Shown piece by piece: positions 1 through 64,000 of a stretch of DNA of 64,000 nt (positions within the stretch are counted from its first letter, which is position 1; each line of letters starts with the position of its first letter). Location of the stretch: NCBI RefSeq assembly GCF_900108485.1, contig NZ_FNXF01000001.1, positions 124,001 to 188,000 of the forward strand. Reading direction: 5' to 3'. The stretch comes from Rheinheimera pacifica. Lineage in GTDB: Bacteria; Pseudomonadota; Gammaproteobacteria; Enterobacterales; Alteromonadaceae. A program made the position numbers and the translations under genes. Below the pieces are notes generated by a model. That model searched no databases, had not been told where the DNA came from, and saw nothing but the letters and a program-made list of their open reading frames with translations.

Positions 1-146
1 GCTGCCAGTTCAGCACGGATCAGCACGCAAGCCTGCTGCACTAAGGCAGATATGGCCGGGTCAATGCGCTGGTCAAAATACAGCATCAAAGCATTTTCAC
101 CGGCGACAGTCAGCTGATACTGCGGCTTACTTATGCCCATACTCAT
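1..146 (-). CDS. pxpB: 5-oxoprolinase subunit B, N-terminal part (runs off the window)
   Basis: Reading leftwards from ATG at 146, the visible 48 residues include the stretch GENALMLYFDQRIDPAISAL, which resembles the N-terminus of the PxpB/KipI family. PxpB forms, with PxpA and PxpC, the prokaryotic ATP-dependent 5-oxoprolinase that opens 5-oxo-L-proline to glutamate in the cytoplasm. The start codon overlaps the pxpA stop (ATGA), typical of translational coupling in a pxpABC operon. A second in-frame ATG at 140 is possible. The gene continues beyond base 1, so catalytic and C-terminal parts cannot be judged. Confidence 0.8.
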   Translation of the reverse strand, partial: MSMGISKPQYQLTVAGENALMLYFDQRIDPAISALVQQACVLIRAELA

Positions 147-868
147 TTTAACAGGGCCCTTATTTGCTGCACCTGGGCAATAGCGGCCTGGTTATCACCA
201 TGTACACACAGTGTATCGGCGTTAAGCGGCAGTTGTTTGCCGGTTGCGGTGGTTACTGTGCCGTGTTTAACCAGCTGGGCAACCTGTGTCAGCATCTCAT
301 CAGCATGTAATACGGCGCCCGGCTGGCTGCGCGGGGTGAGTTTGCCATCGTCGGTGTAACGCCGGTCGGCGAAGGCTTCAAATAACAGAGTAACGCCTTT
401 GGCGGCAGCTAAATCGCGGTATTGTTGCTGCTCTGCTGTGGCCAAAATCATCAATTTAAGCGGTTTATAGTAGCGGGCCACGGCGTCCAGTACCGCGTCA
501 AATACAGCTGGTTTGCCCATCATATCGTTGTATAAAGCACCATGTGGTTTGACATAGCTAAGGCTTAACCCCGCGCTTTGTGCCATACCATCCAGTGCAG
601 CAATCTGATAATGCAGACAGTTCACTATTTCGCTGTGCGACAAGGCCATACTGCGCCGGCCAAAGCCTTGCAAATCGGGGTAAGAAGGGTGTGCACCTAC
701 AATAACACTGTGCTGTTTTGCCAGTTGTAAGGTTTTTGCCATTACATCCGCATCACCGGCATGAAAACCACAGGCAATATTGGCCATATCAATATGTGGC
801 ATCACATCGCTGTCCAGCCCCATTTGCCAGCTGCCAAAGCTTTCACCGAGATCACAGTTCAGTTTCAT
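143..868 (-). CDS. pxpA: 5-oxoprolinase subunit A (LamB/YcsF family)
   Basis: A 241-residue protein starting MKLNCDLGESFG, with IACGFHAGD and VGAHPSYPD: the hallmark metal-binding His/Asp motifs of the LamB/YcsF fold. PxpA takes part in cytoplasmic ATP-dependent hydrolysis of 5-oxoproline with PxpB and PxpC. I chose the ATG at 868 because a strong ribosome binding site (GGAGGG) lies just before it and family members begin here; an upstream in-frame ATG at 901 would add 11 residues of no family character. It overlaps pxpB by four bases. The full length fits the family. Confidence 0.93.
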   Translation of the reverse strand: MKLNCDLGESFGSWQMGLDSDVMPHIDMANIACGFHAGDADVMAKTLQLAKQHSVIVGAHPSYPDLQGFGRRSMALSHSEIVNCLHYQIAALDGMAQSAGLSLSYVKPHGALYNDMMGKPAVFDAVLDAVARYYKPLKLMILATAEQQQYRDLAAAKGVTLLFEAFADRRYTDDGKLTPRSQPGAVLHADEMLTQVAQLVKHGTVTTATGKQLPLNADTLCVHGDNQAAIAQVQQIRALLK

Positions 869-1016
869 CTTCCCTCCGCAATGGAAAAATAATTTATTCA
901 TATTGCGTTCAATTTTAGTAATAGTCTAGTCGGATGCGACCAGTTGCTGCTGTCTGCTGGTCGCATAAGTCTATAAGCAGGGTAGCAAGTATGCCCTGTT
1001 GTTGGCAAAAACTGCT

Positions 1017-2171
1017 TTATGTGATGGCGGTGTTGTGTTTTAACACCCGGTTTTGCATTTCATGCAGCCGCGAGCTGCAACGGGCGAAGGAGAATGCCAG
1101 TTGTCTGGCCTGATATAGTTCGTTAACCGGCACCTGGGCGCTAAGTAGTAGCAAGGTGCCTCTGTCGTAGCATTCATCTACCAGGGCGATAAAGCGGCGC
1201 GCTTCGTTGTCCAGTTTGCTTACGTAGTATTCTTTGTGCTCACGCTGATAACAGTCTTCAACGCCGTGCACTATCGGCTTATCGGCCAGGTAGCTAAATT
1301 GCGGCACGCCATGCACGGCAATGGCAGCGTATTGGCCACACAGCGCCATATAATCCAGCTGGCTGCGCGGCCCGGCGCAAAGGGCGTTAAAGTTAAAACC
1401 AATAAGGCGTTGGTTATGCCACAGTGCCGGTACAGTGCGGCTTAGCAAGTTAATAGCCGGCAAAGCTGTCAGGGGGCCACTGAGCTGTTCTGCTTTTTGC
1501 TGCAAGGTTGTCAGGCTGGCGCCCTGCAGATAATATGGCCAGCTTTGTTGCTGGCGCAGGCGGTAATCTTCGCCACTGTCCAGAGTCACCACTTCGCAGT
1601 GTTGCTGTAGTAAGGCGATAGTGGGTAAAAAACGCTGCCGTTGCAGGCCGTTGGCGTATAGTTGCTCTGGTAAAGCATTTGAGGTGGTAACCAATACCAC
1701 GCCAGCATTAAACAAATGGCGCCACAGCGTACCGAGTAACATGGCATCGCCGATATCGTTGACAAAAAACTCATCAAAACACAATACCCGGTACTGCGCT
1801 GCCCACTGAGCGGCAATATGCTGCAGCGGATCTGGCTGGCCGCTTAGCTGGTGCAGCTCCTGGTGGATACGTGCCATAAAATGATGAAAATGCAGCCGGA
1901 TTTTCTGCGGTGTTTGCAACTGTTGGTAAAACAGATCCATCAGCAGGGTTTTGCCACGGCCAACCGGCCCCTGGATATATAAACCGCGCAGCACAGACTG
2001 ATCACCGGTGCTACGGCCGGTACTTAGCTTTTGTGCCAGCAGCGATAAGCGTTGCAGCAACTGATACTGGTTTTCGTCGTAGCTTAGCGCTGCTGTGGCA
2101 ACCTGTTGTTGGTAAATGGTAACTGGAATAACAGCCTCTCTTAAGCGGTTGTCAGGTGTAACCGGGCACAC
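1017..2171 (-). CDS. zapE: Cell division protein ZapE (AFG1-type P-loop ATPase)
   Basis: The protein carries a Walker A (GPVGRGKT), a Walker B (VLCFDEFFVND) and the family blocks RLHFHHFMARIHQEL, TTSNALPEQLYANGLQRQRFLP and EARRFIALVDE, close to E. coli ZapE. ZapE is a cytoplasmic ATPase that associates with the FtsZ ring under some stress conditions. The start is uncertain. The frame is open up to ATG 2264 (415 residues), with another ATG at 2237, but E. coli ZapE has 375 residues and the sequence before the GTG at 2171 has no family character and overlaps the divergent GFA gene, so the GTG (384 residues) is preferred. The C-terminus ends in a short non-conserved tail after RLHEMQ. Confidence 0.88.
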   Translation of the reverse strand: MCPVTPDNRLREAVIPVTIYQQQVATAALSYDENQYQLLQRLSLLAQKLSTGRSTGDQSVLRGLYIQGPVGRGKTLLMDLFYQQLQTPQKIRLHFHHFMARIHQELHQLSGQPDPLQHIAAQWAAQYRVLCFDEFFVNDIGDAMLLGTLWRHLFNAGVVLVTTSNALPEQLYANGLQRQRFLPTIALLQQHCEVVTLDSGEDYRLRQQQSWPYYLQGASLTTLQQKAEQLSGPLTALPAINLLSRTVPALWHNQRLIGFNFNALCAGPRSQLDYMALCGQYAAIAVHGVPQFSYLADKPIVHGVEDCYQREHKEYYVSKLDNEARRFIALVDECYDRGTLLLLSAQVPVNELYQARQLAFSFARCSSRLHEMQNRVLKHNTAIT

Positions 2172-2257
2172 AATTATTGTCGCAATGTTCAGAGCCGGAC
2201 GCGAATAAAAATAGTGCTGTGCTAAAGTTTGTAGCATTAACCAGAAGGGAGCATAAC

Positions 2258-2677
2258 ATGTCAATTCAACGTAAAGGCAGTTGCCTGTGTGGCAAAGTTA
2301 TTATCAGTGCGGCAAAAGCAGAAGGTAAGATAGGCGCCTGCCACTGTGATATGTGCAGGCGCTGGGGTGGCGGGCCACTGCTGGCGATTGATTGTGGTAC
2401 AGACGTTAAGTTTAGCGGTGAGCAATATATCCGGGCTTTTCGTTCATCCGACTGGGCCGAGCGGGGTTTTTGCGCCGAATGTGGTACACATTTGTTTTAC
2501 CGCTTAAGCCAGAATGGCCAATATATTATGCCGGCAGGGTTATTTGATAACAGCGATGATTTAGTGCTCGATCATCAGGTGTGTATCGACAGCAAACCGG
2601 GCTATTACAACTTTGCCGAACACACACCTACTATGACCTGCGACGAGATGTTTGCTGCTTTCGCCCCAGCACAATAA
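2258..2677 (+). CDS. GFA-family zinc-binding protein (glutathione-dependent formaldehyde-activating enzyme-like)
   Basis: A 139-residue protein with the cysteine set of the GFA/CENP-V fold: GSCLCGKV near the start, CHCDMCRRW about residue 33, and CAECGTHLFY about residue 75. Known members bind structural and catalytic zinc; some act on S-hydroxymethylglutathione, but most are functionally unassigned. The ATG at 2258 is preceded by AGAAGGGA and puts the first CxC motif at the usual distance; the longer reading from 2177 would run through the upstream region of divergent zapE. It is a single gene followed by leftward GH115, with no operon partner. Family assignment is sure, substrate is not. 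Confidence 0.85.
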   Translation: MSIQRKGSCLCGKVIISAAKAEGKIGACHCDMCRRWGGGPLLAIDCGTDVKFSGEQYIRAFRSSDWAERGFCAECGTHLFYRLSQNGQYIMPAGLFDNSDDLVLDHQVCIDSKPGYYNFAEHTPTMTCDEMFAAFAPAQ

Positions 2678-2718
2678 ATAGGTGGGCAAAGCTGGTGTAA
2701 CCTGGCAGCAAACAGCTG

Positions 2719-5604
2719 CTAGCGCAGCCGTTTGCTTTCTTGTGGGCCAAGATAACTGGGTTGAAGGCCGCCGGTGTCTATCAGCAGTTTTTGCAGCACC
2801 AGCGCCGGGTCTACCAGATAAATACGCAGTGTATGGGCTCCGGGCTTAGTTACCTGCAGCGGGCTGCTGATAATACGCACACCATCCAGTACCGACTTCT
2901 CCCACACCTGCTGGCTGTTATCGGCCAGAGTATCAACCAGTTGCGGCGGGTTGTTATTTAGTGCCACGGCAAAACGCAGGCCGCGCCCCGGCACTAAGTC
3001 CAGCGTGGGTGCCACTATGCTGTGCAGGGTAAAACTACCGGTGCTGTGAAAAAACAGCGGATACTCCAAGTAAGGCGCCTGTTTTACTGGGCCGGCTTGA
3101 TAATCCGGCACTGTCATAGCCGACATTGAAGAATGCGTACGGCCATGGCCGGGAATTTCCTGCCACCAGGCTTGCTTGTTATTGGCAACCGTTTTGCCAC
3201 TGGCGGCTTCGATAGCAATATAGCCATCAGCTTCAACAAAACCCTGTGTGGCTGTTGTAGCGGGTTTTACTGCGGCCAGCTGTATTTTGGCACCGCCCCA
3301 GCCGGTACCCTGAATATGCACTTCGGCGTTATTCAGCCCGGTTTGGGCTTTGCTCCAGTCAACGGATACGGCAATTTGCTGCTCAACGCCGATTTTGCCG
3401 CTGCTGTGGCTCAGTGTTACCCAATCTGCTGAGGCTTTAGCGCTAAACTCAAACGGCACTGTGCCTTTATTAAACACTTCAATCATACGTTGCTGCTGGC
3501 CATGCGGGTAAAAAGGCTCCATTGCCAGTTGCTGGCCCTGATACTCGCTTATTGGCCACGACAGTGGCGAACCTTCGGCGGCTACGCCCATATCAGCCAC
3601 CGCCATAGGTTCAGCTACCGAGACAACCGGCATCAGGTTAGCCGGTGGGTTACGCCAGTAAGTAAAACCGATATGCGGCTGCGACATCATGTGGTTCCAG
3701 CGGCCATTGCCCAGGCTATGGTATTGCGCTGTCAGTTCGGCGTCGCGGTTAAACCAAAACCGTACCTGCTGCGCCCAGTAGTTGGTGCTTACCCGGCCCT
3801 GCGCGCCATGCAGCTGGTTTATGGCCACCGCGCGGTTTAGCTCAAACACCGCCTGGCTGGCTTTTAGCGGGTGGGCAACCAACTGAATGTAAGCATCCTG
3901 CATAGCGGGGGCTAATTGCTGTTGCACCTGATCTGATGTCGCCACCAGTTGCGCCAGTTCGTCACTGATACGCTGCGCTTCACTGTAGTGAAAAATACTA
4001 TAAGTACCGGGTTCTACCGCTTCAGGCTTACGCCGGCCATTATGCCGGGTATAGCCCTGAATTAATTCAGCGATAGTTGCAGCATGCGCTGTGCCAAATT
4101 GTTGAGTTGCCCAGTCAGTGGCAAATTGCTGCAAATTGTTAGCGTTAAAGGCGTCCGGGTTCCAGGCCATACGTAAGAAAAAGTCGATAGGAAATTCCAT
4201 CGGCTTAAGATCGCCAACATTCACTATCCAGATACGGTCAGCCTGAAATTGCCAGGCCAGGTTCATCTGCTCCCAGATTTTTGCCAGGGGTACGGTATTA
4301 ATCCAGCGATAAGAGCGGGGGTGGCCTACATAATCAAAATGATAATAAACACCAGCGCCACCTGCCCGGTTGCGCTCACTGGCGGTAGGCAAACGGCGGA
4401 TATTGCCAAAGTTATCATCGGCCCACAGCAGGGTAACATCGTCCGGTACCCGCATGCCGCGTTCGTAAAAGCCCTGTACTTCTTTATACAGCGCCCATAC
4501 CTGCGGCACAGTTTCAACCGGACGGTCGGTAAAGGTTTCCCGCAAAATAGTGCGCTGATCGGCCACTATCTGTTGCAGTAACTCAATATTGTCACCTTCG
4601 CTCATCGGTTCATCCTCCTGGCCGCGCATACCCAGTGTAAAAATACTTTCCAGGTTTTTATGCCGCTGTGCGCCGTGCTGCCAGAACTTATAGATATTGT
4701 CGCGGTTGGTAGAGTACTCCCACGGCCCTTCGCCGTAACGGTTCCACTCTTTGTCGGCGCGCATCATCGGCTCGTGATGGCTGTTGCTCATCACTATGCC
4801 CATTTCATCGGCCAGAATAGCATTTTGCGGATCATCATCGGCAAAGGCATTGTTCCACATCGCCGGCCATAAAAAGTTGGCTTTAAGCCTTTGTAACAGC
4901 TCAAATACATGGATATAAAACTGGCTGTTATAGTCGCCGAATTTTTCGTGTACCCAGTTTGTTAATGCCGGGTGTTCGTCGTTCAGAAAAATGCCGCGAT
5001 ATTTTACCTTTGGTGCGTCACTGATGGTGGTGCCCGCTTTAATATACAGCTGATCGCGCTTAATTACCGGCACATCAGCCCACCAGTGCCACGGTGAAAC
5101 ACCAAGGGTTTCGGCCAGATCAAACACGCCGTAAATCGCGCCGCGTTTGTCACTGCCGGCAATAACCAGAGCTTGCGCTATGCCCGGCATCGGTTGCTCT
5201 ACTACTTGAATAAGATAGGCTTCCCACTTGCCGGCAATAGTGCTGGTATCCAGCTTGCCCGCGGCTGCCAGCTGATCCAGCAGCGGGTTATTACCCAGGG
5301 TGCCGATAATCAGCACTTGCCCGGTTGGCTCATTTTTGGCGCTGTGGCTGATGTTCAGCTGTTTACCACTGACTTTGGCGATATCTTGTTGCAGGCTGTT
5401 AACAGCCCGCAATAAGCCTTTATGATCCTGCTCTGCAACCACAATAGTGGCCTGGCTGTTTTTGCCTACCAGTGCAAAGTCAGCTTTACCGGGTGTCAGT
5501 GCCAGATAATTACCCGGTAAGGCGTAAGTACTCAGGCTAAACAGCACACAACACAGCAGTAAACAGTGCAGTAATACAAAGTGCAGTAGTAAACACGGTT
5601 TCAT
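2719..5604 (-). CDS. GH115 xylan alpha-1,2-glucuronidase, secreted
   Basis: A 961-residue protein with a hydrophobic signal peptide (residues 1-28, ending STYALPG), then family GH115 blocks: KVKYRGIFLNDEHPAL, FIHVFELL-type segment, NFLWPAMWNNAF, MSNSHHEPMMR and GMRGQEDEPM in the catalytic barrel, with C-terminal beta-rich domains. GH115 enzymes remove (4-O-methyl-)glucuronic acid from internal and terminal xylose of glucuronoxylan, which fits the surrounding xylan genes. Its ATG overlaps the stop of the upstream GH43 gene by one base (TGATG), so the two are translationally coupled. Expected location is periplasm or outside the cell. Confidence 0.9.
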   Translation of the reverse strand: MKPCLLLHFVLLHCLLLCCVLFSLSTYALPGNYLALTPGKADFALVGKNSQATIVVAEQDHKGLLRAVNSLQQDIAKVSGKQLNISHSAKNEPTGQVLIIGTLGNNPLLDQLAAAGKLDTSTIAGKWEAYLIQVVEQPMPGIAQALVIAGSDKRGAIYGVFDLAETLGVSPWHWWADVPVIKRDQLYIKAGTTISDAPKVKYRGIFLNDEHPALTNWVHEKFGDYNSQFYIHVFELLQRLKANFLWPAMWNNAFADDDPQNAILADEMGIVMSNSHHEPMMRADKEWNRYGEGPWEYSTNRDNIYKFWQHGAQRHKNLESIFTLGMRGQEDEPMSEGDNIELLQQIVADQRTILRETFTDRPVETVPQVWALYKEVQGFYERGMRVPDDVTLLWADDNFGNIRRLPTASERNRAGGAGVYYHFDYVGHPRSYRWINTVPLAKIWEQMNLAWQFQADRIWIVNVGDLKPMEFPIDFFLRMAWNPDAFNANNLQQFATDWATQQFGTAHAATIAELIQGYTRHNGRRKPEAVEPGTYSIFHYSEAQRISDELAQLVATSDQVQQQLAPAMQDAYIQLVAHPLKASQAVFELNRAVAINQLHGAQGRVSTNYWAQQVRFWFNRDAELTAQYHSLGNGRWNHMMSQPHIGFTYWRNPPANLMPVVSVAEPMAVADMGVAAEGSPLSWPISEYQGQQLAMEPFYPHGQQQRMIEVFNKGTVPFEFSAKASADWVTLSHSSGKIGVEQQIAVSVDWSKAQTGLNNAEVHIQGTGWGGAKIQLAAVKPATTATQGFVEADGYIAIEAASGKTVANNKQAWWQEIPGHGRTHSSMSAMTVPDYQAGPVKQAPYLEYPLFFHSTGSFTLHSIVAPTLDLVPGRGLRFAVALNNNPPQLVDTLADNSQQVWEKSVLDGVRIISSPLQVTKPGAHTLRIYLVDPALVLQKLLIDTGGLQPSYLGPQESKRLR

Positions 5605-7343
5605 CAGTTGCCCCCGGTTTCCTGTCGGCTATGTAAACCCAGCATGGTGCCAACAAAACCACCGGCTACCTGCGTGCTTAGCAGTGTGGCGTCCTGGGTG
5701 CCTGCCAGTGGTTGCCAGTCATCGTTGCCCGGTGCGTAGTAAAAGCTGATGCTGCCGGCACGGCCGCTTATTTTCAGGCAGATTTGGTCAGTGGCTTTGG
5801 TTAGCGGCTGGCTGGCTATTTGCTGTGGTGCGCCGCCGTTGGCCTGTTCCAGAAAAATGATCACCTGCTCACCCTGGTTTTTAATACCCAGATAGTAGTG
5901 ATATTGCTCGTTCTGAAACGCGACTATTCCGGCAGAAAATGTGTCAGTAGAGGGTTGCCCGCCGGGCAGCGCTAAGCTGGTGCTGGCATCAAAATGGGTA
6001 TGTTGCTGGCGCCGGCCGATAAACGCCGGTTGTTCTGACGAATCCAGCCCGCTGGCACCAGCTTGCAGCCTAAGTTGCTGGTTGTTCAGGCTAAGCCAGC
6101 TCTGGTCATATTTACGTAGGGTATTCCAGTTTAAATCCAGTGTGTTAGCGCTAAAGTCGTCACGCCAGGTAAAATTGCCGGTTAACGGCTGTGCTACCGG
6201 CACAGTGGCTAAGCTGGTTGGTGCAGCCAGGCGGTAAGGAATGGTTTCGCCGGCAGGTAAAATATGCGGCCAGCCATCCTGCCAGCTAACCGGCAATAAG
6301 AAGGTTTCGCGGCCGGTATTAAAATAGCGCTGCTGATAGGCGCGGCTGGCCAGAAATACCGCCCACCAGCTGCCATCGGGCAGTTGCACAAAGTCGGCAT
6401 GGCCGGCGGTAGTAATAGGATCTGGCCGCTCAGGCGCCAGATCGCGCTGGGTCAGAATTGGGTTGCCGCTATAAGGTACAAAGGGCTCTGCCAGGCTGCG
6501 GCTGCGAAAAATTACCGCCGAATGCTGATCTGCCGTGCCGCCTTCAGCACACAATAAATAATACCAGCCATCATGTTTATACAGGTGCGGCGCTTCAATC
6601 CAGATAGGCTTAGTGCTTAAGTCAACACCGCCATTAACCAACAGCCGTTGTGAATCCGCTACAATTTTTTGGCTTTGTGGGTCGTACTGCCATAACCAAA
6701 TGGCTTTATGGCCTTCGTACAGTGATTCGACAGGGTCGCCATTATGGGCAATATACACCTTGCCATCGTCATCAAAAAAGATATCCGGATCAATGCCTTC
6801 TACTTCTGGTAACCAGATAGGGTCAGACCAGGGGCCAGCCGGATCGGTGGCTGTAAGAATAAAGTTACCGCCTCTGTCTACTACGGTGGTGATAATATAG
6901 TAAGTGCCGTCATGGTAGCGCAGCGTAGGGGCGAAAATACCGCGCGATACCTGCAAGCCGTCCATTTCCATCTGCGACTGGCGCGTTAGCGCATAGCCAA
7001 TAAGCTGCCAGTTTACCAGATCGCGGCTATGTAAAATGGGTAGCCCGGGCGTGTAGGTAAAAGACGACACCGTCATATAATAGTCATCGCCGTTGCGGGT
7101 AATGCTGGGGTCGGGGAAAAACCCCGCCAGCACCGGGTTCTGATAGGTGCCCTGCGGTAATGGCTCAGCAAACAGCGGGTCAAGCCCCTGATATTCAAAC
7201 CAGTTAATGTGTGCGGCTGCAGGTCCAGGTACAGTTGCAGTGGTGTTGTTTGCCGCTGTATCAACAGCGGGTTGGCAGGCGCTTAAGCAAAATATCAGCC
7301 CCAGCACCGATTGTCGTAACACCGCCCGATAGTTGTTTGTCAT
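5604..7343 (-). CDS. GH43 beta-xylosidase/arabinofuranosidase, lipoprotein
   Basis: A 579-residue protein beginning with a lipoprotein signal (lipobox LSAC, Cys about residue 23). The five-bladed GH43 propeller follows: NPVLAGFFPDPSI with the catalytic-base Asp, EGIDPDIFFDDDGK with the pKa-modulating Asp, and WIEAPHLYK with the acid Glu. A C-terminal beta-sandwich of the beta-xylosidase C2 type (from about residue 390) is as in XynB-like enzymes. It would act on xylo-oligosaccharides or arabinoxylan side chains at a membrane surface. It is the first gene of a two-gene leftward unit with GH115 and lies just after xylR in the same direction, separated by a terminator-like hairpin. Confidence 0.88.
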   Translation of the reverse strand: MTNNYRAVLRQSVLGLIFCLSACQPAVDTAANNTTATVPGPAAAHINWFEYQGLDPLFAEPLPQGTYQNPVLAGFFPDPSITRNGDDYYMTVSSFTYTPGLPILHSRDLVNWQLIGYALTRQSQMEMDGLQVSRGIFAPTLRYHDGTYYIITTVVDRGGNFILTATDPAGPWSDPIWLPEVEGIDPDIFFDDDGKVYIAHNGDPVESLYEGHKAIWLWQYDPQSQKIVADSQRLLVNGGVDLSTKPIWIEAPHLYKHDGWYYLLCAEGGTADQHSAVIFRSRSLAEPFVPYSGNPILTQRDLAPERPDPITTAGHADFVQLPDGSWWAVFLASRAYQQRYFNTGRETFLLPVSWQDGWPHILPAGETIPYRLAAPTSLATVPVAQPLTGNFTWRDDFSANTLDLNWNTLRKYDQSWLSLNNQQLRLQAGASGLDSSEQPAFIGRRQQHTHFDASTSLALPGGQPSTDTFSAGIVAFQNEQYHYYLGIKNQGEQVIIFLEQANGGAPQQIASQPLTKATDQICLKISGRAGSISFYYAPGNDDWQPLAGTQDATLLSTQVAGGFVGTMLGLHSRQETGGN

Positions 7344-7414
7344 TTATAACACTCCCGCTGTTAATGCCGTGCCAGCCTGTGCGCTGGCCCCGTAACATAA
7401 AAGGTAGTGTTATT

Positions 7415-7447
7415 AAAAGGAAAAAGGCCATATTCATCAATGGCCTT
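7415..7447 (-). terminator. Terminator-like hairpin after xylR
   Basis: On the minus strand AAGGCCA pairs with TGGCCTT around a ten-base loop and is followed by TTTCC and TTTT. It lies between the xylR stop and the GH43 start, so GH43-GH115 probably needs its own promoter or readthrough. Confidence 0.65.
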
Positions 7448-7525
7448 AGTGTTATGAAAATACGTCTGCGCTGTGCGTTTTTTTACGTAAAGCGCCGGCG
7501 GGGCAGGTGGCAGCCGCTGTAAGGA

Positions 7526-8722
7526 TTAGTCATTTACCGCCATGCCATTAAAGGTGTCATTGCGCTCAGTACGATACTCTTTTGGTGTCTGGCTGAAATG
7601 ACGCTGAAATACAGCATACATATACTGCAACGACGGATAACCGCACATTTTGGCAATTTCAGTGGGGTTAACCTGGGTTTCTTTCAGCATTTTGCAGGCT
7701 TTGCTCAGTTTCTGGTTATGCAATTCTGTGTGAATTGAATGGCCACGCTCTGAGCGAAAGCGTTGTTCCAGATTAGAGCGCGAAATACCAACAAAGTCAG
7801 TCACCTGCTCAACCTTGGCACCACGGGTAGCATTGCGGCGAATGTAATGCATGGCCTGAATCACATAAGGATCGCGCAGTGCTTTAAAGTCGGTAGACTG
7901 GCGCGCCGCCACGCCCACCGGTGGCACCAGAATCCGCTTATTACCCACGTCAATATTGTTCAGCTGCATATGCAGCAGCTTGGCGGCTTTGTAACCCATT
8001 TCAAAACAGCCCTGGGTTACCGAACTTAAACAAATACGGCTGAGGTAACGGGCTATGTCATCATCATCGATGCCGATAATGGCAATATTATCCGGCACAA
8101 TAATACCGACATGCTCGCAGGCCTGCAGCAAATGGCGGGCGCGGGAGTCGGTTACGGCAATAATACCTATAGGTTTAGGCAGGCTCTGGATCCAGTCGGT
8201 CAGGCGGTTCATGGCATATTGCCAGGTTTCTGGCCGCGTGCAGTGGCCCTGATACACCTGGCAGTCGTAGCCATCTTGTGCGGTAAGTGCACGCACGGCA
8301 TTTTCGCGCTCTTTTGCCCAGCGGTGTTGTTCATCGGCAGGCACGCTGTAAAACGCAAAACGGTCCAGCCCTTTGCGTTTTAAATGCTCATAGGCGCTTT
8401 GTACTACGGCATAGTTGTCAGTAGCCACATAGGGTACTGCCGGATAATCGGCTGCGTTGCTGTATGAACCACCCACGCCGACCACCGGTTTCACTGAACC
8501 TGCCAGTGCGCGCTGAATATTCATATCATCAAAATCGGCAATAATGCCGTCGCCGCTCCATTCGTGGATATGCTCCAGCCGGCAGAGAAAATCCTCTTCC
8601 AGATACAGATCCCAATCCACTTTAGATGACTGTAAATAGTGCCCTATACCCTCAATAACCTGTCGATCGTAAACTTTGTTCGCATTAAACAACAACGTAA
8701 TGCTGTGTTTTGCTTTAAACAT
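7526..8722 (-). CDS. xylR: Xylose-responsive activator XylR (LacI-like sensor, AraC-type DNA-binding domain)
   Basis: A 398-residue protein very close in layout to E. coli XylR: N-terminal MFKAKHSITLLFNANKVYDR, a periplasmic-binding-protein-like sensor with the blocks GDGIIADFDD, VGVGGSY, AVTDSRARH and IIGIDDDDI, and a C-terminal AraC-type double helix-turn-helix (VIQAMHYIRRNA to MCGYPSLQYMYAVF). In E. coli XylR binds xylose and activates xylAB and xylose transport. It is divergent from xylB, with a shared 211-bp intergenic region holding a candidate operator. Its position inside the hydrolase genes suggests it also controls the xylanolytic enzymes, which is inference. Confidence 0.95.
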   Translation of the reverse strand: MFKAKHSITLLFNANKVYDRQVIEGIGHYLQSSKVDWDLYLEEDFLCRLEHIHEWSGDGIIADFDDMNIQRALAGSVKPVVGVGGSYSNAADYPAVPYVATDNYAVVQSAYEHLKRKGLDRFAFYSVPADEQHRWAKERENAVRALTAQDGYDCQVYQGHCTRPETWQYAMNRLTDWIQSLPKPIGIIAVTDSRARHLLQACEHVGIIVPDNIAIIGIDDDDIARYLSRICLSSVTQGCFEMGYKAAKLLHMQLNNIDVGNKRILVPPVGVAARQSTDFKALRDPYVIQAMHYIRRNATRGAKVEQVTDFVGISRSNLEQRFRSERGHSIHTELHNQKLSKACKMLKETQVNPTEIAKMCGYPSLQYMYAVFQRHFSQTPKEYRTERNDTFNGMAVND

Positions 8723-8830
8723 ATCCCCGCCCCGTCTGGTTTATCTGATTATTATTTTTGTTTTTTATTTTTAACTAAAATAGTGCAAGCGTGTTCAATA
8801 TTAGACCAGCCAGCGCTGCTGGCAAATGAG

Positions 8831-8870
8831 AAAACATAATTCAGCCACTAATTATGAATTTTCGTAATTG
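8831..8870. promoter_or_regulatory. Candidate XylR operator between xylR and xylB
   Basis: Two blocks, AAAACATAATTC and GAATTTTCGTAATT, lie about 14 bases apart in the divergent promoter region. Very similar blocks (AAACATAATTC and TTTCGTTAAT) recur between the sugar porter and the GH8 gene at 15297-15332. Such paired half-sites fit a dimeric AraC-family activator. The role is inferred from position and recurrence only. Confidence 0.45.
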
Positions 8871-8933
8871 CTGCTGGTAGCCGGCTCATCAAAGATGCGT
8901 TTATCAGCGCTAACATTCGGATAATTATTGCAA

Positions 8934-10400
8934 ATGTATATAGGTATAGACTTAGGCACATCCGGGATAAAGGTTATTTTACTTAGTAGCACCGGCAGCG
9001 TTATCGATAGCAGCAGTAGCGAACTTTCAGTAAGCCGGCCGTATCCGTTATGGTCAGAGCAAGACCCACAGCACTGGTGGGCTGGCCTGCAGCAATGCAT
9101 GACACAGCTAAGCCAGCGCCAGTCGTTAGCCGGCGTAAAAGCCATCGGGCTGGCGGGGCAAATGCATGGCGCCACCTTGCTGGACAGCAGCAACCAGGTG
9201 ATCCGCCCGGCGATACTGTGGAACGATGGCCGCGCTTTTGCGCAGTGCCGGCAACTGGAGCAACAGGTGCCGCAATTGCAACAGCTTACCGGTAACCTGG
9301 CCATGCCCGGTTTTACTGCACCAAAATTGTTATGGCTGCATCAAAATGAGCCAGAGCAGTTCGCCCGTGTCGCAAAAGTGTTATTGCCAAAAGATTACCT
9401 GCGCTTTTGCTTAAGCGGAGATTTTGCCTCAGATATGTCAGATTCGGCCGGCACTTTATGGCTGGATATGGCCAAGCGGGACTGGAGTGATGCCCTGCTG
9501 CAGGCCTGTGGTTTGCACCGCCGCCAAATGCCGCAATTGTATGAGGGCAACCAGATCACCGGTACTTTACTGCCAGAACTGGCGCAGCGCTGGGGTATGG
9601 CCGAGGTGCCACTGGTTGCCGGTGGCGGAGACAACGCCGCCGGTGCTGTTGGCGCCGGTATTGTCAGTGCTGGCCAGGCAATGTTGTCGCTTGGCACCTC
9701 GGGTGTGTATTTCGCGGTCAGCGATGGGTTTATGGCTAACCCGCAGTCGGCGGTGCATAGTTTCTGCCATGCGTTGCCTGACAGCTGGCATTTAATGTCG
9801 GTAACCTTAAGTGCCGCCAGTTGCCTGCAATGGTACGCCGATCAGGTGGCGCACGCCCCGGTGGCCGAACTGTTAGCTGAGCTGGAGCAGAGCGGTGCGG
9901 ATATAAGTGCGGATATAACAGAATTACCGCTGTTTTTACCTTATTTGTCTGGCGAGCGCACACCGCACAATAATCCTAATGCCAAAGGCGTCTGGTTTGG
10001 TTTAAGCCACGGCACAGATCGCAAAGCGCTTACCTACTCGGTATTAGAGGGCGTGAGTTTTGCGTTGGCGCAGGGCGCCGATGCCTTACATGCCAGCGGC
10101 CTGCAGCCGACAGAAATTAACCTTATTGGCGGTGGCGCCCGCAGTGCTTATTGGCGCCAGCTACTGGCAGACATATTAAATCTGCCACTTAGCTTTCGCC
10201 AAAGCGGTGAAGTGGGGCCTGCCCTGGGCGCAGCCCGGCTGGCACGGCTGGCAATGGAACCGCACATGCCAATGGCCGATATTTGCCCGCAACCTGAACT
10301 GGTAAGCCGGCATCTGCCCGACAGCCAGCGCCATGCTGCGCTATTGCCGCGCTACACCAAATTCAAGGCACTGTACCAGAGCCTGGCCGGACATTTTTAA
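8934..10400 (+). CDS. xylB: Xylulokinase
   Basis: A 488-residue FGGY-family sugar kinase. It starts MYIGIDLGTSGIK (phosphate-binding loop 1), has GLAGQMHGA and PAILWNDGR as in E. coli XylB, GGGDNAAGAVGAG in the second domain and GGGARSAYWRQLLADI near the C-terminus. It phosphorylates D-xylulose to xylulose 5-phosphate in the cytoplasm, feeding the pentose phosphate pathway. The ATG at 8934 matches the E. coli N-terminus; a TTG two codons upstream (8928) is an alternative. It is followed by xylA in the same direction, with a palindromic repeat between them. Confidence 0.96.
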   Translation: MYIGIDLGTSGIKVILLSSTGSVIDSSSSELSVSRPYPLWSEQDPQHWWAGLQQCMTQLSQRQSLAGVKAIGLAGQMHGATLLDSSNQVIRPAILWNDGRAFAQCRQLEQQVPQLQQLTGNLAMPGFTAPKLLWLHQNEPEQFARVAKVLLPKDYLRFCLSGDFASDMSDSAGTLWLDMAKRDWSDALLQACGLHRRQMPQLYEGNQITGTLLPELAQRWGMAEVPLVAGGGDNAAGAVGAGIVSAGQAMLSLGTSGVYFAVSDGFMANPQSAVHSFCHALPDSWHLMSVTLSAASCLQWYADQVAHAPVAELLAELEQSGADISADITELPLFLPYLSGERTPHNNPNAKGVWFGLSHGTDRKALTYSVLEGVSFALAQGADALHASGLQPTEINLIGGGARSAYWRQLLADILNLPLSFRQSGEVGPALGAARLARLAMEPHMPMADICPQPELVSRHLPDSQRHAALLPRYTKFKALYQSLAGHF

Positions 10401-10435
10401 GCTACAGCTTCAGAGCCAGAGCTAATATTGCCTAA

Positions 10436-10541
10436 GTCATTGCTGTTGTAGCTAGGCGGCAAGTTGATGAGCCCCATGAGCATAGTAAACTATGTGATTG
10501 GGGCGAAGACACGCAGCCAACAACGCTACAGCTGCAATGAC
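10436..10541. repeat. 106-bp imperfect palindromic intergenic element between xylB and xylA
   Basis: The element begins GTCATTGC and ends GCAATGAC, exact inverted copies. Next inwards, TGTTGTAGC opposes GCTACAGC, GGCGGC faces GCCAAC, and the centre forms CATAGT-AA-ACTATG inside CCCCA/TGGGG. The whole folds as one long interrupted hairpin. It has no open reading frame and resembles short repeated intergenic palindromes (MITE or REP-like) of marine gammaproteobacteria. Only one copy is visible here, so its repeat status in the genome is inference. Confidence 0.6.
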
Positions 10542-10654
10542 GACGGCAATATGTTGAAAAGAACAAGATGGCTTTCAAAAAACATAATTGTGATAAGCCG
10601 CATCATTGCCCAACATTACACCTGCAGCATATGTGCAAAACCAAGGAGAGCAGC

Positions 10655-11974
10655 GTGGCTCAGTATTTCGATCAAGTAGATAAAATCACCTATGAAGGTG
10701 CCGACAGCACCAATCCCCTCGCATTTAAACATTACAACGCCAGTGAAAAAATCCTCGGTAAAACCATGGCAGAACATCTGCGTATGGCGGCCTGTTACTG
10801 GCATAACTTCTGCTGGAACGGTCAGGATGTGTTTGGCCAGCCCACATTTAACCGTCCCTGGCTGGCAGCCGGTGATGCTATGCAACAGGCAAAACACAAA
10901 GCCGACGTCGCCTTTGAATTTTTCCAAAAGTTAGGCATTCCGTATTATTGTTTTCATGACATCGACGTAGCGCCCGAAGGCAACAGTATTAAAGAGTACG
11001 TTAATAATTTTGCGGCCATGGTAGATGTGCTGGAGCAAAAGCAAGCGCAAACCGGCGTTAAGCTGTTGTGGGGCACCGCAAATTTATTCAGCAACCCGCG
11101 CTATGCCGCCGGTGCCGCGTCTAACCCCGATCCTGAAGTATTCAGTTACGGCGCTACGCAGGTATTTCACGCCATGAACGCCACCAAACGCCTGGGCGGT
11201 GACAACTATGTACTGTGGGGCGGGCGTGAAGGCTACGAAACCCTGCTTAACACCGACCTGCGGCAGGAACGCGCCCAGCTGGGCCGTTTTATGCAAATGG
11301 TGGTAGAGCATAAGCATAAAATTGGTTTTAAAGGCACCTTACTGATTGAGCCTAAACCGCAAGAGCCAACTAAACACCAGTACGACTATGACTCAGCAAC
11401 AGTGTACGGCTTTTTAAAGCAGTATGGCCTGGAAAAAGAGTTCAAGGTCAATATCGAAGCCAACCATGCCACCCTGGCCGGCCATTCGTTCCACCATGAA
11501 GTGGCAACCGCTATTTCGCTGGGCATTTTTGGCAGCATCGACGCCAACCGCGGTGATGCGCAAAACGGCTGGGATACCGATCAGTTTCCGATCAACGTGG
11601 AAGAGCTAAGCCTGGTGATGTACGAAATTTTAAAATCGGGCGGTTTATCTACCGGCGGCTTTAATTTCGACGCCAAGCTGCGCCGCCAAAGTCTGGATCG
11701 TTATGATCTGTTTTATGGCCATATCGGCGGCATGGACCATCTGGCCATGGCATTAAAACGCGCTGCCACCTTGCTGGAAAAAGACTTCCTCAGCGCCGCT
11801 GTAGCCAAACGCTACGCTGGCTGGAGTAATACGCTGGGTAAAGCTATTCAGGGCGGCGAACACAGCCTGCAATCACTGGCTGATATGGTTGCGCGCGAAC
11901 AGCTGAACCCGCAAGCCGTAAGCGGCCAGCAGGAAAGGTTGGAGAATCAGGTTAATCTGGTGCTGTACCGCTAA
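10655..11974 (+). CDS. xylA: Xylose isomerase
   Basis: A 439-residue enzyme colinear with E. coli XylA (440). It shows CFHDIDV with catalytic His101 and Asp104, [14 protein letters not shown], the metal-binding [13 protein letters not shown], and [14 protein letters not shown]. It converts D-xylose to D-xylulose with divalent metals in the cytoplasm. I chose the GTG at 10655, preceded by AAGGAG at a good distance, which gives [15 protein letters not shown], matching the family start; the frame is open upstream to 10568 but that part covers the intergenic leader. A strong terminator follows. The 254-bp gap after xylB may reduce cotranscription. Confidence 0.96.
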
Positions 11975-11997
11975 GGTTGTGCTACCCCGTTGTTGTT

Positions 11998-12021
11998 GCC
12001 CGGCTTGCCGGGCTTTTTTTT
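11998..12021 (+). terminator. Rho-independent terminator after xylA
   Basis: GCCCGGC pairs perfectly with GCCGGGC around a TT loop and is followed by eight T residues. Confidence 0.9.
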
Positions 12022-12112
12022 GCTTATACATTACTACCGGAATATGTTTTTGTTTTCGTGAACGATAGGGGCAGGCATCATAGCCGTGCATACCTCAGTG
12101 CGAACCCGCTTA

Positions 12113-12343
12113 TCAAGTGGCATCCCTGGCCTTGAGCCACTTGCCAAATTCCTCAACGACAGTCACGACCTTGTTCAGCCGCTGACCATCCTGCGTGAGA
12201 GCATATTCAACTTTGACCGGAATGGTCGGATGCACGGTGCGTGAGACAATCTTCAGCACCTCCAGGCCTGGTATGAGCGCGTCAAGAGCCGTGAAGCCGT
12301 GCAGAAGTCTATACTTGAGGAAGGTCTCGACTTGAACTAGCAC
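12113..12343 (-). pseudogene. Truncated HxlR-family regulator
   Basis: The 76-residue reading contains VSRTVHP..PVKVEYALTQDGQ and a final helix FGKWLKAR, which match the C-terminal half (wing and last helix) of HxlR winged-helix regulators. The N-terminal helix with the family's CP and GGRW motifs is missing; upstream sequence does not restore it in any obvious way. Full members have about 100-120 residues. It is most likely a decayed gene fragment left by a rearrangement downstream of xylA, though expression of the stub cannot be excluded. Confidence 0.6.
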
Positions 12344-12670
12344 CCTGATGCCTCGTTGCCCACGTAACCCATTACACCGTGGATTCAGTGGGAGCGAATG
12401 AAGAAATCATCTGTCGTTATGTCAGGCACCCGGATAAAGTGCCGAGAGAAAACGAGGAACGTCAATTAAAGCTGGATGTTGAAAATAATTAGCCCCTTAA
12501 TGGCTCACGCAAAGCCACCCCTGCTTACAATACTTTTTGCTTGCAGGAAGTCAGGGCTCCATATAGCTTAATAAGCAAGCACCATAGCAGCTTGGAAAAG
12601 CCGTAATCATGGTGTGATTGCTAATAAATACTGATGCTTCTGTGTTGTTTTCTGCGTGGTTGATTAAATT
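12344..12670. other. Non-coding gap of about 330 bases
   Basis: No convincing gene, RNA or repeat is visible between the HxlR remnant and the sigma-like gene. The first part probably holds decayed remains of the regulator gene; the last part (from about 12600) should contain the promoter of the sigma-like gene. Confidence 0.5.
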
Positions 12671-13306
12671 TTGAAGGTAAATACGAGAGTAAGAAATACA
12701 CAGAGCGGCCCGTTGCAGTTGATGAAAAAACTACAGCGTTATGCAATTTATTGCAGTCGGGCGCAGCATGAAGCTGAAGACTTATTGCAGGATGCGCTGC
12801 TTGAAGCTGTCAGGCAAGGCCGAACAGAGCTGAGCTTAGCGGCTAATCTGCGCTGGCTGCGGGGTGTTATTCGCCACTTGGCACTGGAGCGGGCCCGTAG
12901 TGCCGTGCGCAGCCGCCTGCGTGATACCGGTTATTACCAGTTGATGCCGCAGCAAGTGGCACAACCGCTCCCGCCGGATACCCGTTGGTTACAGCATCTG
13001 CCCGCAGGGCAGCGGTTGGTGGCGCGTTTAATTATGGCTGGGCATAACCGGCAGGAAATCTGTTACCTTCTCGGGGTATCTGATGTGGCGCTAAGGCAAC
13101 GGCTTAGTGCTATACGCAAGCAACTGCAATACCGGCAGCATAATCCGCATGAGTTTTGTATGCTGAAGTTACCTTTGCCGTACGGGCAGATCCGCCAGCG
13201 ACTCTTACCCCTGCTGGCGCAGAACGGAAAACTGGGCAGCCATGACCCGGATGGGCATTTATTTATTATTTCACACCTCACAAAAAGTAGTGTGGTGGCA
13301 ACTTAG
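12671..13306 (+). CDS. Orphan sigma-70-family (ECF-like) RNA polymerase sigma factor
   Basis: A 211-residue protein. Residues about 30-50 (HEAEDLLQDALLEAVRQG) resemble sigma region 2, ANLRWLRGVIRHLALERAR is the following core-binding helix, and ARLIMAGHNRQEICYLLGVSDVALRQRLSAIRKQL (about 115-155) is a region-4-type helix-turn-helix. A roughly 55-residue tail follows. No anti-sigma gene lies next to it. The gene is followed without a gap by the VOC gene, which may be its partner or target. The start could also be the ATG at 12722, after a weak upstream site. The fold is fairly clear; its regulon is unknown. Confidence 0.7.
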   Translation: MKVNTRVRNTQSGPLQLMKKLQRYAIYCSRAQHEAEDLLQDALLEAVRQGRTELSLAANLRWLRGVIRHLALERARSAVRSRLRDTGYYQLMPQQVAQPLPPDTRWLQHLPAGQRLVARLIMAGHNRQEICYLLGVSDVALRQRLSAIRKQLQYRQHNPHEFCMLKLPLPYGQIRQRLLPLLAQNGKLGSHDPDGHLFIISHLTKSSVVAT

Positions 13307-13344
13307 TGTCGGGCAGTTCGCCTTTATACTTAAGGAAAAAACAA

Positions 13345-13713
13345 ATGAAAACATTACGCATAGGTACCATCGTTTATTATGTGTCTGACATTGAGCGTAC
13401 AGAAGCTTTTTACTGCGACACTATGGGGCTGGAGATAGAGCGAATGGAAGCCGACGACAAGGGCGAGCCCTGGTTGCATGCTTCTATTCCGGGAAATGTT
13501 GATTTGGTCTTTTTTAAAGGTGAAGTGAAAATTGGATCTTCGCCAATTATTGTGTTTGAGCTGGCTGAAGATATTGAGCAGGTGGTCAGTAATCTGGCCG
13601 AAGCAGGAGTAACTATCGTAACGCCCGTTAGCCATGCACCGGGTGGGCTGTCAGCAGATTTCCTTGACCCAGACGGTTATATTTTATCGGTTTATCAGGA
13701 AAGCGCTGAATAA
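13345..13713 (+). CDS. VOC/glyoxalase-fold protein
   Basis: A 122-residue single-module VOC protein: VYYVSDIERTEAFYCDTMGLEIE at the start, HASIPGNVDLVFF in the middle, and SADFLDPDGYILSVYQ at the end, typical of the two paired beta-alpha-beta-beta-beta motifs. Members include glyoxalases, dioxygenases and resistance proteins; the substrate is not predictable. I chose the ATG at 13345 (AAGGAAAA before it), 38 bases after the sigma-like gene, so they are probably cotranscribed. The longer reading from 13306 adds 13 residues with no family character. Confidence 0.75.
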   Translation: MKTLRIGTIVYYVSDIERTEAFYCDTMGLEIERMEADDKGEPWLHASIPGNVDLVFFKGEVKIGSSPIIVFELAEDIEQVVSNLAEAGVTIVTPVSHAPGGLSADFLDPDGYILSVYQESAE

Positions 13714-13719
13714 AAGCTG

Positions 13720-13763
13720 GTGGCAGCCGTGTCTGATTGATACGGCTGCCACTTAAGTTTTTT
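13720..13763. terminator. Strong terminator after the VOC gene, possibly bidirectional
   Basis: GTGGCAGCCGT pairs perfectly with ACGGCTGCCAC and is followed by TTAAGTTTTTT on the plus strand. It lies between the convergent VOC and sugar porter genes, so it may serve both, although the minus side has a weaker T tract. Confidence 0.85.
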
Positions 13764-13794
13764 AAAAAACTCTATTATCTAATTTTCTGATGCT

Positions 13795-15222
13795 TTAACC
13801 CTGCATATCTTCCAGCTCGGTGCCTTTGGTCTCATGCACCATTTTGGCGACAAAGAATATCGAACAGAATGCGCCCAGCGTATATAAACCGTAAGCACCG
13901 GCTAAGCCTATGCCGCTTAATAACAGCGGAAAGGTCATGGTAATAAGGAAGTTACTGCTCCACTGCGCCAAACCGCTTACCGCCAGGCCTGAGCCGCGGA
14001 TCTGGTTGGGGAACATCTCGCCCAGCATCACCCACATTACCGGGCCCCAGGACATATTAAAGAAAAACACATAAGCATTGGCACTAATCAGCGCCACCAT
14101 ACCCCAGTCGCCGAGTAACAGCCGGCCGTTGGCGTCCTGATCGGCATTGGCAAACGCCAGCACCATCATAGCCAACGTAATGGCCATGCCAACAGAGCCC
14201 CATTTCAGCAGCGGCTTGCGGCCAATTTTATCAATAACCAACAGCGTAATAACGCAGGCGGCAATGCTTAGTGCGCCGCTGATAACATTAATTAACAGCG
14301 CGTCTGATTCGGAAAAGCCCACCGCCTGCCACAATACAGCGCCGTAATAAAACACCACATTAATACCAACTAACTGCTGGAAGGTCGCCAGGCCAATGCC
14401 AACCCAGACAATACGGCGTAATTTGCCGCTTTGCTTGTCCACTAAATCGCGCAGCTGTGGTTGATGATTGCCTTCCAGCGACTGCTGGATCTCGGTTAAT
14501 TTGCGCGTTGCTGCCGTGTCGCCATAAAGCCGGGTTAACACCGTTTTCGCCAGCACCGTTTTGCCTTTTAGTACCAGAAAACGCGGGCTTTCGGGTATAA
14601 ACAACAGCATCAGTAAAAACAGCACCGCCGGAATAAGCTCCATCCAGAACATCCAGCGCCAGGCTGAGAAATCGAGCCATAGCACAGCGGTAGAGGCGCC
14701 GGCGAATTTTGCCAGTAGATAGTTGCTGATAAAGGCCATAAACAAGCCAAAGATAATGGCAATTTGCTGCACTGTGGTTAGCATGCCGCGATAACGTGCC
14801 GGCGCTACTTCGGATATATAGGCCGGTGCCATCACCGATGCTGCACCCACGGCCAAACCGCCGAGAATACGGTAAAACACAAACTCCACTGAACTGTCAG
14901 CCACGCCCGAACCCCAGGCGCTGATAACAAAAAATACTGCCGCTACCTGCAGTAAGGTACGCCGGCCGCTGATGTCGGCCAGCCGGCCGGCAAAAAAGGC
15001 GCCGACGGCGCAGCCCAGCAGCATACTGGCGACATTAAAGCCGGTACCGGCACTTTGCGAGTTAAACGCCTGCTGCAGGCCATCTACGGTACCGTTAATT
15101 ACCCCGCTGTCGTAGCCAAACAAAAAGCCACCTAAGGTGGCGACTATGGTAATAAATAAAATAAAGCCGCGGTTATCGGCTTCTGCCGCAGTGAGTGCTG
15201 CGGTTACTGAGTTAGGCTGCAA
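13795..15222 (-). CDS. xylE: Sugar porter (MFS), D-xylose:H+ symporter-like
   Basis: A 12-helix protein of the sugar porter family: GGFLFGYDSGVINGT in helix 1, GRLADISGRR between helices 2 and 3, RILGGLAVG, PAYISEVAPARYRG, the PESPRFLV motif after helix 6, QQLVGINVVFYYG in helix 7, and a C-terminal HETKG. These match XylE/GLUT-like transporters. It would import xylose (or another pentose/hexose) across the inner membrane. The best start appears to be TTG at 15222 (475 residues), because AGGAG lies eight bases before it; the frame also opens at ATG 15255. It is divergent from the GH8 operon, with a candidate XylR operator between them. Confidence 0.87.
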   Translation of the reverse strand: MQPNSVTAALTAAEADNRGFILFITIVATLGGFLFGYDSGVINGTVDGLQQAFNSQSAGTGFNVASMLLGCAVGAFFAGRLADISGRRTLLQVAAVFFVISAWGSGVADSSVEFVFYRILGGLAVGAASVMAPAYISEVAPARYRGMLTTVQQIAIIFGLFMAFISNYLLAKFAGASTAVLWLDFSAWRWMFWMELIPAVLFLLMLLFIPESPRFLVLKGKTVLAKTVLTRLYGDTAATRKLTEIQQSLEGNHQPQLRDLVDKQSGKLRRIVWVGIGLATFQQLVGINVVFYYGAVLWQAVGFSESDALLINVISGALSIAACVITLLVIDKIGRKPLLKWGSVGMAITLAMMVLAFANADQDANGRLLLGDWGMVALISANAYVFFFNMSWGPVMWVMLGEMFPNQIRGSGLAVSGLAQWSSNFLITMTFPLLLSGIGLAGAYGLYTLGAFCSIFFVAKMVHETKGTELEDMQG

Positions 15223-15296
15223 AATAGTGACTCCTGTTATTGTAGTTATCTGCAAGCAGCATAAAGTTTAATCTGCACTTAAGCAGTGTGCTTGTT

Positions 15297-15332
15297 AAAA
15301 AACATAATTCTTTCAGTACATTTCGTTAATCC
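15297..15332. promoter_or_regulatory. Candidate XylR operator between sugar porter and GH8 operon
   Basis: AAACATAATTC followed ten bases later by TTTCGTTAAT repeats the arrangement before xylB (8831-8870). It lies in a 170-bp divergent promoter region, 60 bases before the GH8 start and 75 before the porter start. Confidence 0.45.
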
Positions 15333-15392
15333 GCTAAGTGGCCTGGCATTGTATGGTACGGTCAGATTGTCATTATAAAAGTAGCAATATCC

Positions 15393-16733
15393 ATGATGCC
15401 TAAAGCAAAAATACTGCCGTTAACTAAGCCACTGGTGCTGGCCTGCAGCCTTTTTTTGTTGTCGGTGTTATCGGTGTTACCGGGTTGTACCGCTAACCGG
15501 CAGGCACTGAATGGTGAGGCAGAGCAGGGCAGTGCAGTTAGTGGCCGTTACGCTAACTTATTTGCTCAGCAGGGCCATAGCCAGCAGGCCATTGACGACA
15601 AAATTAACCAGGCTTTTAACCAACTGTTTTATGGCGCGCCAGATACCCAGGCGCTGTACTTTGCTGATGGCAGTAATGCCCAGGGTACCAAGGCGTATAT
15701 TGCGGATATTAATAATAATGATGTGCGCTCTGAGGGCATGTCATACGGCATGATGATCGCCGTACAAATGAATAAACAGACCGAATTTGATGCACTGTGG
15801 AACTGGGCTGTCAGCCATATGTACCATAGCGACCCGGCGCATCCGGCTTATGGCTACTTTGCATGGTCTGTAGGTACCGACGGTGTGGCGCTGGATGAAA
15901 TGCCTGCGCCCGATGGCGAAGAATACTTTGCCACGGCGTTATATTTTGCCTCTGTGCGCTGGGGCGACGGGGCCGGCATATACCAGTACAAGGCCAGGGC
16001 CGATGAATTGCTGCAGCATATGCGCCATCGCAACATTATTACCGGCCAGACGCAGCGCGGTAGCCAGACCGCCACTAACCTGTTTCATCCCGAGCACGCC
16101 ATGGTGCGCTTTACACCCGATTTAACCAACGCCGATCATACCGATGCCTCATACCATTTACCGGCTTTTTATGAAGTATGGGCCAGAATGGGGCCAGAAG
16201 CCGACCGGGCATTCTGGCAAAAGGCCGCGCAGGTTAGCCGCGATTATTTCAGCAAGGCAGCCCACCCTAAAACCGGCCTGACACCGGATTACGGCAACTT
16301 TGATGGCAGCCCCTGGGCGGCGCCCTGGCGGCCCGAGTCGGCCGATTTTCGCTTTGATGCCTGGCGCACTGCAATGAACTGGTCGTTTGACTGGAGCTGG
16401 TGGCGCATGGATGCCAGAGCGATAGAGCTAAGCAACCGGCTGCAGGCGTTTTTTGTCAGTGAAGGGTTAAGTAATTACAGCAGCCAGTACAGCCTGGACG
16501 GCAAAAAGCTGGATAACGCCCAGCAAAGTGGCTTAGTGGCAATGAACGCCGTGGCCAGCCTGGCAGCTACAGGGCCGGACGCCGGTAAATTTGTGCAGGC
16601 CCTGTGGCAGCTGCCAGTACCAGAAGGCCACTACCGTTATTATGATGGTATGTTGTATATGATGGCATTGTTGCATGTAAGTGGGCAGTTTCAGGCCTGG
16701 TTGCCCGCACAACAAACAGATAAAACAGAATAA
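15393..16733 (+). CDS. GH8 reducing-end xylose-releasing exo-oligoxylanase-like lipoprotein
   Basis: A 446-residue protein with a lipoprotein signal (lipobox LPGC, Cys about residue 32). The GH8 (alpha/alpha)6 barrel shows DVRSEGMSYGMMIAVQ, whose Glu is the expected general acid, ALWNWAVSHM, GYFAWSV, DGEEYFATALYFAS and DFRFDAWRTAMNWSFDWSWW. This set resembles Rex of Bacillus halodurans, which removes xylose from the reducing end of xylo-oligosaccharides, more than GH8 cellulases or chitosanases. It is the first gene of a rightward xylan operon and would work at the periplasmic side of a membrane. Confidence 0.86.
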   Translation: MMPKAKILPLTKPLVLACSLFLLSVLSVLPGCTANRQALNGEAEQGSAVSGRYANLFAQQGHSQQAIDDKINQAFNQLFYGAPDTQALYFADGSNAQGTKAYIADINNNDVRSEGMSYGMMIAVQMNKQTEFDALWNWAVSHMYHSDPAHPAYGYFAWSVGTDGVALDEMPAPDGEEYFATALYFASVRWGDGAGIYQYKARADELLQHMRHRNIITGQTQRGSQTATNLFHPEHAMVRFTPDLTNADHTDASYHLPAFYEVWARMGPEADRAFWQKAAQVSRDYFSKAAHPKTGLTPDYGNFDGSPWAAPWRPESADFRFDAWRTAMNWSFDWSWWRMDARAIELSNRLQAFFVSEGLSNYSSQYSLDGKKLDNAQQSGLVAMNAVASLAATGPDAGKFVQALWQLPVPEGHYRYYDGMLYMMALLHVSGQFQAWLPAQQTDKTE

Positions 16734-16762
16734 AAACAACGATAATCAACAGGCAGACAAAG

Positions 16763-18280
16763 ATGCAAACAGCTAGCCCAGGTGTCACAGCAAAACTTAG
16801 CACGACAGAAAAACTCAGTGTGACAGAAAAAATCGGCTATAGCCTCGGCGATCTGGCGGCTAATCTGATCTTTCAGACACTGATGACCTTTCTGGCTTTC
16901 TTTTATACCGACGTTTATCAGATCCCGGCCGGCTCGGCGGCGGCGATTATCTTTTTCGGCGGTGTCATTGGTGCCTTTTTTAACCCTGTGATGGGCCTGA
17001 TTGCCGATCGCACGCAAACCCGCTGGGGCAAGTTCAGGCCCTGGATCTTGTGGACAGCAGTGCCCTTTGGCGTTATTGCCTTGCTGGCGTTCAGTACGCC
17101 CGATTTCAGCCCGCAGGGTAAAATTATTTATGCTTTTACTACTTATGTGCTGCTGGTGCTGGTGTATTCGGCCAATAACCTGCCGTATTCGGCATTAAGT
17201 GGCGTACTTACCGGCAATATGGCCGAACGTAACAGCTTGTCGGCTTACCGCTTCGTGGCGGTAATGGTGGCGCAGTTTATTATTCAGGCCTTGTTACTGC
17301 CGCTGGTGCTGATCCTCGGTGATGGTGATAAAGCGGTCGGCTTTGAAAACACCATGACGCTGTTTGCCTGTGTGGGTATCGCTTTTTTTCTGATCACCTT
17401 TATTACCACCAAAGAGCGGGTGCTTACCATTAGCAGCGGTGCCTCCAGTATCCGCCAGGACTTAGGCGATCTGGTACGCAATAAACCCTGGTTTATTCTG
17501 CTGCTGTTAACAGTGCTGGTGTTTATTACGCTGGCGTTAAAAGGCGGCATGTATATTTTTTATTTTGAACATTATCTTAGTGAAACCCATATCGCCGGTT
17601 TTCTGCACGACATCGGCTTTAACCGCTTTATTGCCGGGCTTAATGCCATGCTTACCGGTATGGGCTTAAACGAGTTTCTCTGGCCGAAAGATGCGCCTAC
17701 CTCCGGTTTTAGCCTGTTTAATGCCGGTGGCATTATCTGCATGATTATCGGCATTAGCTTTGCCAAGCCACTGGCCGATAGGTTTGGCAAGCGTGATGTG
17801 TTTGCTGTGGCGCTGTTTATTTCTACGCTGTTTATTCTGCTGTTTTATCTGCTGCCGCCCGATGCTATTGGCCTGGTGTTTTTATCGCAGCTGCTGCACG
17901 GCTTTTTTTACGGTATTACTATTCCGCTGCTGTGGGCCATGATTGCCGACGTGGCCGACTATTCGGAATGGAAAAACCATCGCCGTGCCACTGCCATTAT
18001 TTTTTCGGCAATGATTTTTGGCCTCAAACTGGGGCTAAGCATTGGCGGCGCTCTGGTGGCCGGTATTCTGGCGCATTACGGTTATGACGCCCTGTTAGCC
18101 ACCCAGGCAGAAGACACCATCAACGGCATTAAACTGTCGGTCAGTTTATATGCGGCGCTGCCATTTTTAATAGGCGTGGCCTGCATGTTTGTGTATGAAA
18201 TTAATAAACATAAAGAAATTCAGATTGAACAAGAGCTAAGCCAGCGGCGCGCCGCGGCCGGTTTGCTGCAGGGGGAATAA
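16763..18280 (+). CDS. GPH-family (MelB-type) glycoside:cation symporter
   Basis: A 505-residue membrane protein with about 12 helices. TEKIGYSLGDLAANLIFQ at the N-terminus, NPVMGLIADRTQTRWGKFRPW after helix 2, and WAMIADVADYSEWKNHRRA near helix 10 are signatures of the glycoside-pentoside-hexuronide family. In this operon the likely cargo is xylo-oligosaccharide or xyloside released by outer enzymes. An insertion with a hydrophobic stretch around residues 265-305 (MGLNEFLWPKDAPTSG) is longer than in MelB. It is 29 bases after the GH8 gene and 5 before GH43, so cotranscribed. Substrate is inferred from context. Confidence 0.87.
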   Translation: MQTASPGVTAKLSTTEKLSVTEKIGYSLGDLAANLIFQTLMTFLAFFYTDVYQIPAGSAAAIIFFGGVIGAFFNPVMGLIADRTQTRWGKFRPWILWTAVPFGVIALLAFSTPDFSPQGKIIYAFTTYVLLVLVYSANNLPYSALSGVLTGNMAERNSLSAYRFVAVMVAQFIIQALLLPLVLILGDGDKAVGFENTMTLFACVGIAFFLITFITTKERVLTISSGASSIRQDLGDLVRNKPWFILLLLTVLVFITLALKGGMYIFYFEHYLSETHIAGFLHDIGFNRFIAGLNAMLTGMGLNEFLWPKDAPTSGFSLFNAGGIICMIIGISFAKPLADRFGKRDVFAVALFISTLFILLFYLLPPDAIGLVFLSQLLHGFFYGITIPLLWAMIADVADYSEWKNHRRATAIIFSAMIFGLKLGLSIGGALVAGILAHYGYDALLATQAEDTINGIKLSVSLYAALPFLIGVACMFVYEINKHKEIQIEQELSQRRAAAGLLQGE

Positions 18281-18285
18281 CGCTA

Positions 18286-19290
18286 ATGTCAGACACCGAT
18301 TATAAAGCATTAAAAGCCAAAGCAATTTCGCAGCCACTGGTAGAGCATATTTATACTGCCGACCCGTCAGCGCATGTATTTGACGGCCGTATTTATATTT
18401 ACCCGTCGCATGATATTGACGCTGGCATCCCGTTTAACGACAACGGCGATCATTTTGCCATGCAGGATTACCACGTGCTGTCGCTGGACGGCCCGGATGC
18501 CAAAGCCGTGGACCACGGCGTAGCACTGCATATTAACGACGTACCCTGGGCCGAGCGGCAAATGTGGGCACCGGATGCGGCAAAAAAAGGCGATAAATAT
18601 TATTTTTATTTTCCGGCGAAAAAAGCCGATGGCCGCTTTCAGCTGGGTGTAGCAATCGGTGATAGCCCAGCCGGGCCTTTTACGGCACAGCCACAACCGA
18701 TACAAGGCAGTTACTCGATAGACCCGGCCGTATTTGCCGACGATGACGGCAGCTATTATCTATACTTTGGCGGCATCTGGGGCGGCCAGTTACAGCAGTA
18801 CCGCAATAACCGCTATGATGCACAATATGCCGAACCGGCTGCCGATGAGCCAGCACTGGGGCCAAAAGTGGCCCGGCTGACCGACAATATGCTGGAATTT
18901 GCCGAAGCACCGCGCGAAATTATCATTCTGGACGAACACGGCCAGCCATTACTGGGCGGTGATACTGAGCGGCGCTTTTTTGAAGCGTCCTGGCTGCATA
19001 AATATAACGGTAAATACTACTTTTCTTATTCTACCGGCGATACGCATTTTCTTTGCTACGCCACCGGCGACAGCCCCTATGGCCCCTTTACTTATCAGGG
19101 CCGCATTCTGGAGCCGGTTATCGGCTGGACTACCCATCATTCTATCTGTGAATTTAACGGTAAATGGTATCTGTTTTACCACGACTCGGTGCTGTCTGAA
19201 GGGGTAACCCATTTGCGCTCGGTAAAAATGGCTGAACTGCAGCATGACGCCCAGGGCCGGATCTGTACCTTAACACCGTACCGCGACTAA
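18286..19290 (+). CDS. GH43 glycoside hydrolase (subfamily 1-like), cytoplasmic
   Basis: A 334-residue GH43 propeller without a signal peptide. TADPSAHVFDGRIYIYPSHD holds the catalytic base Asp, SYSIDPAVFADDDG the second Asp, and RRFFEASWLHKYNGKYY the acid Glu. Such GH43_1 proteins are usually beta-xylosidases or arabinofuranosidases acting on short oligomers. Lack of an export signal and tight linkage (five bases) to the GPH symporter suggest it hydrolyses imported oligosaccharides. It is followed 14 bases later by the GH3 gene. Confidence 0.86.
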   Translation: MSDTDYKALKAKAISQPLVEHIYTADPSAHVFDGRIYIYPSHDIDAGIPFNDNGDHFAMQDYHVLSLDGPDAKAVDHGVALHINDVPWAERQMWAPDAAKKGDKYYFYFPAKKADGRFQLGVAIGDSPAGPFTAQPQPIQGSYSIDPAVFADDDGSYYLYFGGIWGGQLQQYRNNRYDAQYAEPAADEPALGPKVARLTDNMLEFAEAPREIIILDEHGQPLLGGDTERRFFEASWLHKYNGKYYFSYSTGDTHFLCYATGDSPYGPFTYQGRILEPVIGWTTHHSICEFNGKWYLFYHDSVLSEGVTHLRSVKMAELQHDAQGRICTLTPYRD

Positions 19291-19304
19291 ACAGGAGGCA
19301 CCGC

Positions 19305-21767
19305 ATGGCCAGGCAACTGTTTGTAGCACTATTAGGGGTTAGCGCAGTATTTACTGTGTTAGCGCAACAGCCTTATCAGAACGCCAGCCTGAGCACCGAG
19401 CAACGGGTAGACGATTTACTGGCGCGTATGACGCTGGAAGAAAAAGTCGCCCAGCTGCAAACGGTGTGGCAACAGCGCCGGGGTATGGAAAACCTGCAAC
19501 AGCAGTTTTTAGCCGACAAAGCGGCACAAATTATCCCGCTTGGCATTGGCCATATTGGCCGGCCGAGCGAATTTAAAACACCACAACAAACGGCAGAATT
19601 TAACAACGCACTGCAGCGCTGGCTAAAAGAAAATACCCGGCTGGGTATTCCGGCGCTGATGCACGAAGAAGCACTGCATGGCTATGCCGCCTTTGATGCC
19701 ACCAGCTTTCCGCAGGCAATAGCGCTGGCCAGCAGCTGGTCGCCAGACGATATGCACGATGTGTATGCACTGGCTGCCCGCGAGATGCGCGCTACCGGGG
19801 CTCACTGGGCCTTAACGCCCATTCTGGATATTGCCCGCGACCCGCGCTGGGGCCGGATTGAAGAAACCATGGGCGAAGATCCATACCTGATGTCGGCCAT
19901 GGGGGTAGCAGCAGTACAAGGCTTTCAGGGCAAAACCGGTAAAACCGGCCAGTTTGCGCCAGATAAAGTCGTCGCCACATTAAAGCATCTTACCGGCCAT
20001 GGTCAGCCGCAGGCCGGGTTAAATATAGCCCCGGCACATATAGCCCCGCGTGAGCTGCACGAGGTGTTTTTACCGCCGTTTGAAGCAGCAGTAAAGCTGG
20101 CACATGCCGCCAGTATTATGGCGTCGTACAATGAAATTGATGGTATTCCGTCGCATGTTAACCGCGCCTTATTGCAAGACATAGTGCGCAAAGAATGGGG
20201 TTTTAACGGCGTTATTGTCAGCGATTATTTTGCTATTGAAGAGCTGAACAGCCGCCATAATTTGTTTGATACCGAGGCTGCAGCCGCCAAAGCCGCTTTG
20301 CTGGCCGGAGTGGATATGGAAACGCCGGATCCGAAAACCTTCCCGCATTTAACGGCACTGGTGCAAAGTGGTCAGTTAGACGAAAGCGCGATAGACACCG
20401 CAGTGCGTCGCGTACTGGCGCTGAAATTCCGCCTGGGTTTATTTGACAACCCCTATGTTGATGCCAGCCAGGCCAATGCGCTGGTAGGGGGCGCTAAAGA
20501 TCGCGACTTTGCCCGGCTGGTAGCCGAAAAGTCGATGGTGTTGCTAAAAAATAACGGCATCTTGCCGCTAAATGCAGCAAAAATTAGCAAGCTGGCGGTG
20601 ATTGGCCCGCATGCCGATGAAGTATTGCTGGGCGGTTACAGCAGCATTCCGCGCCAGACTATCAGCATTTATCAGGGCTTGAAACAAAAACTGCAGGGCA
20701 AAGCGCAAGTGCAGTTTGCCCGGGGTACGCTGTTAACCAAAGTCTTAACAGCGACTAAAGCGCAGGAAGAGAATCAGGCCTTTATTACCTCAGATATACG
20801 CCAGCGCAGCCAGGCGGCAGGTACGTTTTCTATGCAGCGCTGGAACTACGATCCTATAGCACTGGCTACCGACAACGACCGTAAAAGCTTGCTGGACGAA
20901 GCTGTTGCGGTGGCAAAAACCGCCGATGCGGTGGTGCTGGTGTTAGGTGAAAACGAAGGTTTATCGCGCGAAGCCTGGGCCGAAAGCCATTTGGGCGACC
21001 GCACCAGTTTAGAGCTGGTAGGTAACCAGCTGCAACTGGCGCAGGCGGTTCTGGCCACCGGCAAACCGGTAGTACTGCTGCTGACTAACGGCCGGCCGCT
21101 GGCGCTGGGCGAGTTGGCCGAAACAGCACCGGCCATTATTGAAGCCTGGTATCTGGGGCAGGAAACCGGTGCTGCTGTAGCCAATGTGCTATTTGGCGAT
21201 GTTAACCCGTCTGGCAAGTTACCGCTGACATTCCCGCGCAGTGCCGGCCATATTCCCAGCTATTACAACCATAAAGCCTCTGCCAAGCGCGGCTATTTAT
21301 TTGACGACATGAGCCCGTTATACCCGTTTGGCCATGGCTTAAGCTATACCAGTTTTACCTACAGCGATTTGCAAATTGACGCCAGCAACGCCCGCGCCAA
21401 TGGTGAAGTGCAAATAAGCCTGACAGTGCAAAACAGCGGCCAGCGCCAGGGTACTGAAGTGGTGCAGTTGTATATTAATGATCCGCTGGCTAGTGTCACC
21501 CGGCCGGTGCAGCAGTTAACCGGCTTTAAGCGGGTGCCGCTAAAGCCTGGCGAGCAGGCCACACTGCGGTTTACCGTGCCGGTTAACCTGCTGGCGTTTT
21601 TTGATCAGCATATGCGCTGGGTAGTGGAACCGGGCGAAATCCGCCTGATGCTGGGCAGCTCATCGGCAGACATCCGCTTAAAAGGCAGTTTTGTTATCAA
21701 AGGTGACGTGACTGAGGTAGCTAACAACAAGGCGTATCTGAGCCAGGCCGTGATCAGCAATAAATAA
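19305..21767 (+). CDS. GH3 beta-xylosidase-like enzyme, exported
   Basis: An 820-residue GH3 protein with a short signal peptide (cut after VLAQ about residue 21). The N-terminal barrel has ALMHEEALHGY, DPRWGRIEETMGEDPYL, and GVIVSDYFAIEEL, where the SDY Asp is the expected nucleophile. A second alpha/beta sandwich domain (KSMVLLKNNGILPL, VLGENEGLSREAW) and a C-terminal fibronectin III-like domain (about 690-800) complete a three-domain GH3. The 'MHEEALHGY' and 'SDYFAI' forms resemble xylan 1,4-beta-xylosidases more than glucosidases. It lies inside the xylan operon; AGGAGG is just before the start. Confidence 0.87.
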   Translation: MARQLFVALLGVSAVFTVLAQQPYQNASLSTEQRVDDLLARMTLEEKVAQLQTVWQQRRGMENLQQQFLADKAAQIIPLGIGHIGRPSEFKTPQQTAEFNNALQRWLKENTRLGIPALMHEEALHGYAAFDATSFPQAIALASSWSPDDMHDVYALAAREMRATGAHWALTPILDIARDPRWGRIEETMGEDPYLMSAMGVAAVQGFQGKTGKTGQFAPDKVVATLKHLTGHGQPQAGLNIAPAHIAPRELHEVFLPPFEAAVKLAHAASIMASYNEIDGIPSHVNRALLQDIVRKEWGFNGVIVSDYFAIEELNSRHNLFDTEAAAAKAALLAGVDMETPDPKTFPHLTALVQSGQLDESAIDTAVRRVLALKFRLGLFDNPYVDASQANALVGGAKDRDFARLVAEKSMVLLKNNGILPLNAAKISKLAVIGPHADEVLLGGYSSIPRQTISIYQGLKQKLQGKAQVQFARGTLLTKVLTATKAQEENQAFITSDIRQRSQAAGTFSMQRWNYDPIALATDNDRKSLLDEAVAVAKTADAVVLVLGENEGLSREAWAESHLGDRTSLELVGNQLQLAQAVLATGKPVVLLLTNGRPLALGELAETAPAIIEAWYLGQETGAAVANVLFGDVNPSGKLPLTFPRSAGHIPSYYNHKASAKRGYLFDDMSPLYPFGHGLSYTSFTYSDLQIDASNARANGEVQISLTVQNSGQRQGTEVVQLYINDPLASVTRPVQQLTGFKRVPLKPGEQATLRFTVPVNLLAFFDQHMRWVVEPGEIRLMLGSSSADIRLKGSFVIKGDVTEVANNKAYLSQAVISNK

Positions 21768-21816
21768 CCGCGGTGGGCATATCACAACATAACTAACCGC
21801 ACTGGCGGGAGGAATT

Positions 21817-24390
21817 ATGCAACAAAGCAAGCAATATCACGGCAGTGGCCAGCTATCGGCCATGCTGACACTGGCATTAGCCTGCAGTTTGGCGCTGGTT
21901 GGTTGTGCCGGGCAGGCGCCTGATGGCAGCAGCCAGGGTGCAGAAAAACCGCTGATCCAGCCACAAAACTGGCCACTGCAAAGCGCGCCGATTGCGCGTA
22001 ACCAGCAGATAGAAGACAAAATTAACGCTTTGCTCAGCCAAATGACGCCAGAGCAGAAAGTCGGCCAGATTATTCAGGCTGATATTGCCTCGGTTACACC
22101 CCAGCAGGTGCGCGATTATTATCTGGGCTCGGTACTAAACGGCGGCAACTCGGCACCGGGGCGCGATAACCGTGTTGGTGCGGCGGCCTGGTTGCAGCTG
22201 GCCGATGCCTTCTGGCAGGCCAGCACCGACACCAGCGATGGCAGGCCTTATATTCCGGTGATTTGGGGTACCGATGCCGTGCACGGCCACAGCAATGTCA
22301 AAGGTGCGACGATTTTTCCGCATAATATTGGCCTGGGTGCTATGCGCGAACCCCAGCTACTGCATGCTATTGGCCGTGCTACCGCCATTGAAATGCAGGT
22401 AACCGGGCTGGACTGGACCTTTGCGCCAACTATCGCGGTAGCGCGTGACGACCGCTGGGGCCGCACTTATGAATCATACAGTGAAGACCCGGCGTTGGTC
22501 GCCAGCTATGCCCCGCATATTTTGCAGGGTATTCAGGGTATGCCGGGCGCCGCAGACTTTTTGCGCGGTGAGCATATGCTGGCCACGGTTAAACACTTTT
22601 TGGGTGATGGCGGTACCGTAGGCGGCAAAGATCAGGGCGATAATATTGATACTGAAGCCGGCCTGCGCGACATACATGCGCCCCCTTACTACAGTGCCAT
22701 TAAGGCCGGTGCGCGCGTGGTAATGGCGTCTTACAACAGCTGGCATGGCGATAAAATGCACGGTTTTGCCCCTATGCTGACCGACGTGCTGGTACACCGG
22801 ATGGGCTTTGATGGCTTTGTGGTAGGCGACTGGAACGGCCACGGCCAGATAAGCGGTTGTACACCAACAGATTGTGCGGCCTCGGTTATTGCCGGGCTGG
22901 ATATGTATATGGCGCCGGACAGCTGGCAGGCTTTGTATGCCAATACGCTGGCGCAGGTAAAAGACGGCCGCCTGCCGATGGCCCGGCTGGACGAGGCTGT
23001 ACTGCGCATACTGCGTATTAAGGCAGAAATGGGTTTATTTGAGCAGGTAAAACCGTCCGAGCGGCCACTGGCCGGGCGTTATGAACTGCTGGGCAATGCA
23101 CAGCACCGGGCTCTGGCGCGTGAGGCAGCGCGTAAATCACTGGTACTGCTGAAAAATAATCAACAGTTGTTACCGTTAAACACTACTGGCCGGGTGCTGG
23201 TGGCGGGCGATGGTGCCGATAATATCGGTAAGCAAAGCGGCGGCTGGACACTAAGCTGGCAGGGCTCGGGTAATGCCAACAGCGATTTTCCTAATGGCGA
23301 CTCTATTTATGCCGGTATCCTGCAAACGGTTACCGCCGGCGGTGGCAGTGTTGAGCTTAGCGAAAACGGCCGTTACAGCCAGCGGCCTGATGTTGCCATA
23401 GTAGTATTTGGTGAAGAGCCTTATGCCGAGTTTATTGGCGATCGCAGCCATCTGGCGTTTGACGACAACCGCGGGCTGCAAATTCTTACCCAACTAAAAA
23501 GCCAGGGTATTCCCACCGTGGCGGTGTTTTTATCCGGCCGGCCGTTGTGGGTAAACCCTGAGCTGAATCAGTCTGATGCTTTTGTCGCAGCGTTTTTACC
23601 CGGCAGCGAAGGTGGGGCGGTGGCCGATGTGCTGTTCCGCTCGCCAAGCGGTGCGGTACGGCATGATTTTCAGGGCAAGCTTTCGTTCTCCTGGCCGGAT
23701 AACGCCAAAGGCGAGCCGCTTAATGTCGGCGATGCAGGCTACAAGCCGCTGTTTGCCTACGGTTATGGCTTGCGTTACAGCGACAACACAACAGTTGGCC
23801 AGCTACATGAAAACGCGGGTATCAGCGCTGATCAAATGCTCAATGCCAGCCGTTATCTGCATGCCGGCAAAGCCGTAACACCCTGGCAGTTGCAACTGCT
23901 TGATCAAGGCCAGATCACGCGGGTAACAGACGCACTGCATACCTCAGCCCGTGGCGCATTAACAGCCACTGCCACAGATCGGTTGCAGCAGGAAGACTCG
24001 GTTACGCTCAGCTTTGCACAACCCGGTACAGTGCTGTTAACCCATGCCGATGGTGTGGTGCTGGATTTAGCCCGTCAGTCTAACGGCGATATGGCGCTGG
24101 AGCTGGAATACCAGGTGCTGGCACTTAGCAACAGTACCACTACGCTTGGCATGCAATGCGGCGATAACTGCAGTGCCAATATTGATATCAGCGGCCAGTT
24201 GGCGCAAATGCAGGGTAAGGGCTGGCAGAGTATGAAAATTGCGTTGCGCTGTTTTAGTGAAGCCGACAGCACTTTTGATATCAGCAAAGTTACCCGGCCG
24301 ATGGTGCTGCAAGGTAGCGCCGGCCTGGTGTTGCAACTGGCCAATGTGCGGCTGGCGCAAAACGAAGGTAACGCCACATGTGGCAACTAA
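21817..24390 (+). CDS. GH3 exo-beta-glycosidase with C-terminal carbohydrate-binding-like domain, lipoprotein
   Basis: An 857-residue protein with a lipobox LVGC (Cys about 30). The GH3 core shows PVIWGTDAVHGHSNV, DDRWGRTYESYSEDP, VKHFLGDGGT and GFVVGDWNGH, where the Asp of GDW is the expected nucleophile; the second domain has KSLVLLKNN and GDGADNIGKQSGGWTLSWQG. This layout, followed by a beta-sandwich tail (about 650-850), matches exo-1,3/1,4-beta-glucanases such as ExoP of Pseudoalteromonas. Its presence in a xylan operon suggests action on mixed-linked glucan, cellobiose-type oligomers or xylosides; which is undecided. Its end overlaps the next gene by 13 bases. Confidence 0.85.
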   Translation: MQQSKQYHGSGQLSAMLTLALACSLALVGCAGQAPDGSSQGAEKPLIQPQNWPLQSAPIARNQQIEDKINALLSQMTPEQKVGQIIQADIASVTPQQVRDYYLGSVLNGGNSAPGRDNRVGAAAWLQLADAFWQASTDTSDGRPYIPVIWGTDAVHGHSNVKGATIFPHNIGLGAMREPQLLHAIGRATAIEMQVTGLDWTFAPTIAVARDDRWGRTYESYSEDPALVASYAPHILQGIQGMPGAADFLRGEHMLATVKHFLGDGGTVGGKDQGDNIDTEAGLRDIHAPPYYSAIKAGARVVMASYNSWHGDKMHGFAPMLTDVLVHRMGFDGFVVGDWNGHGQISGCTPTDCAASVIAGLDMYMAPDSWQALYANTLAQVKDGRLPMARLDEAVLRILRIKAEMGLFEQVKPSERPLAGRYELLGNAQHRALAREAARKSLVLLKNNQQLLPLNTTGRVLVAGDGADNIGKQSGGWTLSWQGSGNANSDFPNGDSIYAGILQTVTAGGGSVELSENGRYSQRPDVAIVVFGEEPYAEFIGDRSHLAFDDNRGLQILTQLKSQGIPTVAVFLSGRPLWVNPELNQSDAFVAAFLPGSEGGAVADVLFRSPSGAVRHDFQGKLSFSWPDNAKGEPLNVGDAGYKPLFAYGYGLRYSDNTTVGQLHENAGISADQMLNASRYLHAGKAVTPWQLQLLDQGQITRVTDALHTSARGALTATATDRLQQEDSVTLSFAQPGTVLLTHADGVVLDLARQSNGDMALELEYQVLALSNSTTTLGMQCGDNCSANIDISGQLAQMQGKGWQSMKIALRCFSEADSTFDISKVTRPMVLQGSAGLVLQLANVRLAQNEGNATCGN

Positions 24391-26339
24391 AGCCCGGCAA
24401 CAGTATGGCAGGGCTCAGGCAAGCCGGCTTATGTATGGCATTACTGCTTAGCCCGCTGGCAATTGCCGATATCAGCCTGCCAAAACTGATTAGCGATGGT
24501 ATGGTGCTGCAGCGTGATACGGCTATTACGCTGTGGGGCTGGGCCGCTGCTGACGAAACGGTTGAGGTGCGCTTTAACGGCAAAGCCGTGGGGCAGGCTA
24601 AGCCTGCCAATGGCCGCTGGCAGCTTAAGCTGCCAGCACAAGCTGCCGGTGGGCCTTATCAGCTGAGCTTTCACGGCCATAACCAGATCACGCTGCAGGA
24701 TATTTATTTTGGTGATGTCTGGGTGGCATCGGGCCAGTCTAATATGGAAATGGAGATGGCACGCCTGGCCGAGGCCTATCCGCAGGATCTATCCGGTGCC
24801 AGCTATCCGTTAATCCGCCAGTTTAAAGTACCGCAACATTACAACTTTAAAACGCCACAGCAGGATTTCAGCAGCAGCCACTGGGTTGCCGCCAGCCCGG
24901 ACACTATTGCAGAATTTTCTGCACTGGCATTTTATTTTGCCCGCGAACTGTTTGAGCATTCTGCTGCAGATGACGGTGTCGCCATCGGCATTTTAAATAA
25001 TGCGCTGGGTGGCTCACCGGTTGAAGCCTGGATGAGCGAGCAGGCGCTGCAGCCATTTCCTGATGCGCTGGCCGAAGCTATCCGTTTTCGCGATGATAAG
25101 CTGATCCAGGAGGTGACTGAAGCCGACAAGGCAAAAAATGCTAAGTGGTATGGCGATTTACAACAGCGTGATGCGGGTTTAAACGGCAAAACGCCCTGGT
25201 ATAGCAGCGCGTTGGACGACAGCAACTGGGCAAGCTTTAGCGTGCCGGGTTTTCGGCCTGAACCTTTTACCGGTGTCTGGTGGTTGCGTAAAACGGTGCA
25301 GCTCACTGCCAAACAAGCGGCAGAGGCCAATACCTTACGCCTGGGTTCTATCGTCGATGCCGACGAGGTGTATATCAATGGCACCTTGGTGGGCAATACC
25401 ACCTATCAATACCCGCCGCGCCGTTATGCCGTACCTGAAAACCTGCTTAAAGCCGGTAACAACCTGCTGGCAGTGCGTATTACCGCCACCAATGGCAAAA
25501 CCGGCTTAATGCCGGATAAACCTTATTGGCTCGGCACAGATCACAACAAACTGGATTTAAGCGGGCCGTGGAAAATGCACAGCTCAGCTAAGGCAGAGCT
25601 TTTGCCCGGTGATACCTTTATCCGCTGGAAACCGCTGGGCTTATTTAATGGTTTAACCGCGCCGTTAACTTATCTGCCGGTTAAAGGCGTGATCTGGTAT
25701 CAGGGTGAATCTAATGTTGGCCAGTATGCGCAGTATCAGCCGCGTTTTACCGCGATGATCCGCGATTGGCGGGCAAAATGGGCACAAAACAGCGGCCAGC
25801 AACAGCCGTTACCGTTTTTATTTGTCCAGCTGGCTAATTACCTGGAAAAAACACCAGAACCCACCGACAGCCACTGGGCCGGGTTACGCGAAGCGCAGCG
25901 CCAGAGCTTAACAGAAGCCAATACTGCTATGGTGGTGGCTATTGATGTTGGCGAATGGAACGATATTCATCCGGTAGATAAAAAAACCTTAGCAGAGCGC
26001 CTGGCTTTAGCGGCACGAGCGGTGGCGCTTGGCGAAGATGTGCCGTATCAGGGGCCGCAGTTGTTGTCGGTACAAGCGCAGGGGAATCAATTACTGCTTA
26101 GCTTTGATCAGCAACTGGTACTAAAACCCGGCCAGAGCTTTGCCATCGCTGGCAGCGACGGCGAATATCGCTGGGCGCAGGTACAGCTGCGGGGTAAGCA
26201 ATTAGTGCTGTCGCATGCTGATATCAAAGCGCCGGTGCAAGTCCGTTACGCCTGGGCCGATAACCCGGATGCGGTGCTGTACAACAGCGCAGGCCTACCG
26301 GCGTCACCCTTTACTGCTCAGATTGCTCAGCCAAAGTAA
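24378..26339 (+). CDS. SGNH acetyl xylan esterase, CE20/sialate O-acetylesterase-like
   Basis: A 653-residue protein with a signal peptide (to about residue 30, AIADIS). The SGNH hydrolase core is split: block I VASGQSNMEMEM (nucleophilic Ser about 118) lies before, and VIWYQGESNVGQY and the final DVGEWNDIHPVDK (Asp/His) after, an inserted beta-sandwich of about 120 residues (DSNWASFSVPG to NNLLAVRITATNG) like a GH2 jelly roll. The insertion matches the arrangement described for CE20 acetyl xylan esterases of Xanthomonas. It would deacetylate xylo-oligosaccharides in the periplasm. It is the last gene of the xylan operon; a terminator follows. Confidence 0.85.
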   Translation: MWQLKPGNSMAGLRQAGLCMALLLSPLAIADISLPKLISDGMVLQRDTAITLWGWAAADETVEVRFNGKAVGQAKPANGRWQLKLPAQAAGGPYQLSFHGHNQITLQDIYFGDVWVASGQSNMEMEMARLAEAYPQDLSGASYPLIRQFKVPQHYNFKTPQQDFSSSHWVAASPDTIAEFSALAFYFARELFEHSAADDGVAIGILNNALGGSPVEAWMSEQALQPFPDALAEAIRFRDDKLIQEVTEADKAKNAKWYGDLQQRDAGLNGKTPWYSSALDDSNWASFSVPGFRPEPFTGVWWLRKTVQLTAKQAAEANTLRLGSIVDADEVYINGTLVGNTTYQYPPRRYAVPENLLKAGNNLLAVRITATNGKTGLMPDKPYWLGTDHNKLDLSGPWKMHSSAKAELLPGDTFIRWKPLGLFNGLTAPLTYLPVKGVIWYQGESNVGQYAQYQPRFTAMIRDWRAKWAQNSGQQQPLPFLFVQLANYLEKTPEPTDSHWAGLREAQRQSLTEANTAMVVAIDVGEWNDIHPVDKKTLAERLALAARAVALGEDVPYQGPQLLSVQAQGNQLLLSFDQQLVLKPGQSFAIAGSDGEYRWAQVQLRGKQLVLSHADIKAPVQVRYAWADNPDAVLYNSAGLPASPFTAQIAQPK

Positions 26340-26379
26340 TTGCTAAATCCAGCCATTGCCCTTGGTGGCAAATTTACTT

Positions 26380-26407
26380 ATCGGGGTTTCTATAAGCCCC
26401 GATTTTA
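26380..26407 (+). terminator. Terminator of the xylan operon
   Basis: ATCGGGG pairs with CCCCGAT around a ten-base loop and is followed by TTTTATT. It marks the end of the ancestral xylan operon and the left edge of the cassette cluster. Confidence 0.8.
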
Positions 26408-26421
26408 TTCAGGTGTATCGC

Positions 26422-26766
26422 TCAAAGCATATTCCGATTGCAGTAAGTTGCCTTTTCAAACTCACTGACATTCATCGCAATATTCGGAACATGCGGAAAC
26501 ATAGCCACTAACTTCTCAACAACCGATTGTGACAACTTTGCCCGCTGCTCAGTGGTGCGACCTTGCATAATGCTTGAAAACACGTGAATGAAAAGCTCAC
26601 GTTTTCCCCCAACTACATACTTACTGTAAGGATTCACCCGGACTTTAATATCACCGATATCAAACAAATCAGAGGCAACAGCAACCAGATGAATTTGCTC
26701 TGCAATATATTCCTCAGGGTGACTTTCCAGCACCTCAACCGAGCAGTCGACTATAAAATGCGGCAT
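26422..26766 (-). CDS. 5-carboxymethyl-2-hydroxymuconate isomerase (CHMI)-like protein, cassette gene
   Basis: A 114-residue protein starting MPHFIVDCS, with Pro2 after the initiator Met, the catalytic residue of the tautomerase superfamily, and the CHMI-like layout (VRVNPYSKYVVGG, FIHVFSSIMQGRT, AKLSQSVVEKL). In other bacteria CHMI works in homoprotocatechuate degradation, but no such genes are near, so the true substrate is unknown. The ATG at 26766 is preceded by AGGAAAAAC; a longer reading from 26865 would run through the attC site. It is the distal cassette: no attC is seen after it. Confidence 0.72.
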   Translation of the reverse strand: MPHFIVDCSVEVLESHPEEYIAEQIHLVAVASDLFDIGDIKVRVNPYSKYVVGGKRELFIHVFSSIMQGRTTEQRAKLSQSVVEKLVAMFPHVPNIAMNVSEFEKATYCNRNML

Positions 26767-26789
26767 TGTTTTTCCTCTATGTGTTGAAT

Positions 26790-26851
26790 TGCTAACGCCC
26801 CGCGCGTGAGCGTCGCAGCGGCTAAAGGCCACAAACGGCCGTTTGTTATCT
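26790..26851 (-). other. attC-like site 1
   Basis: On the minus strand the site opens with AGATAAC then AAACGGCC and ends with GGGGC then GTTAGCA. The ends are complementary (TAAC/GTTA, GCC/GGC) and the form AACAAACG...GGGCGTTA resembles Vibrio-type repeats. It separates the toxin-antitoxin cassette from the isomerase cassette. Confidence 0.7.
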
Positions 26852-26909
26852 GATCGTCCAACCATGTGCTACAATGTCTGACATTGCAACACACTTTGGA
26901 GTAGTTATC

Positions 26910-27194
26910 TTGAAAAGCGAAATGCTTAGCACACGCATAGATCATGACACAAAAGTCGCATTTACCAGCATTTGTGATGATGTCGGGCTAAGCCCATCTC
27001 AGGCACTCAAGCTATTTGCGCGTGCTGTTATCAATCATGGCGGTATACCTTTTGAGATTAAAGCACGCCAACCAAATGAAACTACAGTAGCTGCAATGCA
27101 AGAACTGGCAGCAGGTAAGGGCCAGCAAAGTAAGTCTCTTGATGCCATGTTAAACGAGTTAACCGAAGGCAAAGTACAAAGTGCTCACCCTTGA
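26910..27194 (+). CDS. RelB/DinJ-family antitoxin
   Basis: A 94-residue protein, with MLSTRIDHDTKVAF as a ribbon-helix-helix start, then ICDDVGLSPSQALKLFARAVINHGGIPFEIK, the usual DinJ/RelB dimer region, and a toxin-binding tail. TTG at 26910 with GGAG eight bases upstream is the preferred start; ATG at 26922 lacks a good site. Antitoxins of this family neutralise their toxin and repress their own promoter. It overlaps the toxin gene by 14 bases and is transcribed against the other cassettes, with its own promoter presumably in 26852-26905. Confidence 0.85.
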   Translation: MKSEMLSTRIDHDTKVAFTSICDDVGLSPSQALKLFARAVINHGGIPFEIKARQPNETTVAAMQELAAGKGQQSKSLDAMLNELTEGKVQSAHP

Positions 27195-27450
27195 ATATTC
27201 AACTCAGTTTAAAAAAGATTTCAAAAAAATTGCTAAGATGCCTATTCCCGACATTCTGGAAGTTGGGAATATCATCTCTCAGCTGCAGCGTGGCGAAGCA
27301 CTCGCCGCAAAAAATGTTGATCATCCTCTGAGTGGAAATTGGCTCGGCTTTAGAGATTGCCACATCAAGCCAGACTTCGTTCTAATTTACAGAATTGCTA
27401 ATAACACCCTGCAACTTGCCCGAATTGGCTCTCACAGCGAAATTTTCTAG
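27181..27450 (+). CDS. YafQ-family mRNA interferase toxin
   Basis: An 89-residue RelE/ParE-fold protein: LEYSTQFKKDFKKIAK at the N-terminus, LSGNWLGFRDCHIKPDFVLIYRI in the core and LARIGSHSEIF at the end, where the terminal His and Phe match the YafQ pattern. YafQ is a ribosome-dependent endoribonuclease. The start is a GTG within the antitoxin gene. The attC-like site 2 begins 15 bases after its stop, on the opposite strand, so the pair sits reversed inside its cassette. Confidence 0.87.
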   Translation: MLTLEYSTQFKKDFKKIAKMPIPDILEVGNIISQLQRGEALAAKNVDHPLSGNWLGFRDCHIKPDFVLIYRIANNTLQLARIGSHSEIF

Positions 27451-27464
27451 TTACACCAAAAATC

Positions 27465-27547
27465 ACATAACGTAGAGCTTTGGGGCGCCGGTCGAGTAGC
27501 TTAAGCCGTCCAAGCCCCGAAGATGCGATACCAGCCGCTTGTTAGTT
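27465..27547 (-). other. attC-like site 2
   Basis: On the minus strand it runs from AACTAAC followed by AAGCGGC to CTCTAC then GTTATGT. Internally GCATCTTCGGGGC is almost complementary to GCCCCAAAGCTC, giving the expected imperfect stem. The TAA stop of the kinase-like gene lies inside its first core. Confidence 0.68.
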
Positions 27548-28093
27548 TGCTTTGCTTTTTAGCCATTTGCTAACAATATCTGCGGTTACTGAAACAGGGC
27601 AAATTTCCTGAATTATTAGGTCGCAGTTTTTACGAACTTTATTTACTGTTTTAATATAAATATCTCTAAAGTGATCTTCGTAATTACTCAGATATTTAAG
27701 AACTGAACTATGTGAATCATTTGAGTGGCGTTCAATATTTCTCCTAATAACCCGAGAAAGACAAATATCCATAGGTTGATCAAGTAAGACTACATAGTCT
27801 ATAAACGAAGAAATACAGCTGCGTTCTCTACCAAATGGCTCTTCAACAAAAACATACGAGTGACTGCTTTCAATTAATTGTCGAAGATTATTGATCATAT
27901 CAGGCGTATAAATTTCGGATACGTCGGCCCCATTTTCTTTCCACTTTTTCATGTCTTTTGGATAGCTAAATTGATGAACGTAATCATCAAAATGCAAAAA
28001 AGGGCAACCGAAATCACTGGATAACTGCCTAACAGTTGATGTTTTACCGCACCCAGATGCACCGCTAATAGCTACGACTTTAACTCTATCCAT
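27542..28093 (-). CDS. P-loop kinase-like protein (uridine kinase/AAA type), cassette gene
   Basis: A 183-residue protein with a Walker A GASGCGKTS at residues 11-19, HFDDYVHQF as a likely substrate/Mg site, VFVEEPFGRERS as the second strand motif, VVLLDQPMDICLSRVIRRN as a lid with arginines, and a short C-terminal helical part. This resembles small nucleoside or uridine-kinase-fold proteins. The phosphate acceptor is unknown. It is AT-rich (about two thirds AT, against about half in the flanking genes), without a visible ribosome site stronger than a short purine run, and its stop codon is formed by the attC core. Confidence 0.72.
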   Translation of the reverse strand: MDRVKVVAISGASGCGKTSTVRQLSSDFGCPFLHFDDYVHQFSYPKDMKKWKENGADVSEIYTPDMINNLRQLIESSHSYVFVEEPFGRERSCISSFIDYVVLLDQPMDICLSRVIRRNIERHSNDSHSSVLKYLSNYEDHFRDIYIKTVNKVRKNCDLIIQEICPVSVTADIVSKWLKSKAN

Positions 28094-28123
28094 AGTGCCT
28101 CTATACGCCTATATTTGATTGTA

Positions 28124-28213
28124 AACTAACGCCCAAATTAGCGCGGAAAGCCGTGCAGCGGGTTAACGTCGCAGCCAGCGCTTTTTGCTGGCGATAATAT
28201 TCGTTTGTTATCT
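28124..28213 (-). other. attC-like site 3
   Basis: On the minus strand it opens AGATAAC followed by AAACGAATATTATC and closes with AATTTGGGC then GTTAGTT. AGATAACAAACG and GGGCGTTAG are the same end forms as in site 1. The upstream membrane-protein gene reads through most of it. Confidence 0.72.
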
Positions 28214-28644
28214 TGGGCCATCGCCAACCCCTGATTTATTTTATGTTGCATATAGATTACATGGAAAACTGACGTGATTAATGGCTTTAACCAAAGCTTG
28301 TCACCTCTCTTAGAACCTGCAATTAAATTAATCCGATTTCGCACCATAATTATCCAAGTTACGTCAAAAATACTTGAAACGATATGAATGCTGATTGAGC
28401 CTATTAAAATAGCTGGATCATGCAGGTTGGCTAAAGCATAAATCAAGCTGCCCAGGTGCATGGTGAATAATAAAATAGTTGTTACAATAAATAATTTAGA
28501 TATTTTATATTCAGTTTTTTGACTAATCAGGTTTGAGAAATTATAGAGCTTATATATTAGATAGGCCCCAACAGTCAGTATGCAAAGTAATAAAGTCTTT
28601 ATTACTGACTCAGCTTCAAATATTCCCACAAATCCTTTTTGCAT
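28138..28644 (-). CDS. Small membrane protein of unknown function, cassette gene with attC-encoded tail
   Basis: A 168-residue protein with about three or four hydrophobic segments (residues 15-33, 46-68, 75-100), loosely like DUF4234-type proteins (LTVGAYLIYKLYNFSN). I do not recognise a specific function. The last 24 or so residues, from AQDNKRILSPAK to the end, are translated from attC site 3, and the stop lies eight bases inside its far core. This suggests the original stop was lost or that the reading simply runs into the recombination site. Its start ATG at 28644 has an AGAG purine run (GGAGAGTAA) just before it. Confidence 0.65.
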   Translation of the reverse strand: MQKGFVGIFEAESVIKTLLLCILTVGAYLIYKLYNFSNLISQKTEYKISKLFIVTTILLFTMHLGSLIYALANLHDPAILIGSISIHIVSSIFDVTWIIMVRNRINLIAGSKRGDKLWLKPLITSVFHVIYMQHKINQGLAMAQDNKRILSPAKSAGCDVNPLHGFPR

Positions 28645-28684
28645 TTACTCTCCAAAAGTGAAAGGGCATCAATACTAAAGCGCA

Positions 28685-28774
28685 ATATAACGTTTATTCG
28701 GCGGGTTGATCCGTACTTAAACACGGTTTAACCTGCCTTTGTAAATGTACAGAACACTACACCGCTTGTTTAAA
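28685..28774 (-). other. attC-like site 4
   Basis: On the minus strand it runs from TTTAAAC followed by AAGCGGTG to AATAAAC and GTTATAT. End forms agree with site 2 (AACAAGCGG ... CGTTAT). The cores deviate more from RYYYAAC/GTTRRRY than in sites 1-3. It follows the Fic gene by about 110 bases, in which ACGGGTT/AACCCGT (28825-28848) forms a hairpin. Confidence 0.55.
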
Positions 28775-28881
28775 ACTTACAATAACTTATCGGTACAGCT
28801 GATAGTTGTGCTGGTGGCGCAAGTACGGGTTAAGCTGTCTGAACCCGTTTATTGCTGATCTCTAATAGCGCGTGCGAATTA

Positions 28882-30228
28882 TTATGCTTTTTTTCCATTT
28901 AGTTTGGATAGCAGCTCAGATGGTGCGATGTAGATTATCGTTCTTCCATCTTTGGTACTGAAAAACAGCTTCATTTCAACCAGCTTTGTCAGATAGCTTC
29001 GTGCTGTATTTTCTGAAACTGAGTAAGAGCTGGAAACTTCTTTTGCGCTAAAAACTCTACCGGGCTCTTTAACCGCTTTTTTAATTAAATCCTTTTGAAT
29101 AAAGTTAAGTTTTGAACCCCAGGACGTTCTTTCTAGTACTTCAGATATTTTTTGAAACTCAGTCGCCTTTTGATTCAGGTATTTTTTCAGCTCGTCGAAG
29201 GCTTTGTGTATTGTATCTAACTGAAAGTAGATAAAATAAGTAAGATCGTTGCTATCTTTTTCAGTGTACAAATAAGACAAACCGTACTCTCTTGGTTTCT
29301 CTCTTAAAAGCTTACTGATGGAGATGTATTTGAACAGAATGTAATCACTTTTCAACATGAACCAATAAAACAGGGCTCTGGCTGTCCTACCGTTTCCATC
29401 TCTGAAGGGATGCTCATATCCAATCATAAAGTGCAACGTTATTGCCTTAATCATTGGATGTATAAAGTCACTTCCCTCTATGCCGGTGTGGTTTTTATTG
29501 GCAAATTCACACAGCTTCAGCAACCGGTTTTCTATCGTAGAAAAATCCGGTGGTTGGTGTGCAATATTGCCATCACCATCTTCTATATATATATCGTTGT
29601 GCTGCCTAAACTGACCAGGGATAACATTGTTTCCGCTAGTTCCTGCTGTTGCTATCCGATGAAACTCAAGAATCATATCTAATGTTAATGTGTTTTTGCT
29701 ATTTTGCTCGGCGTATTTTAGTAACAGATAGTTATTGAGAATCATCCGTTCATCTTCATCAACCGGCTCTCTTCCTTCCTCCAGCATTTTTTTTGCAACT
29801 TCCCGGGTTGTCGATGCACCTTCCAACTGAGCACTGGTAATAGCTTCCTCCATTATTAATGAAGAAACCAAGAATCTACTCTGCAGGCTATCACTTGCAG
29901 CTGAATCAGCTACTGCGCCCACGTTTCCACCGGTCACTTTAACCAGTTGATACAAGATCGCTTCCATAGAGTGAGGAGTGCAATAAACAAATGGAGCCCC
30001 GTTTTCATCAAATAATCCGATAGGCTTGTATTGGGACATACGTTTAAATTTGACAGCTTTCCATAAATTTTCTGCATTTTCCTTTGGAACTCTCCATTTG
30101 AATTGGCTCCAATGCAGATAACGGCCATCAGAATCTGTTACATCACATTTTTCCAAAAGAGGAATAACAACCTCAAAATCTTCAGGAATACTGAGCACTG
30201 GTGGTTTTTCAACTCTTGACTTAGCCAT
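28882..30228 (-). CDS. Fic-domain protein with C-terminal winged helix, cassette gene
   Basis: A 448-residue protein. The Fic core motif HPFRDGNGRTAR (about 273-284) has the catalytic His and the phosphate-binding NGR. An N-terminal TSAQLEG (about 133-139) fits the class II inhibitory motif S/TxxxE(G/N), whose Glu blocks ATP gamma-phosphate. A winged helix (KAVKEPGRVFSAKEVSSSYSVSENTARSYLTKLVEMKLFF) ends the protein. Fic enzymes mostly transfer AMP to target proteins; in this Fic-DUF4172/HTH group targets are unknown. At about 1.4 kb it is a large cassette gene and is AT-rich. Readthrough from the TonB locus could express it. Confidence 0.88.
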   Translation of the reverse strand: MAKSRVEKPPVLSIPEDFEVVIPLLEKCDVTDSDGRYLHWSQFKWRVPKENAENLWKAVKFKRMSQYKPIGLFDENGAPFVYCTPHSMEAILYQLVKVTGGNVGAVADSAASDSLQSRFLVSSLIMEEAITSAQLEGASTTREVAKKMLEEGREPVDEDERMILNNYLLLKYAEQNSKNTLTLDMILEFHRIATAGTSGNNVIPGQFRQHNDIYIEDGDGNIAHQPPDFSTIENRLLKLCEFANKNHTGIEGSDFIHPMIKAITLHFMIGYEHPFRDGNGRTARALFYWFMLKSDYILFKYISISKLLREKPREYGLSYLYTEKDSNDLTYFIYFQLDTIHKAFDELKKYLNQKATEFQKISEVLERTSWGSKLNFIQKDLIKKAVKEPGRVFSAKEVSSSYSVSENTARSYLTKLVEMKLFFSTKDGRTIIYIAPSELLSKLNGKKA

Positions 30229-30330
30229 AACGCATCTCTAATTGACTTGCTTATTTGATTTTTAGAGTAAGCTTTTTATTATTAAAACGCAAATTCGAAA
30301 ATTTGAGTTATGACAGGCGTGTGTGGGATT

Positions 30331-30337
30331 GCCTAAC
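30331..30337 (-). other. GTTAGGC core site at the right edge of the cassette cluster
   Basis: On the minus strand TTTGTTAGGC stands 102 bases before the Fic start and 17 bases after the DUF6445-like stop. GTTAGGC is a canonical integron core (GTTRRRY). No matching inverse core with a long stem is visible upstream of it, so it may be a secondary insertion point rather than a full attC or attI. Confidence 0.55.
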
Positions 30338-30353
30338 AAAGTATTGGTAGTGT

Positions 30354-31043
30354 TTAGCCATGCTTTGGCTGCATATCGATAAAGCTGCTAATGGTTAGCC
30401 GGCCTAAACGCGGGTTGGCGGATAAGCTGGTGTTTTGGGTAATAATGCCGCTGTGCAACGCATGGCGGCGGTAGATAATCAGGCGGTTAAAGATGCCTTG
30501 CTGCGCGCCAATTTGCTCAAATAGTGCGGTATCGCCGCCAATATAACCATCGCTGGCTTTAGGCAGGTTGGGGCCATCGTTTTCGGCTTCCAGTGCGCGG
30601 TAATAGACCATAGTGCGGCTGTCATCAATAATTTCAAAGCCGGTTTTACGGTGGCGGTAAAAGGCAGTACCGCCTTGATCGCCCTGAAATAAGTAATGCA
30701 CCGCCGCCAGCGCGTGTTTTTCTGTCGTGTCAAAATGCGGAATGCGTTGCAGCAATTTGAGTTGTGCCGGTGGTGTAGTAACCAGCGAAAAATGACACAC
30801 CGAAAAGCCCAGCGCCGTTGTCGGTAATGCAAAGTAATCTATTAACGTGGCCTGCAGGCTTTGCAGCATAAACTGGCGATAGCTTTCAGGTGCTGCAGAG
30901 CGCACGCCCGGATAATAAGGTGAATTGGCCAAAAATTGCTGGCCACAGGCGTACTCAACTAACGCTTCAGGCTGCGGTATAAAATTATCTACCACCAACA
31001 GCGGTGAGTGCTCTTTGCCTGTCGTCAGCCGGGTGATCTGCAT
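30354..31043 (-). CDS. DUF6445-like putative Fe(II)/2-oxoglutarate oxygenase
   Basis: A 229-residue protein of the family placed after SapC/halogenase genes in TonB loci (DUF6445 in my memory). H103-x-D105 (IPHFDT) and a later His in RRHALHSG, then Arg in RLGRLTISSF, match the metal and 2-oxoglutarate ligands of prolyl-hydroxylase-like dioxygenases. No reaction is known to me. It follows the halogenase-like gene after 23 bases and is the last gene of the leftward TonB unit. The cassette cluster begins right after it. Confidence 0.7.
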   Translation of the reverse strand: MQITRLTTGKEHSPLLVVDNFIPQPEALVEYACGQQFLANSPYYPGVRSAAPESYRQFMLQSLQATLIDYFALPTTALGFSVCHFSLVTTPPAQLKLLQRIPHFDTTEKHALAAVHYLFQGDQGGTAFYRHRKTGFEIIDDSRTMVYYRALEAENDGPNLPKASDGYIGGDTALFEQIGAQQGIFNRLIIYRRHALHSGIITQNTSLSANPRLGRLTISSFIDMQPKHG

Positions 31044-31066
31044 CTGCGTTTATGCTCGGTCAGGTG

Positions 31067-32554
31067 CTATGTCAGGTTAGACGGGCAGTATTGGCGCAGA
31101 AAGTCACGGTGCGATGGCAGCCGGTGTACGGCGCTGTTAATCGTTTCGCGGATCTGCTGTAAGTGGCGGCTTAACTCGCCGCTGCCCAAGCCTGCCACCA
31201 ACTGATGATAACTTTGCGGTTGCAGCCGCTGCCCCAGCATGACATGGCTCCAGGATTCGAGCCGGAACATCTCATCGCCGGTTTGAAAGGCGTGGGCGCT
31301 TTCGCGGAATAACGCTATGCGGTGTGCCAGCGAATCCGGGATTGTCATGGTGCGGCAATAGTCCCAAAACGGGCTGTCGTTACGTTCGGTCTGGTGATAA
31401 TGCAGAATAATAAAATCGCGGATTTTTTCTACTTCAGTAATAGATTGCTGGTTATATTCGTCGGTTAGAGCTGGTGTAACGCCGTTAAAAGGAAACAGCC
31501 GCAGTAAGCGGATAATGCCGCTCATAAACAGAAAAATACTGGTCGATTCCAGCGGTTCAATAAAACCACTGGATAAACCAATAGCAACACAGTTTTTATG
31601 CCACAGCTTTTTACGCCGGCCGGTTTGATAGCTAAGTACGCGGGGCTCCATAATGGCCGGTGCTTCCAGGCCATCCAGTAAACGCTGTCTGGCTTTGTCG
31701 TCGGACAAATAATCGCTGGCATACACCAAACCATTGCCAACCCGGTGTTGCAGCGGAATTTTCCACTGCCAGCCGCTGTCATGCGCAATAGCCCGGGTGT
31801 AAGGTGGTACAGTAGGGCCGGGCTCGGTTTGTACTACTACCGCTTTATTGCACGGTAGCCAGTGATCCCAGCGCTCGTAACCGGTTTTTAATGTTTGCTC
31901 GATTAACAAGGCGCGAAAGCCGGTGCAGTCTATAAACAAATCGCCGGTTATTTCCTGGCCAGACTCCAGCACCAAAGCGCGGATATCGCCGTTAACATGC
32001 TGCTGCACCTGGGCAATTTTTCCCTCAATGCGCACCGCACATAAGTCTTCGCTAAAGCGGCGTAAAAAACGGGCATAACGGCCGGCATCCAAATGGTAGG
32101 CGTAGTTAATGGTAGATTGCTCAGTTTTAGCAAACTTATGCTGTTTGGCCGCCTGTAACTCGTAACAATAGTCGCCAAAAGGTGCGGCTATACCCTGGCT
32201 TAAGCCGTGTAAATAGTAGTGCTGAAAATCACTCAGAAAGCTGCCTTTGCCGGTGACACCAAAGGGGTGGAAATAATGGTCGCCCTGTTGGCCCCAGTTT
32301 TCAAACGAAATGGCCAGTTTAAAGGTGGCATCGGTAGCCTGCATAAACTCTTGCTCGTTGATACCGAGCAAATTATGAAACAGCTGCACCGGTGGCACGG
32401 TAGATTCGCCCACGCCGACCGTGCCTATTTCTTCTGACTCTATCAGCACGACATCAATTAAGCCTTTTAGCCGTTTTGACAGCGCGGCCGCAGCTACCCA
32501 ACCGGCGGTGCCACCACCGGCGATCACTACTTTTTTAACTGTATGGTGTTGCAT
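31067..32554 (-). CDS. Flavin-dependent tryptophan-halogenase-family protein
   Basis: A 495-residue FAD enzyme: VVIAGGGTAGWVAAAALSK (dinucleotide binding) at the N-terminus, IGTVGVGESTVPP where family members have GxGESTxP, the WxWxIP motif as WQWKIPL (about 256-262), and GFIEPLESTSIF near residue 340. Known members halogenate tryptophan or phenols using FADH2, chloride and oxygen. Many proteobacterial copies, like this one, lie behind TonB receptors of sugar loci and have no proven substrate. The key lysine of halogenases cannot be placed with certainty by eye. It is in one unit with cupin, SapC and receptor genes. Confidence 0.85.
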   Translation of the reverse strand: MQHHTVKKVVIAGGGTAGWVAAAALSKRLKGLIDVVLIESEEIGTVGVGESTVPPVQLFHNLLGINEQEFMQATDATFKLAISFENWGQQGDHYFHPFGVTGKGSFLSDFQHYYLHGLSQGIAAPFGDYCYELQAAKQHKFAKTEQSTINYAYHLDAGRYARFLRRFSEDLCAVRIEGKIAQVQQHVNGDIRALVLESGQEITGDLFIDCTGFRALLIEQTLKTGYERWDHWLPCNKAVVVQTEPGPTVPPYTRAIAHDSGWQWKIPLQHRVGNGLVYASDYLSDDKARQRLLDGLEAPAIMEPRVLSYQTGRRKKLWHKNCVAIGLSSGFIEPLESTSIFLFMSGIIRLLRLFPFNGVTPALTDEYNQQSITEVEKIRDFIILHYHQTERNDSPFWDYCRTMTIPDSLAHRIALFRESAHAFQTGDEMFRLESWSHVMLGQRLQPQSYHQLVAGLGSGELSRHLQQIRETINSAVHRLPSHRDFLRQYCPSNLT

Positions 32555-32585
32555 TGTCTGCTCCCTGTGATTTTTATAATATTTT

Positions 32586-33620
32586 TCAGCGATTTAACCG
32601 GTTTAGCAGCATCGCTCTGAGTTGGCGCGCCTGCATCTCATCCAGCCCGCCCAATACACCACGGGCAGCTTCAGGCAAATGTTGTCCGGCTTGTTTGGGG
32701 TCATCAAACACATAGTAATTTAACAGCGCCTGCCAGGCGCGGCGTTCATGCTCGGGCTTATCGCGCAGGCATAACAGGGCGTGGTACAACAGGTTCATAC
32801 CCGAGCCGGTGTAGCGCGGGGCTGTGCTCCACCAGTAATTGATCAAAATATTAAAGCTGCCCGGCGCTTCTACCTGATGCCACCACATGCTGGGTAAATA
32901 CAGGGCATCGCCCGGTTCTAACTCGGCTATCTGGCCTGCCGCCACGGCATGGCGGAAATTAGGAAAACGCTGTAAATCCGGTTGGCTAAAATCGACCATA
33001 CTGATGGCCTGGCCGCCTGGTGTCGGTTCCAGTGGCCCAGGGTACAAATTGCTGACTTGCTCTGGTGGAAACAGCGTAAAACGGCGTTTACCCAGTACGC
33101 AGCAGGCCAGGTTTTCTGAGGTATCATAGTGGCAGGCGGCCAACGAGCGGTTGCCCAGCCAGATGCTGACGCGGTCTGGTTCAGTGGCATAGCCCGGTTC
33201 AGGTTTGGGTAACTGCATATTGTGCTGATCGGGCAGGGTAGGAAAATGGCTCTGCAGCAGGTTAGATGCAATGTAAACCGAAGGCGGTTGTGCTTGCTGC
33301 TGCCAGGCCAATATATCGCGTAGTACCTGATCAACCTTGCCTAAACTCACGGTAAAATTCAGCTTAGTGGCGTCGTCATTATAAAAATAGCGGCCGTTCA
33401 GGCCGGGTTCGCCGTAATACACCTGAGTGGGCTGGCCGTTATAGTGGCTGTTAAGGTAATCGGCCACTAAGGCCGGATTTTGCTGCCCCAGTTGTACCAT
33501 GGGCCAGTGGTTTACCAGGCCTTTTAGCACTACCGGTTGTTTGGCGTTGACGATTTCTGCCGGTAAAACGCCGGGTTGGCAGGTATCAACAATAGGGCAA
33601 CGGCGGCTAATATTCAGCAT
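32586..33620 (-). CDS. Cupin_8/JmjC-like putative dioxygenase
   Basis: A 344-residue protein: PVVLKGLVNHWPMV (typical of cupin_8/FIH-like proteins) near the N-terminus, ACHYDTSENLACCVLGKRRF with the H-x-D iron ligands, LYPGPLEP, then LEPGDALYLPSMWWHQVE with the distal His. Relatives hydroxylate protein side chains with Fe(II) and 2-oxoglutarate. The ATG at 33620 is preferred; a GTG at 33647 would overlap the sapC end by 17 bases. It sits between sapC and the halogenase gene. Its target is unknown. Confidence 0.8.
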   Translation of the reverse strand: MLNISRRCPIVDTCQPGVLPAEIVNAKQPVVLKGLVNHWPMVQLGQQNPALVADYLNSHYNGQPTQVYYGEPGLNGRYFYNDDATKLNFTVSLGKVDQVLRDILAWQQQAQPPSVYIASNLLQSHFPTLPDQHNMQLPKPEPGYATEPDRVSIWLGNRSLAACHYDTSENLACCVLGKRRFTLFPPEQVSNLYPGPLEPTPGGQAISMVDFSQPDLQRFPNFRHAVAAGQIAELEPGDALYLPSMWWHQVEAPGSFNILINYWWSTAPRYTGSGMNLLYHALLCLRDKPEHERRAWQALLNYYVFDDPKQAGQHLPEAARGVLGGLDEMQARQLRAMLLNRLNR

Positions 33621-33630
33621 AACGCTTTGC

Positions 33631-34398
33631 TCATAACGGTTTGTCACTTACAGCAACAGCCTGTTGCCGGTTAAGCTGATTTTTGCGCTCAATTAGGCTG
33701 CGGATATTGCTCATCGAGTTAACAATGGCATACGCCAGTTGCAAAAAACCGGCCTGATGCAGTTGCTCTAACCCGGTGCCGCGCAGTGCCGCCAAACGGG
33801 CAGCATTAATACAATAATTGCCGGTCAGGCGGTATTTTTCGCCGTTGTCGAGGCTGAACTCTATATTGACAGGCTCTATCAGCTCCAGTTCGGTAAAGGC
33901 AGCAAACATCGCCGGCGCTATAGCCAGCCCCTGATGAATCGCCTGCAGGCGGGCCGAAATATGCTCCAGATAAGGGCTGTTGCCACCTTGGGGTAAAAAC
34001 AATTGCTGGCCATATTGTTCACTGATTTTGGGGTGGTCGATATCTATATGTACTACCGGCTCTGGTTCGTCGTTCAGATCACTGCTCTGGCGCTGAAAGC
34101 CAATCAGAAACGGGCCTTTTTCAATGCTGGCCGGAATATAGCGCGCGTCCCAGCCAGACGGCTGCTGGTTATTCAGGTATAAATTTTCATCCGCGGCAAA
34201 GCCTAATAAAGCGATGGCCTGATACTGATTATCATCAGCGTCACGGCGCAGCAGAATAGGGTACTCTTTTTGTAGTTCGGTAAATTCGGTAGGAAACACC
34301 AGCGTGCTGGCGATATTGTCGCCGTATTCTGCGCCAAACCGGTGTAGCACACGGGTATGCTGGTGGTCGATATTGTTTAATAGTGCATGTCGGGGCAT
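33631..34398 (-). CDS. SapC family protein
   Basis: A 255-residue protein with NIASTLVFPTEFTELQKEYPILLR, LGFAADENLYLN, RYIPASIEKGPFLIGF and a C-terminal segment LQLAYAIVNSMSNIRSLIERKN, features of the SapC family (first named in Campylobacter surface-layer work). In marine gammaproteobacteria and Xanthomonads it routinely follows sugar-linked TonB receptors, but its activity is unknown. No signal peptide is visible, so it is probably cytoplasmic. Its stop lies 10 bases before the preferred cupin start. Confidence 0.85.
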   Translation of the reverse strand: MPRHALLNNIDHQHTRVLHRFGAEYGDNIASTLVFPTEFTELQKEYPILLRRDADDNQYQAIALLGFAADENLYLNNQQPSGWDARYIPASIEKGPFLIGFQRQSSDLNDEPEPVVHIDIDHPKISEQYGQQLFLPQGGNSPYLEHISARLQAIHQGLAIAPAMFAAFTELELIEPVNIEFSLDNGEKYRLTGNYCINAARLAALRGTGLEQLHQAGFLQLAYAIVNSMSNIRSLIERKNQLNRQQAVAVSDKPL

Positions 34399-34445
34399 TT
34401 TTACATCCTGTGTCTGCTGTGTAGCAATAACTCCCTTCGGTCAGG

Positions 34446-34466
34446 AAAAGCCGCTGTAATAGCGGC
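34446..34466 (-). terminator. Terminator-like hairpin between TonB receptor and sapC
   Basis: On the minus strand GCCGCT-ATTAC-AGCGGC is followed by TTTTCC. It may lower transcription of the four downstream genes relative to the receptor. Confidence 0.55.
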
Positions 34467-34497
34467 CTGGCTTTTAATGTACAACTGATACAACATT

Positions 34498-34518
34498 CCC
34501 GCCAGTCGGACTGGCGGG
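34498..34518. repeat. Perfect 9-bp inverted repeat right after the TonB receptor stop
   Basis: CCCGCCAGT and ACTGGCGGG are separated by three bases. There is no T-tract on either side, so it is more likely an mRNA-stabilising or processing hairpin than a terminator. Confidence 0.6.
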
Positions 34519-34526
34519 CTCCGTTG

Positions 34527-37500
34527 TTAGAAGTCGTAGCGGACACCAATCTGATAGCGAGGCCCCAGATCCGTCAGATACCACAACATGGCTTCATTGC
34601 GGGCATGAGAGCGGCTGTTTTCGCCTGTCAGGTTCAGCACTTCGGCAAATACTGTTAACTGCGGGTTGATGTCATAGCTGACATTCACATCTATTTGCCA
34701 GTAGGCTTCTTCATATCTGGGGTTATTTGAGCCACCTTTGTTTACTTCGGCCAGATACTTGTCACGCCAGTTCCAGGCTACCCTGGCTTGCCAGCTGTCT
34801 TTTTCGTAAATACCAATCAGGTTGGCGGTATCACTGAGGCCAATCAGCGCAAACTGTGACTCGCCAGGATCAGCGTTGTTATTAAAGCCAACATCGCCGC
34901 GCACTATGGTGTAGTTAGCCTGCACACCAAAACCGCTTTCACCAAAGAAATGCTGGATAGCAAATTCAGCACCGTATATTTTCGCTTCGCGGTTGTTGTC
35001 CGGCGTGCTGGTGCGGAATACCATTTCCGGATCGGCATCTGTGGCGCGTAAATCAAAGCCCGGGTTACTGGCCAAAAAGTCGATTTGTTCTTGCGTACCG
35101 GTAAATTGCGGGTTAGCGCCATACCTGGCAATCATATCCGGATGGTTACGGAACTCATTAAATGCCATCATGGCGAACAAATAGGTATCGTCCAACGGGA
35201 AGCCGGCATCGCGCACAGCCTGGGCTGCCGCTATTGCCCGTGGCCCGCCGGTAACGTCACGAATACCCAGCAGTGGCTGATCTACCTGGCGGCTGCCGAT
35301 AAAGTTAATCACGTTTTTCTGAAACACCCCGGCCGACATATAACTAAAGGGGTTGTAGTACCATTCCAGCGACAAATCAAAGTTGCTTGATTCCAGCGGC
35401 AATAAGCCTGGGTTAGAGGCATCGGCAGTAGGCTGAGCACCTAACAGCGTAGAGCCACCGCCGCCACCAAAGTTAGATGCCGACACACCAAGGCTGCCCA
35501 AACCGGCACGGGCTATGGTTTTGCTGTACGAGAAGCGGCTGACAAGGTCATCGCTCAGGTGCAGGGTAACATCCAGGCTGGGCAGCAGGTAGTCGTAATC
35601 ATTCTCTGCATTCGCCGGCTCTGGTGGTACAGTGGAATCGACATAGGCAATAATGTCGTTATTATCTTCCCAGCTAAAATACACCTGGCTGACCAGTGAA
35701 CTGGATTTTGATTTGGTTTTTTCATAACGCAGGCCGGTTAGCACATCAAACGGCATACCGCCGAGTTCACCACCTAATGCCACCTGAAAGTACACAGCTT
35801 TGGTGTCTTCTTCAACGATATTGTCATACGACAATGAGCTTTCGACGCCGGTAGGGATACCGGGATATAAATCTAACGCTGCGGTGTATAACGCACGCGG
35901 GTCGGCAATAAAGCCGTAGCCGCCGGGTCGGGCGCTGTAATCGTCAAACTCGCCGGGTAAGTCAAATGGTTGAATTAAATCACCAAATTCGCCTGGGTTG
36001 CCTACGTTCCAGTTACCCAGTGCGATATTGTTACCGGCTGTCTGGATAGAGCGCGACTCCATTTTGCGCATTTCTACGCCAAAATCAAAGCGGCCATCGC
36101 CCAGCTCGTACATACCGTCCAGTTTAAGCTGTTTAATTTTGCTTTCCTGGCTGGCGTTACGAATACGGGCAATGGATGAGCCGACATCACCGGCATCTAC
36201 CATGCCATTCGCATTGGCGCCTTTCTCCGGGATGGTGTCGTCATACACGTTTTGATAAGTGGGTAAATTGGCACCGAAGAACCATTCACGCGAGGTAACA
36301 ATAGGTGCGCCTAAACCCACTGCCAGTTCGCCAGAGCCGCGAGGCCCGGTACCGCGGCTGAACATTTCAGAACTGTGCGCATCCAGCATCAGGGTTAGCG
36401 CATCATTAACCAGATATTCCAGGTTTAAACCGGCAGATTTCAGTGTATTGGTTTGTTCACGCCATTGTTGCTCATAGCCTTCGTCTACGGCGCTGGCATA
36501 GGTTTCCTGAATATAAGACGGTGTTTTCACTAAATTATTGTCAAACTCTACCACCTTAGTATTGCTACCGGTTTGCATCCAGTTACCTACTTCACCACGG
36601 TGCTCAACCAGGTTGTTTTCGGCAAAGGTGTAATCTGCCGTTGCGGTAAAGTTGTCGACCGGCCTGAACTGTAACGTAAGTTGGGCATTGTCGCGCTCGC
36701 GCCGGGTATTGGAAAAGGCATAGCGGATATCATTTGGCCGGGCATATAGCTGGCCTTGCTGTGGCGCATTAATCACTTCAGTATCAGCGTTATTCCAACT
36801 GCGGTCGGCATCGGCGATATCGTCCCAGTAATCTACCTGCCAGTCGTTTACGGTGGCGCCGGTGTAACCGGAGTCGCGCCGTTGATGGCTGGCCGATAAA
36901 CTCACACCAAATTTGCCGTTATCCAGCGCATGGCTGAAGATGCCGGATATTTCCGGTGTAACATCATTGCCGGTGCGGTTAGTGGTGTCATGCACCGCTT
37001 TTAAGCCAACACTGGCCACGGTTTCTTCTGTGTCCAGCGGGCGTGCTGTTTTAACGTTAAGTGTGGCGCCAATACCACCGGTGGCAATATTGGCTTTACC
37101 GGTTTTATACACCTCAACCGCGCGGATACTTTCTGACGCCAGATTAGAGAAGTCAAAAGCTCGGGCGCTGCCGCCACGGGTGGTGCCGTCAGCACCTGAA
37201 CCTGCACCATAAGTGGTGGCCGATGGCATGGTGCGGCCATTCAGGGTAACCATATTATTGTCGCCGCCAAAGCCGCGCACTGTTACTTCCGAGCCTTCAC
37301 CATTGGTGCGGCTGATAGACACACCGGTAATGCGCTGCAGTGATTCTGCCAGGTTGGTGTCTGGAAATTTACCGATATCCTCAGCAGAGATGGCATCTAC
37401 CACACCCATTGAATTACGTTTTATATCAGCGGCTTCCTGCATACTTGAGCGTACGCCACGCACTTGTATTATTTCAACGTCTGCCGGTGTTACAGCTTCG

Positions 37501-37607
37501 GTCTGTGGGGCTTGCTGCGCGTACAACGGCATGCCCGCGGTGCTGCCAAGCAGCAATGACACGGCTTTGGCCAGTGCTGTCCGGCTAAATTTTTTCCTGT
37601 TTTCCAT
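34527..37607 (-). CDS. TonB-dependent outer-membrane receptor (Xanthomonas/Caulobacter type)
   Basis: A 1026-residue receptor with a signal peptide (ending PLYAQQ), a TonB box-like EIIQVRGVRSSM, a plug domain (VDAISAEDIGKFPDTNLAESLQRITGVSISR; VRGFGGDNNMVTLNGR; VYKTGKANIATGGIGATLNVKT) and a 22-strand barrel ending in YQIGVRYDF with a terminal Phe. These are the marks of the TonB-Xanth-Caul group, which takes up oligosaccharides. Nearness to xylan genes suggests xylo-oligosaccharides. The ATG at 37607, with AGGGG upstream, was chosen over the ATG at 37643. It heads the leftward unit receptor-SapC-cupin-halogenase-DUF6445. Confidence 0.9.
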   Translation of the reverse strand: MENRKKFSRTALAKAVSLLLGSTAGMPLYAQQAPQTEAVTPADVEIIQVRGVRSSMQEAADIKRNSMGVVDAISAEDIGKFPDTNLAESLQRITGVSISRTNGEGSEVTVRGFGGDNNMVTLNGRTMPSATTYGAGSGADGTTRGGSARAFDFSNLASESIRAVEVYKTGKANIATGGIGATLNVKTARPLDTEETVASVGLKAVHDTTNRTGNDVTPEISGIFSHALDNGKFGVSLSASHQRRDSGYTGATVNDWQVDYWDDIADADRSWNNADTEVINAPQQGQLYARPNDIRYAFSNTRRERDNAQLTLQFRPVDNFTATADYTFAENNLVEHRGEVGNWMQTGSNTKVVEFDNNLVKTPSYIQETYASAVDEGYEQQWREQTNTLKSAGLNLEYLVNDALTLMLDAHSSEMFSRGTGPRGSGELAVGLGAPIVTSREWFFGANLPTYQNVYDDTIPEKGANANGMVDAGDVGSSIARIRNASQESKIKQLKLDGMYELGDGRFDFGVEMRKMESRSIQTAGNNIALGNWNVGNPGEFGDLIQPFDLPGEFDDYSARPGGYGFIADPRALYTAALDLYPGIPTGVESSLSYDNIVEEDTKAVYFQVALGGELGGMPFDVLTGLRYEKTKSKSSSLVSQVYFSWEDNNDIIAYVDSTVPPEPANAENDYDYLLPSLDVTLHLSDDLVSRFSYSKTIARAGLGSLGVSASNFGGGGGSTLLGAQPTADASNPGLLPLESSNFDLSLEWYYNPFSYMSAGVFQKNVINFIGSRQVDQPLLGIRDVTGGPRAIAAAQAVRDAGFPLDDTYLFAMMAFNEFRNHPDMIARYGANPQFTGTQEQIDFLASNPGFDLRATDADPEMVFRTSTPDNNREAKIYGAEFAIQHFFGESGFGVQANYTIVRGDVGFNNNADPGESQFALIGLSDTANLIGIYEKDSWQARVAWNWRDKYLAEVNKGGSNNPRYEEAYWQIDVNVSYDINPQLTVFAEVLNLTGENSRSHARNEAMLWYLTDLGPRYQIGVRYDF

Positions 37608-37929
37608 TTTATCTACATCCCCTCGTGATTTGTTATAAGTCATTCAAATCAAACAATCGGGCAGCAGCGCTGTTATTTACTACAGATATTAGGAGCTGCC
37701 AACATGTTCGTTTGTGCAGGTGCTGACCTAGCGGCTTCCTGCACATCCATGCCGAATAGCCAACCCCCGACAATCATTGTAGTAATCTTGTCACTTCGGG
37801 GAAGTTGTCAAAATGCGTTACCTTCTTGCTTTTTTTATTATGTGCTGCAAATGCAAAGTAAAAACGCTGTGGCGGAGCTGTGTTTTACTGTTTCGCGGTG
37901 AGGCTTTGGGCTGCTTATATTTCAAAAAG

Positions 37930-37950
37930 ATATAGAAGATTCTTATTTGC
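37930..37950 (+). promoter_or_regulatory. LysR-type box before cysA (member of a repeated motif)
   Basis: ATATAGAAGATTCTTATTTGC lies 115 bases before cysA. It matches the box before oscA (59157) at 16 of 21 places, including a T-N11-A spacing, and both are followed by TATTT. A CysB-like regulator is the natural candidate; this is inference. Confidence 0.5.
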
Positions 37951-37970
37951 TATTTTAAAGTTATTAACTG

Positions 37971-38007
37971 CCAGGCGTAAGATAGCGTTGTCGATTGCTA
38001 CGCCTGG
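37971..38007 (+). repeat. Hairpin in the cysA leader
   Basis: CCAGGCGTA and TACGCCTGG are perfect inverted copies 19 bases apart, ending 58 bases before the cysA start. There is no T-tract, so it is not a simple terminator. Confidence 0.55.
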
Positions 38008-38065
38008 GAACACACCACAACCTGAGCGGCCAGGCACTGTAACAACAGAACAGGACTAACAGGTT

Positions 38066-39130
38066 ATGAGTATCAGCATTGAGCAGGTAAATAAACGCTT
38101 TGGCGATTTTGTGGCAGTAGACAACGTTAACCTGAATATTAATACCGGCGAATTAACGGCTCTGCTGGGGCCGTCTGGCTCGGGCAAAACCACTTTGCTG
38201 CGCATTATTGCCGGGCTGGAGCAAGCCGACAGCGGCCGTATTCAGTTTAATAATGAAGACATTACCGGCCAGCATGTGTCTGAGCGCGGTGTGGGTTTTG
38301 TGTTTCAGCATTATGCGCTGTTTAAACATATGACAGTATTTGAAAATGTCGCTTATGGTTTAACAGTAAAACCGAAAAAATTTCGCCCCAGCAAGGCTGA
38401 AATTGCGAAAAAAGTGAATAAATTACTGCAACTGGTGCAGCTGGACTGGACCGCAGATCGCTACCCGGCGCAGTTATCCGGTGGCCAGCGCCAGCGTATT
38501 GCACTGGCCAGGGCACTGGCGGTAGAGCCCAAAGTGCTGCTGCTGGACGAGCCTTTCGGTGCGCTGGATGCCAAAGTGCGGGCCGAACTGCGCCGCTGGT
38601 TACGCCGCTTACACGATGAAATTCATGTAACCAGTGTGTTTGTCACCCACGATCAGGAAGAAGCACTGGAAGTAGCCGACCGCATAGTAGTAATGAACAA
38701 AGGTGCTATTGAGCAGGACGGTACGCCAGAGCAGGTTTACGACCACCCGGCCAACCCTTTTGTGTATGAATTTCTTGGCAATGTAAATTTATTCCATGCC
38801 AGGGTAAAGCAGGGCCAAACCACTATTGGCAATGTGCAGCTGGCCTCGCCGGAGCATACCAATGGTGACGAGCAGGACGGCTTTGCCTATGTGCGGCCGC
38901 ACGAAATAGAGGTATTTAAAGCGCCGGTAAGCGACGGGCTAAAAGTAAAACTGGATTTGGTAACTATTGTCGGGCCGGTGGCGCGGCTGGAAGTATTAAC
39001 TGATACTGAGCAACAGCTTATTCATATTGAATTACCGAAAGAGCAATTTAAACAGCTGGCGCTGGCGCAGGGCGATATTGCCTGGATCCAGCCCCGTTAC
39101 AGCAAAGTCTTCCTTGGCGAAGGCATTTAA
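38066..39130 (+). CDS. cysA: Sulfate/thiosulfate ABC transporter ATPase
   Basis: A 354-residue ABC ATPase: Walker [10 protein letters not shown] at about 36-44, Q-loop VFQHYALF, signature [15 protein letters not shown], Walker [13 protein letters not shown], switch His in [16 protein letters not shown], then a C-terminal regulatory TOBE-like domain ([10 protein letters not shown]). Start [13 protein letters not shown] equals E. coli CysA (MSIEIANIKKSFG). It powers sulfate or thiosulfate uptake. Here it is the first gene of cysA-cysP-cysU-cysW, unlike E. coli where it is near the end. It is the only CysA in the window, while two CysUW pairs exist. Confidence 0.95.
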
Positions 39131-39147
39131 TTTACAGGACTATACCT

Positions 39148-40152
39148 ATGCACACTTCAAAAAAACTGGCGTTGCTGCTGTTTGCCGCTTTGCTGAGCAC
39201 ACCGCTGGCAGCAAAAGAGCTGCTAAACAGCAGCTATGATATTGCCCGTGAATTATTTGCTGAAATTAACCCGTTGTTTGTTGCGCACTGGCAGCAGCAA
39301 AGCGGTGAAACCTTAACCATTAACCAGTCGCACGGCGGCTCGTCGCGCCAGGCGCAGGCTATTTTGCAGGGGCTGCGTGCCGACGTAGTAACCTTTAACC
39401 AAAGCACCGACATTGATGTATTGCACCAGCGCGGTAATTTGCTGCCGGCAAACTGGCGTGAGCGCTTAGCCAATAATGCCTCGCCGTATTACTCCACCAT
39501 GGCATTTCTGGTGCGCAAAGGTAACCCAAAGCAGATTAACAGCTGGCAGGATCTGGCTAAACCCGGTGTTGGCCTGGTATTTCCTAACCCGAAAACCTCG
39601 GGCAACGCGCGTTACACTTATTTAGGCGCTTACGGTGATGCACTGCAGCGTTTTGACAATGACGATGCCAAAGCCCGTAACTGGGTAAAAACGTTTTTAG
39701 CCAACGTAGTGGTATTTGACACCGGGGGGCGTGGCGCTACTACCTCTTTTGTTGACCGCCAACTGGGTGATGTATTGATCACCTTTGAATCTGAAGTAAA
39801 TGGCATTATGAAACAATACCCGGATCAGCAGTTTGAACGGATAGTGCCGCCAACCAATGTATTGGCTGAATTCCCGGTCGCCTGGATTGATCGCAATATC
39901 CAACGCAACGGCACCGAAAAACAAGCTAAAGCGTACCTGGAGTTTTTATACAGCAATGCTGCGCAGCAGGTATTGGCGCGCCACTTTTACCGGGTGCAAG
40001 ATGCCGACGTGGTTGCTGCTACTGCGGCGCAGTTTCCGGCAACTAAACTGTTTAAAGTAGAAGAGCTGTTCAGTAGCTGGGATGCCGTGCAAAGTAACCA
40101 TTTTGCCAGCGGTGGTGTACTGGACCAATTGCTGGCCGAGGGTAAACGCTAA
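39148..40152 (+). CDS. cysP: Periplasmic thiosulfate/sulfate-binding protein
   Basis: A 334-residue protein with a signal peptide (cut near LAAKE). The mature start [76 protein letters not shown] and ITFESEVN align with E. coli CysP rather than Sbp. It delivers thiosulfate and sulfate to CysUWA in the periplasm. It lies 17 bases after cysA, and its stop is two bases before cysU, showing tight coupling. Confidence 0.93.
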
Positions 40153-40154
40153 CC

Positions 40155-41000
40155 GTGACGTTTTATCGCAGTTTTACCAGTAAACGTGTGCTGCCGGGCT
40201 TTGGTATCAGCCTTGGCAGCAGTTTGTTTTTTATCAGCCTGGTTATTTTGCTGCCCATTACCGGGCTGATAGTGCAAACGGCAGAACTAAGCTGGCCGCA
40301 GTACTGGGCTATTATTTCTGATCCGCGGGTAGTGGCCACCTACAAAGTCACTGTGTCGGCGGCGCTGGTTGCCAGTGTGTTTAACTTATTTTTTGGCCTG
40401 TTAATGGCCTGGATCTTAACCCGTTACCGTTTCCCCGGCCGCATTTTGCTCGACGGCCTGATGGATTTACCTTTCGCCTTACCCACTGCGGTAGCAGGCT
40501 TAACGCTGGCGGCAGTGTTTTCTACCCAGGGTTGGTTTGGCCAGTATCTGGCATTGTGGGATATAAAAGTGTCTTACACCTGGCTGGGTATAGTGCTGGC
40601 AATGATTTTTACCAGTGTGCCTTTTGTGGTGCGCTCGGTGCAGCCGGTGCTGGAAGAATTTGGCCCGGAATACGAAGAAGCTTCTGCTACTTTGGGCGCG
40701 AGCCCGTGGCAGACCTTTTTGCGTATTATTTTGCCGGAAATAAAACCGGCACTGCTTACCGGCACGGCACTGTCGTTTACCCGCAGCCTGGGCGAATTTG
40801 GTGCGGTTATTTTTATTGCCGGTAATTTGCCATGGCAAACCGAAGTGACCTCGCTGATGATTTTTGTCCGGCTGCAGGAATTCGACTACGCCGGTGCCAG
40901 CGCTATTGCCAGCGTGGTACTGCTGGCGTCGTTAATACTGCTGTTTATTATTAATGGCATTCAGCAGCGCTATCAGCATATTACCGGGGGTGTTAAATGA
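40155..41000 (+). CDS. cysU: Sulfate/thiosulfate ABC permease subunit CysU (CysT)
   Basis: A 281-residue permease with six hydrophobic helices and the loop EEASATLGASPWQTFLRIILPEIKPAL, the EAA motif that docks to CysA. RVLPGFGISLGSSLFFISLVILLP equals the family N-terminus. It starts with GTG two bases after cysP and overlaps cysW by four bases (ATGA). It forms the inner-membrane channel together with CysW. Confidence 0.94.
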   Translation: MTFYRSFTSKRVLPGFGISLGSSLFFISLVILLPITGLIVQTAELSWPQYWAIISDPRVVATYKVTVSAALVASVFNLFFGLLMAWILTRYRFPGRILLDGLMDLPFALPTAVAGLTLAAVFSTQGWFGQYLALWDIKVSYTWLGIVLAMIFTSVPFVVRSVQPVLEEFGPEYEEASATLGASPWQTFLRIILPEIKPALLTGTALSFTRSLGEFGAVIFIAGNLPWQTEVTSLMIFVRLQEFDYAGASAIASVVLLASLILLFIINGIQQRYQHITGGVK

Positions 41001-41824
41001 GCCAAACCGCGCTTAACAGCTCACGCCGCTGGATCCGGCCGTTATTAATCAGTGTTGGTGTGGTGTTAACGCTGTTGCTGTTAGTGGTGCCGCTGGTGTT
41101 TATTTTTGTCGCGGCGTTTTCTGCCGGTGTTGGCGGCCTGTGGCAAAACCTGACCGATCCCGACATGCTGCATGCCATTGGTTTAACGCTGCTGGTGGCG
41201 GGCTTAACGGTGCCGATCAATCTGATTTTCGGCACCCTGATCGCCTGGTGTGTTACCCGCTTTAGTTTTCCCGGCCGGCGTTTACTGCTAACGCTGATTG
41301 ATATTCCGTTTGCCGTATCCCCGGTGGTGGCCGGTTTGCTGTATTTGCTGTTGTACGGCAGCAACGGGCCTTTTGCCAACCTACTGGATCAGCATGATAT
41401 ACAGCTGATGTTTGCCTGGCCCGGCCTGGTTATGGTTACGGTATTTGTGTCTTGCCCCTTTGTGGTACGCGAACTGGTGCCGCTGATGTCGACACTGGGC
41501 ACCGAGCAGGAAGAAGCCGCCGTGTTGCTGGGCGCGAGTGGCTGGCAGGTGTTCTGGCATATTACTTTGCCCAATATCCGCTGGGCGCTGCTGTACGGCG
41601 TTATTTTAACCAACGCCCGTGCGGTGGGCGAGTTTGGTGCGGTGTCTGTGGTATCGGGCACTATTCGCGGCCAAACCAATACACTGCCACTGCATATTGA
41701 ACTGCTGCAGCAAGACTACAACACTGCCGGGGCCTTTATTGCCGCCGCCTTGCTAACACTTATTGCTATTGCCACCTTAGTGGTAAAAGCGTTTTTACAG
41801 TGGAAACTGGCCCGGCAGCACTAA
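40997..41824 (+). CDS. cysW: Sulfate/thiosulfate ABC permease subunit CysW
   Basis: A 275-residue six-helix permease. DIPFAVSPVVAGLLYLLLYG, the EAA loop EEAAVLLGASGWQVFWHITLPNIRWAL and NARAVGEFGAVSVVSGTIRGQTNTLPLHIELL are CysW signatures. It is the last gene of the cysA-cysP-cysU-cysW unit and is convergent with the MetR-like regulator, with 23 bases between their ends; I see no strong terminator there. Confidence 0.94.
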   Translation: MSQTALNSSRRWIRPLLISVGVVLTLLLLVVPLVFIFVAAFSAGVGGLWQNLTDPDMLHAIGLTLLVAGLTVPINLIFGTLIAWCVTRFSFPGRRLLLTLIDIPFAVSPVVAGLLYLLLYGSNGPFANLLDQHDIQLMFAWPGLVMVTVFVSCPFVVRELVPLMSTLGTEQEEAAVLLGASGWQVFWHITLPNIRWALLYGVILTNARAVGEFGAVSVVSGTIRGQTNTLPLHIELLQQDYNTAGAFIAAALLTLIAIATLVVKAFLQWKLARQH

Positions 41825-41847
41825 GCTGCCATTTACCTGAGTGCTGT

Positions 41848-42753
41848 TTACACTTCTGCCGATAATGCTGCACCGCTGCTTTTGGCCAGGGTAATAAAAG
41901 TCTGGATATGTTTATTCAGCTTTTCCTGCTTACGGTAACCGACATAAATATGTTTATGAATACCGCTGTCACCTAAGCGGATCAGATGAATGGGCAGGCT
42001 GTTGGCGTACTCCAGTGCCAGCCATTTTGGCATAGCGGCCACGCCGCGATTGGCCGCCACCATTTGCAGAATAATGTCGGTGGCTTCCAGTGTTTTATGC
42101 AGTTTGGGCATACATTGCGCCGGTAGTAAAAACTGCTGAAAAATATCCAGCCGTGCCGTTTCTACCGGATAGGTTAGTAGCACCTGGTCGCTTAGCTGTG
42201 CCGGGGTTATCTGGCTTAAGCCATTTAGTTTGCTGTGCTGGCTAACCACCAATACCAGCTCGTACGGAAACACCGGCTCAAACACTATGCTTTCTTTGTT
42301 GATTGGGTCGGGTGTTATCAGCAAATCTATATCGTAGTTAAACAGCGCGGCCATGCCCCCAAACTGAAAGCGTTGTTTTACGTCGATATCTACCCCCGGC
42401 GATTGCGCCAAAAACGGCTGTACTACTTTGAGTAACCACTGGTAGCATGGGTGGCACTCCATGCCCACGCCCAGGCTGCCTTTTTCGTTGTCGGCAAACT
42501 GGCGCAGCGTATCGTCTATGCGTTCAAACTGCGGCAACAAGCGGTTAGCTTGTTCTAACAGGTAGCTGCCGGCTTCGGTTAAACGGATATTACGGCCATC
42601 TTTAAGCCACAAATTGATATTGCACTGGCGCTCAAGCTTTTTCATGGTATGGCTAAGTGCTGACTGCGTCAGGTTTAAGCTGCCCGCGGCTGCCGTTAAT
42701 GAGCCACCGCGGGCGATTTCGCGCAAAATACTTAAGTGAATTTTTTCAATCAT
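41848..42753 (-). CDS. LysR-type regulator, MetR-like
   Basis: A 301-residue protein: N-terminal winged helix (HLSILREIARGGSLTAAAGSLNLTQSALSHTMKKLE), then an effector domain with GMECHPCYQWLLKVVQPFL, TYPVETARLDIFQQFLLPA and VAANRGVAAMPKWLALE, which follow E. coli MetR (IECHSCIQWL, IYPVQRSRLDVW). MetR uses homocysteine to control methionine genes. The ATG at 42753 matches the family start; an upstream ATG at 42789 adds 12 residues. It is next to, but convergent with, the cys operon and divergent from the hydrolase gene. Its exact ligand is not certain. Confidence 0.82.
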   Translation of the reverse strand: MIEKIHLSILREIARGGSLTAAAGSLNLTQSALSHTMKKLERQCNINLWLKDGRNIRLTEAGSYLLEQANRLLPQFERIDDTLRQFADNEKGSLGVGMECHPCYQWLLKVVQPFLAQSPGVDIDVKQRFQFGGMAALFNYDIDLLITPDPINKESIVFEPVFPYELVLVVSQHSKLNGLSQITPAQLSDQVLLTYPVETARLDIFQQFLLPAQCMPKLHKTLEATDIILQMVAANRGVAAMPKWLALEYANSLPIHLIRLGDSGIHKHIYVGYRKQEKLNKHIQTFITLAKSSGAALSAEV

Positions 42754-42979
42754 GCCGTTTCCGTGCTGCCATATATGAGAATTATTCATTTATACATAGA
42801 AATATACCATTTTTAATCATACGTACAACGCCTCACGTTTTATCAATTTTTAAACTAAAGTTTTTGATTAATAAATGCTGTACATCAGCGCACTTTAACA
42901 GCTCAGCAGTGTTAGCTCGGGTGTCATTGATTGTGATTACAAACCCTGACCCAATTTACTTCAACACGGAGCCTCTGCT

Positions 42980-44566
42980 ATGGCCACGAATTCACAACAT
43001 CCTTATCATCCGATTATTTATGTCCGCGGCTTTGCTGCCACTCAGGGCGAGATTGAGGAAACGGTCGCCGACCCTTACATGGGGTTTAATGTTGGTTCAA
43101 CTAAGTCTCGTGTAGCCTGGACCGGTGACGTCAAACGCTTTTACTTCGAGTCGCCACTGGTACGCCTGATGAGTGATCACAAGTACGAGGATGTTTTTGT
43201 CGACGGTGATGATCTGGTCGCAGCCGAGCGCAATAATCACCCGGTGCCGTATCGCAGTATCATTATTTACCGCTACTACGACGAAGCCTCTAAAGATTTT
43301 GGCACCGGCGAAACGCCACCAATTGAGCATTTTGCCAAAGGGCTGGATCAACTTATCCTGCGCTTGCGGGATAAAGTGTGTGCCAATAAGGCAAACAATA
43401 TGACACCGGCAGACTTTCGCGTACATCTGGTGGCCCATTCTATGGGCGGATTGGTTTGTCGTGCTTTTTTGCAAAATACCAAGCTGGGTTCGGCAGCCGC
43501 GCGTGCGGCGGTAGATAAGGTTTTTACCTATGCCACGCCGCATAATGGTATTGATATGCGTATTGTACGCAACATACCGGGCTGGCTTTCATTTGGTGAC
43601 GTTAACAACTTCAACCGCGAGAAGATGGCGGCATACCTCGATGTACCCAGAGGCGACGACGTAAGTCTTGTAAAAAACTTTCCACCTGAGCGGATCTTCA
43701 ACCTTGTTGGCACCAACCCGCGTGACTACAACGTAGCGGGTGGTATTTCGGCCTGGGCGGCCGGTGACGCCAGCGACGGCCTGGTGCGTATTGAAAATGC
43801 CATTACCCACGGGCCGGGCGCGGATGGCAAAGATGTCACCTCACCACGCGCTTTTGTGCACCGCAGCCACTCCGGGCACTATGGCATTGTGAATTCTGAA
43901 GAGGGGTATCAGAACCTCACCCGTTTCCTGTTTGGTACGCTGCGTGTTGATGGCATCCTGAATGTGGACGATATTACTCTGCCGATGGAAGTGCAAAAAG
44001 CCTTCAAAGATGGCAAAAAGGTGCGGGCGTCATACCAGTTTGAAATTGCCGCCAGTGTGCGGGGTTGCCAGTGGCAGATGACCCGGCGCGAGGTTCGCGA
44101 AAACTCTGCTATCTTTCGCAGCTATGGTCAGCTTTTTCCCGGTAAGGACGGCACCGAACGTGTGCCGGACCGTGCGATGAGCCCGCACCTTTTTTCCGTA
44201 TTTCTCGATCCCAGAAAGAGTGTGAAAACGTCGAAATCTGTCAGTTTTGCCTTTGACGTAAAGGTGCTGGTTCCCGATTACGAGGTGAATGGTGTGCTGT
44301 TTATCAAGCGGCATTATGAGGGCGGTTTTATCTTCCGTGAGTTAATTCTGGTGGAAGCTTTTCCTGATGAAAACGCACTGGGGGGCTGGCGTGTTAAATA
44401 TGGTTATCAGGATATCAACCCCGGTAAACCCGGCGTAGATGCACAGGTGCAGTTGTTAAGCACGGGCGATGCGAGCCAGGGTTTTGTGTTTAATATTCCG
44501 ATTGAGCAGAAAACCCGCCCTGGCCTGCGGGGTTCATTGCGTATAGAGGCCAGGCCCTGGTCCTGA
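42980..44566 (+). CDS. Alpha/beta-hydrolase (PGAP1/lipase-like), function unknown
   Basis: A 528-residue protein without a clear signal peptide. PIIYVRGFA at 11-19 fits the oxyanion strand, LVAHSMGGLVC holds the nucleophile Ser154 in a G/A-x-S-x-G elbow, and HRSHSGHYGIVNS (about 295-307) has candidate catalytic His. A C-terminal region of about 190 residues, rich in beta structure, is not one I recognise. I cannot name a substrate. GGAG precedes the ATG. It is a single gene, divergent from the MetR-like regulator. Confidence 0.75.
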   Translation: MATNSQHPYHPIIYVRGFAATQGEIEETVADPYMGFNVGSTKSRVAWTGDVKRFYFESPLVRLMSDHKYEDVFVDGDDLVAAERNNHPVPYRSIIIYRYYDEASKDFGTGETPPIEHFAKGLDQLILRLRDKVCANKANNMTPADFRVHLVAHSMGGLVCRAFLQNTKLGSAAARAAVDKVFTYATPHNGIDMRIVRNIPGWLSFGDVNNFNREKMAAYLDVPRGDDVSLVKNFPPERIFNLVGTNPRDYNVAGGISAWAAGDASDGLVRIENAITHGPGADGKDVTSPRAFVHRSHSGHYGIVNSEEGYQNLTRFLFGTLRVDGILNVDDITLPMEVQKAFKDGKKVRASYQFEIAASVRGCQWQMTRREVRENSAIFRSYGQLFPGKDGTERVPDRAMSPHLFSVFLDPRKSVKTSKSVSFAFDVKVLVPDYEVNGVLFIKRHYEGGFIFRELILVEAFPDENALGGWRVKYGYQDINPGKPGVDAQVQLLSTGDASQGFVFNIPIEQKTRPGLRGSLRIEARPWS

Positions 44567-44713
44567 GTTGCTATGCTGCTAAGCATTGCCGCGAGGTGAA
44601 AAAGGGGGGGTAAAAGGGGTCATGGCAAATTACTATTGTTGATCTGCCGCTAAGAAAGCTTACTCTGTTTATCTTACTATCACGCCTTTAACGCTAAGCG
44701 GAGCCCGTAGCCA

Positions 44714-46555
44714 ATGAACACTGAACTCCTGTGCGTGCTGGCTATGCTGCTGTTTTGTATTGGCTGTTTTGCCGCGAATAAACCCCGCGCCGATGTTGTG
44801 GCGCTGCTGATGCTGGTGCTATTCCCGCTAACCGGTGTGCTGGATTTACAGCAAACGCTGGCCGGATTTAGCGATCCTGCTGTTATTCTTATTGCTGCCT
44901 TATTTGTTATTGGTGACGGCCTGGTACGCACCGGCATTGTATACCGGCTGGGCGATGCTTTGGTGCGGGTGTCGGCAAACAGTGAAACCCGGCTGCTGGT
45001 GCTGCTGATGTTAGCGGTGGCGCTATTAGGCTCGGTAATGAGCTCTACCGGTGTGGTAGCTATTTTTATCCCCGTGGTGTTAAGTATTTGCGCCCGGATG
45101 AATATTGCGCCGGGGCGCTTGATGATGCCGCTGGCTTTTGCTGCGCTGATCAGCGGCATGCAAACGCTGGTGGCTACCCCGCCAAATATGGTAGTGCACA
45201 GCGAATTGCAGCGAAATGGCCTGGAAGGTTTTAACTTTTTCAGTTTTACGCCTATTGGCTTAGTGGTGCTGGTACTGGGTATTGGGTATATGCTGCTGGC
45301 GCGGCGCTGGCTTAAACCCCAGTTAGCACCGGGCCAGAGCGGAGCACCGCGCCTGACGTTAAGCGCGCTGGCGCAAAGTTACCGCCTAAACGAGCGCGAA
45401 CACCGGCTAAAGGTATTGCCGGGATCGCTGTTACTAAACCAGCAATTAAATGAACTGGCGCTGCGCAAAGGCTATGGCATTAATGTAGTAGCGGTAGAGC
45501 GGCTGCAAAAATTCCGTACCTTATTACTTAATGCTACCGGTAATACGGTAGTGCAGGCCGGTGATGTGCTGCTGGTTGATTTGATGTACCCGGCGCAGGA
45601 CTTACTGCAAATTTGCCGCCAACTGGGGCTGGAAGCGCAGCCTTTAACCAGTTCTTACTATTCGCTGTACGCCCATGAGCTTGGCCTGGCTGAGGTGGCG
45701 TTTCCGCCGGAGTCCGCTTTGCCGGGTAAAACGATTCAGCAACTGTCGTTTCGCAGCCGGCATAAGCTGAATGTGGTAGGGCTGCGCCGCCGCGGCGAGG
45801 CGCTGCAAGGTGTACTGGTAGATGAACAACTGCAACAGGCCGATACTTTGCTGGTAGCCGGTAACTGGAAGGATATTCACAACCTGCAGCGCCAGGGTCG
45901 CGATTTTCTGGTACTTAGCCTGCCGGCTGAAGTAGATGAAGTGACACCCGCTGCCCGCAAAGCGCCGCATGCGCTAGGTTGTCTGGCGTTGATGGTGCTG
46001 CTAATGGTAACTGGCATAGTACCCAACGTAATAGCAGCGCTGATCACCTGCCTGCTGTTAGGCGCATTGCGGTGTATTGATTTAAATAGCGCTTATAAAG
46101 CTATTCACTGGCCCAGCCTGGTACTGATTATTGGTATGCTGCCCTTTGCATTGGCATTGCAAAAAACCGGCGGTATCGAGCTGGCAGTCAGTAGTCTGTT
46201 GTATGTGCTCGGTGACAGCGGTGATTACGCCCTGCTGGCGGCACTATTTGTGTTAACAGCCCTAACCGGTGCTTTTATTTCCAATACTGCCACTGCCGTG
46301 TTATTAGCCCCGGTAGCCGTTACGCTGGCCACAACGCTGGGGGCATCACCTTATCCGTTTGCTATGATGGTGGCGCTGGCCGCTTCGGCAGCTTTTATGA
46401 CGCCGGTGTCGTCGCCGGTAAATACGCTGGTATTGGGGCCGGGGCAGTATAAATTCAGTGACTTTGTGCGGATTGGGCTGCCCTTTACCTTGTTGGTGTT
46501 AGTGGTAAGCGTGCTGCTGGTGCCGCTGTTGTTTCCGTTATACCCGGCGCAATAA
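44714..46555 (+). CDS. SLC13/DASS-type anion transporter with two TrkA-C domains
   Basis: A 613-residue membrane protein: first helices with PRADVVALLMLVLFPLTGVL and LAGFSDPAVILIAALFVIGDGL, SSTGVVAIFIPVV, the first pair motif ATPPNMVVHSEL, two soluble RCK_C/TrkA-C domains at about 210-400, then a second half with ATAVLLAPVAVTLA and TPVSSPVNTLVLGPGQYKF. This layout (SLC13 with RCK_C insert) is found in sulfate and dicarboxylate uptake carriers such as SdaC/YfbS-like proteins. In this region sulfate is a fair guess, but unproven. Confidence 0.83.
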   Translation: MNTELLCVLAMLLFCIGCFAANKPRADVVALLMLVLFPLTGVLDLQQTLAGFSDPAVILIAALFVIGDGLVRTGIVYRLGDALVRVSANSETRLLVLLMLAVALLGSVMSSTGVVAIFIPVVLSICARMNIAPGRLMMPLAFAALISGMQTLVATPPNMVVHSELQRNGLEGFNFFSFTPIGLVVLVLGIGYMLLARRWLKPQLAPGQSGAPRLTLSALAQSYRLNEREHRLKVLPGSLLLNQQLNELALRKGYGINVVAVERLQKFRTLLLNATGNTVVQAGDVLLVDLMYPAQDLLQICRQLGLEAQPLTSSYYSLYAHELGLAEVAFPPESALPGKTIQQLSFRSRHKLNVVGLRRRGEALQGVLVDEQLQQADTLLVAGNWKDIHNLQRQGRDFLVLSLPAEVDEVTPAARKAPHALGCLALMVLLMVTGIVPNVIAALITCLLLGALRCIDLNSAYKAIHWPSLVLIIGMLPFALALQKTGGIELAVSSLLYVLGDSGDYALLAALFVLTALTGAFISNTATAVLLAPVAVTLATTLGASPYPFAMMVALAASAAFMTPVSSPVNTLVLGPGQYKFSDFVRIGLPFTLLVLVVSVLLVPLLFPLYPAQ

Positions 46556-46677
46556 AGCCGGATTAAATACTGCTGCTGTCATACTATTTGGGCATACTGC
46601 GTTAGACTGATTCAACACAACACACGTCAACACTGAATACGTTAAACAGTGTGCGCTAAAACAGGATAACTTAGATT

Positions 46678-48024
46678 ATGTCACAGCCCTTATCTTCTGC
46701 TGCTACAGCCGTTAGCCTGCGTGAGGCGTTCCGCTACTGGCTGAAACTGGGCTTTATCAGCTTTGGCGGCCCGGCGGGGCAGCTGGGGATGATGCATCAG
46801 GAACTGGTAGAAAAACGGCGCTGGATTTCGGAGCAACGCTTTTTACATGCGCTGAACTACTGCATGTTGCTGCCCGGGCCGGAAGCCCAGCAGTTGGCTA
46901 CCTATATTGGCTGGTTATTGCACGGCGCTAAAGGTGCCTTAATTGCCGGTTTGCTGTTTATCCTGCCGTCGTTTTTTATCTTAAGCCTGCTGGCCTGGTT
47001 GTACCTGGCGCATGGCGACGTGCCGCTGTTACAAGGCCTGTTGTATGGCGTAAAACCGGCAGTTACCGCCATAGTGCTGTTTGCCGCCTGGCGTATCGGT
47101 AAAAAAACCTTACATACCGCCGTGCTTAAACTGCTGGCGTTGGCCGCGCTTATTGCCATAGCGGTATTTAAAATGCCATTTCCGTATATTGTTATCGCGG
47201 CGGCGCTTATTGGCTTAGTGCTGATGCGTTGGTGGCCAGCGCAACTTAAAGTGGCGCCAGCATCGCATGGTAGTGCCAAAGCCGGTGCTACGGCAGATGC
47301 TGCGGTAGTAAACGATAACACTGCATTACCAAAGTGGCAGTTATTTAGCTGGCGCAAGTTTATATTCGGTATAGCGCTGGGCATAGCGATCTGGGCAGCA
47401 TCGCTTGGTGTGTTGGTAATGTTGTATGGCTGGCATAGCCCGCAAGTGCAACTGGGCTGGTTTTTTACCAAGGCAGCACTGCTAACCTTTGGCGGTGCTT
47501 ATGCGGTATTGCCTTATGTGTACCAGGGCGCTGTTGAACAGTATGGCTGGTTAACCGCCTTGCAAATGATAGACGCGCTGGCGCTGGGTGAAAGCACCCC
47601 CGGCCCTTTGATTATGGTGGTGGCCTTTGTCGGTTTTATTGCCGGCTGGACTGAGCAGTTATTTGGGCCAAACATGCTGCCACTGGCTGGTATGCTGGCG
47701 GCTGCTATTGTGACCTTCTTTACCTTTTTGCCGTCATTCCTGTTTATTTTAGTCGGCGCACCGCTGGTAGAAAGCAGCCGTAAGCAAGCCGCCTTTACCG
47801 CCCCCCTTACCGCTATTACGGCGGCGGTGGTGGGTGTTATTGCTAATCTGGCGCTGTTTTTTGGCTATCATGTGTTATGGCCGCAGGGGTTAAGCGGCAA
47901 TTTCGATTGGTTTGCATTACTGCTGGGTATCGCCGCTGGTGTGGCGTTATTTCGCTATAACCAGGGCATAATGCGGGTGCTGACGGTGGCAGCGTTATTG
48001 GGCATGGTAACAACAGCCTTTTAA
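46678..48024 (+). CDS. chrA: Chromate transporter ChrA, long two-domain type
   Basis: A 448-residue membrane protein with the duplicated CHR fold: FRYWLKLGFISFGGPAGQLGMMHQELVEKRRWIS and LLPGPEAQQLATYIGW in the first half, FFTKAALLTFGGAYAVLPYVYQGAVEQYGWLT and ALGESTPGPLIMVVAFVGF in the second. ChrA proteins export chromate, a sulfate analogue taken up by sulfate carriers. Nearness to SLC13 and cys genes fits a protective role. It stands alone, 122 bases after the SLC13 gene. Confidence 0.92.
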   Translation: MSQPLSSAATAVSLREAFRYWLKLGFISFGGPAGQLGMMHQELVEKRRWISEQRFLHALNYCMLLPGPEAQQLATYIGWLLHGAKGALIAGLLFILPSFFILSLLAWLYLAHGDVPLLQGLLYGVKPAVTAIVLFAAWRIGKKTLHTAVLKLLALAALIAIAVFKMPFPYIVIAAALIGLVLMRWWPAQLKVAPASHGSAKAGATADAAVVNDNTALPKWQLFSWRKFIFGIALGIAIWAASLGVLVMLYGWHSPQVQLGWFFTKAALLTFGGAYAVLPYVYQGAVEQYGWLTALQMIDALALGESTPGPLIMVVAFVGFIAGWTEQLFGPNMLPLAGMLAAAIVTFFTFLPSFLFILVGAPLVESSRKQAAFTAPLTAITAAVVGVIANLALFFGYHVLWPQGLSGNFDWFALLLGIAAGVALFRYNQGIMRVLTVAALLGMVTTAF

Positions 48025-48138
48025 GGTTGCTGCATACAGCAGATGTTGTTGGCAGTTAACAGCACGGTGCTACTTTTTATTACTCGGGCCTTCGGGTACA
48101 CTTTCAGCCATTTTGCGGCTGCTGTAACTGGTTAATTT

Positions 48139-50151
48139 ATGACAGAATTTTTTCCGATAACTAACCCGGTTATCGTTTTTGCTTTAGTGGCCAGTCTTAT
48201 TTTGCTTTGCCCGTTACTGTTAGCACGCTACCGGTTACCCGGTATGCTGGGGTTGTTGTTTGCCGGTGCCTTGCTGGGCCCTAACGCACTGCATGTGCTG
48301 GCGCGTGATCAGTCCTTTATTCTGTTTGGTACTGTGGGCTTGTTGTACATTATGTTTATCGCTGCGCTTGAGATAGATATGCAGCAGCTAAAACGCTCTA
48401 AGTCTCATACGCTGCTATTTGGTTTATTAACGTTTGCTATCCCGCAGGCCACCGGTACAGCAATAGCCTTACTGCTGGGGTTTGACTGGCTGGCGGCTAT
48501 TTTATTAGCCAGTATGTTTGCCTCACACACTTTGCTGGCCTACCCTATTACCAGCCGGCTTGGCATTAGCCGTAACCCGGCGGTTACCACAGCGGTAGGT
48601 GGTACCATTATTACCGATACACTGGCCTTGCTGGTGCTGGCGGTAATTGCCACTATGGCCAAGGGCGAGTTGAGCGAGCACTATTGGCTACAACTGGGTG
48701 TTAGCCTTAGCCTGTATATTCTGGTTATCCTACTGTTACTGCCCAAACTGGCGCGCTGGTTCTTTCGCAGTGTTGGCGGTGATGGGGTGGCGGAATTTGT
48801 GTTTGTACTGGCGATGGTGTTTATCTGTGCCAGCTTTTCCCATCTGGCTGGGGCTGAGCCTATTATCGGCGCCTTTTTAGCCGGCTTAGCGCTGAACCGC
48901 ATTATCCCGCACCACAGCACATTAATGAACCGCTTGCAGTTTACCGGTGAAGCGATTTTTATCCCGTTCTTTTTATTGTCGGTTGGTATGTTACTGGATG
49001 TCAGTATTTTCCTTGCCAGCCCGCGCGCCTGGGTAGTGGCACTGGCAATGGTGGGCACTGTTATTCTGACGAAGTGGGCCGCAGCAGAGCTGTGCCGGCT
49101 GCTGCTGGGTTACAGCCGGCCTCAAGCCCGGGTATTGTTTGGCCTGAGTGTGGCCCAGGCCGCTGCCACACTGGCCGCCACCATGGTGGGTTATGAAATA
49201 GGCTTATTTGATGAGGCCGTGGTTAATGGCGCCATTTTAATGATTCTGGTGACGTGTTTTCTGGCGCCCTGGCTGGTGGATCGCTATGGCCGGAAAATTG
49301 CGCTTACTCAGCAGCAACAGCCGGAAGAAAGCAGTACAGAGCAGCGCATTATGGTGGCCCTATCGCCAGAGCAAGCGGCCGAGTCTTTTTTACAATTAGC
49401 CAAATGGCTGCGCCAGCCCGGCTCATTGCAACCGGTTTACCCGATGACGATTGTTGAAGAGCGCAATAGTCAGGAAGTTAAGCTGAAGTCGGCTGAGCAG
49501 TTATTGGCTGCTGCGGTAAATTATCTGGCCGCAGCAGATATTCCGGCACAGGCGAAAACCCGTATAGATCTGAATATCAGCGATGGTATTTTGCGAGCCC
49601 GGCGTGAACTGCGGGCTACCGAGGTTATTGTCGGCTGGAGCGAGCATAGCAGCGCGTCTGAGCTGCTGTTTGGTTCAATGCTCAGCCGGTTGCTGGCGGA
49701 TCGCAGTTATACCTTGCTGGTTAAAAGACAGGTTGCACCATTACAACATGGCAGAAAGCTGTGTTGGTTGTTGCCACCCAACGCCGAGCTGGAAGCCGGT
49801 TTTGCCGAAGCTATAGTGTTAATAAAGCGCTTGTGTCAGCAACTGGGGCTAACGCTGCAGGTGTATTGTCAGCAGGAGCAACAGGCGCGGCTAAAACCGC
49901 GTTTTAAAACACTGCCCGAACCCGAATGGCAGCTTGCTGCAGACTGGCTGCAACTGCCAGAGCAATTGCAACAACAAACCCCGGCGGGTGATTTACTGGT
50001 GTTATACGGCGTGCGTAAGGGGGGCCTGGCCTGGACACCGGCGCTGCCGGATCTGCAAAACCAGCTGGCCAGCCAGTTTCCGGCAACCAACTTGCTGGTT
50101 ATCTATCCTGCCGAGATTCAGGATACCAGCTTAACGCTGCCGGCAGCTTAG
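48139..50151 (+). CDS. CPA2-family cation:proton antiporter with cytoplasmic C-terminal domain
   Basis: A 670-residue protein: about 12 transmembrane segments in residues 1-400 (MLGLLFAGALLGPNALH, IGAFLAGLALNRIIP, GEAIFIPFFLLSVGMLLD are CPA2/KefB-like), then a soluble domain of about 260 residues with universal-stress-protein-like stretches (IMVALSPEQAAESF, VIVGWSEHSSASELLFGSMLSRLLADRS). It likely exchanges Na+ or K+ for protons. Neighbours are ChrA and the sulfur genes, but no direct link to sulfur is visible. Confidence 0.87.
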   Translation: MTEFFPITNPVIVFALVASLILLCPLLLARYRLPGMLGLLFAGALLGPNALHVLARDQSFILFGTVGLLYIMFIAALEIDMQQLKRSKSHTLLFGLLTFAIPQATGTAIALLLGFDWLAAILLASMFASHTLLAYPITSRLGISRNPAVTTAVGGTIITDTLALLVLAVIATMAKGELSEHYWLQLGVSLSLYILVILLLLPKLARWFFRSVGGDGVAEFVFVLAMVFICASFSHLAGAEPIIGAFLAGLALNRIIPHHSTLMNRLQFTGEAIFIPFFLLSVGMLLDVSIFLASPRAWVVALAMVGTVILTKWAAAELCRLLLGYSRPQARVLFGLSVAQAAATLAATMVGYEIGLFDEAVVNGAILMILVTCFLAPWLVDRYGRKIALTQQQQPEESSTEQRIMVALSPEQAAESFLQLAKWLRQPGSLQPVYPMTIVEERNSQEVKLKSAEQLLAAAVNYLAAADIPAQAKTRIDLNISDGILRARRELRATEVIVGWSEHSSASELLFGSMLSRLLADRSYTLLVKRQVAPLQHGRKLCWLLPPNAELEAGFAEAIVLIKRLCQQLGLTLQVYCQQEQQARLKPRFKTLPEPEWQLAADWLQLPEQLQQQTPAGDLLVLYGVRKGGLAWTPALPDLQNQLASQFPATNLLVIYPAEIQDTSLTLPAA

Positions 50152-50225
50152 AGCTTCATGGTTATGATTGGGTAAGGTGTTAAGTACCGTCGTGGGTATA
50201 CTGCCAACTTTCATATGTTTTTTTG

Positions 50226-50246
50226 ATATAGTTTTATGAATAATTA
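50226..50246 (+). promoter_or_regulatory. LysR-type box before the rhodanese gene
   Basis: ATATAGTTTTATGAATAATTA, preceded by TTTTTTG as the box before oscA is preceded by CTTTTTG. It contains GAATAATTATTC as a dyad and lies 92 bases before the start. Match to the cysA box is weaker than that of the oscA box. Confidence 0.35.
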
Positions 50247-50338
50247 TTCTTTGTTGTTATAGATTGTTCCCCTCTAGACTGAAATCACCACAGGCGATAT
50301 GCCCCCAAACTTTTATATAACAATAAATGGAGCCTGTT

Positions 50339-51262
50339 ATGTCAGTGAAAACATTGTTTAGCCGCGCCGGTATTTTAGTGCTGGTTGCTGTCAGCAGCTG
50401 GAGTAGCATCGCCAGCGATTTTTTGGTGAGTACCGACTGGCTGGAGAAAAACCTGCAAGACCCGAAAGTGCGGCTGATCGAAGTCAGCGTTAATCCGGGA
50501 GTGTATGAACGTGGCCATATTGCCGGTGCGACTAACCTGGTATGGCATACTGATCTGGTTGATACGGTAAAGCGCGATATTGTTGGCAAAGAGCAGTTCC
50601 AGCAGCTACTGCGCAAAGCCGGGGTATCGTCTGACAGCACTGTAGTGCTGTATGGAGACACCAATAACTGGTTTGCTGCCTGGGGGGCCTGGATATTTGA
50701 TATTTATCAGGTTCCGAATGTAAAACTACTCGATGGTGGCCGTAGTAAGTGGGAAGCTGAAAAACGGCCTCTGACGATAGCGCAAAAAGCAGCTAAGCCG
50801 GGCAATATTACACTGGGAGAACCTGACTACAGCCTGCGTGCCGGTTTAAAGGATGTGTTGGAAATTGCTGAAAAACGCAGCGATTATGGCCTGGTAGATA
50901 TCCGCTCTAAAGATGAATATGAAGGCAAAATATTTGCGCCTGCCGGTGTGCAGGAACTGGCGGTACGTGCCGGCCATGTGCCGGGCGCAGTTAATGTACC
51001 CTGGGGTTCTGCAGTGGCAGCGGATGGTAGTTTTAAATCAAAAGAAGAGTTAAAACAGTTATATGCTGCAGTCGGTATAGATGGTAGTAAGCCGGTAGTG
51101 GTGTATTGCCGCATTGGTGAACGCTCCAGCCATACCTGGTTTGCGCTAAAGAAAATTTTGGGTTACGACGTACGCAACTATGATGGCTCCTGGACTGAAT
51201 ATGGTAATAGTGTTGGTGTGCCCATTACCAATGTTGCCGGTACAGTATGGGGTGGCAAGTAA
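50339..51262 (+). CDS. Exported thiosulfate sulfurtransferase (tandem rhodanese)
   Basis: A 307-residue protein with a signal peptide (ending WSSIAS) and two rhodanese modules. The first (residues 25-130) is inactive-like, with YERGHIAGATNLVWH; the second (165-300) has YCRIGERS with the active Cys of the loop, followed by GSWTEYGN. It moves sulfane sulfur from thiosulfate to cyanide or a thiol in the periplasm. The ATG at 50339 was chosen for the GGAG six bases ahead. It is followed, after a hairpin, by a thiosulfate-type importer gene, suggesting joint use of thiosulfate. Confidence 0.9.
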   Translation: MSVKTLFSRAGILVLVAVSSWSSIASDFLVSTDWLEKNLQDPKVRLIEVSVNPGVYERGHIAGATNLVWHTDLVDTVKRDIVGKEQFQQLLRKAGVSSDSTVVLYGDTNNWFAAWGAWIFDIYQVPNVKLLDGGRSKWEAEKRPLTIAQKAAKPGNITLGEPDYSLRAGLKDVLEIAEKRSDYGLVDIRSKDEYEGKIFAPAGVQELAVRAGHVPGAVNVPWGSAVAADGSFKSKEELKQLYAAVGIDGSKPVVVYCRIGERSSHTWFALKKILGYDVRNYDGSWTEYGNSVGVPITNVAGTVWGGK

Positions 51263-51288
51263 GCCAACTGCTGATTTATCCATTTTGT

Positions 51289-51309
51289 GAGGGCCGTTTG
51301 GCCCTCTTT
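51289..51309 (+). terminator. Hairpin between rhodanese and YeeE-type gene
   Basis: GAGGGCC-GTTT-GGCCCTC then TTTG. The short T-run makes partial termination or mRNA processing likely. Confidence 0.65.
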
Positions 51310-51352
51310 GCCATGCTAAAACCAGCATGTCCCCATTTGTACGGGAGTTGTT

Positions 51353-52516
51353 GTGAGCTCACCTGCCTTATTTTTATCTTTTAATAGCCGTATACGCTGG
51401 AGTGTTACCTTGGTGTTGGCAGCAGTGCTTGGCCTCGCCGCCTGGTATTTGCAGTACGAAGCTCAGTTGAGTTTTTCATTACTCAGCGGTGCAGCCTTTG
51501 GCTATGTTATTCAGCGCTCGCGTTTTTGTTTTTATTGTATCAGCCGTGATTTTATCGAACGGCGCGAAACCCGTGGCTTGCTGGGGTTGCTAACGGCGCT
51601 GGCATTGGGGCTGGTTGGTTATCATGCGGTTTTTGGTATTTTTGTACCTGATGCCAGTGTTGGCCGCCTGCCTCCCGGCGCCCATATTGGCGCCATTAGC
51701 TGGGCCCTGGTGTTTGGCGCAACCGCATTTGGTCTGGGTATGGCACTGGCAGGCTCCTGTATCAGTGCGGTGCTATACCGCCTTGGTGAAGGCGCTTTTA
51801 GTGGTTTGGTGGTACTGCCGTCGGTATTACTGGGCTTTTTACTGGGTTTTTATTGCTGGAACAGTGTGTATTTGCAGTTTATGCAGCAAAGCCCGGCTAT
51901 CTGGCTGCCCGCCGAGCTGGGTTATGCCGGCTCGCTGCTGGTTCAACTGACTGTGCTTGCGCTTTTAGCTGCCTTACTGTTTAGGTTTGGCCGTGATAAA
52001 GCCCCTGCTGCTGCCACAACGTATCAGGCTATATTTGTCACCCGCTGGCCTGCCTTTGTGGGCGGGATCCTGGTGGCTGTTATTGCTACTCTGGCTTACC
52101 TGCGGGTGGCTCCTCTTGGTGTAACTGCAGAGCTTGGTAGTATCAGCCGCAGCCTGGGCAGTCAGCTGAGCAGTTTTCCAACCCGGTTCGAAGGTTTGGA
52201 TACCATGCGGGGCTGCGCCACTGTGGTAAAAGAAACCCTGCTGAGTAATAACGGGGTTTTTATTCTGGCATTAATTGCTGGTGCTTTTGCTGCTGCCTTA
52301 CCGGCTGGCGATTTTAAACCAAGCTTGCCAAGGTTGCGGGATTTACCAAGGTTAATTGGTGGAGGCATTTTAATGGGCTTTGGCGCAATGCTGGCATTGG
52401 GTTGCACTGTCGGCGTGCTGTTATCCGGTATTATGGCATCGGCGCTGTCTGGCTGGATATTTTTGCTGTGTTGCAGTGCAGGTTTATATGCCGGTTGGTG
52501 GTTAAGGCAGCGGTGA
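51353..52516 (+). CDS. YeeE/YedE-family transporter, thiosulfate importer TsuA-like
   Basis: A 387-residue membrane protein with about ten hydrophobic segments and conserved cysteines in SRFCFYCISRDF (about 60-70), GSCISAVLYRLGEG, RGCATVVKE and LALGCTVGVLLSGI. In TsuA such cysteines relay thiosulfate through the membrane. A GTG start at 51353 follows GGGAG. It comes 90 bases after the secreted rhodanese, so a coupled thiosulfate uptake and sulfur transfer is plausible. Selenium or sulfide-related substrates remain possible. Confidence 0.85.
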   Translation: MSSPALFLSFNSRIRWSVTLVLAAVLGLAAWYLQYEAQLSFSLLSGAAFGYVIQRSRFCFYCISRDFIERRETRGLLGLLTALALGLVGYHAVFGIFVPDASVGRLPPGAHIGAISWALVFGATAFGLGMALAGSCISAVLYRLGEGAFSGLVVLPSVLLGFLLGFYCWNSVYLQFMQQSPAIWLPAELGYAGSLLVQLTVLALLAALLFRFGRDKAPAAATTYQAIFVTRWPAFVGGILVAVIATLAYLRVAPLGVTAELGSISRSLGSQLSSFPTRFEGLDTMRGCATVVKETLLSNNGVFILALIAGAFAAALPAGDFKPSLPRLRDLPRLIGGGILMGFGAMLALGCTVGVLLSGIMASALSGWIFLLCCSAGLYAGWWLRQR

Positions 52517-52577
52517 TATGTTTAACCAGACACCGGCCGGTAGCCGGTGCCTGAGGCGTGCTGATGTTTGCTCAGTG

Positions 52578-55196
52578 TTACAGCTTGTAGCTAACAGAGA
52601 GGTTTAATACCCGGCCCCGCACATTATATTGGGTCATATCGTAATAGTATGAACCGGCAGCAGGGTCGAAGGGTGGGTCCCGGTCGGTCAGGTTATTTAC
52701 TGACAAAGCCAGCACAGTATTAGCAAAACCACCGTAGCTGAGCTGGGTATTAAACTGCAGATGGCTATCTACTTTGCTGTTGAGGCCGGGGTTGCTAGCT
52801 GCTGTTGCCACTTTTTGTTCATAGCTGCTGGTATATTCAGCACCGAGCGTAGCCTGCCAGTCGCTGTACTGCCAGTTCAGGCTGGTATTGCTTTGCCATT
52901 GTGGCAGGGCGCCAAACTGATTACTACCGGCACCATTTATACTGGGTTGCCCGGCTACCAGAGACTGCTTATAGCTGATAAGACGAGACCAGACACTATT
53001 CAGACTTAACTGCTGGCCTTCACCCAGTTGCCAGCGGTGGTTGAAATCCAGATCAAAACCTGAGACTTCACGTACCCCCTGGTTGCGGTACTGGTTAGTA
53101 ATAATTTGCAGCCTGCCTTGTTCGTCACGGCGAATGCGGTCGGGATATAGCTGTGGGTTATTAATAATAAACTGCGCGTTGTCTGAGGCGATAACATCTT
53201 GTTGCTCAATACGAAAGGCATCAATGCCAATACTGGAATGACGGCCAACAGACCAGATAACCCCGGCATTAATATTGGTAGAACGCTCTGCTTTTAAATC
53301 CGGATTACCGGCCCGGAACTGGCTGAAGCCGCGGCTGCTGCCCGGTGTTATCGGGTCATAAGGGTCTATGACTGAGCTATAGCTTACGGTATTACTGTCA
53401 GATATTTCCGGCAATGACGGGGCCCTAAAACCGCGTGACCATGATGCCCTCAGAAGCCAGTCATCATTCAGAACATAGTGTGCGCCAATTTTGGGTGAAA
53501 ATGCGCTGCCAAAATCGTCATAGTGATCGGCCCGGCCAGCGGCACTTAATGTTAAATCGGTCAGCAGAGGAATAGTAAACTCGGTAAAAGCGGCTATGAC
53601 TTCGCGCTTGCCATCTACCAGATTAATCGCCGGGCGCAACTCAGTGCCGGAAAGTACCTCATATGAGGTGCCTGCCTGCATTTTTTCACGGCGTAAATCT
53701 ACCCCGGCAGCGAATGCCAGTGGCCCGGCGGGCAACTCTGCCAGTATGCGGCTGGCGCTGAAATTCAGCGAATCAATGCGGTAATCACCGGGGCGGCGGG
53801 TTTGCAGGCGCAGTGCGTCTATCACGTCGGCACTGTTGCCGCCTTCAGTAAAACGGTAGCTGCCATCGGCCAGTGCCTGTTCAAAGGCATAGCGGTTAAC
53901 AAAATTGTCCACATATTCACGCTGGCGGCTTTCTGATGTCAGGGCTGTAAATTGCCAGTCCCAGTGTTCACCGCCATAGTTTAAGCCCGCCAGTATACGG
54001 CTGAACTGTTGTTGGTTGTTTTTCAGGCGTGGGCCTAGATCAAAAAAGGTATATTCAAATGCCAGAGGAGAAGAGGTGGGGTTATCCGGATGGTCAACCG
54101 GTAACACTACCGGAATATCAATCAGAGTGCCGCTGGCCTGATCATAAGCACGCAAACCGGCACCAATACTAAGTGGGGCACCAAAGATCTGCGCAGAGTC
54201 ATTATTGCTATACAGTACTTCGGCATGGCCCTGCAGATTGTCGTTTAACTGTACAGTACCCAGCAAGGAAAACTGCCGCCGCGTGATCTCAGGCTGCAGT
54301 GTGTTAAATGGCTGGGCATTAAAAGCACAGGTATCGCCTGCCAATGGGCTGTCAAAATCAGCCCATGGCCGTTTATCGGAACCTAGCGGGCAGTTATCAA
54401 ACGCAACCCGGTTCTGGGCTGAATACACATAACCACCGCCCTGGCTGCTCCAGCCTGCCAGTTTGCCCCCCGGTAAATGGCGGAAATCGCCGGAACGCGT
54501 AAGTTTGCGGTCGCTGGCATCCAGGCGTTCACGTTTTAAAAAGTCGAAACTGGCTGTGAGGTTGTAACCATCCTGCTGCAGGTCGCCGATACCTGTTACC
54601 AGGCCAGCGGCATATTGTTCCAGGTCGCCTTCAGTGGCATTACCTCCGGACAATTTAAGTTCGGTATCCTGATAGTTTTTACGCAGAATAATGTTTACTA
54701 CCCCGGCAATGGCATCAGAGCCATATACTGCTGAGGCACCATCTTTAAGAATTTCAATCCGTTCTACCGCACTTAGTGGCAGGGCATTTAAATCAACAAA
54801 AGTATCCTGAGTATTCAATGCGAAACCATTGTTAGACACACGCTGGCCGTTTACCAGCAACAGGGTGTTTTTCGGGCTTAAGCCACGCAGGGCAATAGAC
54901 GCAGAACCCGCAGAAAAACTACTGGTATATTGTTCGTCATAGCTGTTACCGGCATTAATGGTGAGATCGCGCAGTACCTCTGTTAGGGAAATCTTACCAC
55001 TGACAGCAATATCTTCAGCGCTTAACTGATAAACCGGTGTCGCGTTTTCTGTGTTAACACGCTTAATGTGTGAGCCGGTAATCGCAATTCGTTCTACCCG
55101 TTCCGGAGGCACAGTGTCATCGGCATAGGCTTGCTGGCTGATCAGTAAGGCCAGGGGGGTAAGTAATACGGGGATAGCTTTGGTTGGCACGGACAT
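52578..55196 (-). CDS. TonB-dependent receptor in the sulfur region
   Basis: An 872-residue receptor: signal peptide (ending QQAYAD), a TonB box-like VERIAITGSHIKR, plug with LTEVLRDLTINAGNS, SIALRGLSPKNTLLLVNGQRV and VERIEILKDGASAVYGSDAIAGVVNIIL, and a barrel with NINAGVIWSVG and a last strand VLNLSVSYKL. The plug is of the 'GSHIKR...GLSPKNTLLLVNG' type seen in many marine receptors, unlike that at 34.5 kb. Convergent with the YeeE-type gene and divergent from the oxygenase gene, with a box like the sulfur boxes in its promoter region. Substrate is not known; sulfur compounds are a guess from context. Confidence 0.88.
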   Translation of the reverse strand: MSVPTKAIPVLLTPLALLISQQAYADDTVPPERVERIAITGSHIKRVNTENATPVYQLSAEDIAVSGKISLTEVLRDLTINAGNSYDEQYTSSFSAGSASIALRGLSPKNTLLLVNGQRVSNNGFALNTQDTFVDLNALPLSAVERIEILKDGASAVYGSDAIAGVVNIILRKNYQDTELKLSGGNATEGDLEQYAAGLVTGIGDLQQDGYNLTASFDFLKRERLDASDRKLTRSGDFRHLPGGKLAGWSSQGGGYVYSAQNRVAFDNCPLGSDKRPWADFDSPLAGDTCAFNAQPFNTLQPEITRRQFSLLGTVQLNDNLQGHAEVLYSNNDSAQIFGAPLSIGAGLRAYDQASGTLIDIPVVLPVDHPDNPTSSPLAFEYTFFDLGPRLKNNQQQFSRILAGLNYGGEHWDWQFTALTSESRQREYVDNFVNRYAFEQALADGSYRFTEGGNSADVIDALRLQTRRPGDYRIDSLNFSASRILAELPAGPLAFAAGVDLRREKMQAGTSYEVLSGTELRPAINLVDGKREVIAAFTEFTIPLLTDLTLSAAGRADHYDDFGSAFSPKIGAHYVLNDDWLLRASWSRGFRAPSLPEISDSNTVSYSSVIDPYDPITPGSSRGFSQFRAGNPDLKAERSTNINAGVIWSVGRHSSIGIDAFRIEQQDVIASDNAQFIINNPQLYPDRIRRDEQGRLQIITNQYRNQGVREVSGFDLDFNHRWQLGEGQQLSLNSVWSRLISYKQSLVAGQPSINGAGSNQFGALPQWQSNTSLNWQYSDWQATLGAEYTSSYEQKVATAASNPGLNSKVDSHLQFNTQLSYGGFANTVLALSVNNLTDRDPPFDPAAGSYYYDMTQYNVRGRVLNLSVSYKL

Positions 55197-55247
55197 TGTG
55201 GGACTCCATATATTCTTTTTTGGTATATAAAATAAATATTATTTAAT

Positions 55248-55265
55248 TTTATGGAATAATGATAT
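55248..55265 (-). promoter_or_regulatory. Possible LysR-type box before the TonB receptor
   Basis: On the minus strand ATATCATTATTCCATAAA, with T at place 4 and A at place 16, 52 bases from the receptor start. Similarity to the other boxes is limited to this frame and the TTATTCC core, so it is tentative. Confidence 0.3.
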
Positions 55266-55528
55266 CACTGGATGAAGCTATGTCGTCAACCGCTGAAATA
55301 TCGGTATCTGGCCGCGTTGTTTTTGTTTTAATTTGTTTAATATCAATATATTAATTGCAATTCTTGTTGTTATTTTAGCCGTCTGAACGGCTGTTTTGTT
55401 TTAACTTAGAACAAAAAGATCTAGTGCGGGCAACGGTAGTCCTGAACCTGTAACGGTGTAAAAACTGTCATCCAGCCATCTGAGCTTCCGGCTAGCTATA
55501 TATCCAAGCGGCCGGTTATTTCTGTTTT

Positions 55529-55549
55529 ATATAACTAATAGTTATCAAA
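55529..55549 (+). promoter_or_regulatory. LysR-type box before the oxygenase gene
   Basis: ATATAACTAATAGTTATCAAA contains the perfect dyad ATAACTAATAGTTAT and the T-N11-A spacing. It lies 66 bases before the start, the same distance as the box before oscA. Confidence 0.42.
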
Positions 55550-55615
55550 TCCTTCGGCGCCTGTTATTACAGGCATAGAATGCGCACATTGAACAACCCG
55601 CAATGTGAGCGCAAT

Positions 55616-56638
55616 ATGACATTACAACTTCCGGTGCTGGATTTAGCTTTATGGCGTGCTGGCGGTGAGCTACGCCGCCAGTTTCTGGCACAGCTGGGCG
55701 AGGCTGCACGCGATGTCGGCTTTTTTTATCTGACCGGCCACGGCATCGCACAAACGCAGCAGCAGGCAATTTTACAACTGGCTGCAGAGTTTTTTGCTTT
55801 GCCTCAGGCTGAGAAAACTGCCGTGCAAATGGTAAATTCGCCGCATTTTCGCGGTTATACCCGCTTAGGTGGCGAGTTAACGCTGGGTAAGGCTGATCAG
55901 CGCGAGCAGTTTGACATTATGGCCGAGCACAGCGCGCCGGTACTGCAAAAAGATGAACCGGCCTGGTGGCGTTTATATGGCCCGAACCTGTGGCCTGCGG
56001 CATTACCGGCCATGCAACCGGCGTTGCTGCAATGGCAGGATCAGTTAACCAATCTTACCGTAACGCTGCTACGCGCCTTTGCGCTGGTACTGCAGCAAAG
56101 CGAAGACGCCTTTGACAGCACCATTAAAGATGGCCCATACCGCCATATGAAACTGATCCGTTATCCTGGGCGCAGTGCACCTGAGCAGGAGCAAGGCGTA
56201 GGCGCGCACAAAGACCCGGGTTATTTAACCCTGGTATTACAGGACGGCCAGAGCGGCCTTGAAGTGTTAACCGAAAAAGGTTGGCTAAGCGCAGTGCCTT
56301 TGCCGGGCGCCTTTGTGGTGAATATTGGTGAGCTGCTGGAGCTGGCGTCAAATGGCTATTTGCGCGCAACTTACCACCGTGTGGTTAGCCCGCCTGCCGG
56401 TGTTGAACGCCTGTCATGCGCCTTTTTTATGGCCGCGCAGTTGGATGCTACAGTACCGTTGCTGCCATTGCCGGAGGAGTTGGCATTACAAGCCAAGGGC
56501 CCGGCCAGTGATCCGCTTAACCCACTGTTTTATCAGGTGGGGCAAAATGTATTAAAAGGCCGTTTGCGCTCACACCCTGATGTGGCGCAGGCGCACTATT
56601 CGACTATTACCGGCTTAGATAAAAAGACCGCTGTTTAA
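55616..56638 (+). CDS. 2-oxoglutarate/Fe(II) oxygenase of the isopenicillin N synthase-like family
   Basis: A 340-residue protein: LPVLDLALWR and RDVGFFYLTGHGI (DIOX_N domain), RGYTRLGGELT and REQFDIM, then the catalytic 2OG-FeII domain with HKDPGYLTLVLQD (H-x-D iron ligands), NIGELLELASNG, TYHRVVSPP (distal His) and RLSCAFF (2-oxoglutarate Arg). Such proteins hydroxylate or desaturate small molecules; the substrate is unknown. The ATG at 55616 fits the family start better than ATG 55580. It lies 12 bases before the PLP lyase gene, so one operon; together they might degrade a sulfur-containing compound, which is inference. Confidence 0.84.
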   Translation: MTLQLPVLDLALWRAGGELRRQFLAQLGEAARDVGFFYLTGHGIAQTQQQAILQLAAEFFALPQAEKTAVQMVNSPHFRGYTRLGGELTLGKADQREQFDIMAEHSAPVLQKDEPAWWRLYGPNLWPAALPAMQPALLQWQDQLTNLTVTLLRAFALVLQQSEDAFDSTIKDGPYRHMKLIRYPGRSAPEQEQGVGAHKDPGYLTLVLQDGQSGLEVLTEKGWLSAVPLPGAFVVNIGELLELASNGYLRATYHRVVSPPAGVERLSCAFFMAAQLDATVPLLPLPEELALQAKGPASDPLNPLFYQVGQNVLKGRLRSHPDVAQAHYSTITGLDKKTAV

Positions 56639-56650
56639 CGGACACAACTG

Positions 56651-57811
56651 ATGAAATTTAAAACCCAATTGCTGCACAGTAGTGCCGGTGCCGACACACA
56701 AACCGGCGCTTTAACTACCCCAATTTACCAAAGCAGCACCTTTACCTACGGCACGGCGGCAGACGGCAAAGCCCGTTTTGCCGGTGAACAGCCAGGCTTT
56801 ATATACAGCCGCATGGGCAACCCGACAGTGCAGGCGCTGGAACAACAACTGTCGGCGCTGGAAGGGGCCGACGAAGCACTGGTAGTAGCCAGTGGTATGG
56901 CGGCCGTTAGCAGTATTTTTTATGCGCTGGTAAGTGCCGGTGACGAAGTCGCCTTTATTGATCCGGTATACGGTGGCACCGCAGCGTTTTTAATTAATAC
57001 TCTAAGCCGGGCCGGTATTACCGTAAGCCGTTATGCCAGTGATGATGACTTACTGGCTAATATTAACCCCGGCACCAAACTGGTGCTGTTTGAGCCCATT
57101 ACTAACCCTAACCTGAAAGTCAGTGATTATCGCAAAGTTAAAGCTGCCGCTGCTAAAACCGGTGCCATTACCGTGTGCGACAATACCTTTTTAACGCCGT
57201 ACTTATTTAAACCGCTGGAGCATGGCATTGATTTAGTGATGCACAGCGCCACCAAATACCTAAGTGGCCATGGCGATATTATTGCCGGCGTGGTAGCAGG
57301 CCGCACCGAGCTGATGCAGCAGGTGCGCACCATAGCGCTGAAACATATCGGCGCGCCAATAGGCCCGCAAGAAGCGTATTTACTGCAACGCGGCCTGCGC
57401 ACGCTGGCACTGCGGATGGATGCACACTTAGCCGGTGCGGCAAAAGTAGCAGAGTTTTTAGCACAGCATCCGTTGGTGGCTAAGGTGATTTATCCTGGTT
57501 TAACCAGCGACGCCGGTTACCCGGTACTGGCCGAAACGGTGGGCGCCTTTGGCGGTATGGTTAGTATTGAGCTGGCTGGTGGCTTCACTCGCGCTGCACG
57601 TTTTCTGGATCAATTACAGCTGTTTACCCAGGCGGTAAGCCTGGGCGATTTAGAAAGCCTGGCCTGCCACCCGGCCAGCACCACCCATGCTGCTATGGAT
57701 GCTTCAAGCCGTTTAGCTGCAGGGGTAACAGATGACTTAATCCGCCTGAGTATTGGTGTTGAAGACCCGGCTGATTTAATTGCCGACCTGCAGCAAGCTT
57801 TGCAGGCATAA
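56651..57811 (+). CDS. PLP-dependent Cys/Met metabolism enzyme (methionine gamma-lyase / cystathionine gamma-lyase type)
   Basis: A 386-residue enzyme of the Cys/Met-metabolism fold: LTTPIYQSSTFTYG, YSRMGNPTVQALEQQLSALEG (phosphate-binding Tyr-Arg), VVASGMAAVSSIFYALVSAGD, VCDNTFLTPYLFKPLEHGID and SATKYLSGHGD, whose Lys binds PLP. SLACHPASTTHAAM is the usual substrate-gate segment. The family splits C-S bonds of methionine, cystathionine or homocysteine. Nearness to sulfur uptake genes and coupling with the oxygenase gene suggest release of sulfur from an organic compound; the exact substrate cannot be told. Confidence 0.87.
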   Translation: MKFKTQLLHSSAGADTQTGALTTPIYQSSTFTYGTAADGKARFAGEQPGFIYSRMGNPTVQALEQQLSALEGADEALVVASGMAAVSSIFYALVSAGDEVAFIDPVYGGTAAFLINTLSRAGITVSRYASDDDLLANINPGTKLVLFEPITNPNLKVSDYRKVKAAAAKTGAITVCDNTFLTPYLFKPLEHGIDLVMHSATKYLSGHGDIIAGVVAGRTELMQQVRTIALKHIGAPIGPQEAYLLQRGLRTLALRMDAHLAGAAKVAEFLAQHPLVAKVIYPGLTSDAGYPVLAETVGAFGGMVSIELAGGFTRAARFLDQLQLFTQAVSLGDLESLACHPASTTHAAMDASSRLAAGVTDDLIRLSIGVEDPADLIADLQQALQA

Positions 57812-57844
57812 GGTTGTTAACGTATTAGGTATAAAACAACTTAC

Positions 57845-57861
57845 ATATTCCTAAATGGAAT
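57845..57861 (+). promoter_or_regulatory. Dyad box before the DUF1993 gene
   Basis: ATATTCCTAAATGGAAT holds the perfect inverted repeat ATTCC/GGAAT with a T-N11-A spacing. It lies in an AT-rich promoter-like region after the lyase gene. Confidence 0.35.
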
Positions 57862-57944
57862 TAATAAATAAATATGATCTTAAAATAGTTATATTAAGAT
57901 GATTGTGTAAGCGTTGCTTACTCCTGCTTTTTCACTTGTCTTTT

Positions 57945-57974
57945 CGCGGCATCCTTTGGCTGCCGCGTTTTTTT
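57945..57974 (+). terminator. Terminator-like hairpin in the leader of the DUF1993 gene
   Basis: GCGGCA and TGCCGC form a stem and are followed by GTTTTTTTTC. It lies 134 bases after the lyase gene and 48 before DUF1993. It either ends the lyase operon or acts as an attenuator for the next one. Confidence 0.6.
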
Positions 57975-58021
57975 CACAGTGCAGGATGCAAAATACGTTT
58001 GTCAGGCACAGGAGAAGTAAT

Positions 58022-58567
58022 ATGACGATCAGTTTATATGACGTAACCGTTCCGGTATTTATCCGCAGTTTAACCAACCTGGCCAGTTTATTGCGCAAGG
58101 CAGGTTATCAGGCTGCGTTAAAAGGCTACCCGGCAGCACTGCTGCTGCAAAGCCGCCTATATCCGGATATGTATGAGTTATCACTGCAAGTACAACGCGC
58201 AGCTGATATTGCCCGCGAAACCATTGAGTTATATAGCGGTAAAAATAGCGTCAGCTTTGTAGAGGAGGTGGTCAGTATTGAGCAACATATTGCCTATGTG
58301 AACCACAATATTAGTTACCTGCTTACCGTTGCCCCCCGCCAGTTTGAAGGTGTGCTGGAGCAAAGCTTTACCTTGCCGCCACAACATGATGAACGCTATA
58401 CCTCACTCGGTTATGCGCTGTTTTATGCTTTACCTAATTTCTATTTTCATATTACTACTGCCTACAACATTTTGCGCCATAACGGGGTAGAGATAGGCAA
58501 ACAGGATTATTTGGGGCTGAATTTATATCGTAATCAAGGATTCCAGGATGCGGGTTCTGGTATTTAA
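58022..58567 (+). CDS. DUF1993 family protein
   Basis: A 181-residue protein: SLYDVTVPVFIRSLTNLASLLRKAG at the start, LLQSRLYPDMYELSLQVQRAADIA, and a C-terminal LPNFYFHITTAYNILRHNGVEIGKQDYLG, all marks of DUF1993, a DinB-like helical bundle; no function is known to me. The ATG at 58022 follows AGGAGAAG; a longer frame from 57914 would cover the terminator hairpin. It overlaps the FMN reductase gene by 20 bases, so they are translated together. It is AT-richer in its promoter region but not in the gene. Confidence 0.82.
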   Translation: MTISLYDVTVPVFIRSLTNLASLLRKAGYQAALKGYPAALLLQSRLYPDMYELSLQVQRAADIARETIELYSGKNSVSFVEEVVSIEQHIAYVNHNISYLLTVAPRQFEGVLEQSFTLPPQHDERYTSLGYALFYALPNFYFHITTAYNILRHNGVEIGKQDYLGLNLYRNQGFQDAGSGI

Positions 58568-59105
58568 TGGCGCACCGCGCTACCACCATATTAATGTAAC
58601 GCTGGCGCAGGTGTTTGCACAGGCGGCAACTGAGCAGCCTACAGCCACAGTACAGGTGTTGCATTTACACCAGATAGCGGCAGATTTGGGTTGTTCTGAA
58701 AGTTTGCTGCAATTGTCTGATACTGCTGCCCAGGCGTATCAGGACGTACTGGATGCCGACTTGCTGATTTTTAGTGTGCCACAGTATGCCGCCGGGTTGC
58801 CGGGGCTGTTTACACACTTTTTTGACTTGCTTGATCTTACCGCGCTGCGCGGCAAGGTAGCGTTGATAGCGGCAACCGGCAATGGTTTATATTCGCCTTT
58901 GCTGGATACACAGCTACGGCCGCTGCTGGATCATTTTGGCTTGTTTGTTATGCCAATAGATAATTACCTGCCGCATTCAGCTTTTAGTACGCTACCCGGT
59001 ATACACAGCACCTTGCTTACCGATCAGCAAGCACTGGCCCGCATTCGTTTCAGTACCCAACAAGCTACCAGCCTGGTAGCTGCCAAGCTGCGTTTCGCGG
59101 CTTAA
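58548..59105 (+). CDS. NAD(P)H-dependent FMN reductase (SsuE/MsuE-like)
   Basis: A 185-residue flavodoxin-fold protein: MRVLVFNGAPRYHHINVTLAQ holds the phosphate loop, then DLLIFSVPQYAAGLPGLFTHFFDLL (flavin isoalloxazine loop) and VALIAATGNGLYSPLL. Relatives supply FMNH2 to two-component monooxygenases that cut C-S bonds of sulfonates. No such monooxygenase is in the window. The overlap with DUF1993 implies common expression, and the oscA-sbp unit starts 138 bases later. A sulfur-limitation role is inferred from context. Confidence 0.84.
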   Translation: MRVLVFNGAPRYHHINVTLAQVFAQAATEQPTATVQVLHLHQIAADLGCSESLLQLSDTAAQAYQDVLDADLLIFSVPQYAAGLPGLFTHFFDLLDLTALRGKVALIAATGNGLYSPLLDTQLRPLLDHFGLFVMPIDNYLPHSAFSTLPGIHSTLLTDQQALARIRFSTQQATSLVAAKLRFAA

Positions 59106-59156
59106 CAGCAGACAGGCTGCGTTTGCTGCTGCAGAATATCTGTTTATTTCTTTTTG

Positions 59157-59177
59157 ATATAGATAATCATAATTTGC
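59157..59177 (+). promoter_or_regulatory. LysR-type box before oscA-sbp
   Basis: ATATAGATAATCATAATTTGC, closely similar to the box before cysA (37930), 66 bases from oscA. It is preceded by CTTTTTG and followed by TATTTATT. Confidence 0.5.
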
Positions 59178-59243
59178 TATTTATTGGTTATTTGTATTCG
59201 TGTTTATGATAAAGCCGTCAACCGCTGCGCTAAGGAGCACAAC

Positions 59244-59411
59244 ATGACAGTAACTGATGAAGCCAAAGATGCGTTGCCGCAACTGTTGGCATTACTGGAG
59301 CGGTTGGTGGGCCAGATAGAGTTTGGTTCGGTAGAGCTGATTTTCCACCATGGCAAATTAGTGCAACTGGAAAAGAACGAAAAGCTAAGGCTGGAACATC
59401 AACCCAAATAG
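59244..59411 (+). CDS. oscA: Small DUF2292 protein OscA
   Basis: A 55-residue protein with LVGQIEFGSVELIFHHGKLVQLEKNEKLR, the DUF2292/YezD signature. In Pseudomonas corrugata oscA, next to sbp, was linked to growth on organosulfur compounds and to chromate tolerance. The ATG at 59244 is preceded by AAGGAG; the reading from 59184 has no ribosome site. It lies 67 bases before sbp. Its biochemical activity is unknown. The nearness of chrA in this window matches the chromate link. Confidence 0.85.
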   Translation: MTVTDEAKDALPQLLALLERLVGQIEFGSVELIFHHGKLVQLEKNEKLRLEHQPK

Positions 59412-59478
59412 CACTGCCCGCTGACCGGACCACCGGAAGCCTTTGCCAATAATAAAATTATTAATAAAGGATTTCGAA

Positions 59479-60498
59479 ATGAAGATCAGCACTTTAGTTA
59501 AACACCTCACACTGGGCACTATATTGGCTGCCAGCAGTTTTATCGCTGTTGCTAACACTACTATCCTAAACGTATCGTACGACCCAACCCGCGAGTTTTA
59601 CCGCGAATATAATCAGCTGTTCAGCAAACACTGGCAGGCACAGGGCAATACTGCGCCTACAGTGCGCCAGTCGCACGGTGGCTCTGGCTCACAGGCGCGC
59701 TCGGTAATCGACGGCCTGGATGCCGACGTAGTTACCCTGGCATTGGCATATGATATTGACGCCCTGCACAACAATGGCAATTTGATCCCGGCCGACTGGC
59801 AAAGCCGGTTAGATAAAAATAGCTCGCCTTATACCTCTACCATAGTGCTGCTGGTGCGTAAGGGTAACCCGAAAAATATTAAAAACTGGGACGATTTAGT
59901 CCGCCCGGATGTACAGGTGATTACCCCTAACCCGAAAACATCCGGCGGTGCGCGTTGGAACTATCTGGCAGCCTGGGGTTATGCGCTGAAAGAATATGGC
60001 TCGGAAGAAAAAGCCTACGAATTTATAGAAAAGCTGTTTAAAAACGTGCCGGTGCTGGATTCCGGTGCCCGTGGTGCGACCAATACCTTTGTGCAGCGTG
60101 GTATTGGCGATGTGTTTATTGCCTGGGAAAACGAAGCCATTTTGTCGGTAGAGCAGTTAGGCAAGGGCCAGTTTGACATAGTGGTGCCCAGTGTCAGTAT
60201 CCTGGCTGAACCGCCGGTAACGGTGGTGGATAAAAATGTTGACCGCAAAGGCACCCGTAAAGTGGCAGAAGCATATTTACAGCACTTGTACAGCGACGAT
60301 GCCCAGCATCTGGCGGCTAAACACTACTACCGGCCGTCTAATCCGGCCGTTGCCAGCCAGTATGCAAGCGCCTTTCCTAAGGTAAACCTGTTTACCATTG
60401 ATGAGGTGTTTGGCGGCTGGACCAAGGCACAACAAACCCACTTTAACGATGGTGGTGTGTTTGACAAGGTACTGGAATCTATTAATAAAAACCGTTAG
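59479..60498 (+). CDS. sbp: Periplasmic sulfate-binding protein
   Basis: A 339-residue protein with a signal peptide (to about residue 25). The mature part follows E. coli Sbp: [91 protein letters not shown] and [22 protein letters not shown]. It binds sulfate in the periplasm. It belongs to oscA-sbp-cysU-cysW; a hairpin before cysU may keep binding-protein mRNA more abundant. The start is ATG 59479 with AAAGGA. Confidence 0.94.
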
Positions 60499-60509
60499 TT
60501 CACTGAATA

Positions 60510-60533
60510 AGGCGCTGCTATGGCAGCGCCTTT
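60510..60533 (+). terminator. Hairpin between sbp and second cysU
   Basis: AGGCGCTGC and GCAGCGCCT pair around a four-base loop; the 3' arm is followed by TTAGC. A short T-run suggests partial termination that favours sbp over the permease genes. Confidence 0.7.
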
Positions 60534-60559
60534 AGCGACCCGACAACGCGGAGCCTTAT

Positions 60560-61396
60560 ATGGCAACTGTAGTATCCCGAACTGTTATTCCCGGCTTTGG
60601 TTTAACGCTGGGTTTTTCAGTATTTTATCTGAGTTTATTATTTTTACTGCCGGTAGCCGGTTTGCTAATCTTTACCCTGCAAATGAGCTGGGCCGATTTC
60701 TGGCGTGCTATCAGCCATCCGCAGGTGGTTGCGTCTTATAAGTTATCTTTTGGCGCATCTTTAGCCGGCGCGACAATTAACGCAATATTTGGCAGCCTTA
60801 CCGCCTGGGTACTGGTGCGCTACCGTTTCCCGGGCAAAAAGGTGGTAGATGCACTGGTTGATTTGCCATTTGCGCTGCCTACCGCTGTGGCCGGTATCGC
60901 GCTGGTCACGCTGTATTCCGCTACCGGCTGGGTAGGCCAGTATCTGCAGGTATGGGATATTCGTATCGCTTACTCTGAAATTGGTGTGATTATCGCCCTT
61001 ACCTATATTGGCTTGCCTTTTGTGGTACGCATGGTACAGCCGGTACTGGCCGATTTTGAAAAAGAGCTGGAGGAAGCCTCTGCAAGTTTAGGTGCCAGCC
61101 GCTGGACTACGGTAAGACGGGTTATTTTACCTGCCATATTACCAGCGTTGTTAACCGGTTACGCACTGGCCTTTGCCCGGGCATTGGGTGAATACGGCTC
61201 AGTCATTTTTATTTCCGGCAATTTGCCTTACCGCACTGAAATTACGCCGTTGCTGATTGTGGCAAAGGCCGAGCAGTATGATTATCAGGGCGCCGCAGCT
61301 ATTGGTGTGGTGATGTTAGTCGCGGCATTTTTGCTATTGCTGCTGATCAACGGCTTGCAGTGGTGGACCAATAAACGCAATGGAGGTGCAATATGA
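60560..61396 (+). CDS. cysU: Sulfate ABC permease subunit CysU, second copy
   Basis: A 278-residue six-helix permease with GFGLTLGFSVFYLSLLFLLP, VDLPFALPTAVAGIALVTLY, and EAA loop EEASASLGASRWTTVRRVILPAILPALL. It differs clearly from the first CysU (40.2 kb), so it is not a recent duplicate. It follows sbp and overlaps cysW by four bases. No ATPase gene is next to it. Confidence 0.93.
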   Translation: MATVVSRTVIPGFGLTLGFSVFYLSLLFLLPVAGLLIFTLQMSWADFWRAISHPQVVASYKLSFGASLAGATINAIFGSLTAWVLVRYRFPGKKVVDALVDLPFALPTAVAGIALVTLYSATGWVGQYLQVWDIRIAYSEIGVIIALTYIGLPFVVRMVQPVLADFEKELEEASASLGASRWTTVRRVILPAILPALLTGYALAFARALGEYGSVIFISGNLPYRTEITPLLIVAKAEQYDYQGAAAIGVVMLVAAFLLLLLINGLQWWTNKRNGGAI

Positions 61397-62259
61397 CAGA
61401 CGTTAGCGTTGCAATACCGGCAAAACCACTGGTAAAGGCGACTACTGAGCCGCGCTGGGTACGTTATAGCTTAATTAGTATAATGCTGCTGTTTTTAAGC
61501 CTGTTTTTACTGCTGCCGTTGTCGGTTGTGTTGTATGGCGCCTTTGAAGCCGGGCTTAGGGTATGGTGGCAGGCAGTTACTGAGCCGGACGCCGTGGCAG
61601 CAATTAAGCTGACATTGTTTGTGCTGGTTATTGTGGTGCCGCTGAACGCTATTTTTGGTGTGGCAATAGCCTGGGCCGTAGCCAAGTTTGAATTTCGCGG
61701 TAAGACTTTGCTGGTATCCATTATTGATATGCCGTTTGCAATATCGCCGGTAGTGGTCGGGTTAATTTTCGTGATCTTTTTTGGCAGCCATGGCTGGTTG
61801 GGCCCCTGGCTACAGCAACACGACATCAAAATTATTTTTGCTGTACCGGGCATTGTTATCGTTATTCTGTTTGGTACTCTGCCGTTTGTAGCGCGTGAGC
61901 TGATACCGCTAATGCAGCAACAGGGCAAAGATGAAGAAGAAGCGTCGTTAACCTTAGGTGCCAGTGGCTGGAAAACGTTCTGGTACGTTACTTTGCCAAA
62001 CATTAAATGGGGCCTGATCTACGGCGTGGTGCTGTGTAATGCCCGCGCCATGGGCGAGTTTGGCGCCGTAGCGGTGGTGTCGGGCCGTATTCGTGGTGAA
62101 ACCAATACCATGCCATTGCATATTGAAGTGCTGTACAACGAATATATGTTTACCGCCGCCTTTGCGGTGTCGTCCTTGTTAACCGGGCTGGCCCTGGTGA
62201 CCATAGTGATCAAAAGCTATGTGGAATACAAAGACGAGCGCAAACATAAAACCGCCTGA
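61393..62259 (+). CDS. cysW: Sulfate ABC permease subunit CysW, second copy
   Basis: A 288-residue permease with IIDMPFAISPVVVGLIFVIFFG, the EAA loop EEASLTLGASGWKTFWYVTLPNIKWGL, and NARAMGEFGAVAVVSGRIRGETNTMPLHIEVLYNEY. It would pair with the second CysU. The unit ends here; a hairpin follows whose T-tract is on the opposite strand. It presumably borrows CysA from 38.1 kb or an unseen copy. Confidence 0.93.
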   Translation: MTDVSVAIPAKPLVKATTEPRWVRYSLISIMLLFLSLFLLLPLSVVLYGAFEAGLRVWWQAVTEPDAVAAIKLTLFVLVIVVPLNAIFGVAIAWAVAKFEFRGKTLLVSIIDMPFAISPVVVGLIFVIFFGSHGWLGPWLQQHDIKIIFAVPGIVIVILFGTLPFVARELIPLMQQQGKDEEEASLTLGASGWKTFWYVTLPNIKWGLIYGVVLCNARAMGEFGAVAVVSGRIRGETNTMPLHIEVLYNEYMFTAAFAVSSLLTGLALVTIVIKSYVEYKDERKHKTA

Positions 62260-62270
62260 TGCTGACGTTA

Positions 62271-62293
62271 AAAAAAAGCCCCGCAAGCGGGGC
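62271..62293 (-). terminator. Terminator of the porin gene
   Basis: GCCCCGC-AA-GCGGGGC (GCCCCGC/GCGGGGC stem) is preceded on the plus strand by nine A, i.e. followed by T-run on the minus strand. It lies about 100 bases past the porin stop and directly after cysW; for cysW the lack of a T-run makes it weak. Confidence 0.8.
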
Positions 62294-62390
62294 AACCAAA
62301 ACGGTTATTTCAACAGGAGGAGGAAGGTGCATTTGCCAATCCGTGGCGCTGCAATTCATCCATAAAAACGGTGTTACAGCTAATACCTGT

Positions 62391-63419
62391 TTAGAAGCTG
62401 TAAATAATACCCAGTGACAAACCAGTGTTGTTTTCGCCTGCAATGGCAGGGGCTGTTGTACCGCGGCCACCGCCAGAAATACTGTAAAGTGCCGCTTCAT
62501 CGTTTGAGGTAATACCGTAAGCGGCATACAGCGTCAGATCTTTACCCAGGTTACGGTCAACGCCTACCACTGCCAACGTGGCGCCAGTATCCGGGGTGTC
62601 GTTATCACTTACCTGATACAGCTGGGCACGCAGTACATATTTATTCAGCTTGTAGCTGGCACCCGCACCATAAACATCGCGGTCGCCGCCGGGAATATCA
62701 CTGGCATTTTGATACAACGCCGATACCCGTAGCTGAGCGCCAATATCGTAATAGGCACCCAGCCGGATGGCTTTAGGGTCAATACCCTCTATGCCTTCAA
62801 AGCTTTCATAAGCGGCTGCCAGATACAGACCTTTTACTTCATAGGTTAAAGAGGTGCTGTAAGACTCGCGTACATTGTCGGTGGTGGAGCCGGTAGTATT
62901 ATGCGGTGTGTAATGAAAGGCCCAACTGATATTGTTAAATTGCGGGCTTTCATAGGCTACGCCATTTTTAAATCGCTCATCAAACACGTTACCAATATTA
63001 CTGCTACCGGTATTAAGCCGGGTAAGGTTGCGGATATCACCAATGCGGTCACCAAACTGGTCAACTTTACTGCGAATGGCTTTTAGCGGCGTATCAAACT
63101 GGCCTACTTTTAGCGTACCGAATTCGCCGCGTAGGCCAACATAAGAATCCCGGTCTGCAAACTGACCACTGCCCTCATCAAACCGAATGGTTTGCTCTAA
63201 CTGGACAAAGGCTTCCAGGCCATCTTCCAGCTTGGTACTGGCACGAAAACCTAACCGGCTGGAGTTGCTGGACACATTGGTGCCGCTGTCTACACCGTTA
63301 TCCAGCTGATCCAGTGATAAATGGGCGCGGCCATAAATGCTGACATCGGCAGCTTGTGCCTGGGCACTGAGCGCCAGTATAACGGCAGCAGCAATACCGC
63401 TTGTAATAGCGTATTTCAT
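62391..63419 (-). CDS. General diffusion porin (gram-negative porin family)
   Basis: A 342-residue outer-membrane protein: signal peptide cut after AQA (about residue 23), ADVSIYGRAHLSLDQ, SRLGFRASTKLEDGLEAFVQLEQTI, DSYVGLRGEFGTLKVGQFDTPLK, and a C-terminal strand ending in Phe (LSLGIIYSF). It forms a 16-stranded trimeric porin in this family. A box with TTC(T)TTTAAAGGAATAT lies about 120 bases before the start, so it may belong to the sulfur regulon like other sulfate-linked porins, an inference. Confidence 0.92.
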   Translation of the reverse strand: MKYAITSGIAAAVILALSAQAQAADVSIYGRAHLSLDQLDNGVDSGTNVSSNSSRLGFRASTKLEDGLEAFVQLEQTIRFDEGSGQFADRDSYVGLRGEFGTLKVGQFDTPLKAIRSKVDQFGDRIGDIRNLTRLNTGSSNIGNVFDERFKNGVAYESPQFNNISWAFHYTPHNTTGSTTDNVRESYSTSLTYEVKGLYLAAAYESFEGIEGIDPKAIRLGAYYDIGAQLRVSALYQNASDIPGGDRDVYGAGASYKLNKYVLRAQLYQVSDNDTPDTGATLAVVGVDRNLGKDLTLYAAYGITSNDEAALYSISGGGRGTTAPAIAGENNTGLSLGIIYSF

Positions 63420-63540
63420 AATAGATATCCTGTGTTTGGTTTAATTAATTGTCGTTTTTAACTAGGGGTAAACGGGGGGCAGTGCTGCTGTGGTAAGGTA
63501 AATTTATACGTTAAAATTGAAATAGTAAATTGAGTTTTTA

Positions 63541-63556
63541 TTCTTTAAAGGAATAT
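63541..63556 (-). promoter_or_regulatory. Possible LysR-type dyad before the porin gene
   Basis: On the minus strand ATATTCCTTTAAAGAA: like the dyad box before DUF1993 (57845), it starts ATATTCC and has a T-N11-A spacing. Tentative. Confidence 0.28.
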
Positions 63557-63620
63557 AAAATAAGTGAATGTATATTGCCTTCCGTGGCTCAGCGGCAGCA
63601 GTTCAGGGAAATTGCCGTAG

Positions 63621-64000
63621 TCAGAATACTGACAGCTTGCTGTTAGCCAAATCAGTTACCAGCATATGACCGGGGCTGTGAGTAATGCAAAAATCTACTT
63701 TAGCATTGGCTATGGCTACCTGGGGGGTAACGCCGCAAGCCCAGAATACCGGCACTTCGCCGGGCTTTATGGTTACCGCATCGCCAAAATCCGGTTTACT
63801 GATATCAGCAATACCAATAGCAGCCGGGTCGCCAAAATGCACCGGCGCGCCATGTACCTGCGGAAAGCGCGAACAAATTTGTATTGCCCGGATAGCATCG
63901 GCCGGTTTCATTGGCCGCATACTTACCACCATACCACCATGAAATACCCCGGCCGGCGTGCAGGCGATATTAGTGCGGTACATCGGCACGTTTACTTTCT
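63621..64000 (-). CDS. DUF1445/YcsI-family protein (putative hydro-lyase/D-glutamate cyclase-like), C-terminal part
   Basis: The visible 126 residues include [66 protein letters not shown]: the conserved C-terminal half of the DUF1445 (YcsI) family, related to the D-glutamate cyclase domain. The frame remains open to the window edge, so the start lies beyond 64000. In many genomes YcsI is next to pxpA/pxpB, whose genes lie at the opposite edge of this window. Confidence 0.85.

Follow-up and report, generated by a model that had tools for sequence, protein, structure and literature searches.

The window analysed here, a 64-kb stretch of the Rheinheimera pacifica genome, contains five small gene units between 26.4 and 30.3 kb, as the original prediction had described. 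GC content across this region is 0.34-0.47, down from about 0.51-0.57, a drop that had likewise been predicted. Read along the minus strand, the array opens with cassette 1 (28844-30336), which encodes a Fic-domain protein (ORF 28882-30228; Pfam Fic, 1.3e-18) and whose own attC is degenerate and without a model match. It is followed by an attI-like platform (28691-28843), behind which lie cassette 2 (28130-28690), with a small hydrophobic protein that has no family match (ORF 28138-28644), cassette 3 (27471-28129), with a P-loop kinase-like protein (ORF 27542-28093; PRK, 4e-8), and cassette 4 (26796-27470), a toxin-antitoxin (TA) pair recognized by family matches. The genes of the pair, a RelB/DinJ antitoxin (26874-27194) and a YafQ/RelE-type toxin (27181-27450), are on the plus strand and are oriented against the array. 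The last unit (26422-26795, minus strand) encodes a CHMI-like protein (ORF 26422-26766; Pfam CHMI, 1.1e-10) and has no attC behind it. The Fic cassette occupies the same place in G014 at 92% identity, and a full copy of cassette 2 follows a different platform (G004:C6; 561 of 561 bp, 85% identity). Four further genomes have the TA cassette at the corresponding locus, and G017 and G027 have the CHMI-like unit there; cassette 3 was not found in the other loci fetched.

attC sites and class of the array

Three attC sites, all on the minus strand, were identified in the 64 kb by R1, a covariance model of attC in this genus that was trained on 28 sites, none from the window, and is distinct from IntegronFinder's own model. 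They belong to cassette 2 (28125-28212; E 2e-5), cassette 3 (27466-27546; E 5.5e-4) and cassette 4 (26791-26850; E 2.7e-5), and R1 found no further attC in the window up to E = 10. The original prediction had counted four minus-strand attC and looked to a covariance model for four matches; with R1, three were obtained, so that a lack of model matches, which had been named as grounds for abandoning the proposal, does not apply to these sites. The fourth (28691-28843) has no R1 match and was rejected as an attC, because it is homologous to the attI/promoter region that adjoins intI in Rheinheimera. An initial attC finder, built by hand and using a long stem threshold, had recovered none of the window sites, and it was superseded by core patterns and then by the covariance model. 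No Rfam family exceeded its threshold in the window.

The predicted absence of an integron integrase was confirmed in the 64-kb window, where tblastn with an intact congener IntI gave no match. We conclude that mobile gene cassettes are indeed clustered at this locus. The designation CALIN, which requires at least two attC by covariance model (three were found with the genus model R1) and no integron integrase nearby (none in the 64-kb window), fits by definition, because this is a cassette array without an integrase. It does not fit in the sense of a loose cluster: a dispersed homologue of attI stands at the head of the array, which is therefore more than a loose group of attC sites. To a sedentary chromosomal integron it is similar in that an attI homologue with GTT cores is followed by attC-bearing cassettes that share one orientation. 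Of the parts of a complete integron, attI at the head of the array is thus represented, as a homologue by sequence, but intI does not stand beside attI and array at this locus, and the attI homologue occurs in multiple copies per genome. On the sequence evidence, we consider it probable (at about 0.8) that the cassettes were built on an orphan attI-Pc platform, that is, a homologue of attI and its promoter of ~160 bp that stands apart from intI.

The cluster had also been thought to split one functional unit, a view that we do not share, since the flanking SASA gene (plus strand) and DUF6445 gene (minus strand) are convergent. In other species, five loci (L039-L043) have their aligned flanks about 0.13-0.94 kb apart and show no platform match. 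An unoccupied locus in other species, as had been anticipated, therefore exists, but the exact insertion point is not given because the spacers of these loci are too diverged. R1 attC are few at the window locus in relatives, which counts against the orphan-platform reading.

The platform and its relation to attI

Both cores of the platform can be located. The 3′ core is cut as G^TTA between 28691 and 28690, and the 5′ core, GTTAGGC, lies at 30331-30337 on the minus strand, with the crossover G^TT between 30337 and 30336; the two sides are contiguous in relatives. A GTTAGGC core had been predicted at the right edge of the cluster, and it does exist there, but as part of the 5′ end of the platform, split off by the Fic cassette. 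This cassette is inserted in the 5′ GTT core, of which GTTAGGC is the other half. Joining both cut points in silico yielded an uninterrupted platform, as in all five genomes compared (six sequences, L020 and L035 both being from G013).

The original prediction had the cassettes expressed by read-through from the DUF6445/halogenase unit, which may occur; the platform may also carry its own promoter. A possible cassette promoter (TTGTAA, 17 nt, TAGTGT; 28754-28782, minus strand) was picked out by eye and by alignment, and its hexamers match in place and spacing, as judged by eye, the TTGTNN-17-TAATNT of several intI-adjacent attI; a consensus promoter scan of the platform called no promoter. A hairpin precedes the 3′ core, and its paired share of 82.9% was above that of all 1000 shuffles. 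Double changes numbered 11, whereas the shuffles averaged 8.9 and reached 12 at most; since the double changes do not exceed the shuffles, no covariation is claimed for this hairpin.

The window platform matches this genome's attI at E 3.9e-19, and the platform search recovered 11 of 11 congener attI of this type and 0 of 9 attI regions from other lineages. From core to core, the 12 attI analysed measure 159-160 nt, and 24 of the 30 parsed platforms measure 159-161 nt. In a tree of these sequences (matches at E <= 1e-20, those with unparsable cores dropped), the 12 intI-adjacent attI formed one group (support 0.947) separate from the 30 platforms used, and the platforms are therefore not recent attI copies. 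At least one of this genome's own copies, on C33, has an attI-type middle part, a damaged 3′ core and no intI, which counts against the orphan-platform reading; it may be a decayed integron. In another genome, G001:C19 has a 3′ end that looks chimeric, which raised the suspicion that attI and platform may exchange sequence within a genome.

Dispersal through Rheinheimera and the source of integrase

Platform matches numbered 100 and were spread over 26 of 31 Rheinheimera genomes, with up to 12 per genome, and the copies stand behind unrelated genes. intI lies near five of them, all genuine attI. Same-strand attC were found within 3 kb downstream of 44 of the 95 non-attI matches (40 of 95 without training sites) and within 1 kb upstream of two, and attC on the other strand at one. 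The other 51 have no R1 attC within 3 kb, which counts against the orphan-platform reading. These 51 may reflect contig ends, copies that are weak or damaged, or attC that R1 does not cover. Array heads were unread at C46, C40, C25 and C12 (contig ends) and at C31 and C7 (small contigs).

The copies part abruptly past the 3′ GTTA. Among 56 anchored copies (those of 79 matches at E <= 1e-9 with a parsable 3′ GTTA, that motif and some preceding bases being fixed by the selection), mean pairwise identity was 0.64-0.78 in 10-nt steps from -40 to -10 and 0.26-0.31 from GTTA on. In 10 of 10 genomes that encode a DUF6445 protein with 67% identity or more, the platform stands behind its gene, and the cassettes differ. 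In the wider family, the platform was present in 6 of 98 genomes drawn, four of them Rheinheimera and two from other genera; phage records gave no match.

An intI elsewhere in the genome, for which a search had been proposed, was found on C17, where this genome's integron lies, but it is broken. The IntI cut-off was passed by 28 of 31 genomes of the genus and by none of this genome, G014 and G022, yet two of these three bear occupied platforms. Most likely, an ancestral IntI encoded elsewhere would have inserted the cassettes in trans at the 3′ GTTA core of the platform, with the Fic cassette as a single case of insertion at the 5′ GTT core, and the first cassettes may be transcribed from a promoter in the platform. 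Because this genome's intI is broken, the window array is probably frozen now. Platforms are scattered without an integrase in most of the genus genomes sampled, and therefore one enzyme may have loaded many places.

Alternative origins and known systems

An ordinary CALIN formed by decay, in which every array derives from a once complete integron whose intI was lost in place, would agree with the broken intI on C17 and with the attI-type middle part of the intI-less C33 copy. We consider it very unlikely, given that intI homology lies near just the five genuine attI among 100 matches, that the 12 intI-adjacent attI group (0.947) apart from the 30 platforms and that single genomes hold as many as 12 matches. 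Instead of using a special platform, IntI might have inserted the cassettes at ordinary GTT-type (attG) sites in the genome. The available text of one study describes conserved CALINs at several loci away from intI in Xanthomonas and attG as sites that are neither attC nor attI (PMC12444791), and the available part of another names off-target insertion, intI loss and rearrangement as CALIN origins, attI dispersal not being among those it lists (PMC8618304). The window likewise has cassettes at chromosomal GTT sites away from attI, but its insertion points have ~160 bp of attI homology, far more than a short core, and a site that is an attI homologue along its length is not an attG; this origin appears very unlikely. 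It is also conceivable, if quite unlikely, that the platform is itself a cassette that carries a promoter but no gene and has a long, unusual attC, placeable anywhere in an array. GTT cores at both ends, the Fic cassette at the 5′ core and the hairpin ahead of the 3′ core are in keeping with this, as are the partial-attI cassettes excised by IntI1 in the accessible text of PMC12901181. However, the window copy has no R1 match, its homology to attI is of full length, and copies stand at array heads, with same-strand attC within 1 kb upstream in 2 of 95. The delta-attI gene cassettes of that text are similarly attI pieces off their usual place and active with IntI1, but there each serves a single resistance cassette of a mobile integron as its recombination site, whereas here whole platforms head arrays genus-wide.

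Platform and array might further form a transposon-like unit with inverted end repeats that spread by transposition, a proposal which is compatible with the orphan-platform reading and which we hold to be somewhat unlikely. A left-end motif, GTGCCAAAAGCGGACATT (up to 4 mismatches), was located no more than 320 bp upstream in 27 of 79 matches and in 0 of 79 shuffled sequences. An inverted copy of the motif follows GTTA at 8 downstream places, some of which are the same locus in two species, with 0 on the opposite strand in 353 kb. In addition, plasmids of Klebsiella and Pantoea share, at 99% identity and in differing surroundings, a unit of 1359 bp that includes a platform relative. Against this, the window locus shows neither end, a transposase or target duplication was not identified, and the motif was picked by eye from the same sequences. 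It also precedes a second platform type at the same spot, and may therefore be an older site; at 3 of 20 second-type loci it adjoins the platform (up to 4-5 mismatches, by eye). The GTGCCAAAAGCRGA leader was taken as part of the platform and then as unrelated sequence; both assignments were dropped, and it later became a candidate left end. MITE-flanked integrons are comparable in the possible inverted repeats, present at part of the platform copies and not seen at the window, around a unit that derives from an integron and has no mobility gene of its own. The Rheinheimera unit differs in lacking intI and in recurring through the genus; the MITE-flanked example of Gillings from 2009 reportedly carries a class 1 integron.

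According to the available text of PMC9024848, integrons typically have one attI close to the integrase, and attI outside class 1 are not detected by IntegronFinder; scattered attI copies would for this reason escape current tools. The integron literature, most subscription papers being outside the search, describes no dispersed attI without intI in the text available, and novelty is not established. Scattered attI without intI would represent a further, directly testable origin of integrase-less arrays, and through them a single integrase could serve many loci. Extending the orphan-platform reading, we tentatively propose, at somewhat less than even odds, that Rheinheimera harbours a distributed integron. 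A non-autonomous, repeat-bounded element would disperse attI and promoter without intI, and one SOS-regulated IntI would load cassettes, and have them expressed, at many platforms in trans; other IntI lineages may have their own platforms in type 2 and in the heads at C23 and C37, and the unit would have relatives that reached plasmids in Klebsiella, Pantoea and Providencia. The heads at C23 and C37 could also be of the off-target (attG) type.

The window array and its head

The original prediction of a cassette cluster without an integrase is borne out: the cluster in the window (the window being C45:124001–188000 of the source genome) is a cassette array lacking an integrase gene, and the decrease in GC attributed to it is seen across 26.4–30.3 kb. 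The four attC-like sites proposed within it stand in part. R1, our covariance model of the attC sites of the genus, was trained on 28 sites outside the window (five behind the source genome's own intI remnant, six from its other arrays and 17 from relatives) and has two-sided changes at 7/11 stem pairs. Up to E = 10, it gave three matches in the window, at 28125–28212, 27466–27546 and 26791–26850, all on the minus strand. The fourth site had no R1 match up to the same E-value and is, by its sequence, an attI homologue instead of an attC. In relatives, the equivalent of window 28687–28843 is contiguous with the sequence at ~30333, beside the DUF6445 gene; in the window and in genome G014, the Fic cassette separates these two parts of the platform, as we call the ~160-bp attI-like element with a GTT core at each end. 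When window position 30337 was joined to 28843, alignment spanned the join in six sequences from five other genomes (the test was run without G012 and G017, two more genomes with the locus, both of which have an altered 5′ part), and we therefore conclude that the 5′ GTT core was where the Fic cassette inserted.

The new element is the head of the array, which sequence comparison places as one of many dispersed attI homologues; cassette insertion as such follows from established integron biology. We infer trans action at the platforms, promoter activity of the platforms and their spread. By protein comparison, the SASA gene adjoining the cluster has its best matches in Rheinheimera, the best five named loci (88–95% protein identity) being those of Rheinheimera sp. 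EpRS3, R. hassiensis, a gammaproteobacterial MAG, R. oceanensis and R. pacifica.

Relation to intI-adjacent attI sites

The same two ends as in the platform are found in the integron remnant on contig C17 of the source genome, where they lie between a LexA-type box and the first cassette. Among 20 fetched intI-adjacent regions of congeners, 11 have an attI of this type, and an exact CTGT-N8-ACAG box is present in every one; the remaining nine comprise two that are class 1 attI1-like and seven of other lineages. From core to core, the 12 attI (these 11 and the own one) span 159–160 nt; of the 30 platforms that could be parsed, 24 span 159–161 nt. A platform from genome G024 aligned with the own attI at 72% identity over 163/166 positions (E 3.9e-19). 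Against the 20 regions, it matched all 11 of the same type and none of the nine of other types. Two of the 11 matches run over the whole length, with E-values of 2.8e-20 and 3.4e-19. In eight more, the match lies mainly within 61–66 nt at the 3′ end (E 2e-8 to 4e-6), and in the last one it is limited to short pieces. In the tree, a single group holds all 12 attI (support 0.947).

The L177 platform (G001:C19) ends in bases that match its own genome's attI exactly and is otherwise platform-like, possibly through exchange between the two. L150 (own C33:48186–48242) has a middle like that of intI-adjacent attI and a damaged 3′ core; no intI was found near it, and it is possibly a decayed integron. 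Two Rheinheimera loci, L270 (G025:C1) and L271 (G016:C45), carry what we take to be a class 1 attI1 followed by a first cassette of resistance type.

The own intI (C17:162460–163034) matches its family in pieces and in shifting frames, and about model positions 83–197 are without a match. Smaller intI pieces occur on the small own contigs C34 (L012) and C24 (L013), the latter also with an attC match. Since the IntI family cut-off is passed by 28 of the 31 genus genomes searched and by none of the source genome, G014 and G022, IntI acting in trans is plausible in ancestral genomes as well as in most of the genus, and not in this strain today as represented by its draft assembly (4.46 Mb, 46 contigs).

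Dispersed heads and their differing cassettes

A platform search of the 31 genomes gave 100 matches across 26 of them, nine in the source genome, and the genes upstream of the copies are unrelated to each other. IntI homology between −1 kb and +3 kb was present at five matches, all genuine attI. Of the other 95, from 25 genomes, 44 have a same-strand attC within 3 kb downstream (R1, E ≤ 0.01), two have a same-strand attC within 1 kb upstream and one has an attC on the opposite strand, the upstream and downstream spans being unequal and some matches lying at contig ends; without the 28 training sites, these counts are 40, 2 and 1. Anchoring was possible for 56 of 79 copies; among these, mean pairwise identity in 10-nt steps from −40 to −10 is 0.78, 0.64 and 0.72, and past the 3′ GTTA it is 0.26–0.31, i.e., the sequences are unrelated. 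A hairpin precedes the 3′ core, with 82.9% of cells paired, above all 1000 shuffles; since its double changes were not in excess over shuffles, only pairing is claimed.

Each of the 10 genomes that encode a DUF6445 protein at ≥67% identity has a platform behind the gene, and the cassettes there vary. At this locus, the TA cassette is common to five genomes, the CHMI unit to three and the Fic cassette to two; the kinase cassette was not found in any of the other loci fetched. All 561 bp predicted for cassette 2, which encodes a hydrophobic protein, are found again in G004:C6 (85%), where they follow another platform; this supports the borders as predicted, and also that cassettes move from platform to platform. 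Counter to this, R1 recognised few attC at the SASA locus of relatives. Across 15 loci there were seven matches up to E 0.1, of which four belong to L047 and lie on the other strand; the arrays at this locus are therefore either short or built with attC that the model does not cover. In the source genome, R1 listed 47 attC matches up to E 0.1 over 14 contigs, and the heads of several arrays are not visible because the arrays reach contig ends.

A second repeated head sequence ends at AATAAAATGTTA, followed by sequence differing between copies. It gave 30 matches in 11/31 genomes (e.g., L242:2680–2985 in G002:C3 and own C32:87138–87330), has no similarity to the first platform and had no match among the 20 attI regions. 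An attC (E ≤ 0.01) was present at 15 of 20 fetched loci, by eye always downstream on the same strand. Also by eye, the end of the L318 array head (own C23) resembles the attI region of G028:C13, and in L314 (own C37) a GTGCCAAAAGCGGACAT motif comes before a further head that has GTTA at its end. End motifs suggest that a platform with its array may be part of a transposon-like unit.

Plasmid relatives

A 1359-bp unit is 99% identical between a Klebsiella and a Pantoea plasmid (L303:4932–6290 and L304), in different surroundings. It consists of a platform relative (73% over 131 bp), a 321-aa ORF without a Pfam match and a GTTA-ended attC-like tail without an R1 match. In the Vibrio europaeus plasmid pVEu (L309), the match (91% DNA identity) covers just the ORF part: it starts at query position 229, the platform/cassette border, and stands in a series of genes encoding DUF3265 proteins. 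On a Providencia plasmid, a related unit lies ahead of a PIN-domain gene.
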